This document shows positions 1-25,690 of a stretch of 25,690 bases of DNA, piece after piece. Every line of letters begins with the position of its first letter. Position 1 is the stretch's first letter. Under the pieces are notes generated by a model, which was not told where the DNA came from, did not search any database, and saw only the letters and a program-made list of their open reading frames with translations. Source of the DNA: a virus. The translations under genes and the position numbers were made by a program. Location of the stretch: the IMG/VR virus record IMGVR_UViG_3300009285_003705, positions 1 through 25,690 of that record; one strand, given 5' to 3'.

Positions 1-24
1 GGGGTGGGGTTCGGGGGGGGGGTT
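1..24. repeat. G-rich end of a dispersed hairpin repeat, cut by the window edge
   Basis: GGGGTGGGG followed by a run of ten G matches the right-hand (G-rich) end of the hairpin repeats seen at 185, 2106, 3378, 4431, 14170 and 21701, in the same orientation. It is in frame with the truncated zinc-finger gene, giving a Pro-rich end. Confidence 0.5.
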
Positions 25-260
25 GCCCTCGCTCCCTCGATCTCCACGATTATCACGATCATCGAATGCTGCCAGAACAAATGCTCCTGCATCGCGCCAG
101 CCTCCAGCGTATCGAAACCGCACGCATTGCAGACGTATTGCGGCAGGTTCGCCCACAACCCAATCGTATACGGTGCCGCCGCCTGCTCCCCTTCCCATTT
201 GGGAAGGGGCTGGGGGTTGGGTTGGTCTGGATTTAAATCTTCCCTTTTCTTCTTTGCCAT
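1..260 (-). CDS. Small C2H2-like zinc-finger phage protein, truncated at the window edge
   Basis: A reading frame starts at the ATG at 258-260, preceded on the minus strand by GGAGATGCG, and stays open to the left edge (86 codons seen). The protein has a basic start (MAKKKRED), a proline-rich stretch at about residues 12-25, then a Cys2-His2 pattern: VCNACGFDTL followed by EHLFWQH, i.e. C-x2-C-x12-H-x4-H. Small proteins with a C..C.FDT...H....H signature are common among phage morphogenesis genes, but their role is not known to me. The proline-rich stretch is encoded by a dispersed hairpin repeat (185-230), and the last visible codons (about 1-24) are a second copy, so both appear inserted in frame. 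It follows the DUF3168 gene after 41 bases. The C-terminus is outside the window. Confidence 0.6.
   Translation of the reverse strand, partial: MAKKKREDLNPDQPNPQPLPKWEGEQAAAPYTIGLWANLPQYVCNACGFDTLEAGAMQEHLFWQHSMIVIIVEIEGARATPPPNPT
185..230. repeat. Dispersed C-rich/G-rich hairpin repeat inside a coding region
   Basis: CTCCCCTTCCCATTTGGG and the following GAAGGGGCTGGGGGTTGGG form a stem (CCCCTTCCCA/TGGGAAGGGG) with a G-rich tail. It belongs to the same family as the elements at 2106, 3378, 4431 and 14170. It lies in frame in the zinc-finger gene and encodes a stretch like NPDQPNPQPLPKWEGEQ. Confidence 0.75.
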
Positions 261-270
261 CGCATCTCCT

Positions 271-301
271 TTCACTGATAACTGATCACTGATTACTGAC
301 G
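271..301. repeat. Heptamer tandem repeat (ACTGATN) between two genes
   Basis: TCACTGATAACTGATCACTG continues into ATTACTGACG, a run of 7-base units of the form ACTGAT(A/C/T). It fills the gap between the DUF3168 stop codon at 302 and the start of the next gene. Related runs occur at 1668, 6308, 7233 and 20032. Confidence 0.8.
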
Positions 302-679
302 CTACTCCGAATACCAGATCTCCACATCCACGCTCACCCAGTGACGGTTTGTCTCTGGATCGTGGTTATCGCGCATGTTCTCCTCGAACCCTGCGTGACA
401 CGTGGACGATCCCATCAACCCCGTGTACCCGTCAATCGCTGTGATAACCTGCTCCGCCAGCGATCTCGCCGCCAGGTAAGTCTCGGCGTAACAATCCAAC
501 TGCCAGCGCGGATGTCTCAAATTGCTCCGTCCGCTCTGCGTATGCATGGACGGATCGCTCACCTGAAAATATCGGATCGCAGGCAATGTCACACCTTGTG
601 GCAGCACATTTGGATAAATCCTCGCTGCCGCGTTCGTCGCCTGGTCGCTCAAAAAACTGAATAAGTCCTCAACAAACAT
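302..679 (-). CDS. DUF3168-like tail terminator / tail completion protein
   Basis: 125 residues, the usual size for DUF3168 (SPP1 gp17-like) proteins that cap the tail tube and join it to the head. Seen in the sequence: an N-terminal helix (MFVEDLFSFLSDQA), then RIYPNVLPQGVTLPAIRYFQVSD, a central WQLDCYAETYLAARSLAEQV strand-helix and a C-terminal VSVDVEIWYSE strand, all typical of the family. The ATG at 679 has AAGGATGAAAA upstream. The gene sits after the gp10-like gene, the normal place for a tail terminator. Assignment is from pattern and position; the exact role is inferred. Confidence 0.8.
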   Translation of the reverse strand: MFVEDLFSFLSDQATNAAARIYPNVLPQGVTLPAIRYFQVSDPSMHTQSGRSNLRHPRWQLDCYAETYLAARSLAEQVITAIDGYTGLMGSSTCHAGFEENMRDNHDPETNRHWVSVDVEIWYSE

Positions 680-689
680 TTTTCATCCT

Positions 690-724
690 TAATAATTCCT
701 AATTCCTAATTCCTAATTCCTAAT
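690..724. repeat. Heptamer tandem repeat (ATTAGGA)4 upstream of the DUF3168 gene
   Basis: The minus strand reads ATTAGGA four times in a row and then runs into ATTATTAAGGATG before the DUF3168 start. It fills the gap between the gp10-like stop codon at 725 and that start. Each unit carries an AGGA core resembling a ribosome binding site on the transcribed strand. Confidence 0.85.
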
Positions 725-1276
725 TTATCCCCCCGCCGCCTTCATCACCAACTGCTTGAAAGCCTCCGCCATCTCGTTCTGTGCCGCTACCCTGTGTTCA
801 TCCAATGCTGGCCGCAGGTACGGCCTCGCGGGAATCTCCACGCTCGCCTTCAACACGTACTGCACCGCGCCGCTCGCATCCACCATCACCAGGTTTCCTT
901 TCTTCGTCTTGCGTAATTTCAGATCCGCATGGGTCCGCGGACTTCCCTTATACGATCCCACCGGGATCGCCAGGTACTTCGCGTTCTTCGGCTTGATCAC
1001 ACCGCCGAACTCGTGGATCGCGGCGTACTCTAAATTCGTCCCGATCTCCACCGCCGCTTGCGTGGACGATTGCTCTGTAACCTCTTCGTGCAGCGACCTG
1101 CTCAACGTGCGAGTCTCGATCAATCCCTGCGACTTGATATTGCCTCGCGCCGCGTTCAGGATGACCAGTCCGCCAGCCAAAACGGTGTTGCCAAGCGCCT
1201 GCCCCTTCACCGCCGCACTCATCGCTCGGAATTTTCGTATGAGTTCTTCCTCGCCGATCACAACATTTCCAGTCAT
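725..1276 (-). CDS. HK97 gp10-like head-tail/tail completion protein
   Basis: 183 residues from the ATG at 1276, chosen over an ATG four codons upstream because GGAG lies 6 bases before it. Signature regions: an N-terminal helical segment, then VEIGTNLEYAAIHEFGGVI (the family's typical IGTN..YA.iHEFGg strand and loop) and near the end VEIPARPYLRPALDEHR (the typical iPARPflrPAl motif). Such proteins form part of the neck or complete the tail in siphoviruses. It lies between the head-closure gene and the tail terminator, as expected. A basic KLRKTKKGN loop lies between the motifs. Confidence 0.88.
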   Translation of the reverse strand: MTGNVVIGEEELIRKFRAMSAAVKGQALGNTVLAGGLVILNAARGNIKSQGLIETRTLSRSLHEEVTEQSSTQAAVEIGTNLEYAAIHEFGGVIKPKNAKYLAIPVGSYKGSPRTHADLKLRKTKKGNLVMVDASGAVQYVLKASVEIPARPYLRPALDEHRVAAQNEMAEAFKQLVMKAAGG

Positions 1277-1298
1277 CCAATTCTCCAATCTCCAATTA
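1277..1298. repeat. Short TTGGAGA-type tandem repeat at a gene junction
   Basis: On the minus strand TAATTGGAGATTGGAGAATTGG lies between the head-closure stop codon and the gp10-like start, and the last GGAG serves as the ribosome binding site. The units are 7 bases (TTGGAGA), a different sequence from the neighbouring ATTAGGA and ACTGATC runs. Confidence 0.65.
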
Positions 1299-1658
1299 TC
1301 TGACTATCCTGCATTCCAACCGCGTCATCACACCTTCCGCGTCCTTCGCCACCAGCAGGATTTGATACTCCTGCGAATCCACCTCTGCGACCCACTCCTC
1401 GGTCACGTCCGCAAACTGGCCGGATAGTACGATCCGGTGCGTCGCATCCAGGTATACCTGCTGGTTGGTGCGCCGCTCTCCGCCTGCCGAAGGACCCACT
1501 CGGCACGGGATCGCCTCATACCCAGGCTTTACAGCGTGCGTTACCGTCTCCGCGCCTGTCGTATCCTGCGTTTTCGTTGGTTTCTTCAACGCGCAACGTT
1601 GCGCGAAAAAATCACGCTCCAGGTACTCCATCATCCGTGGGTGAACAATTCGACTCAT
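1296..1658 (-). CDS. Head-closure (head-tail joining) protein
   Basis: 120 residues starting at the ATG at 1658. It opens MSRIVHPRMMEYLERDFFAQRCALKKPTKTQDTTG and contains AIPCRVGPSAGGERR, then VYLDATHRIVLSGQFADVTEEW and a C-terminal EYQILLVAKDAEGVMTRLECRIVR. This beta-rich pattern and length fit SPP1 gp16-like head-closure proteins, which plug the connector channel until the tail joins. Its place between connector and gp10-like genes agrees. The ribosome binding site is weak (GAGAAAAGACC). Family identity is inferred from layout and fold pattern rather than an invariant motif. Confidence 0.65.
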   Translation of the reverse strand: MSRIVHPRMMEYLERDFFAQRCALKKPTKTQDTTGAETVTHAVKPGYEAIPCRVGPSAGGERRTNQQVYLDATHRIVLSGQFADVTEEWVAEVDSQEYQILLVAKDAEGVMTRLECRIVR

Positions 1659-1667
1659 GGTCTTTTC

Positions 1668-1702
1668 TCACTGATCACTGTTCACTGTTCACTGTTCACT
1701 GC
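1668..1702. repeat. Heptamer tandem repeat (TCACTGT) at the connector/head-closure junction
   Basis: TCACTGATCACTG is followed by three TTCACTG units. The minus-strand version (CAGTGAA) supplies the TGA stop codon of the connector gene at 1696-1698, so the repeat has set the C-terminus of that protein. Confidence 0.85.
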
Positions 1703-2091
1703 TCTCTCTCTGCTTGCTTCATCACGCGCTCGCGCTTCGTGAACTCATTCGTCGCCATCTCGCCATAATCGAACAGATCGCCTGCATCCGCCTCATCTGC
1801 CTCCGCTTCCGCATCTGCCCTCGTCCGCAACTTGTCTGCGCGCTCCATCAGCGCCCTCGCCGTTGCAGACCCATCCGTCCGCAGGTCCAACAGCGAGATA
1901 ACCTTCAATGTCAACGCCTGGTCGCTGGCAATCGTGTCCAGCGCATCTGCCGCCGCGTACTTCACCGACGCGTTCATATCCAGGTACGCCTGGATCTCCT
2001 CGTCCGTGAACATCACGTTTGCCTCATCCCGATCAGGGATCAGCATCCGCACCTGTCCGATCTCGGTCGCTACGTCATACGTGAAAGCCAT
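1696..2091 (-). CDS. Head-tail connector protein (gp6/gp15-like)
   Basis: 131 residues from the ATG at 2091, which has GAGGCGAGA just upstream; an in-frame start nine codons earlier lies inside a repeat and is unlikely. The sequence is mostly helical: IGQVRMLIPDRDEANVMFTDEEIQAYLD, then KYAAADALDTIASDQALTLKVISL and an acidic Ala/Glu-rich region. R.lI.D.....f.DeeI..yL...... is the usual pattern of adaptor proteins that bind under the portal. The gene lies directly after the major capsid gene. Its last residues (MKQAEREQ) and stop run into a heptamer repeat. Confidence 0.78.
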   Translation of the reverse strand: MAFTYDVATEIGQVRMLIPDRDEANVMFTDEEIQAYLDMNASVKYAAADALDTIASDQALTLKVISLLDLRTDGSATARALMERADKLRTRADAEAEADEADAGDLFDYGEMATNEFTKRERVMKQAEREQ

Positions 2092-2105
2092 TCTCGCCTC
2101 TTGGT

Positions 2106-2175
2106 TCCCCCTCTCCATTTTCGTTCTTTGAAAATGGGGAGGGGGTTAGGGGGGGGGGTTGGGATGGGGGTTGGA
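2106..2175. repeat. Dispersed hairpin repeat between capsid and connector genes
   Basis: CCCCCTCTCCATTTTC and GAAAATGGGGAGGGGG form a 16-bp stem around a short loop, followed by GGTTAGGGGGG-type G-rich DNA. It occupies almost the whole gap between the major capsid stop codon (2177) and the connector start (2091). Confidence 0.85.
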
Positions 2176-2176
2176 A

Positions 2177-3337
2177 CTACGCGCCCGACCCGTTGCTGCT
2201 CACAGCCATCTTCGGGTCCATGCGTGTGCCGCCCAGGATGTGGCGCACCTTGTACTCGCGGCTGTCGGTATCGAAGTCGAATTCCTCGGCTCCGCCGCCG
2301 CCCACGCGCACTGCGTTCGGCTGTTTCATGAACACCTGCGGTTCCTCGTACCCGCGCAGGAAGCCCACCTCGAGCGCAGGCCGTCCGTTGTCGGGATTCG
2401 CGAACAGGAACCAACTGGTGTGACCATTGGCCGTGCTCGCCACGATCGGGATGTAGTAATCCAGGTTCAGGCGGAACCTGGTCTTCATCCAGTTCTGGCT
2501 CACCAGTTTGCGGTTACTCGTGCCGCCCTTCTCGGTCAAATCGATCTGCAAGGCATTGAGATAGTTCAGCGCCGTCACTTCCAACGCAGGCGCGCACACC
2601 AGTTCGACGGTCTCGATCACGATCGGCTCGCCGTTCTGGTCAACCTGCTTGGAAAGGATCTCCATGCCCGTCTGCAACGCCGCCAGCGAAAGCACGGGGT
2701 TGCTGGTGATGATGTTGCCGTTGCCAACCGTGAAGAACGACGCGTGCGGACCGCTCGCGTCCACGTACAGGCTGGTCACGAACTTCTGCTCGGTGCGCCG
2801 CGCCGCGCGTCCCAGGCGCACCGGGCCGTCGGTCAGCGCATCCAGGTCGTCGTTGATCACCGTGCGGAACGAGAAGCCCAATTGGCGGCCATACACGTTC
2901 ACCGCGTAACTGTAGGGGGTATCCTCGTCAATCTTCGACTTGGGATACTCTTTATTCTCGGGTACTACCGCCAGCACCTGGTCCGCGCCATACACGCCAA
3001 AGCGCTTCACGGTGCGGAAATCGCGCACGGTCGCCCGCTTCGCGTAATTGCTCCACGTGGACGGGGCTTCCTGGTAGGCCGCCAGCACCTGGCGGTCCAG
3101 GATGTCGCCAAACAGGTACGGGAAGTCGCTGGTCGTCATCGCCTCCTGCAAGTGGCGCATCGAGCGCTGGCCTTTCACAACCTGCGCCACGAATTTCGCC
3201 GCCTCCGAAAGCATTTTTGGATACATCGGGTTCTTGCGTAAGACATTCTTACGCACGCCCGCACCCTCGCCTCCGAATAGCCTCTCAGGGCTGGCTTCCT
3301 CCGCGCGGATGGTTTCGATTACTTCAAGGAACTCCAT
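2177..3337 (-). CDS. Major capsid protein (HK97 fold, Mu gpT-like)
   Basis: 386 residues starting at the ATG at 3337 with GAGGTGAAAC upstream. Recognisable blocks: MTTSDFPYLFGDILDRQVLAAYQEAPSTW (about 67-95), VRDFRTVKRFGVYG, SYAVNVYGRQLGFSFRTVINDDLDAL (about 142-167), RLGRAARRTEQKFVTSLYV and a C-terminal EVGFLRGYEEPQVFMKQPNA. The PYLFGD..R.....Y...P..W and INDDL.AL..gP..LGRAA patterns are typical of Mu-gpT-type major head subunits. It forms the icosahedral shell. It sits between the decoration and connector genes. No long delta domain is visible, consistent with the separate scaffold encoded upstream. Confidence 0.92.
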   Translation of the reverse strand: MEFLEVIETIRAEEASPERLFGGEGAGVRKNVLRKNPMYPKMLSEAAKFVAQVVKGQRSMRHLQEAMTTSDFPYLFGDILDRQVLAAYQEAPSTWSNYAKRATVRDFRTVKRFGVYGADQVLAVVPENKEYPKSKIDEDTPYSYAVNVYGRQLGFSFRTVINDDLDALTDGPVRLGRAARRTEQKFVTSLYVDASGPHASFFTVGNGNIITSNPVLSLAALQTGMEILSKQVDQNGEPIVIETVELVCAPALEVTALNYLNALQIDLTEKGGTSNRKLVSQNWMKTRFRLNLDYYIPIVASTANGHTSWFLFANPDNGRPALEVGFLRGYEEPQVFMKQPNAVRVGGGGAEEFDFDTDSREYKVRHILGGTRMDPKMAVSSNGSGA

Positions 3338-3377
3338 GTTTCACCTCTTGTTTCAAGAAAATTCTTGTCCACCTCTG

Positions 3378-3436
3378 CTCCCCTCTCCAAATGTACTCAT
3401 TTGGGGAGGGGCAGGGGGTGGGGTTGGGATAGGGGT
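3378..3436. repeat. Dispersed hairpin repeat between decoration and capsid genes
   Basis: CCCCTCTCCAAATG and CATTTGGGGAGGGG form a stem around a 4-base loop, followed by a G-rich tail (GCAGGGGGTGGGG). It nearly abuts the decoration-gene stop codon (3437). It is almost identical to the copy at 14170. Confidence 0.88.
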
Positions 3437-4387
3437 CTATTTCCGCGTGTACTCGATCCACGCGCCCAGCAACTGCACCTTGTCGGTGGTGTGTGCGCCT
3501 GGCACAAGTCCCACGCTCGCGCCTGTCGGAGCCGCACCCACAGCCGCTGCCGCAATTTCAACGGTCACCTCGGCCAGCGTATCGCTCAACGCCGCGGTGT
3601 TCCCGCCCGCGTTGGAATCGCCGATGCCCTCGAAATACGAGACCGCGATCACGGGCGTGTTAGTCGCGCCGTTCATCTTCGCCAACAGGTGGATGGTCAC
3701 AACCGCCGTATCGTCCAGGTCGGGCGGATAGACGAAGTCCCACGCGATCTCGTCGCTGTTGCTTGCGGCCCACTCGACGTACAGCTTCTTGTCCGTCGCG
3801 CCGTTGGTGCGCTTCAGGATCGGCGTGGAATCGAGCGCCAGCAGGCCGCCCTGTGCGGCCAATGCGGCGATGTCATTGGTGGCAATCTCGCGCGCCTCTG
3901 CCAGCGGCAGCGGCACGAAGCCCGTCCCGAGCGTGGCCGTCAGTTTGCCTGCAGTCACGCCGTTGTTGGCCAGTTGCGTGGTGCCGATCGAACCGGCTGC
4001 CAGCGTTCCCGTTCCAGGCGCGGGCACGTGCATCACATTGATCGTGTCCGTCTCGCCCGAAGCGATGATTTCCAGCGCGAAGCCGTAGAAATAGCCCGTT
4101 GCCTTCTTGCTGATTTTCGGCGTGTCTGCGTCCACGTACCACAGCGCATCGCCCACGGCCACGGGGCTGTCGCCGCTTCCATCCACGGCCTTCACCGAAA
4201 GGTCGGCAACGAACGGGCCAAAGTCCACCGTGGTCTCGGTGGCAATGTTCCCGCCTTCGCCTTCATCGGTCATTGCTAGGCCGGTCAGGTTGCCGTAACG
4301 AACGGGATCGCCGCTCGCGGGAGTGGCTGGATCCGTCACAACCACCGCCAATTTATATCCAGGCTCATGCACAATATTCTTTGCCAT
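3437..4387 (-). CDS. DUF2190-type capsid decoration protein fused to a fibre-like domain
   Basis: 316 residues. Residues 1-115 match DUF2190 capsid cement proteins: PASGDPVRYGNLTGLAMTDE, TTVDFGPFVADLSV, SPVAVGDALWYVD and GYFYGFALEIIASGETDTINV. A Gly/Ala/Thr linker follows (about 118-150), then a second beta-rich domain (LPLAEAREIATNDI, LYVEWAASNSDEIAWDFVYPPDLDDTAVVTIHLLAKM, LVPGAHTTDK, WIEYTRK) of the kind found in head fibre or decoration proteins. Stand-alone DUF2190 proteins are usually about 110 residues, so this is a fusion. The ATG at 4387 is preceded by GAGGTGAAAC, identical to the site before the major capsid gene. Role inferred: outer-surface capsid stabilisation and possibly host attachment. 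Confidence 0.8.
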   Translation of the reverse strand: MAKNIVHEPGYKLAVVVTDPATPASGDPVRYGNLTGLAMTDEGEGGNIATETTVDFGPFVADLSVKAVDGSGDSPVAVGDALWYVDADTPKISKKATGYFYGFALEIIASGETDTINVMHVPAPGTGTLAAGSIGTTQLANNGVTAGKLTATLGTGFVPLPLAEAREIATNDIAALAAQGGLLALDSTPILKRTNGATDKKLYVEWAASNSDEIAWDFVYPPDLDDTAVVTIHLLAKMNGATNTPVIAVSYFEGIGDSNAGGNTAALSDTLAEVTVEIAAAAVGAAPTGASVGLVPGAHTTDKVQLLGAWIEYTRK

Positions 4388-4430
4388 GTTTCACCTCATC
4401 ACTGATGTTCCACTTTTTCCCTTCCGTCTT

Positions 4431-4495
4431 CTCCCCTTCCTCAAAATCGTTCTTTGATTTGGGGAAAGGGGTCGGGGGATAGGGGTGGGTGGGGT
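4431..4495. repeat. Dispersed hairpin repeat between protease-scaffold and decoration genes
   Basis: CTCCCCTTCCTCAAAATC and GATTTGGGGAAAGGGG form an imperfect stem, followed by GTCGGGGGATAGGGGTGGG. It ends directly at the protease-scaffold stop codon (4496). Same family and orientation as the copies at 2106 and 3378. Confidence 0.82.
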
Positions 4496-4939
4496 TTACT
4501 TGCGGCCTTTCACCGCGATCTTCACGCCAGCCTCGCTCAGGCCCAGCGCGGCGAATGACTCGGTCAAATCTTCCTCGATCTTGGCCTCGTCAACCTCGGC
4601 GTCATCGTCCTCCGCGCTCTCGCCCAGGCCGCGGATCTTGCCAAGCCCGGCCACCTTCTCCAGGTACTGGATTTCGGCCTTGACCGCTTCCTCGATGCGG
4701 TTCTTGAAGACTTCCTTGTCCAGCGACCCGTCCTTCATGGGCGGGTTCTTCGCCAGGCTTTCGATCAGCCGCGCTCGGGTCACGTCGGGCAGGCCGTTGA
4801 CGGCGTTCACCGCCTCGCGCGCCATGTCCTTCGCATCTCGCAGCGCCAGGGCTTCACTGAGTCGGGCGTTGTCGGTGCTCGCCTTATCGAGATCGCTTCT
4901 CAATGTGGCGACCGCCTCCTGCAATTTTTCTTCTGCCAT
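4496..4939 (-). CDS. Nested scaffold protein from an internal start codon
   Basis: An internal ATG at 4939, in frame with the protease gene, is preceded by GGAGGAAGAT, a near-perfect ribosome binding site with 5-base spacing. It would give a 147-residue protein starting MAEEKLQEAVATLRSDLDKA, i.e. the coiled-coil scaffold part alone, without the protease. Phage lambda makes its scaffold (Nu3) from an in-frame internal start in the protease gene C in the same way. The body is highly charged, with heptad-like spacing, and ends SEAGVKIAVKGRK. The separate product is inferred from the ribosome binding site and domain boundary; it is not proven. Confidence 0.6.
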   Translation of the reverse strand: MAEEKLQEAVATLRSDLDKASTDNARLSEALALRDAKDMAREAVNAVNGLPDVTRARLIESLAKNPPMKDGSLDKEVFKNRIEEAVKAEIQYLEKVAGLGKIRGLGESAEDDDAEVDEAKIEEDLTESFAALGLSEAGVKIAVKGRK

Positions 4940-6292
4940 ATCTTCCTCCGATTTGGATTTGGAATTCGCCACACGAGTGGTGGCCTCCGCGTCAGGGACC
5001 GTCCCTGTCGTGGTTTTTTTATCGGCATCCGCCAACTGCTGACCGCCAACAGCCAACGGCTTTCTCGCCGCTTCAAACAAGGAAATGACCTCCCCTCCCG
5101 CGCCGGGCATCGTCACGTAATCCACGCGGTTGAACGGGCTTGCCATGATCTCCTGCACGATCTTGCCTTCCCTCCCTTCGGCGCTGCCCTGTATCGCCTT
5201 TCCGTGTGCATTGATGCTCACCCCAATGTGCGGCGCTAGGCTGTTGACCGCGCCCTGGTATCCCTCGAACACCTTCGCGTCCGCATACAACCCGGGTCCC
5301 TTCGGCCCGTTATCCATCCAGTGCGCGTCGCTCACAAACTCGGACGCCAGGTCGTTGAGATTGCCTTCGGGTCGTTCCGCTTCCTCCACGGGCGTGGGGT
5401 GATTCCAATTCATCTTCGTTCCCTTCGGGAAGGCCTTTGCCCCGTCCCGCTGCAGAACTTCCTTCGGATAAAAACCGCTCGATCCCCAGCCTGACTTGAT
5501 GACCTTCATCAACGCCGTGCCGTCTTGTCGAACGGCTTTCTCCTGCAACGCCAGAGCCGATTCGATCAGCGCAATCTGCTCCCCTTCCCAATCTCCCTTC
5601 CCTGCCAGGGAAGGGCCGGGGTTAGGTGGGGTTAGGTGGGATTCGCTCACGGACACATCCCCCTCCGGCGGACCTTCAAAAGGCATCCGTTGATACACCT
5701 GCGGAATATTCTTCTGCACACTGGCGTTGAACACCGTCAGCGCCTCGCCGATGGCTCCCGAAAATGCGATCCGCTCCTCGCGACTCATCAGCCCGTCGCC
5801 GAACATGCCATCTGCCGCGTCCGTGAACATCATGTGGATGCGCGCCTCCAGCCATTCGCCCAGGTTGGCTTTCTCCTGCAAGCGAATCGCCTCCGTCAAC
5901 GCGGCAGTTTCCACAACCTTCAAGTCGTCCATTTTCTTGAAGTACTTTACCGCCTCGGCAATCTCCGCCTCGCTCATGGATTCCTTGATTCCCGCGTCCT
6001 TGCGGTGTCTGCGAAGATGCGCTTCCACGCCCGCGCGATCCCCCTCGGGGATCTTCGCCTGCGCCAGCCTCGCCAGCGCATTGTTCACGCCAGCGATCAC
6101 CGCGGGCGTGTCCGTGCCTGCCTCGTGGTGCGGAAATTTATAGGATGCCTTCTTATCAGGCTCGCTTCCTGAAAACCACGCGTGCATGTGGCTCAGCGTG
6201 GCCGCCTCGTTCGGCGCCCCCGACACGGCCTTCGGTCCGTCCCAACTGCCCGTCTTATCCACAGGCATCTTGTGCGCTTTGATTGCTGGCAT
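4496..6292 (-). CDS. Capsid maturation protease fused to scaffold protein
   Basis: 598 residues. Residues 30-100 (SHMHAWFSGSEPDKKASYKFPHHEAG...HLRRHRKDAG) form a small domain often attached to head maturation proteases. Residues 255-410 look like the protease itself: ALMKVIKSGWGSSGFYPKEVL, MNWNHPTPVEEAERPEG with a candidate catalytic His298, IGVSINAHGKA with candidate Ser359, and VDYVTMPGAGGEVISLFEAAR. Residues 450-598 are Glu/Lys/Ala-rich coiled-coil scaffold. The start at 6292 has GAGGAG upstream. Two dispersed repeats are embedded in frame (5580-5640 and about 4990-5062), adding residues near 219-242 and 412-440. The order portal, gpF, protease-scaffold, decoration, capsid is classical. 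The catalytic residues are my inference. Confidence 0.83.
   Translation of the reverse strand: MPAIKAHKMPVDKTGSWDGPKAVSGAPNEAATLSHMHAWFSGSEPDKKASYKFPHHEAGTDTPAVIAGVNNALARLAQAKIPEGDRAGVEAHLRRHRKDAGIKESMSEAEIAEAVKYFKKMDDLKVVETAALTEAIRLQEKANLGEWLEARIHMMFTDAADGMFGDGLMSREERIAFSGAIGEALTVFNASVQKNIPQVYQRMPFEGPPEGDVSVSESHLTPPNPGPSLAGKGDWEGEQIALIESALALQEKAVRQDGTALMKVIKSGWGSSGFYPKEVLQRDGAKAFPKGTKMNWNHPTPVEEAERPEGNLNDLASEFVSDAHWMDNGPKGPGLYADAKVFEGYQGAVNSLAPHIGVSINAHGKAIQGSAEGREGKIVQEIMASPFNRVDYVTMPGAGGEVISLFEAARKPLAVGGQQLADADKKTTTGTVPDAEATTRVANSKSKSEEDMAEEKLQEAVATLRSDLDKASTDNARLSEALALRDAKDMAREAVNAVNGLPDVTRARLIESLAKNPPMKDGSLDKEVFKNRIEEAVKAEIQYLEKVAGLGKIRGLGESAEDDDAEVDEAKIEEDLTESFAALGLSEAGVKIAVKGRK
4990..5062. 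repeat. Palindrome and short-unit repeat embedded in the protease-scaffold gene
   Basis: GTCAGGGACCGTCCCTGTC is a 19-base near-palindrome, and CCAACTGCTGACCGCCAAC followed by AGCCAACGG is a degenerate 7-8 base repeat. Both lie in the low-complexity linker between the protease and scaffold domains (about residues 412-437) and resemble dispersed repeats rather than conserved coding sequence. Confidence 0.45.
5580..5640. repeat. Dispersed hairpin repeat inserted in frame in the protease gene
   Basis: CTCCCCTTCCCAATC, then CTTCCCTGCCAGGGAAG (a perfect short hairpin), then GGCCGGGGTTAGGTGGG with GTTAGGTGGG repeated. On the coding strand it is read as HLTPPNPGPSLAGKGDWEGEQ (split here by description only), a proline/glycine-rich linker just before the protease domain. 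The frame is kept open on both sides. Confidence 0.75.
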
Positions 6293-6307
6293 ATCGTTAC
6301 TCCTCGT

Positions 6308-6345
6308 TCACTCACTGATTACTGATCACTGAAAACTGATTACTG
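6308..6345. repeat. Heptamer tandem repeat at the gpF/protease junction
   Basis: CACTCACTGATTACTGATC continues into ACTGAAAACTGATTACTG, i.e. 7-base ACTGAT(C/T)/ACTGAAA units. It fills the gap between the gpF-like stop codon (6340) and the protease start (6292). Confidence 0.85.
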
Positions 6346-7290
6346 CTTGCGTCTCGTCATCAGATCGCATCGGCAGCCAGGGAATCGCAGCGGTCTCTGG
6401 TGTCCGCTTGGAAATGGCAGATCCAATTCGATCCACTCCATCGCCTCGTTCGCGCGGCATCCGTCGCTTACCTTATCGTCTCCAACTGTGCTCCAGAACT
6501 TTTCCATCGGTAGTCCTGCCGCCTTCAAATCACGCGCTGTCTGCAACTGGCCTTCGGCATATGCATTGCCCGACTCGGTCACAGCGACCAGGTGCGCGCG
6601 GCTGTCAATGTGCGCCTGCGGCTTGCCGATAGCAAACTCCTCGTAACGCTCGATGATCGCCTCAGCCGTTCGGTCGTACGACCATCCCTCGTTCGCCGCC
6701 TGCTCCAATAGGGTCTGGATATAATCCCGCGTTGTCTCGTTGATCTTCGTCACCATCCGCGCGCCGTGCTGATCCAGGAACGCCGCCGCGCTCGGGTTCG
6801 CCAGGTCGAACGAAATGTTCATATCCAGGCTGGCAATCTCGCTCGCCGCGCCTGCAAGCAGTGCCTTCCGCGCCGCATCGTCAATTGGCTTGCTGAATAA
6901 CTTCAACGTCTTCTGCGCCACCATATGGAAAACAAACATCCACTCCGAAGACAGGATCGCCTCCTGCAGGTGCATACCTTCGTCTTCTCCCCTCTCCAAA
7001 TCGTGTTCTTCGATTTTTTTGGGGGTCGGGGGTGGGGTCTCGAACCGATCACGGAATTTTCGCAACGCCCGCTCGAACTGCCTGCCCTGCTCGCGGAATG
7101 CTTTCCGCATCGCCAGTTCCAGCCTGCGCCCGATCTGCTCCTTGCGCTTCATCCGTCTCGACCGTTGGACAGCCTCCACGAACTCTTCCGCCGCGGCCAG
7201 CAAGGACTCGCTCCGCTCGAGCAACGCATCAGACTGTTCACTGATCACCGAAAACTGATCACTATTCACTGGCGACTTCCTTCTTCGCAT
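6340..7290 (-). CDS. Minor head protein, phage Mu gpF / SPP1 gp7-like
   Basis: 316 residues from the ATG at 7290. The C-terminal third carries the family signature: LVAVTESGNAYAEGQLQTARDL, then KFWSTVGDDKVSDGCRANEAMEWI, PSGHQRPLRFPGCRCDLMTRR, with the conserved W.t..D..vr..C...n and hPnCRC-type block. These proteins enter the procapsid with the portal and may act in DNA ejection. The N-terminus is uncertain: codons 9-18 (NSDQFSVISE) come from a heptamer repeat that spans the portal stop codon, and a GTG at 7269 with AAGGA upstream is an alternative start. A second repeat (6987-7037) inserts a stretch like TPPPTPKKIEEHDLERGE at about residues 88-105. Confidence 0.85.
   Translation of the reverse strand: MRRRKSPVNSDQFSVISEQSDALLERSESLLAAAEEFVEAVQRSRRMKRKEQIGRRLELAMRKAFREQGRQFERALRKFRDRFETPPPTPKKIEEHDLERGEDEGMHLQEAILSSEWMFVFHMVAQKTLKLFSKPIDDAARKALLAGAASEIASLDMNISFDLANPSAAAFLDQHGARMVTKINETTRDYIQTLLEQAANEGWSYDRTAEAIIERYEEFAIGKPQAHIDSRAHLVAVTESGNAYAEGQLQTARDLKAAGLPMEKFWSTVGDDKVSDGCRANEAMEWIELDLPFPSGHQRPLRFPGCRCDLMTRRKQ
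6987..7037. repeat. Dispersed hairpin repeat inserted in frame in the gpF-like gene
   Basis: CTCCCCTCTCCAAATCG, TGTTCTTCGATTTTTTTGGG and GGTCGGGGGTGGGG match the intergenic hairpin repeats, with a decayed stem. It is read through in frame as a Pro/Glu-rich insert in the helical N-terminal region. Confidence 0.78.
7233..7270. repeat. Heptamer tandem repeat spanning the portal stop and gpF start
   Basis: GACTGTTCACTGATCACCG and AAAACTGATCACTATTCACT form 7-base units of the ACTGATC type. The portal stop codon (TAG at 7262) lies within it, and the gpF-like protein reads through it in frame. Confidence 0.82.
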
Positions 7291-8917
7291 CAATAATCGC
7301 GGCCACGAGTTTCCTCGCCGCTTCCTTCACCAACGCCTCGCTCGGCGCGGTCGGAGCAGGCTGACCCTTCCCCGCAGGCACCGTCTCGCCCTCGGGGAAC
7401 AACCCAGCCATGATCTCATCTACATCATCCTCAGCCATCGCCTTCAAGATCAGCCTCGTTGCGGTCTGTTCATCCAGCAAGGTCAACTGCTGGCCGTTCA
7501 ACGTCAGTGCGGTCACCACCGCCTGCACCGCCGTCTGGATGTCCTTCTCCAAAATGGGCGGAAAGTCAATATCCAGCATCGTGTTCACGCCTTCATTCCA
7601 GATGATTTTCTCCTCGACCTCGCCTTCATCCTCTGTGCTATCAACTTTTCCCAGCGACTTGATCGGCGATGCATGCGCCTTCATTGCCTTCAATAAAACA
7701 AAATTGAAAATGGATCGCAGGATGTCCGTCCACATCGTCTGGCGTTCTTTCATCGCCAGTTCGGTCGGGCGGTCCATCGTCTTTGCCGTGGCAAACGTTC
7801 CCACGCTCACGTCACCGAAATACGTCTCAGGCAATCCCACTGCCGCGGCTACCATCAGCAGGAACCTGCGTCCGTCGTCTGCGGAGATCGCCGCGCCTCG
7901 CACCTGCATGGGTTGCAGGTCCGTCCCCTCGCCCAGGAATGCCATCGCTCCTGTGACCGGTGGCGGATTCGTCTCCGCATCCGTCCCGCCGCTGGCCAGC
8001 GTTGTCGCAAGTTTCGCCTTCTCCGCCGCAATCGCCCTCTTGCCCTTCGTCACCCGCTTCCAGGCAAAGCGGCTGTGCGCCCGCATCAGGCTCGCCACGT
8101 CCTCCAAAAATTCCTTATACGCCCGCGCCCAGTCAATCGCCTGGTAGATCTCACTCACGCCGAATTTCCACGCGCTCATCCCGCCTGTTCGCACGTGATA
8201 CACCGGCGAGTTCCATTGCACGCCCATCCCCATCACCTTGACGGGCCTGGTCTTCGGGTTATATTTCCAATCGGGATAGATCGCCTTTCTGGATTTCGTG
8301 GCGCGTCTCCCGTTACTCGTCAGCCCCTTCTCCGTCCACGAGCGGACGTAATACCACGGCGCCTTGGCGTCCTCGGGATCGCTCACGATCTCCGTGATCT
8401 CGTCGAACGGCAGCGTCCGCACGTGCACGCGTCCATCCGAAGGCCGCGTGAAGAACACAAAGAAGATATTGCTTTCGACGCGCAGGTCGTATTCTTTGTA
8501 TATCTGCGCCTGGTGGCTCGTCAGTTCGGCGCGGTTCTTCTCGTCGTCCCAAAAATCCTGCAGCACCTTATTGAGCGTGGGATTTTTGTATTTAACATTC
8601 ACGCCCTGCCCCCACACGTATAAAGCCTGCACCAGCACGGCGCGGTTCACCAGCGGGTTCTTGATGAACATCATCCGCGCCAGTTCGGTGATCTTTTTCA
8701 CCCCGTCCCGGCTGAACTCCTGTTGCCCCTCGAGCATCAGGCGCATCCAGTTGGCGTCTTCGAGCGCCAGTTCCAGTTCCGCCATGCGCTCGGTCAGCAC
8801 TTCCTCGTTGAACTCGTGTTGTGTGGTTTCCTGGCGTAACGAATCAATCGTCTGCTTGAATTCTTTTCCAAGTAGAAAATTACCAACTCTCTCACGCAAA
8901 CCGATGCTCGAATTCAT
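7262..8917 (-). CDS. Portal protein
   Basis: 551 residues starting at the ATG at 8917, which has AAGG nine bases upstream; a TTG seven codons earlier lies in a repeat. Typical portal features: ELARMMFIKNPLVNRAVLVQALYVWGQGV (about 70-98), an LPFDEITEIV strand, GVSEIYQAIDWARAYKEFLEDVASLMRAHSRFAWK, and a central GAAISADDGRRFLLMVAAAVGLPETYFGD segment followed by a long helix. About 550 residues is normal for siphovirus portals. The dodecameric portal is the DNA entry channel and nucleates the procapsid. It lies between the large terminase and the minor head protein, the canonical order. The C-terminal Ala/Lys-rich tail ends DAKKEVASE. Confidence 0.9.
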   Translation of the reverse strand: MNSSIGLRERVGNFLLGKEFKQTIDSLRQETTQHEFNEEVLTERMAELELALEDANWMRLMLEGQQEFSRDGVKKITELARMMFIKNPLVNRAVLVQALYVWGQGVNVKYKNPTLNKVLQDFWDDEKNRAELTSHQAQIYKEYDLRVESNIFFVFFTRPSDGRVHVRTLPFDEITEIVSDPEDAKAPWYYVRSWTEKGLTSNGRRATKSRKAIYPDWKYNPKTRPVKVMGMGVQWNSPVYHVRTGGMSAWKFGVSEIYQAIDWARAYKEFLEDVASLMRAHSRFAWKRVTKGKRAIAAEKAKLATTLASGGTDAETNPPPVTGAMAFLGEGTDLQPMQVRGAAISADDGRRFLLMVAAAVGLPETYFGDVSVGTFATAKTMDRPTELAMKERQTMWTDILRSIFNFVLLKAMKAHASPIKSLGKVDSTEDEGEVEEKIIWNEGVNTMLDIDFPPILEKDIQTAVQAVVTALTLNGQQLTLLDEQTATRLILKAMAEDDVDEIMAGLFPEGETVPAGKGQPAPTAPSEALVKEAARKLVAAIIDAKKEVASE

Positions 8918-8919
8918 GC

Positions 8920-8949
8920 GTTGACCTTCAACTTTCAACCTTCAACTTT
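8920..8949. repeat. Heptamer tandem repeat (TTGAAGG/TTGAAAG) before the portal gene
   Basis: The minus strand reads GTTGAAGG, TTGAAAG, TTGAAGG between the terminase stop codon (8951) and the portal start (8917). Its last AAGG provides the likely ribosome binding site. Unit length is 7, as in the other junction repeats, but the sequence differs. Confidence 0.8.
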
Positions 8950-8950
8950 T

Positions 8951-10555
8951 TTACACGGGGCTTATCTGCACCCGCTCCTCGAAAACCAAATCATCATCTT
9001 CTTGCTCCGCGGCCTCTTTCAACTGATCCACGATCTGCCGCAGTTGATTGAATGCGCTTCCAGCCGCGTCCACTCGATCCTTGAAAACACCTTTCGGGAA
9101 CGCAACCATCTCGTCAATAAAATCATCGTTCCATCCGCCGCGCACCAGGCGCACGCGTCCGCTCATGGCTTTGGTGGCCAGCATTCCCGCGTAATATTCC
9201 TTGCCGCCCGTCACCTGGTCGAACGTGCCAACCAATCCCTTGTCCGCCAGCAGGTTGTTGAATGCTTGTGCGCTGTCCAGTCCTGCGCTCCCAGGGTCCT
9301 GCGGATGCCAGATTAAGAACGCCCCATCGTTGTGATAATCTTCCAATCCGATCTTGATCATCATTGCATCTCGCTCTGCAGATGAAAGTTGATCGGCAGT
9401 CACGTGCTCGATATAAATAAATTCGTCCCTCCCCCAACTCATCTTGACGCTGGCGCTTCTCGCTCCGCCCCCAGCGGTGGCCGCCTTGTCCCAAGCTCGC
9501 ATCCTCGCCCACACGTTTGCCCCAGGTCCCTGATCCACGATGGCGAACCAATCTCGCTTGAACGTATTCCCCTCTTTGGCGTAGGGCATTTGCTGGTACA
9601 GCGACAGGAAATAATATTTATCGGAAGTCGCTTTGATCTTGAGCATCTCTTCCTTCGAGAGAAGCGCGGGGCATAACACTTCGCCAGGCTCCCGATCCAG
9701 CGGATCCTTCAATGGCAGATACACGCCCTCCAGCATCCTCTTGCGTTGCTCCTCGAACGATGCCGCATATTCGGCTTTCTCAAATGCTTCGCAGGGCAAT
9801 ACGATGATGACCCACTGCTTGGCCTTCAGGTTCTTGATCATCAGTTTCATAAATCGTCCAGCGGGGTCGTCTGCGTGCCAATGCGTCATCACCAGCACCA
9901 TCGCTCTGGCGCGCGGGATGACCGATGACCTCAGCCAATCCCAGGTGTCATCACGCACCGATTGACTTTCGGCCGCGCGGTGGTCTTTGATTAGGTCATC
10001 CAACAACACGAGACCTTTTGCGCGTCCAGAGAAAGCACCTTCCACGCCCGTGGCGATCATGCCACCTCGGTGTGGCTTCGCCAAGTCCCACTTCGATGTT
10101 GCCCTCGAATCGGACGATAACTGCACAGGTTCTTCAGATGCCCCGAACTTTCCGAACACGGCCTGGAACTCGGGAGAGACCACAATGTTTCTCACTTCGC
10201 GGCTGTTATCGGTCGCCAGGTCTGCTCCGTATGAAGCCATCAGGATGCGCGTGTTCGGCAGTTTCCCCAACGTCCAGGATGGGAAAATATTCGATACCTC
10301 CACCGATTTCCCGTGTTGCGGGGGAGTCAAAATCATCAGGTTTTCGATCCCCTCTTTGCCGCCTGTCGCTAAATATCTAACAACCTGCTCCAGATAATAG
10401 GCGATAAAGCGGTGCATGTCATGCGCGTGGAACCATTCTGGATAAATGTATTCGCCGTATGAAGCCAGGTCATTAACAGCCACGACGCGCCCCGCCGCCT
10501 CTTCCAGAAACTGATCCTGATGGAGTTGCAAGACGGAAGAATTACTCGGAAGCAT
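8951..10555 (-). CDS. terL: Terminase large subunit
   Basis: 534 residues, full length. The ATPase domain has a Walker A variant LTPPQHGKS (76-84), followed by RILMASYGADLATDNSREVR, and a Walker B GLVLLDD (181-187) with the coupling segment VLVMTHWHADDPAGR (about 220-234). The nuclease domain starts at MRAWDKAAT (Asp356, an RNase H-like first aspartate), with IWHPQDPGSAG and a late acidic DEMVAFPKGVFKDRVDA. It packages DNA into the prohead through the portal and cuts the concatemer. The ATG at 10555 has GAGGAAAG upstream and overlaps the end of the small-subunit gene by 14 bases. All key motifs look intact. Confidence 0.95.
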   Translation of the reverse strand: MLPSNSSVLQLHQDQFLEEAAGRVVAVNDLASYGEYIYPEWFHAHDMHRFIAYYLEQVVRYLATGGKEGIENLMILTPPQHGKSVEVSNIFPSWTLGKLPNTRILMASYGADLATDNSREVRNIVVSPEFQAVFGKFGASEEPVQLSSDSRATSKWDLAKPHRGGMIATGVEGAFSGRAKGLVLLDDLIKDHRAAESQSVRDDTWDWLRSSVIPRARAMVLVMTHWHADDPAGRFMKLMIKNLKAKQWVIIVLPCEAFEKAEYAASFEEQRKRMLEGVYLPLKDPLDREPGEVLCPALLSKEEMLKIKATSDKYYFLSLYQQMPYAKEGNTFKRDWFAIVDQGPGANVWARMRAWDKAATAGGGARSASVKMSWGRDEFIYIEHVTADQLSSAERDAMMIKIGLEDYHNDGAFLIWHPQDPGSAGLDSAQAFNNLLADKGLVGTFDQVTGGKEYYAGMLATKAMSGRVRLVRGGWNDDFIDEMVAFPKGVFKDRVDAAGSAFNQLRQIVDQLKEAAEQEDDDLVFEERVQISPV

Positions 10556-11246
10556 CTTTCCTCGCTTCCTCTTCTACCCGCACCTGCTCGGTGTGTTCTC
10601 GCGCGATCTTTGCCTTGAACTCTGCGATCCGTTCGGGGGTGTTGACGCCTGCCAACTCCAACAGTTTCGCGAACGGGATATTTTTCAACACATCATCCGC
10701 ATCGCCGCTAGCCGCATTCAGATTGATCGTCGAGTGGTCTTGTAAAATCTCGGCAAGCTTGTAATGCAATTCCCGATCGCCCTTGCCTTTGTAATCGGGG
10801 GTGGCCGCCACTTCGTACATCGCCTCCAGACTGTCTGGTAAACGTTCGACGGCGTTCTTTTTCCACGCCTCCGCCATCATCAAATCAATGGACGGGTTTT
10901 TGGAGCGCCACACGCTGAACTGGCGGTCACTGCCCATCCCGAGCAGGTTCGCAAGCTCGTCCTGCGTCTTCGGCCACCGATATTTTCTCGGGGTGGCCAG
11001 CCACATGATCAATGCCGCTACGCGGAACGGCCACCGTCCGATCCGCATGGAAATATACAAAGCCAGGTTGTAGGGTGCGATCGGTTTCCCATTCTCGTCT
11101 TTAGGAAAACTCTCACCGTTCTCGAATGCTTTGCGCGCCGCCTCCTCACGGAGATTGATCTCCTCCGCACTTAAAGCAGAATTGGACTCTTCCTCAGGAA
11201 GGTCCAAGTCGAACTTTAGTTGATAGGCGGGCGGTGAAATTGGCAT
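10542..11246 (-). CDS. Probable terminase small subunit (phBC6A51-like helix-turn-helix)
   Basis: 234 residues. The centre reads PRKYRWPKTQDELANLLGMGSDRQFSVWRSKNPSIDLMMAE (about 85-125): a helix-turn-helix in which TQDELANLLG precedes a WR recognition helix, as in phBC6A51-type small terminases. The C-terminal third is helical, with an acidic/basic tail (HTEQVRVEEEARKDASE). It overlaps the large subunit start by 14 bases, the usual arrangement for the pair. A small terminase binds the packaging start site. The start at 11246 has a weak upstream AGAAG. Other DNA-binding roles are possible, but position makes the small terminase by far the most likely. Confidence 0.75.
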   Translation of the reverse strand: MPISPPAYQLKFDLDLPEEESNSALSAEEINLREEAARKAFENGESFPKDENGKPIAPYNLALYISMRIGRWPFRVAALIMWLATPRKYRWPKTQDELANLLGMGSDRQFSVWRSKNPSIDLMMAEAWKKNAVERLPDSLEAMYEVAATPDYKGKGDRELHYKLAEILQDHSTINLNAASGDADDVLKNIPFAKLLELAGVNTPERIAEFKAKIAREHTEQVRVEEEARKDASE

Positions 11247-11287
11247 TTCTTCTCTTCTCGTTGTCGGGGCGGATCTGCGTGACCGCC

Positions 11288-11500
11288 CTACCTCTTCGGG
11301 TTATACACAGGCGGGATCGGCACGCCAGCGGGTTGTTTGTCAGTCGCTTTCAATGCCAGCAAAGCCGAACGTCCCGCCTCAGATCGCAAGCGGGCTTCCT
11401 CGACAGATACACCCTCCAGCTCAACCTCGGGCAATTCCAGCCCCAGGGCTATTTGGACGTAATCGTCGGACAGTTCGAATTTCGGCTTCGCAACAGGCAT
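11288..11500 (-). CDS. Small hypothetical protein upstream of terminase
   Basis: 70 residues, starting MPVAKPKFELSDDYVQIALG, with AAGGAATTGTA before the ATG at 11500. It is acidic in the middle (LPEVELEGVSVEEARLRSEAG) and ends proline-rich (GVPIPPVYNPKR). I recognise no family. It sits 9 bases after the preceding gene, so it is cotranscribed. It may be a packaging or lysis accessory protein, but nothing in the sequence shows this. Confidence 0.6.
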   Translation of the reverse strand: MPVAKPKFELSDDYVQIALGLELPEVELEGVSVEEARLRSEAGRSALLALKATDKQPAGVPIPPVYNPKR

Positions 11501-11509
11501 TACAATTCC

Positions 11510-12283
11510 TTATCTTGGCGGGTTGTAGTAACCCGGCATCAGGTCGCCAATGTACAGCGGCGACAGCCTGTCCAGCGGCAGCGCATTGATACCTCCATGC
11601 GACGCCCACGGCACGGGCACATCCGCGCCTTGCAGATGATCGAATGGGTTCTCCATGTACGTCCCGTCCTCCAATTGATTTGAACGGATCACCAGCGCCC
11701 TGTGAATCAGCCACGGCTTGGCTTTCACCTCGGCCACGCTCGGCGGCGGTTCGTCCCGGTTGATCGTATGCGTCGGCAGCCAGTCCATCCCGCCTGAGCG
11801 GAACGGATTGCCAGCGCGCTTGACCACATTCCGGCAGCAGGTGATCGTCTCCTGGCGCATCGGCCCCATTTCGCGATGCGTGTCGTTGATATAGTCTCGA
11901 TGCGTATCGGACCCGTTTTGGTTGGTAAACGCCAGGTGACCGTTCGTCAACTTCGCCCATTGCTTTTTCAGTTCGGCTTCGCTCATGGATGGCGGCGCAA
12001 ACTCCTCCAGCAGGCCGAACCAAAACCACTGATAGGCCTCGTCCATGTCTATCTTGTGGTTGTCGCCCCCTTTGATGGTCTCTGGCGCACCGTGAACTTG
12101 ACCGTCCTGCGCCTGCTGATGCAGCACAAGTTCCAGCGTCTTCCCGATGTACCCATCCGGGAGATACTGCGGCAGCAGGCAATATAGGCCTTCCTCAGTA
12201 ACAATATTTCCACTGGGGTTATAGGGTTCGGATTGTGTGATCCAAACCGTGCCGCGCTGGGTTCCTTGTATTGCAAGATCCAT
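11510..12283 (-). CDS. Conserved-looking phage protein of unknown function
   Basis: 257 residues from the ATG at 12283, which overlaps the endolysin stop codon (TGATG). An in-frame upstream start inside the endolysin gene is unlikely. The sequence is rich in Trp, Pro and His: GTVWITQSEPYNPSG, HQQAQDGQVHG, QWFWFGLLEEFAPP, THRDYINDTHREMGPMRQETITCC, SGGMDWLPTHTINRDEPPP, PWLIHRALVIRSNQ. No signal peptide or membrane segment is visible, and I do not recognise the family. Translational coupling to the endolysin gene suggests late expression; the His-rich middle could bind metal, which is speculation. Confidence 0.7.
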   Translation of the reverse strand: MDLAIQGTQRGTVWITQSEPYNPSGNIVTEEGLYCLLPQYLPDGYIGKTLELVLHQQAQDGQVHGAPETIKGGDNHKIDMDEAYQWFWFGLLEEFAPPSMSEAELKKQWAKLTNGHLAFTNQNGSDTHRDYINDTHREMGPMRQETITCCRNVVKRAGNPFRSGGMDWLPTHTINRDEPPPSVAEVKAKPWLIHRALVIRSNQLEDGTYMENPFDHLQGADVPVPWASHGGINALPLDRLSPLYIGDLMPGYYNPPR

Positions 12284-13413
12284 CAGCCAGCCTTGACGAA
12301 CTGGATCGGATTGCCCTGCGCTGGGATCCACTTCTCGCCGTTGACGAACTGCTCCATGTTCTGCTCGATGGTTACGTCACCCACCACGGGAGGAACTTCA
12401 TCGTAGACCAGTAGCCACGACGCGCAATAACCCGCCTGCGGAAGGGTGGTCTTCAACCATTTGCCACCATCCGCTGCCGTCACGATCTCCGTGCCTTCGA
12501 TGAGTGTGTTGGCGGGCATGAGCGTTATGATTGACCCGCCGGGGGAAGTGCGTAAATTCAACGCGCTTGGATTGTGTGCCTTGTACATGCTTTCTCCTGG
12601 TTCTGGTTCCGGTTCTGGTTCGGGGACTACCCCGCTGATGAATGCCTGCCATGCGGCTTCATCGCCATTGAAATAATTTCCGTCAACTCTGCGTTCTCCC
12701 GGCGCTGTTCCAATCATGTCGCCGTCGAGATTTTCCGTGAACTGCCAGAACACATGACCGCCCTTGCCCCATGGCAGGGGTGTGTTGGGTTCTTCAAGCG
12801 GTTCATGTTCGCCATAATTTGCGATCCATAGCATCTTTTGCATCCACTCTGTTTTCAGACTTCCGTGTTCCTGCCAGTAACTGGGGTTGGAATAGATGCC
12901 GATCTTCCTGTCCGTCTCCGCCTTCCAGGTTGCCATAAAAGAGGCCAGGTCGTCAATTTCGGTCGTGATGGTTTTCGATGACCCTCCCTCCTTGTAGGTG
13001 AACGGTGTCCACTCAAAATCGGTTACAGAAATAAAATCGGGCGGATACTGGTCGCACAGCAATCTATATTCACGCGCCTGCCCGTTCACCGAGACCTGCC
13101 GCGTTGGGCAAAGCCAGTGGTAGTGTGAGACCGGCAGGCCAGCCGCCTTCGCGCCGCTGTAATTCTCGACAAAGTAATTCGCGCGCACCTTGCCGTGCAT
13201 CGCCTTGATAATGACAAATCTGCATCCGCTTGCCTTGACCACGTTCCAGTCCGGGACAATGCCTGTCCAATGGCTGATGTCAATGCCCCAGATCGCTCCC
13301 GGTAACGGATAATCTGCATCCGCCAGAACCGTCGGAAGTATGCCGGTATGAAATTCTGGATAGGCAAGTTCTAATTCGGTTCGATCAAGGATGCCTTGCT
13401 TTCTCATTTTCAT
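12283..13413 (-). CDS. Endolysin: GH25 lysozyme with C-terminal SH3 domain
   Basis: 376 residues. Residues 38-260 match glycoside hydrolase family 25 muramidases: IWGIDISHWTG (Asp45), FVIIKAMHG, ANYFVENYSGAKAAGLPVSHYHW, and ISVTDFEW with the catalytic Asp132-x-Glu134 pair, then IGIYSNPSYW and HVFWQFTENLDGD. A PEPEPEPEP linker (264-272) leads to an SH3-like wall-binding domain (NPSALNLRTSPGGSIITLMPANTLIEGTEIV...WLKTTLPQAGYCASWLL, about 280-335). GH25 enzymes cut between N-acetylmuramic acid and N-acetylglucosamine. There is no signal peptide, so export should rely on the holin. The start codon overlaps the previous stop (ATGA). Confidence 0.93.
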   Translation of the reverse strand: MKMRKQGILDRTELELAYPEFHTGILPTVLADADYPLPGAIWGIDISHWTGIVPDWNVVKASGCRFVIIKAMHGKVRANYFVENYSGAKAAGLPVSHYHWLCPTRQVSVNGQAREYRLLCDQYPPDFISVTDFEWTPFTYKEGGSSKTITTEIDDLASFMATWKAETDRKIGIYSNPSYWQEHGSLKTEWMQKMLWIANYGEHEPLEEPNTPLPWGKGGHVFWQFTENLDGDMIGTAPGERRVDGNYFNGDEAAWQAFISGVVPEPEPEPEPGESMYKAHNPSALNLRTSPGGSIITLMPANTLIEGTEIVTAADGGKWLKTTLPQAGYCASWLLVYDEVPPVVGDVTIEQNMEQFVNGEKWIPAQGNPIQFVKAG

Positions 13414-13790
13414 TCCGTCTTATCCTGCGCTTTCACCGCATGTGGGTTCGTCCGCTCGCGCATGAGCATGATCGCATCTACGGTATCCTGCGCGTGGATC
13501 GAATGTCCCGAGATCAACGTGGACAACCGCTCATTGTTAGTTGTGATTGCTATCGCCATATTCTGCACCGCCAGGGTCATCGCCTCGCCTGCCGCCACTT
13601 GGCGGTCCACCGCATTCATTTGACGATCCTCCAAATTAATCATGCGCTGTTTCTCTATCTTCGCCTGCGCTATCTTTTCAGGCCAGACCTTCTCGCGAAC
13701 GAACGGCCAGACCTCCCGGACCATCACATAGCCCAGGAAGCCCAGCCATCCATATTGCTGCCACACCAGCATCAACGGATCTTGCGTCAT
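13410..13790 (-). CDS. Small membrane-anchored protein in the lysis cassette
   Basis: 126 residues. One hydrophobic segment lies near the N-terminus (YGWLGFLGYVMVREVWPFV, about 13-31), then a long charged helix (REKVWPEKIAQAKIEKQRM...NLEDRQMNAVDRQVAAGEA). It resembles holin-associated or hemolysin-XhlA-like small lysis proteins in layout, but I see no diagnostic motif. It lies between the holin-like gene (6-base gap) and the endolysin (ATGA overlap), so it is probably part of the lysis unit. The ribosome binding site before the ATG at 13790 is weak, which suggests translation coupled to the upstream gene. Confidence 0.7.
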   Translation of the reverse strand: MTQDPLMLVWQQYGWLGFLGYVMVREVWPFVREKVWPEKIAQAKIEKQRMINLEDRQMNAVDRQVAAGEAMTLAVQNMAIAITTNNERLSTLISGHSIHAQDTVDAIMLMRERTNPHAVKAQDKTE

Positions 13791-13796
13791 GCGTCG

Positions 13797-14150
13797 TTAT
13801 TTCTTCGCGGCGGCTTTCGAGCCAAAAAACATGCGCTTGCGGAAGGCGCTCGTCGGTTTCGTCAAAAAGTGGACGCCCTGGTTCACGCTGATAGCCAGGA
13901 ATACGATGTACAGCGTGTCGAATCCGCCTTTCACCGAACAGACCAAGTTCGTCACGAACAGGTTAAAACACTGGCCTGCAAAAATGACCAGCGCCACGCC
14001 GATCACCAGCGCCAGCATGAACTGGCGCTTCGTCGCGGCCTCCAGTCCGTCGTACCATTTCGCCGCCACTGGAAAATAATCGAACACCAGTGCCAGCAAA
14101 CCGGCCACGATCACAACCAAAAATTCAGGGGTGACAGAAAACTCGAACAT
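13797..14150 (-). CDS. Holin-like membrane protein
   Basis: 117 residues from the ATG at 14150, chosen because AAGGAGA lies six bases upstream; a longer in-frame version would start within a repeat. Three hydrophobic segments are visible: about 8-28 (FLVVIVAGLLALVFDYFPVA), 44-66 (FMLALVIGVALVIFAGQCFNLFV) and 75-96 (FDTLYIVFLAISVNQGVHFL), followed by a very basic tail (FRKRMFFGSKAAAKK). Three spans and a positively charged C-terminus are typical of class I holins. It is the first gene after the terminator at 14.25 kb and precedes the endolysin. Holin function is inferred from topology and neighbours. Confidence 0.72.
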   Translation of the reverse strand: MFEFSVTPEFLVVIVAGLLALVFDYFPVAAKWYDGLEAATKRQFMLALVIGVALVIFAGQCFNLFVTNLVCSVKGGFDTLYIVFLAISVNQGVHFLTKPTSAFRKRMFFGSKAAAKK

Positions 14151-14169
14151 GGAAATCTCCTTTTCTTTT

Positions 14170-14214
14170 CCCCTCTCCAAATGTACCCATTTGGGGAGGG
14201 GCTAGGGGTGGGGT
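14170..14214. repeat. Dispersed hairpin repeat upstream of the holin-like gene
   Basis: CCCCTCTCCAAATG and CATTTGGGGAGGGG form a 14-bp stem with one mismatch around TACC, followed by CTAGGGGTGGGG. This is the cleanest copy of the family. It lies between the terminator and the holin-like gene and has the same orientation as all others. Confidence 0.9.
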
Positions 14215-14234
14215 TCCCCGCTCCGCTCAGGGAT

Positions 14235-14272
14235 AAAACGCAAAACACCGCCGTGCAAAATGCACGACGGTG
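14235..14272 (-). terminator. Rho-independent terminator after the integron-like module
   Basis: On the minus strand CACCGTCGTGCA and TGCACGGCGGTG form a 12-bp stem (one G-T pair) around a TTT loop, followed by TTTTGCGTTTT. The T-rich tail lies only on the minus-strand exit side. It would end transcripts coming from the recombinase and cassette genes and separates them from the late genes. Confidence 0.85.
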
Positions 14273-14380
14273 CTCAATCGTCAGAATCGGCCCCGCCAAT
14301 ATGCTAGGCCTGCGGATATTTGATTGTTGCCTATATTTTCGCGCTAAATCCTCTGCGCGTCAAGCCCTGCTAGTGAACGG

Positions 14381-14387
14381 GTTACGC
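14381..14387 (-). other. Possible R'' box of a second, incomplete attC site
   Basis: The stop codon of the second cassette-like ORF is in GCGTAAC, close to the attC R'' consensus RYYYAAC, and is followed by CCGTTCACTAGCAGGGC. Placing a stop codon inside this box is common in integron cassettes. I find no matching GTTRRRY box in the 140 bases beyond it, so the site is either degenerate or was cut off where the module joins the late genes. Confidence 0.3.
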
Positions 14388-14651
14388 TTTACCAGCGGGG
14401 CGGGTTGAATAAACCAACTTGCAATCTTTATGAAAATATTTACCACCACACTCACATTTGGGCAGAGCCTTAGCCCCGTCTGGTGCAAGCGTGTGTTCTA
14501 CCGCCTCAACATCCCAAGACGGAAAAATTGGCGTACCATTTAGGTTATACACGTGCATACGCAGGCACTTTATGTCAATCTCTTCCTGCGCCCATTCTGG
14601 CTCATCGGCCTCAACTTCAAAAACGTATGTTGCAGAAACTTTGTATTTCAT
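14382..14651 (-). CDS. Small protein in the second cassette position
   Basis: 89 residues from the ATG at 14651, which has GAGGT four bases upstream; an earlier in-frame ATG has no such site. The N-terminal half looks like beta-alpha-beta (MKYKVSATYVFEVEADEPEWAQEEIDIKC). The C-terminal part carries a metal-binding-like CECGGKYFHKDC. No family is recognised. It starts about 30 bases after the end of the attC-like site and ends in a TAAC box, the usual position of a gene in an integron cassette. It is followed by the terminator at 14.25 kb. Function unknown. Confidence 0.65.
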   Translation of the reverse strand: MKYKVSATYVFEVEADEPEWAQEEIDIKCLRMHVYNLNGTPIFPSWDVEAVEHTLAPDGAKALPKCECGGKYFHKDCKLVYSTRPAGKA

Positions 14652-14674
14652 AAATACCTCATTTGGCAAGGGGC

Positions 14675-14806
14675 GGTAGAACGGTTTGCGTTAGTGGTGT
14701 GTGGGAGGGCTAGGAAAATGCCTGAGAGCAGGATAAACCCGAAGCCAGAAAAATACTTGAAAACCGCGCAGAGTCCCACACATCCACTGCACGCATTGTT
14801 AGGTGC
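14675..14806 (-). other. attC: attC-like integron recombination site
   Basis: Read on the minus strand, the site opens with GCACCTAAC (R'' box ACCTAAC, a perfect RYYYAAC) followed by AATGC. The arm GCGTGCAGTGGATGTGTGGG (14775-14794) pairs with TCCCACACACCACTAACGC (14688-14706) leaving two bases unpaired on one arm, the extrahelical-base asymmetry that fixes attC strand choice. The far end is GTTCTAC (14676-14682), which keeps the GTT but not the full GTTRRRY consensus. Length (about 130 bases) is within the attC range, with a variable 67-base centre. The pairing and R'' box are seen directly; recombination activity is inferred. Confidence 0.68.
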
Positions 14807-14961
14807 GTAATAATTTGCGCAGGGTTCATTTTGTGGCAACGAGCATCGCTGTTACCACGGTTGATTTGCGGATTATCGCACTCATGCGACTCGTTATAGA
14901 CGCAGCCCCAAAACGGGCAAAGGCGAGGCGTATTCGGTATGCGACGGTTTTGTATTCTCAT
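14710..14961 (-). CDS. Cys-rich small protein in the first cassette position
   Basis: 83 residues. The ATG at 14961 lies three bases after GTTAGGTGC, so the core site itself offers an AGGTG ribosome-binding-like sequence. The first half is CPFWGCVYNESHECDNPQINRGNSDARCHKM: four cysteines and a histidine, plus an NRGNSDA segment I have a vague memory of in small phage proteins of unknown function; it probably binds a metal. The second half (from about THLTMRAVDV) is encoded by the attC-like site and looks unconstrained, which is normal for ORFs that run into an attC. The functional part is therefore probably residues 1-52. Direction is the same as the recombinase. Confidence 0.55.
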   Translation of the reverse strand: MRIQNRRIPNTPRLCPFWGCVYNESHECDNPQINRGNSDARCHKMNPAQIITHLTMRAVDVWDSARFSSIFLASGLSCSQAFS

Positions 14962-14964
14962 GTA

Positions 14965-14973
14965 GCACCTAAC
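14965..14973 (-). other. Integron core site (attI-like or cassette boundary) next to the recombinase stop codon
   Basis: The minus strand reads GTTAGGTGC, a perfect GTTRRRY core, six bases after the recombinase stop codon. It is an exact inverse match to the GCACCTAAC that opens the attC-like site 160 bases further on, so the two bracket the first cassette body. In reverse integrons attI lies between the 3' end of intI and the first cassette, as here. Confidence 0.55.
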
Positions 14974-14976
14974 TCA

Positions 14977-15005
14977 TTATTAGAGACCCACCGGGTCACT
15001 AATAA
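14977..15005. repeat. 29-bp near-perfect palindrome over the recombinase stop codon
   Basis: TTATTAGAGACCC and GGGTCACTAATAA are 13-base inverted arms with one mismatch around ACC. Read as 11-base arms around a 7-base centre (CCACCGG) it has the geometry of a core site for a tyrosine recombinase. It covers the last codons and the stop of the recombinase gene. It has no T-rich tail, so it is unlikely to be a terminator. Confidence 0.7.
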
Positions 15006-15951
15006 CCATACTGTCCAGGGGTGATTTCACCCCCGCGCCGATCCCAGCCACGTGGGTATAAACCATCGTGGTTTTTAGGTCCTTATGCCCGAGCAATTCC
15101 TGTATTTTCCGAATATCCGTTCCTCCTTGCAAAAGGTGAGTCGCAAACGAATGGCGAAACGTATGCGGACCCACCGGCTTCGTGATTCCCGATTCCATGG
15201 CCGCCTTGCGAACCGCTTTCTGCACCGAAGTCTCATAAAGGTGATGACGACGCACAACTCCACTTCTTGGATCGCGTGAAAACTGACCAGCAGGAAAAAC
15301 ATACTGCCAGCCCCATTCAAACTCCGCATTCAGATATTTCCTTGCCAGTGCGCCAGGCATTTCTACGCTTCCAAATCCTTTCTTCAAATCTTCCTCGTGT
15401 TGCAATTTAACATGCTTCAAATGATCTCTCAAGACTTCTATGAGAGACTCTGGCAACACCGTCACCCGATCCCGATTGCTCTTCGTGTCGCGCAGGGTGA
15501 TCGTTCGCAATTCCAAATCCACATCCTTCACGCGCAGGCGCATACATTCCATCAAACGCATTCCGCTGCCATACAGCAAAAAACCAATGATGTGATACAC
15601 CCCGCGCAGGCGGCACAATACCCGCTTCATCTCATCCACCGTCAACACCGTTGGAATATGCGTAGATCGCTTTGCACGCACCGCCTGGATGTTTTCAAAC
15701 GTCATGTTCAGCATCTCGCGGTACATAAACAGGATCGCCGCCAGCGCCTGATTCTGCGTGGATGCGCTCACGTCCAAATTCGCCAGGTGCGTCAAAAACT
15801 TCTCGATCTCCACCTGCCCCATTTCTTTCGGATGGCGAATTCCGTGAAATCGAATATAGCGCTCTGCCCAAGCCAGATAAGTTTTTTCGGTTTTATAAGC
15901 ATACTGCTTCACGCGGATCTTGTCCCGCATGTCATTTAGAAACTGCGACAT
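14980..15951 (-). CDS. intI: Integron-type tyrosine recombinase (IntI family)
   Basis: 323 residues, full length. The N-terminal core-binding domain reads [58 protein letters not shown], all typical of IntI. The catalytic set is complete: Arg132 ([18 protein letters not shown]), Lys157, His263-x-x-Arg266 ([12 protein letters not shown]), His289 (LLGHKD) and Tyr298 (TTMVYTH). The segment between boxes ([19 protein letters not shown], then [21 protein letters not shown], about 201-248) is the extra helix region that separates integron integrases from XerC/XerD and phage integrases and is needed for folded attC recognition. The start has GGAGGTGAGAG upstream and overlaps the previous gene by 20 bases. 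It is co-directional with its cassettes. Alternative role: integrase of the prophage itself. Confidence 0.93.
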
Positions 15952-16252
15952 CTCTCACCTCCAACCTCATCCCCTCCATCAGTCGTTCCAGCGCCGCCTC
16001 GCCGATCCACCAGGTACGCGTTGCCCCGCAACCCTGCACCGAACAACGCACGTCCAGCGTCGTCCCCTCGATCAATGCGATCACGTCCACGTCCAGCATT
16101 GCGCCCGCGTCAAGGTCAATCGCCTGGCGAAACAACATCAACCGCGTCGCGTGATATGTGGATCCGTTCGCGCTCACCGCCTCGCGCCGTATCACTCCCA
16201 GCACGTGACCATGCTCGCATTTCCATTGTTTCAATCCGTCCAGTCCGTCCAT
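15932..16252 (-). CDS. Small Cys-rich, probably zinc-binding protein
   Basis: 106 residues, with AAGGAGATAATC before the ATG at 16252. An N-terminal [10 protein letters not shown] and a later [17 protein letters not shown] give three Cys and two His likely to bind zinc, with a beta-rich body ([31 protein letters not shown]) in between. I recall similar CxxGHvlG...C...GC..TRTWW proteins in phage accessory regions, with no known function. Its 3' end contains the ribosome binding site of the recombinase gene and overlaps it by 20 bases, so the two are translationally linked. Confidence 0.75.
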
Positions 16253-16264
16253 GATTATCTCCTT

Positions 16265-16687
16265 CTACCATCCACCGACTGCGACACATTTTTCGAGCAT
16301 CCATTCGGTCTCTAAAAAAACCATCCCGAACAGATCCTTTCCGTGTTCCACGTCGCTGGGCAATCGTCGTAAAAAAATAAATCCAGGCGCATGACCAAAC
16401 AATCTATCGAACTCACCTATCGCTTCTAAAATTGCTTCGACCTCATGTTCCTCTCCAATCAATGACCAGACCACCAACCGTTTCGGCCTCGGCCAGTAAT
16501 CGCTTTTTATATCCAGCACGCCTCGATACGGCCACTCCGCCCGAAGATGATAGACCCCCGCCTCCTGCGTTTGCTTTACCGTCGCGCCCGCAGGCAACTG
16601 CATGGAAATGGGCGCATTGCTCATCACGTGCAATTTCCGCACGCAATCCTCGCTCACCACATCCTCCACCACGATCATCTCGTTCAT
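16265..16687 (-). CDS. Hypothetical phage protein
   Basis: 140 residues from the ATG at 16687, with GAGGAGGGGCG upstream; it overlaps the DUF5131 stop codon (ATGA). It is globular, soluble and mixed alpha/beta: MNEMIVVEDVVSEDCVRKL, PISMQLPAGATVKQTQEAGVYHL, YRGVLDIKSDYWPRPKRLVVWSLIGEEHEVEAILEAIGEFDRLFG. No membrane segment or known motif is evident, and I do not recognise the family. Overlaps on one side and a 12-base gap on the other place it in one operon with DUF5131 and the recombinase. Confidence 0.7.
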   Translation of the reverse strand: MNEMIVVEDVVSEDCVRKLHVMSNAPISMQLPAGATVKQTQEAGVYHLRAEWPYRGVLDIKSDYWPRPKRLVVWSLIGEEHEVEAILEAIGEFDRLFGHAPGFIFLRRLPSDVEHGKDLFGMVFLETEWMLEKCVAVGGW

Positions 16688-17559
16688 CGCCCCTCCTCGA
16701 CCATCGGACCATCCGACCATCCGACCATCCGACTAACCTCCCCATCCAACACATGCCCCGCCCGCGCCTTTCCCACACGGCACATCCACGCCCCGCTCTC
16801 GGCTGCCACAGGACACCAACCGAACGTAGTATCATCCGTCACCCACGACAGATGATCCAGCGGACACCATTCCCCCCACTGCTTGAACATCCACTTGATC
16901 CCATGCTCGCGGCACCACTCCCGATCCGCCCGCGGCCAGGCAGGATCCATTGGACGCGCACGCGGACCGCTCTCCCCGCCCGTCGCCATCCACTTCAAGA
17001 ATTCCCACCCGCTCCAGTTGATCACACCAATGCGCGGCTCACTCGAAACCCACGTATTCCAGCCCGCCGCCGCCAACCCCCACAGCGAATCCCGCCGCGC
17101 GTCCGCCCCCGCCTGGTTGCCTGCGCTCGTCCCGATCCACACGTGCTTCATCGGCCGCGTGCTCCCCGTCCCCATCACCATCGCATAATTCAGCACCTCC
17201 AGCGCCCGCTCAGGCCGTTTCGTGAGCAGGATATACGTGTGCCTCGGCGATTGATACATCACATCGAAGACTGCCGAAATGAACGCCACCGGCACAGACG
17301 GATGGAACAAGTCCCCCATCAAATTGACGGCGATCACCCGCGGCTTCCTCAGCCTAAGCGGATCCCCCAACCGATCGCTGATCATCGTCACCTGGTTTGT
17401 CCAATGCCCCTCGTCCGTCACCACGTTCTGATACTCCTCGCGCCCCATCGCCCGCAGACGTTTCGCCATCGTCTGCGCCCAACAATTCACGCACTCGGTT
17501 GAGACCATCGTGCATCCCACCGCAATATTCCACGAATAGTTCCACCAGTCTTTAGCCAT
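16684..17559 (-). CDS. DUF5131 family protein (phage Gp37/Gp68)
   Basis: 291 residues. It opens WWNYSWNIAVGCTMVSTECVNCWAQTMAKRL, the hallmark GCt.vS.gC.nCyAe signature of the Gp37/Gp68 family (DUF5131), with Cys16, Cys23 and Cys26 spaced C-x6-C-x2-C. Further family blocks: VNLMGDLFHPSVP, HTYILLTKRPERA, HVWIGTSAGNQ, WVSSEPRIGVINW, KWMATGGESGPRARPMDPAWPRADREWCREHGIKWMFKQWGEW. The Cys triad and barrel-like pattern recall radical-SAM enzymes; activity is unknown. It overlaps the ASCH-like gene upstream by 8 bases. Its last residues (about MVGWSDGPMVEEGR) come from an 8-base tandem repeat. A fragment of a second copy lies at 19219-19275. Confidence 0.9.
   Translation of the reverse strand: MAKDWWNYSWNIAVGCTMVSTECVNCWAQTMAKRLRAMGREEYQNVVTDEGHWTNQVTMISDRLGDPLRLRKPRVIAVNLMGDLFHPSVPVAFISAVFDVMYQSPRHTYILLTKRPERALEVLNYAMVMGTGSTRPMKHVWIGTSAGNQAGADARRDSLWGLAAAGWNTWVSSEPRIGVINWSGWEFLKWMATGGESGPRARPMDPAWPRADREWCREHGIKWMFKQWGEWCPLDHLSWVTDDTTFGWCPVAAESGAWMCRVGKARAGHVLDGEVSRMVGWSDGPMVEEGR
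16699..16733. repeat. Octamer tandem repeat (ACCATCCG) at the end of the DUF5131 gene
   Basis: GACCATCGG is followed by three ACCATCCG units. It encodes the last residues of the DUF5131 protein and so replaced or extended its C-terminus. Unit length is 8, unlike the 7-base repeats of the head genes. Confidence 0.8.
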
Positions 17560-18244
17560 GATGAACCTCCAGCACCTTGAATGTCAAAGGAGTGACCCAC
17601 GGATTTTTATCCCATCCAAATCCGCGTTTGGCGTTGATCTCATCCCAGCGCTCATGAAATGCCGCAAAAGCATGAAGATTGGTATCACGTAAAAGAGTAA
17701 TACCTTCAGAAAGGCATTCCCGCGGCGTGATCTTTTGCACTGGCACGATCTTTACATCAACGATCTCCAGCCAAATTCGCGCCATAGTTTTGAACATGAA
17801 TCTTGCCGATCTCTTTTTCGGCGGTCCATACATTCCCCAGGCATAATTTTCTTTACCCGCAAAATGGACGACAGGATGAAACGGTCCCACCTCACTGACT
17901 TTGATATTCGGCAGGTCTTCCGCACAGCAGAATATATTTTCAGACACTCCCCATGTTTCTTTGACCCATAGCCGCATCCCAGGCTGATACCTGCAATATT
18001 TTAGGAACGACGTATTCGCCCAATCAGGCGCAATGCTCACCCCGTTCTCGAAGGCTTCCTTGGTGATCTTCTTGCCATCAATTCGCACAGGCCATTGCAC
18101 GATCCGCCGCGTCTGCGTTTTTGGATTTGCAAACTCCATCCAATCATGCCAGGGATAAAGACCCTGGTCGAATGCCTGGCGCAAAATTGCCCGCACCATA
18201 TCAGGCTGAAACAACATCGGCAATTCACGAACCTTGTTATCCAT
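17552..18244 (-). CDS. ASCH/PUA-like phage protein
   Basis: 230 residues from the ATG at 18244; the longer upstream frame is mostly a dispersed repeat. Family features: LFQPDMVRAILRQAF, NPKTQTRRIV, YQPGMRLWVKETWGVSENIF, KRSARFMFKTMARIWLEIVDVKIVPVQKITPRECLSEGI, FHERWDEINAKRGFGWDKNPWVTPLTFKVLEV. The KTqTRR...pGdrLWVrEtW... RW.s.i.mP....R...ev..vrve.lq.i pattern is the widespread phage ASCH-like family, thought to bind RNA or modified nucleotides. An insertion (DQGLYPWHDWMEFANP) sits between the first helix and TQTRR. It overlaps DUF5131 by 8 bases. Confidence 0.85.
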   Translation of the reverse strand: MDNKVRELPMLFQPDMVRAILRQAFDQGLYPWHDWMEFANPKTQTRRIVQWPVRIDGKKITKEAFENGVSIAPDWANTSFLKYCRYQPGMRLWVKETWGVSENIFCCAEDLPNIKVSEVGPFHPVVHFAGKENYAWGMYGPPKKRSARFMFKTMARIWLEIVDVKIVPVQKITPRECLSEGITLLRDTNLHAFAAFHERWDEINAKRGFGWDKNPWVTPLTFKVLEVHHG

Positions 18245-18429
18245 CACACACCTGCCTTTTGCCTGCCCCCTCTCCCAGCGGGAGAGGGCCGGGGTGAGGG
18301 AGAATTTACCTTCCCCGCGCACCGATCGCACAGCGCATACCGCCGATACCCACGCGGACCCATCATCAGCACCTGGCGAAAATACACCAGATCCTTCTTG
18401 CATACAGCACACTTGTTTTTCAAGTTCAT
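18244..18429 (-). CDS. Small zinc-binding protein with repeat-derived C-terminus
   Basis: 61 residues from the ATG at 18429, with GAGGAG seven bases upstream and the stop codon of the preceding gene just before it. It has CAVCKKDL and LCDRCAGK, two CxxC pairs 24 residues apart, around a basic MGPRGYRRY loop: a simple treble-clef or zinc-ribbon protein. From residue 42 on (NSPSPRPSPAGRGGRQKAG) the sequence is a dispersed repeat, so the original C-terminus was probably replaced. The repeat also forms the leader of the next gene. Confidence 0.65.
   Translation of the reverse strand: MNLKNKCAVCKKDLVYFRQVLMMGPRGYRRYALCDRCAGKVNSPSPRPSPAGRGGRQKAGV
18265..18307. repeat. Dispersed repeat (CCCCTCTCCC...GGGAGAGGG) at a gene end
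   Basis: CCCCCTCTCCCAGC and GGGAGAGGGCCGGGG form a short stem and run into TGAGGGAGAATTT. It is a variant of the hairpin repeats, read as SPSPRPSPAGRG in the small zinc protein and as LTPALSRWERG in another frame. The second reading is a commonly mis-annotated repeat-derived peptide. Confidence 0.8.
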
Positions 18430-18430
18430 C

Positions 18431-18730
18431 TCACAACTCCTCGTCATCATCTTCATCAGGTGATGGCAATGATCTGGAATAAACAAACATCTGGATCGGC
18501 TTCGGCTGGATCCTCCGAATGGCCTCCATTACTGCCGACTCATCGCATGGCGTAATTGCATAGATCGCGCCTGCACCGTAGAATTTGGTGAACCCTGCCT
18601 GCTCATTCACTGTAGGCACGTCCACCCGCACAAATCCCTGCCCGCCGATCACCTGCTCGCTCACCAGTCCAGCAATAACCTGATGCCCGAACAACTCAAC
18701 TACTGCGTGTTGCTCAAATTTATCTGTCAT
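18431..18730 (-). CDS. Phage accessory protein of unknown function
   Basis: 99 residues from the ATG at 18730 with GGAGGCTGAG upstream. It reads FEQHAVVELFGHQVIAGLVSEQVIGGQGFVRVDVPTVNEQAGFTKFYGAGAIYAITPCDESAVMEAIRR. The ELFGH..iAG.vsEq.iGG..fvRVDVP.......ftkfyG.gAIY.itp block is one I associate with small proteins found again and again in phage accessory regions, without assigned function. The beta-rich core suggests a small barrel. The tail is acidic (PSPDEDDDEEL). It overlaps neither gene but sits in a run with gaps of one or two bases. Confidence 0.78.
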   Translation of the reverse strand: MTDKFEQHAVVELFGHQVIAGLVSEQVIGGQGFVRVDVPTVNEQAGFTKFYGAGAIYAITPCDESAVMEAIRRIQPKPIQMFVYSRSLPSPDEDDDEEL

Positions 18731-18731
18731 C

Positions 18732-18959
18732 TCAGCCTCCATTACTAACAAGAAAAATCTCGCCACAATCTGGGCATTGAACTTTCGAACCTTCACGCCA
18801 TAGCCATCCAAGGCATGAAGGGCATTGCATAACACCAGGATCGGCAGACATAGCGGCCAGCCAATTGACCTCGCCTGCTTCGTCAACTGCGTTCAGCATA
18901 TTCTTCTCGCCCTCTTTCCAATCAAACGGTTTGCCGTCCAAGATGATAGGTCTTTGCAT
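18732..18959 (-). CDS. Zinc-ribbon protein
   Basis: 75 residues starting at the ATG at 18959, with AGGAGG six bases upstream. The C-terminal third has MQCPSCLGWLWREGSKVQCPDCGEIFLV, two CPxC knuckles spaced 15 residues apart, a classic zinc ribbon. The N-terminal part (ILDGKPFDWKEGEKNMLNAVDEAG) is probably helical. Such small zinc ribbons in phages often bind nucleic acid or regulate transcription; nothing here is more specific. Its last codons carry the ribosome binding site of the next gene. Confidence 0.75.
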   Translation of the reverse strand: MQRPIILDGKPFDWKEGEKNMLNAVDEAGEVNWLAAMSADPGVMQCPSCLGWLWREGSKVQCPDCGEIFLVSNGG

Positions 18960-18968
18960 CGCAACCTC

Positions 18969-19217
18969 CTAATCAAATGCTTCTTCGGTAAATGGAGCAG
19001 GGTGATAGGCTGTTCGCAATTGCACATATTGGCGAAACGCCCGTCGCAAATATTCAATAATCACATTCAGGTCTTCCTGATCGGTTACCCTAGGCATAAA
19101 GCCGTTCGTTGAAACGCCATTCCTTCCGGCGTTGATTTCAAAATCGCCATATTGATACCTGATCACCATTCCATCCATGATGGTCGGTGTGTCTTCTCGT
19201 TTGAATTCGATTGCCAT
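18969..19217 (-). CDS. Hypothetical small phage protein
   Basis: 82 residues from the ATG at 19217, chosen because GAGGCTGAG lies directly upstream and because the 27 codons before it include a relic of another gene in a different frame. Sequence: MAIEFKREDTPTIMDGMVIRYQYGDFEINAG, then GFMPRVTDQEDLNVIIEYLRRAFRQYVQLR. A beta-rich front and a helical LNVIIEYLRRAFRQY end. Not recognised. It sits 9 bases before the zinc-ribbon gene. Confidence 0.68.
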   Translation of the reverse strand: MAIEFKREDTPTIMDGMVIRYQYGDFEINAGRNGVSTNGFMPRVTDQEDLNVIIEYLRRAFRQYVQLRTAYHPAPFTEEAFD

Positions 19218-19218
19218 C

Positions 19219-19275
19219 TCAGCCTCGCTTTCCCATCGCCAGATTCCACGAATAGTTCCACCAATCTTTAGCCAT
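19219..19275 (-). pseudogene. Relic of a second DUF5131 gene (first 16 codons)
   Basis: The minus strand reads MAKDWWNYSWN plus LAMGKRG and a stop. The first eleven codons are nearly identical to the start of the DUF5131 gene at 17559. The shared DNA (17521-17569 and 19237-19285) is 49 bases with four mismatches and also covers the last codons (VHHG) of both ASCH-like genes. The rest of the copy is missing, and the next gene follows at once. This points to duplication of an ASCH-DUF5131 pair followed by a deletion, or to recombination between relatives. Confidence 0.8.
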
Positions 19276-19723
19276 GATGCACCTCTTCCGTAGGCCATGA
19301 ATTCAAATATTCGCGCTGATATTCATCTTTCGATAAGTACCGAACGAAATCCTTCGATGAGATCATGCTCTTCGTATCCCAAAAAATGATCTCGAAATCA
19401 ATCAGTACTTTCTCGCGATACGTTCGCCGAAAGAAATCAAAGAACTCGGGCAGGCCATCGAACCCATCGCCATAAGCCAATTGGACAATGCTGAAATCAA
19501 TATTTGCGGCAACGCGCTCCTCGAACGGCCAGATCACAATCGGCTCGACACGGACGCACGGAGCGCCTGCAATCAGTTTGCATGTCTTCGTCCGCATCCC
19601 CGAATACAGCCACAAAATATCTCCCACCTTCGTAGGATGCTTCCTGCGCTTCCTGATCGTGTGCGGCTTCGTCCCTGCAAGGATCTTCGGTACAAACCGC
19701 GCTTGAAAGTTATATGCTGGCAT
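19268..19723 (-). CDS. Second ASCH-domain-like protein
   Basis: 151 residues. N-terminal signature: YNFQARFVPKILAGTKPHTIRKRRKHPTKVGDILWLYSGMRTKTCKLI, matching the ASCH family pattern f..rf...I..GtKt.TIR..R.....vGd.l.ly.G.Rt..c. These PUA-like domains bind RNA or act on modified nucleosides. The middle has FFDFFRRTYREKVLIDFEIIFWD, the usual end of the fold, and an extra tail (KDFVRYLSKDEYQREYLNSW) follows. The start overlaps the CxxC protein gene by 14 bases. It ends EEVHHG, like the ASCH protein at 17552, because of the duplicated junction described at 19219-19275. Confidence 0.85.
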   Translation of the reverse strand: MPAYNFQARFVPKILAGTKPHTIRKRRKHPTKVGDILWLYSGMRTKTCKLIAGAPCVRVEPIVIWPFEERVAANIDFSIVQLAYGDGFDGLPEFFDFFRRTYREKVLIDFEIIFWDTKSMISSKDFVRYLSKDEYQREYLNSWPTEEVHHG

Positions 19724-19994
19724 CTTCGCTCTCCTTCTTCACTTCAACAACTTTCCTGCACTCCAAACAATAAGGATGCCCGCCCTTGCCGTAGCACTCC
19801 TCGCATCGGCGATAATCACCAGGCCCGTACCACATCGGGTCTTCCATCATCAGTTCTTCGTCATCCCAGCCGCCGTCGCCGAAACAGTTCCAGCATGGAA
19901 GCCAGCTTGTCGGATTGCCGCACTCCGCGCACGGCAACCCCATCCCGATGTTTTCCAAATCGTCAGGCACAGGCCGATCAGTTTTGTCTGCCAT
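19710..19994 (-). CDS. Protein with four CxxC motifs (DnaJ-type zinc-finger-like)
   Basis: 94 residues, ATG at 19994 with GGAGGCCGAGA upstream. CAECG, CWNCFGDGG, CEECYGKGG and CLEC provide eight cysteines. CxxCxGxG repeats are characteristic of the DnaJ cysteine-rich domain and of small zinc proteins that bind unfolded chains or nucleic acid. No J domain is present. An acidic DDEELMMEDP loop separates the pairs. A 13-codon mini-ORF (19978-20019) with a perfect GGAGGCTGAGATG start overlaps the beginning of this gene in another frame and may couple its translation to the gene upstream. Confidence 0.75.
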   Translation of the reverse strand: MADKTDRPVPDDLENIGMGLPCAECGNPTSWLPCWNCFGDGGWDDEELMMEDPMWYGPGDYRRCEECYGKGGHPYCLECRKVVEVKKESEDASI

Positions 19995-20020
19995 TCTCGG
20001 CCTCCATCTTCTTCGTCATC

Positions 20021-20797
20021 TCAGCCTCCTGACTGATCACTGACAACTGATAACTGATCACTGGATGTTTCCCTCGCGCTCTCCATCCAGTTGTACGCGG
20101 TGCGTTCACTCACCCCATACATCCCCTCCACATGGCGCACGTCCGTCATTCCCGCGATCTTCGCGCGCTCGCTCTGCGGGACCTTCCTCCATGTTTTCCA
20201 CTTGCCGAACGTTTCAGGCTTCGCATCCTTCGGCTTCGTAACCTTCGGCTTCTCTTCCGAATTCGTCTCTGCAACTTTCGCGCCACTTTCTGAAAGTTTC
20301 ACCAGCCCTGGCTGTGCGAATGCCACGCCTCCCACAACAAACACTGGCGCGACCACCACCGTGATCGCCCAGGCATACTGCCAGAATGGAAGCGCCAGCA
20401 CCACTGAAATCGCATCCCCTGTCATCCGGCTCACGATGTACGGTCCCAGCACGAACGGTGTTAACACCAGCAAACCGATCACGAACACCATCAACCCCCA
20501 GAACCGAAAATTCGGGCGGTCAATCGTTTCATTCTTTCGTCGCACGCTCACGGTCGGCTTCGTTTGCCGCAGCGCATCCAGCAGGTACGCCGTGGCCACC
20601 ACGATCACCACACCCATAAAAACTCCGCTGATCGTGTTCATCACATTCAGCGCCAGTGACAACCAGTCCGGCACCGTGCTCACGTCCGCCGCCAGCATCG
20701 CCCCCGCCCAGCGCGGCGCTTCCACCAACACCGCGCTCCACAACAGCACCTTGCCCAGGTCCATGCCTGCTTTTCGTTTTACGTTTTTATTAGACAT
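20021..20797 (-). CDS. Four-span membrane protein with a C-terminal DNA-binding-like domain
   Basis: 258 residues from the ATG at 20797, with GGAGG five bases upstream; the longer frame is unlikely. Hydrophobic segments lie at about 12-35, 47-70, 96-122 and 134-160. The cytoplasmic C-terminus is basic, then reads KVPQSERAKIAGMTDVRHVEGMYGVSERTAYNWMESAR (about 205-243), which looks like a helix-turn-helix with a VSERTAYNW recognition helix. The last residues (SSDQLSVVSDQSGG) are encoded by a heptamer repeat, so the true C-terminus was probably shorter. Membrane-tethered HTH proteins can sense signals, but I cannot assign a function. It overlaps the 69-residue gene by 8 bases. Confidence 0.72.
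   Translation of the reverse strand: MSNKNVKRKAGMDLGKVLLWSAVLVEAPRWAGAMLAADVSTVPDWLSLALNVMNTISGVFMGVVIVVATAYLLDALRQTKPTVSVRRKNETIDRPNFRFWGLMVFVIGLLVLTPFVLGPYIVSRMTGDAISVVLALPFWQYAWAITVVVAPVFVVGGVAFAQPGLVKLSESGAKVAETNSEEKPKVTKPKDAKPETFGKWKTWRKVPQSERAKIAGMTDVRHVEGMYGVSERTAYNWMESARETSSDQLSVVSDQSGG
20032..20063. repeat. Heptamer tandem repeat in the 3' end of a membrane-protein gene
   Basis: TGACTGATCACTGACAACTG continues into ATAACTGATCACTG: 7-base ACTGAT(A/C) units of the family seen at 271, 1668, 6308 and 7233. It is translated in frame as the protein's end. Confidence 0.85.
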
Positions 20798-20999
20798 CCC
20801 CGCCTCCTTTTCCAGCCGCCAACAGCGGGCCCGTCTCGCCGTCAAATCGAATCAGTGCCAGCCCGCTCGTAAAATCCATCGCAATCACGGTCATGCCCAA
20901 CTCCATCGCCATCAGGCGGCATCGGATAAAGCGTGAAAGCCGGTCCGCCTCGCGCTCTCGTCGTGCGACCTCGTTCCTCCACATTTCATCGTGCGACAT
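20790..20999 (-). CDS. Small hypothetical protein between two membrane-protein genes
   Basis: 69 residues, starting MSHDEMWRNEVARREREADRLSRFIRCRLMAMELGMTVIAMDFTSGLALIRFDGETG. A charged N-terminal helix is followed by a beta strand pair; no membrane span of full length. It overlaps the genes on both sides by 14 and 8 bases, which supports it as a real coupled gene. The ending (LLAAGKGGGDV) carries the ribosome binding site for the next gene. Unknown function. Confidence 0.55.
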   Translation of the reverse strand: MSHDEMWRNEVARREREADRLSRFIRCRLMAMELGMTVIAMDFTSGLALIRFDGETGPLLAAGKGGGDV

Positions 21000-21687
21000 T
21001 GCTCATCTCCTCGTCTTCTTTTCCTTCTTGCAACTCATACTCGCGTTGCGTCAGCCCCATGATCTCCATCACCGCCTGCGGGTTCCAGGGTGGCATCCAT
21101 TGTGGCGGGACATTTCCAAACGGCCTCGTGACCATCATCCGCGTTAGCAGCCAGGCTGTGAACTGATCGTATTGCTCGTAATCCGTAACGAGTTTGTCCT
21201 GGTCATAGTGATATGCGCCCTCGCTCAGGCCGCGCTTCGCCATCACCGAGATCGTGTTGGAATTCTCCAGAAAATATTCGACGAACGCCATGTGGACATT
21301 CGTATCCAAAAGGATCCAATCCAGATCCTCGGGCCCGCGTCCCACCTTGACCTGCCAACTGGTTCGCACCCCGAAGCGATTCAGCACCCGCACCGCCTCC
21401 GGATGCATTTGCTTTAGGCTGTCAGCCAGTAGTGTGATCGGCGTTGTATTCAGCGCCTGCTGGCGCATCCTGAACCTCTCCATCTCCTCCCACCCAAAAT
21501 AGTTCCGATAATTCGACACCGCCGCCACAATCGCGATCAGCATCAGCGCCACGAGCCCGAACTGACAACCGAACAGGACCATGATCGGAAACTTGCCGAA
21601 AAATTCGTTGATCGCAATCGCCAATACAAACAGTACTGGAACGGCCGCGGCAGGCACAATCCATTTCCAATTGCGCGGCTCATTCAT
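20986..21687 (-). CDS. Two-span membrane protein of unknown function
   Basis: 233 residues from the ATG at 21687, with GGAGGCGGAG directly upstream. Two hydrophobic segments (about 8-27, IVPAAAVPVLFVLAIAI, and 34-56, IMVLFGCQFGLVALMLIAIVAAV) form a hairpin, followed by a soluble region of about 170 residues (LNTTPITLLADSLKQMHPEAVRVLNRFG, WQVKVGRGPEDLDWILLDTNVHMAFVEYFLE, FTAWLLTRMMVTRPFGNVPPQWMPPW). The last part resembles proteins with Pro/Trp-rich ends but gives no match I recognise. It belongs to a block of three membrane genes after the replication gene. Confidence 0.7.
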   Translation of the reverse strand: MNEPRNWKWIVPAAAVPVLFVLAIAINEFFGKFPIMVLFGCQFGLVALMLIAIVAAVSNYRNYFGWEEMERFRMRQQALNTTPITLLADSLKQMHPEAVRVLNRFGVRTSWQVKVGRGPEDLDWILLDTNVHMAFVEYFLENSNTISVMAKRGLSEGAYHYDQDKLVTDYEQYDQFTAWLLTRMMVTRPFGNVPPQWMPPWNPQAVMEIMGLTQREYELQEGKEDEEMSNVAR

Positions 21688-21700
21688 CTCCGCCTCCATT

Positions 21701-21744
21701 CCCCTCTCCCAATGTAATCATTGGGGGAGGGGCTAGGGGTGGGG
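21701..21744. repeat. Dispersed hairpin repeat upstream of a membrane-protein gene
   Basis: CCCCTCTCCCAATG and CATTGGGGGAGGGG surround TAAT, then CTAGGGGTGGGG. Same family and orientation as at 14170, within 14 bases of the gene start at 21687. Confidence 0.88.
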
Positions 21745-21830
21745 CTACTCCCCTCCCCCACTGCCTGTGTCGCCTGATTTCTGCTCCCCCCACAGGCGCA
21801 CGCGGCATTTTTAGCCCTCGGCGGGGGAGT
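21745..21830. repeat. Short inverted-repeat element (MITE-like candidate)
   Basis: About 85 bases bounded by ACTCCCC (21747) and GGGGAGT (ending 21830), with an inner CCTGTG/CACAGG pair and a GCGGCATTTTTAGCCC stretch. It abuts the hairpin repeat and contains no gene. I see no other complete copy in this window, so the element status is an inference from the terminal inverted repeats. Confidence 0.4.
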
Positions 21831-21832
21831 GG

Positions 21833-21866
21833 TATGACATTCATCCTGTGCATGACATTCATCCTT
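21833..21866. repeat. 19-base-period direct repeat
   Basis: ATGACATTCATCCT occurs twice, 19 bases apart, just at the end of the small membrane-protein gene. The second copy covers its stop codon (21859-21861). Confidence 0.7.
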
Positions 21867-22149
21867 TACCTCCATCTTCATCCACGCATTCCTCCCAATC
21901 GCGCGGCAACTCGCGCGCCTGGTTCGGATCCTCACCAGGATAGATCACCACCTTCCAACCAACATTTTTCCCGATCACTCTCCCATTCTGATCCACCACG
22001 CTCAAGAACGTTCGCGGCCCATGCGGATTATCCCGTCTCCACTGTTTGGCGCGCTTTTCGAACCCGATCAACGTGGCAAATACTCGATAGAAGACCCACA
22101 GCACCACGAACAATTCGCCCACGAAAACAAAAATCAATCCTTTTTCCAT
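21859..22149 (-). CDS. Small single-span membrane protein
   Basis: 96 residues from the ATG at 22149 (a GTG one codon earlier is the alternative), with AGGTAGG upstream. MEKGLIFVFVGELFVVLWVFYRVFATLIGF is a membrane anchor, followed by a basic EKRAKQWRRDNPHGPRTF stretch and a soluble domain with VVDQNGRVIGKNVGWKVVIYPGEDPNQARELP. An acidic end (EECVDEDGGKG). Not recognised. It is the first gene after the repeat-rich region and the primase. Confidence 0.65.
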   Translation of the reverse strand: MEKGLIFVFVGELFVVLWVFYRVFATLIGFEKRAKQWRRDNPHGPRTFLSVVDQNGRVIGKNVGWKVVIYPGEDPNQARELPRDWEECVDEDGGKG

Positions 22150-22159
22150 CACAACCTAC

Positions 22160-22480
22160 CTTTCATCCTCATACTGCCTCATACTGCCTCATACTTGCCT
22201 CATGTTTTCGGCGCAGACGCGCCGTCCATTTCTACCTAACAAATAAAAACCTTTAATTTACCTTCCCTCATACATCCTCATAATCCTCATGTTTTCGACT
22301 TTATTTGTCAGACAACCAGTCACGGCATGAGGGTTATGAGGGAATATGAGGCTTTTTTGCCAAAATGCACCCTGAAATATTTGTTTTGTAACGGTAGTAA
22401 GCCACCAAGTACTTACAAAACAAATATTTTCCGCCGTAGGCTCGGGAGCCTCATAAATCCTCATGATCCTCATGTGCCGA
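22160..22480. repeat. Iteron-like CCTCAT arrays around a perfect inverted repeat: candidate replication origin
   Basis: Thirteen CCTCAT(A/G) units occur in four arrays: A (22167-22203, 10-base spacing), B (22265-22290), C (22326-22351, opposite orientation) and D (22449-22474). Arrays A and B both end CCTCATGTTTTCG. Between C and D lies a perfect 17-bp inverted repeat, AAATATTTGTTTTGTAA (22375-22391) with its complement at 22413-22429, around a 21-base centre. C and D flank it symmetrically. A-T-rich DNA lies at 22240-22262. Repeats next to a primase-helicase gene recall the iteron-type origins of phage P4 and some plasmids. Origin function is inferred. Confidence 0.55.
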
Positions 22481-22542
22481 GACGGCTTCGTGCCGCCATC
22501 GGCCTTGTCAGCGACATGAGTCGCTGACATACTGTTATTCAT
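22258..22542 (-). CDS. Doubtful ORF running through the repeat region
   Basis: 94 codons, start overlapping the primase stop (ATGAATAA) with GAGGAGGTGGCGG upstream, which would be a good ribosome binding site. However, the residues (MRIMRIYE twice, FVSTWWLTTVTKQIF in the middle) simply translate the CCTCAT arrays and the inverted repeat. I consider it more likely non-coding, and list it because the start signal is good. Confidence 0.25.
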   Translation of the reverse strand: MNNSMSATHVADKADGGTKPSRHMRIMRIYEAPEPTAENICFVSTWWLTTVTKQIFQGAFWQKSLIFPHNPHAVTGCLTNKVENMRIMRMYEGR

Positions 22543-25500
22543 CCGCCACCTCCTCTTCCAATTTCATCTGCACTGGTTTCGATTTGGCCTCACCCTGCTC
22601 GAACCCAAAACGGAACTTCCCTGCCGCGATCTTCTCCGTATCCAGCACGATCCCCACGCCACCGCCCTTGGATCCCGATCGGGCCGTTGGCAGGCGGAAA
22701 TAATCTCGTGACATGCCTAGCACCGTCTTCGATGTAACCGCCTCATCTTTTTTCTTGCTCCCCGGGTCGCTGTAATTTTCAGCATCCATGATCGTGTTGG
22801 CCACAGTCGCCAGGTCCTTCGCCAGGATGTAGCGCACCTGTCCCAGAGACCCCAATTTCCCGATCTGGATATATTTTGAAAATTCTTCATCCTCGTCCGC
22901 CGCCACAACTGCGCGGAAGATCATTGCCTCGAACGACTCGGAAGCCCGCTTTTGTTCTTCCTGGAAATTGATCTCAGCCACCATGTTGAGATCTTCCATC
23001 AACTCCTTATCGCCGTTGATATGAGCCAGCACCTTCAACGGACGCATCACCTGGTTCATGCGCGCGCTCACGCGCACATCCGTCAGCATCACCTTCGGGT
23101 CCACCTCGATGCGTGGCAGCCAGGTCGAGAGTCGGAAGTACAGCAGATCGTTTGTCAACAATAAAGACTCTTCCTCCATCGAAGGCGGAATCACACCTGG
23201 CTCGATGGGCGGGTTGTGGCTCAACAGATCCCGCACGTCGCGCTTGAACAGGTCGAATGAAATACAGCGGCTCTCCGTGGCGGGATCCTTGAACGCTCCA
23301 TACATCGTCAACAAAGTGGGACCATAAACAAAAGTAGTAGTAGGTCGGAACGTGTGCGTCCCGTCTTGTTTCAGCACATCCATCATCGTCACGATGCGCG
23401 CCTGTTCTTTCATTGCCCGCACATTCAGCAAGGCGCGCAACTCACCTCGATCCTCCTTGCCTGATGCCAGCGAATCCACCTCATCAATCACCAGCGTCCC
23501 CTTATAAATGTGCGCCATGCCCTTGAAACCCGCGATGCTCGTCAGTCCCGCGGTCGTCATCATTCGGTAGCAGATCCGTCCGATCAATAACATCAACTCG
23601 CTTTTGCCCGTGCCAGGCCCGCCGCGCGCCCGCAGGTAAGGCAGGTATGGAAAACAGTCATACACCCACGTGAACACGGCATACAACGCCGCCTGGATCT
23701 GATGGATGTTCACATCCAGCAAAAAATAGCGGTCAATAAAAAGCCGCATCTCTGCCAGCAGAATTCGTATTGTTTTCTTGTTGCCCAGCGCGCTTGGCAG
23801 GCGCACCGTCCCGTAACGAATATTGTCGTCCACCATCGGCACATATCTATTTCCATTGATGTCCACAAAATTCGCCACGCCAATTTCCCGCGTCACCTTT
23901 CCATTGAACCAGATATGAGCATAGGCAAATTTCGATTTGCCGTTCTTTTTGTCATAGATCATTTCCAACAAGTAGCCTTCCGTCCCCTCATCGTTCACGG
24001 GATACCATCCGCCGATCACTTCTTCGATCTCAACAGGCTTGTCATCCTCGCCCTTTTTCTCTTTCAGTTCATCCCCGATCAACTTCGTGAATGGTCGGAT
24101 GGGAGCGCCCTTATATTCAGGGAACAGATCCTCTGGAAACAATGCCTTCGCCAGTCTCAGCCGATAATCATTGCGTGCATTCGTGGGCATCCGTGCGATC
24201 AACGGCAGGACGATCTCCAACATCTTCTGGCGCTCCGCTCCTTGTTTTCGTCCCGCCCACTGCGATGCCAAAAGCACGATTGGCGTTGCCTGGTCGAAAA
24301 CGTTCTTCACGTTCTCTTCCTGCATCTTCGGCTCGATCTTCTCATCCGCGTGATATTGCGCCAGGTCGTTCGCGTCCTTGCTCACCTTCTCATGTCCATC
24401 AGGCCGCGTCCACTTGAACTTCGGCCAGCGCACCACCCACAGCATCGGCCCGAAAGCAGCAGTCAGAGGAAACTTGCCGTCATCCTGTCCCGAACCCGTC
24501 ACCACCGCCTCGCCTGGCGTATCCGCGTCCGTGGCAAAATAGATCGCCTCGTGTTTCAAATTCCCCTTGTCGTCCCTCGCCATTAGCATGGTCACGTACT
24601 CGTCCAGGTTCTTCCATGCCGAACCGCACAGCGCCATCGCAGGGATGTCCCACTGCCCCAGCGTGATCGCATCCCCCTGCCCCTCCACGATCACGACCCT
24701 CGACCGATCCCCGCGCTGATATGCATGATTGAAATATGGGACCTTCTCCCCTGCCAGCGCCGCGTAACTATTGAACGACTTCCACTCTCGTTCCTCCCCC
24801 GTCTCTCGATCACGGATCACATCCCGACCCGGCAGTTGCCTCCGCGATAAATAAACGATCCTGCCATTGAGCTTGTGTGCGTACACCAGCCCGGGCGTTT
24901 CCATCATCCCGTGAATGTTCTTCTCCTTGAAACTGTGCGTGTCCAGACCATGCGTCCCCGCCCAGTACGCCACATCCCCCTTGAACCCCAGCACGATCAC
25001 CGCATCTGGAGAGTCGTGCTTGATCCCGTGCAAATCAAACTCGCCGCGCATCTCCTTTGCCTGAGCAGCAGTAGCCCGCCCGCTGAATCCCAGCCGTGAT
25101 GCCTTGATCGTCTCATCCGTCCACCCGCGCGAACGTGCATAAGCCAGTGCGTCCTCATCCTCCAACAGCCATTTCGCAAACATCCGCGCCGCAATCGTCA
25201 GCGCATCCTCCCGCGCCCGCATCGCCAGACGTTGCCTCAACTCAGGCCCGTCCATCTCGCCCAGTGGCAGGTTCGCCCCTCGCGCCAACTCCCTGATCGC
25301 CTCCTTCACGTCCCAGCCCTTGTTCTTCGCCAGCACCCAATCAATCTGCGTCCCCCCCTCGTGACAACTAAAGCAGTACCAGGTCGCCGTATCAGGAAAA
25401 ACGATCAGGGCAGGCGTGTGCGTATTCGCATGGAACGGGCAGAACCCCGTCCAGTTCTTCCCAGACCTCCGCAACTTCACTGCCGCGTCCGCCTGGATCA

Positions 25501-25546
25501 GTTCAACAATGTCTACCCGTGCTTTGATGTCATCTATGATCGTCAT
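22535..25546 (-). CDS. Phage DNA primase-helicase (CHC2 zinc finger, TOPRIM, P-loop ATPase)
   Basis: 1003 residues. The N-terminal CHC2 zinc finger reads FCPFHANTHTPALIVF...WYCFSCHEGG with Cys36, His39, Cys58 and Cys61. The TOPRIM domain has VVIVEGQGDAITL (Glu288, Asp292) and FATDADTPG (Asp340, Asp342). A helicase-type ATPase has ARGGPGTGKSELM (Walker A, about 641-651) and GTLVIDEVDSL (Walker B, about 683-693), then ARIVTMMDVLKQDGTHTFRPTTTFVYGPTLLTMYGAFKDPATESRCI. It should both make primers and unwind DNA at the origin, like P4 alpha or T7 gp4, though the ATPase resembles the AAA+/SF3-type domains fused to primases. The ATG at 25546 has GGACGG upstream. All key residues look intact. Confidence 0.92.
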   Translation of the reverse strand: MTIIDDIKARVDIVELIQADAAVKLRRSGKNWTGFCPFHANTHTPALIVFPDTATWYCFSCHEGGTQIDWVLAKNKGWDVKEAIRELARGANLPLGEMDGPELRQRLAMRAREDALTIAARMFAKWLLEDEDALAYARSRGWTDETIKASRLGFSGRATAAQAKEMRGEFDLHGIKHDSPDAVIVLGFKGDVAYWAGTHGLDTHSFKEKNIHGMMETPGLVYAHKLNGRIVYLSRRQLPGRDVIRDRETGEEREWKSFNSYAALAGEKVPYFNHAYQRGDRSRVVIVEGQGDAITLGQWDIPAMALCGSAWKNLDEYVTMLMARDDKGNLKHEAIYFATDADTPGEAVVTGSGQDDGKFPLTAAFGPMLWVVRWPKFKWTRPDGHEKVSKDANDLAQYHADEKIEPKMQEENVKNVFDQATPIVLLASQWAGRKQGAERQKMLEIVLPLIARMPTNARNDYRLRLAKALFPEDLFPEYKGAPIRPFTKLIGDELKEKKGEDDKPVEIEEVIGGWYPVNDEGTEGYLLEMIYDKKNGKSKFAYAHIWFNGKVTREIGVANFVDINGNRYVPMVDDNIRYGTVRLPSALGNKKTIRILLAEMRLFIDRYFLLDVNIHQIQAALYAVFTWVYDCFPYLPYLRARGGPGTGKSELMLLIGRICYRMMTTAGLTSIAGFKGMAHIYKGTLVIDEVDSLASGKEDRGELRALLNVRAMKEQARIVTMMDVLKQDGTHTFRPTTTFVYGPTLLTMYGAFKDPATESRCISFDLFKRDVRDLLSHNPPIEPGVIPPSMEEESLLLTNDLLYFRLSTWLPRIEVDPKVMLTDVRVSARMNQVMRPLKVLAHINGDKELMEDLNMVAEINFQEEQKRASESFEAMIFRAVVAADEDEEFSKYIQIGKLGSLGQVRYILAKDLATVANTIMDAENYSDPGSKKKDEAVTSKTVLGMSRDYFRLPTARSGSKGGGVGIVLDTEKIAAGKFRFGFEQGEAKSKPVQMKLEEEVADE

Positions 25547-25615
25547 TGTTTCCGTCCGAAACCTTCATGATTTTTCAAACCATCCGATCAACTTACCAGC
25601 AACTTTCCGAAACTT

Positions 25616-25690
25616 TCACCAACACTGAGAGCCTTTTTCCCCTTTCTTGTAAAATTTCTCGGCACCCCAAGCCCTACCCGTCAACCGCCC
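25616..25690 (-). CDS. C-terminal end of an upstream gene, truncated at the window edge
   Basis: An open frame enters from the right edge and ends at a TGA (25616-25618): 24 residues reading GRLTGRAWGAEKFYKKGEKG and SQCW. Composition looks protein-like (basic with aromatic residues). It lies upstream of the primase-helicase in the same direction, with a 69-base gap that holds AAGTTTCGGAAAGTTG-like short repeats but no clear promoter. Too short to name; the other frames here have stops. Confidence 0.35.
   Translation of the reverse strand, partial: GRLTGRAWGAEKFYKKGEKGSQCW

Follow-up and report, generated by a model that had tools for sequence, protein, structure and literature searches.

A putative complete integron with co-oriented integrase gene in a tailed phage whose hosts are probably Anaerolineales

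Known phage integrons and the locus compared with them

Integrons carried by phages have already been described, for example in the Vibrio phages Va_90-11-286_p16 and Va_PF430-3_p42 and in the Shewanella prophage M16-3, and phage P1 is known to carry class 1 integrons (Qi et al. 2023, PMC9892861). The Vibrio phages carry parts of their host's integron and, overall, the complete phage integrons known previously amount to a handful from Proteobacteria, which are either of class 1 or pieces captured from a host (PMC9892861). A literature search, whose coverage was incomplete, found no paper describing integrons in phages of Chloroflexota. Atypical integrons from Treponema display an intI gene that is transcribed in the direction of the cassettes, the array being located downstream of intI (PMC3607928).

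The window analysed here, i.e. the whole stretch of 25,690 bases of an IMG/VR virus record, is a fragment of a tailed phage. Positions 14372-15951 of its minus strand very probably make up a small but complete integron of this phage, which is probably one of Anaerolineales. The parts of this integron, the rule that governs its cassette junctions, the conservation of its attI and the different cassettes of its relatives can be read directly from the sequences.

Like the phages cited above, which carry intI, attI and attC cassettes (or intI alone) on their genome, the window combines an integrase gene with recombination sites. However, it belongs to a phage-rich IntI clade that recurs, with its own attI, varied arrays and a co-oriented intI, in another phylum; the best identity of its IntI to the records of the described phages is about 42–48%. 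The co-oriented layout is shared with the Treponema integrons, which differ by being chromosomal and found in spirochaete hosts. The chromosomal integrons of Anaerolineales have the same attC type, and two of them (G055 and G039) also have the same attI and belong to the same IntI clade, whereas eight of the host IntIs that have an attC in reach, with about 52–58% IntI identity, are divergent from the array. The Vibrio IntI4 (PDB 2a3v) differs from the IntI of the window in host and attI, and presumably also in the orientation of its gene relative to the array. As phage integrons are already known, the locus is a recurrent, atypically oriented variant of them.

The minus strand of the window encodes a terminase, a portal protein, a head protease, a major head protein and a GH25 endolysin; the presence of terminase, portal, major head protein and lysis genes places the phage in Caudoviricetes. 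The window and two related sequences (G154 and L010) have their genes arranged as primase, small early genes, a DUF5131 gene, intI and the array; this array is followed by the lysis and packaging genes in the window and L010. The DUF5131 gene of the window (16684-17559) is directly upstream of intI, as it is in several of these phages. Portal relatives have flanking genes in common with the window but not the integrase, and the integron is therefore an optional module of a mosaic phage group. A full IntI was found in none of 23 portal or terminase relatives, many of which are fragments, and attC arrays in two of them. Joint inheritance of the integron and the portal gene, which had been considered, is unsupported by these 23 relatives.

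Integrase gene, attI and cassettes

The intI gene (14980-15951, minus strand) encodes a protein of 323 aa that scores 424.9 bits against TIGR02249 (cutoff 265) and aligns over its full length with Vibrio IntI4 (282.6 bits). This alignment covers the catalytic residues and the integron-specific insertion, i.e. the additional domain; both comparisons identify an integron-type tyrosine recombinase. The attI site adjoining intI was recognized by comparison. Behind intI, 12 phage and chromosomal sequences are conserved up to TGAG|TT (GAAG|TT in one of them) and then diverge: conservation reaches at least 70% at 11 of the 20 positions before the crossover, versus one of the 20 positions located 9–28 after it. 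The attI core of the window, delimited by its conservation in the 12 relatives (14967-14990, minus strand), reads CTAATAATGAG|TTAGGT, with the crossover between G14973 and T14972. Next to attI, the 3' end of intI overlaps with an inverted repeat of 13 nt (92%; 14977-15005) that the closest relatives share; this repeat may serve as an accessory site for the integrase or form a hairpin.

On the minus strand, the order is intI, attI (G|TT, 14973|14972), cassette 1 and cassette 2. The integrase gene and the cassettes are co-oriented instead of displaying the usual divergent layout; since a co-oriented layout is known from Treponema, this makes the locus a variant and does not exclude it from integrons. 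A promoter consensus scan for a Pc reading into the array gave matches no better than those of shuffles. A TTGACA promoter-like box was seen in a related leader that directly follows attI in two phages and is found behind the last attC of another one (L002 9039-9068, L005, L233 2170-2210); this leader may represent the original flank of attI or a cassette carrying a promoter.

Cassette 1 (291 bp; 14682-14972, minus strand) starts with TTAGGTGC behind the stop codon of the integrase gene and ends with attC1, its start being complementary to its own R'' region, GCACCTAAC. Its ORF (83 aa; 14710-14961, minus strand) runs into attC1 and belongs to no Pfam family; the matches of its product in hosts involve almost only the attC-coded part and were not counted as gene homology. 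Cassette 2 (304 bp; 14378-14681, minus strand) starts with TTCTACCGCC and ends with attC2; over 11 nt, its start is complementary to its own R'' region, GGCGGTAGAAC, with which it forms an inverted repeat. It carries an ORF of 89 aa from ATG (14382-14651, minus strand), whose product belongs to no Pfam family and has no match in 152 genomes of the host family. No whole cassette common to the window phage and a host was found in the host-family genomes.

attC sites and the junctions between cassettes

An attC covariance model was built from 26 attC sites aligned from other viral contigs, the sites of the window being left out. In this alignment, the L''/L' stem is 99.2% paired, with both-sided (compensatory) changes in 10 of its 15 pairs, far above shuffled and slid controls; for the four outer R-box pairs, pairing reaches only 67%. 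With filters off, the model finds exactly two sites in the window, both on the minus strand: attC1 (14804-14676; 67.8 bits, E 7e-17) and attC2 (14501-14372; R'' GTAGAAC, R' GTTCACT; 49.3 bits, E 9e-12). The best non-attC match has an E of 0.7. Both sites display the R'', L'', L' and R' boxes and the extrahelical bases. The preliminary description had proposed attC1 as an attC site; the intI gene, attC2 and the GTTAGGT motif (14973-14967) just behind the stop codon of intI were absent from it.

Most of what had been described for attC1, which is 175 bp downstream of the integrase gene, is borne out. The R'' box ACCTAAC, followed by AATGC, is read at 14804-14798 of the minus strand, and R' is indeed GTTCTAC (14682-14676). 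The arms 14688-14706 (19 nt) and 14774-14794 (21 nt) form 18 Watson-Crick pairs and one T-G pair, leaving two unpaired bases, T14783 and one of G14789 and C14790, both in the second arm; the same one-sided pattern of extrahelical bases is found throughout the alignment of the 26 viral attCs. Folding of 14670-14810 gave a z of -2.5 for the minus strand (one of 200 shuffles as good) and of -1.8 for the plus strand (11 of 200), the covariance model providing the stronger evidence. In addition, attC1 has near-twins in other viral arrays, which are 94% identical over 121 bp (L218) and 87% identical over 122 bp (L189). As judged from its sequence, the hairpin is a genuine integron attC carried by a virus of little-known Chloroflexota bacteria.

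The suggestion that the R' box may be decayed does not hold. Indeed, GTTCTAC is made up of a G followed by the six bases with which cassette 2 begins, and the R'' region of cassette 2 itself gives exactly GTTCTACCGC when reverse-complemented. Beyond GTT, the bases at the R' of attC1 match the R'' region of cassette 2 at seven of seven positions and their own R'' at none of seven. Among 18 consecutive attC pairs from nine phage and host arrays, at least six of these seven bases match at 16 sites; overall, the seven bases behind GTT match the R'' region of the next cassette at 92%, versus 49% for their own and 46% for the background. Cassettes are therefore joined at G|TT, each R' being completed by the next cassette, and R' is unlike R'' because all the bases behind G|TT belong to that cassette. 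Only the G of R' belongs to the attC, the rest being the start of the next captured cassette. When R' is replaced by the start of the cassette itself (TTAGGT, as seen at attI), as in an excised circle, the predicted probability of R-box pairing is 0.9–1.0, versus at most 0.5 for the array form of attC1. The junction rule and this restored pairing indicate that attC1 is not decayed. Furthermore, GTTCTAC is found again as R' in other viral arrays, and this recurrence together with the junction rule rules out decay. It had also been put forward that a lack of pairing between R'' and R' would speak against an attC; the outer R-box bases of the array form are indeed unpaired, yet this carries no information, since the R' boxes of arrays are hybrid as a rule. 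More generally, an R' that fails to match R'' inside an array is no evidence of decay, a pitfall that is corrected here.

Relatives, proposed mechanism and possible role

In the IntI tree, the window, eight viral IntIs and one chromosomal IntI from Anaerolineales (L031) form a clade (98/98); three rows with long branches (L007, L023 and L028), probably resulting from reading-frame breaks in the fetched stretch, were not used for any claim. In the GTDB family of the L031 genome, attCs matching the model are present in 111 of 150 genomes, many of them with large arrays, and IntI matches at E 1e-60 or better in 85 of the 150. As attCs of one type are found in phages and in genomes of this family, the attC type is common to both; the host of the window phage is probably a member of the Anaerolineales (Chloroflexota). 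Among the IntI loci of the host family for which an attC is in reach, eight are divergent from this attC and three are co-oriented. Two of the latter, G108 and G154, correspond to phage contigs in MAGs, with the same integron layout as the window; the third one, G055, is surrounded by ordinary chromosomal genes, and the same is true of L031/G039, where attI alone can be seen.

A relative of IntI is encoded by 29 viral contigs. In those closest to the window, intI is followed downstream by one to four attCs with the same orientation. These contigs display the same integrase and attI followed by unrelated cassettes, which encode an N6/N4 DNA methyltransferase, a protein with a weak radical-SAM match, a Phage_ABA_S protein and unknowns. 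In G005, the array (36426-40724 of the contig) carries genes for an N6/N4 DNA methyltransferase and possibly for a radical-SAM protein and a second methyltransferase. Terminal repeats are present in G005 (123 bp) and G006 (127 bp). The contigs of G002 and G004 end immediately behind attI, and their arrays resume at the contig start. The last 127 bases of G002 recur at its start, where the left neighbour is an attC-like CCG instead of the GAG of attI, which suggests that one cassette lies behind more than one site in the population. In G003 (L004 2042-3075), the intI match ends at residue 298 and an attC follows immediately, both the C-terminal end of intI and the usual attI being absent, as if lost by deletion or recombination.

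Matches to the attC model were also obtained in 30 of 32 viral contigs that had been chosen for a 16-base attC end, with up to 13 per contig, and IntI exceeds the cutoff in three of the 32, all co-oriented; this choice biases the sample, which hence gives no frequency. These contigs are viral according to the IMG/VR classification, phage genes being checked for the window and its near relatives only. Many viral contigs (L114-L230) carry attC arrays of the type of the window, with up to 13 sites, and no full integrase.

In the mechanism that we propose by analogy with studied integrons, recombination activity, strand choice, expression and benefit are putative. The recombining (bottom) attC strand would be the plus strand of the window, which would fold into a hairpin once single-stranded. 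IntI would bind the R and L boxes and cut at the AAC/GTT crossover, joining a circular cassette to attI or excising a cassette. After each insertion, R' would consist of the G of the attC and of the bases with which the next cassette begins, as is seen at 14682-14676. Such insertions and excisions could allow the phage to acquire, discard and rearrange cassettes, for which it would rely on the attC type of the chromosomal integrons of its hosts. The recurrent phage-rich IntI clade, with its own attI, its atypical orientation and its varied host-type arrays, suggests that the integron is kept by some phages as a standing platform for gene exchange. It is conceivable, although we put it forward tentatively, that a resident and active integron of Anaerolineales phages swaps small accessory genes with the chromosomal integrons of the hosts, leading to a pool of cassettes that would be rapidly reshuffled, common to the phage population and inclusive of some DNA methyltransferases. 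Phage–host cassette traffic in Chloroflexota thus becomes directly testable.

Alternatively, a single capture from a host chromosome might have left the phage with a passive relic that has ceased to work. Chromosomal integrons of Anaerolineales that have the same attI and whose IntIs are 83% and 75% identical would fit this reading, as would the truncated intI of G003. This is nevertheless unlikely: the intI reading frame of the window is open and its catalytic motifs align with those of IntI4, many relatives retain an open intI while their cassettes differ, and the contig ends of G002 suggest two left neighbours for one cassette. It is still less probable that IntI is the lysogeny integrase of the phage, attI acting as attP and the phage entering an attC or attI of the host as a giant cassette, with the small cassettes as by-products. 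The window fragment carries no other recognized integrase, and Vibrio prophages flanked by attC sites have been described (PMC9892861). However, in most close relatives (G001, G002, G004, G005, G006 and G009), a separate tyrosine recombinase is encoded besides IntI, which makes a role of IntI in lysogeny improbable; moreover, the arrays contain small cassettes, not phages, and in the chromosomal relatives G055 and G039 the neighbours of intI are ordinary genes. Finally, that the hairpin would be a terminator or another structured element between phage gene blocks and no recombination site, in keeping with its location between early and lysis genes and with an Rfam scan of the window that matched no family, is for practical purposes refuted by the attC model and the junction rule, to which the adjacent IntI, the second attC, the near-twins in other arrays and the strong covariation are added.

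Besides the integron itself, a phage-backbone gene of the window (109 aa; 18969-19298) has a 60% identical homologue inside a cassette of the phage G002 (L233 1290-1715), the pair providing a case of one gene found both inside and outside an array.
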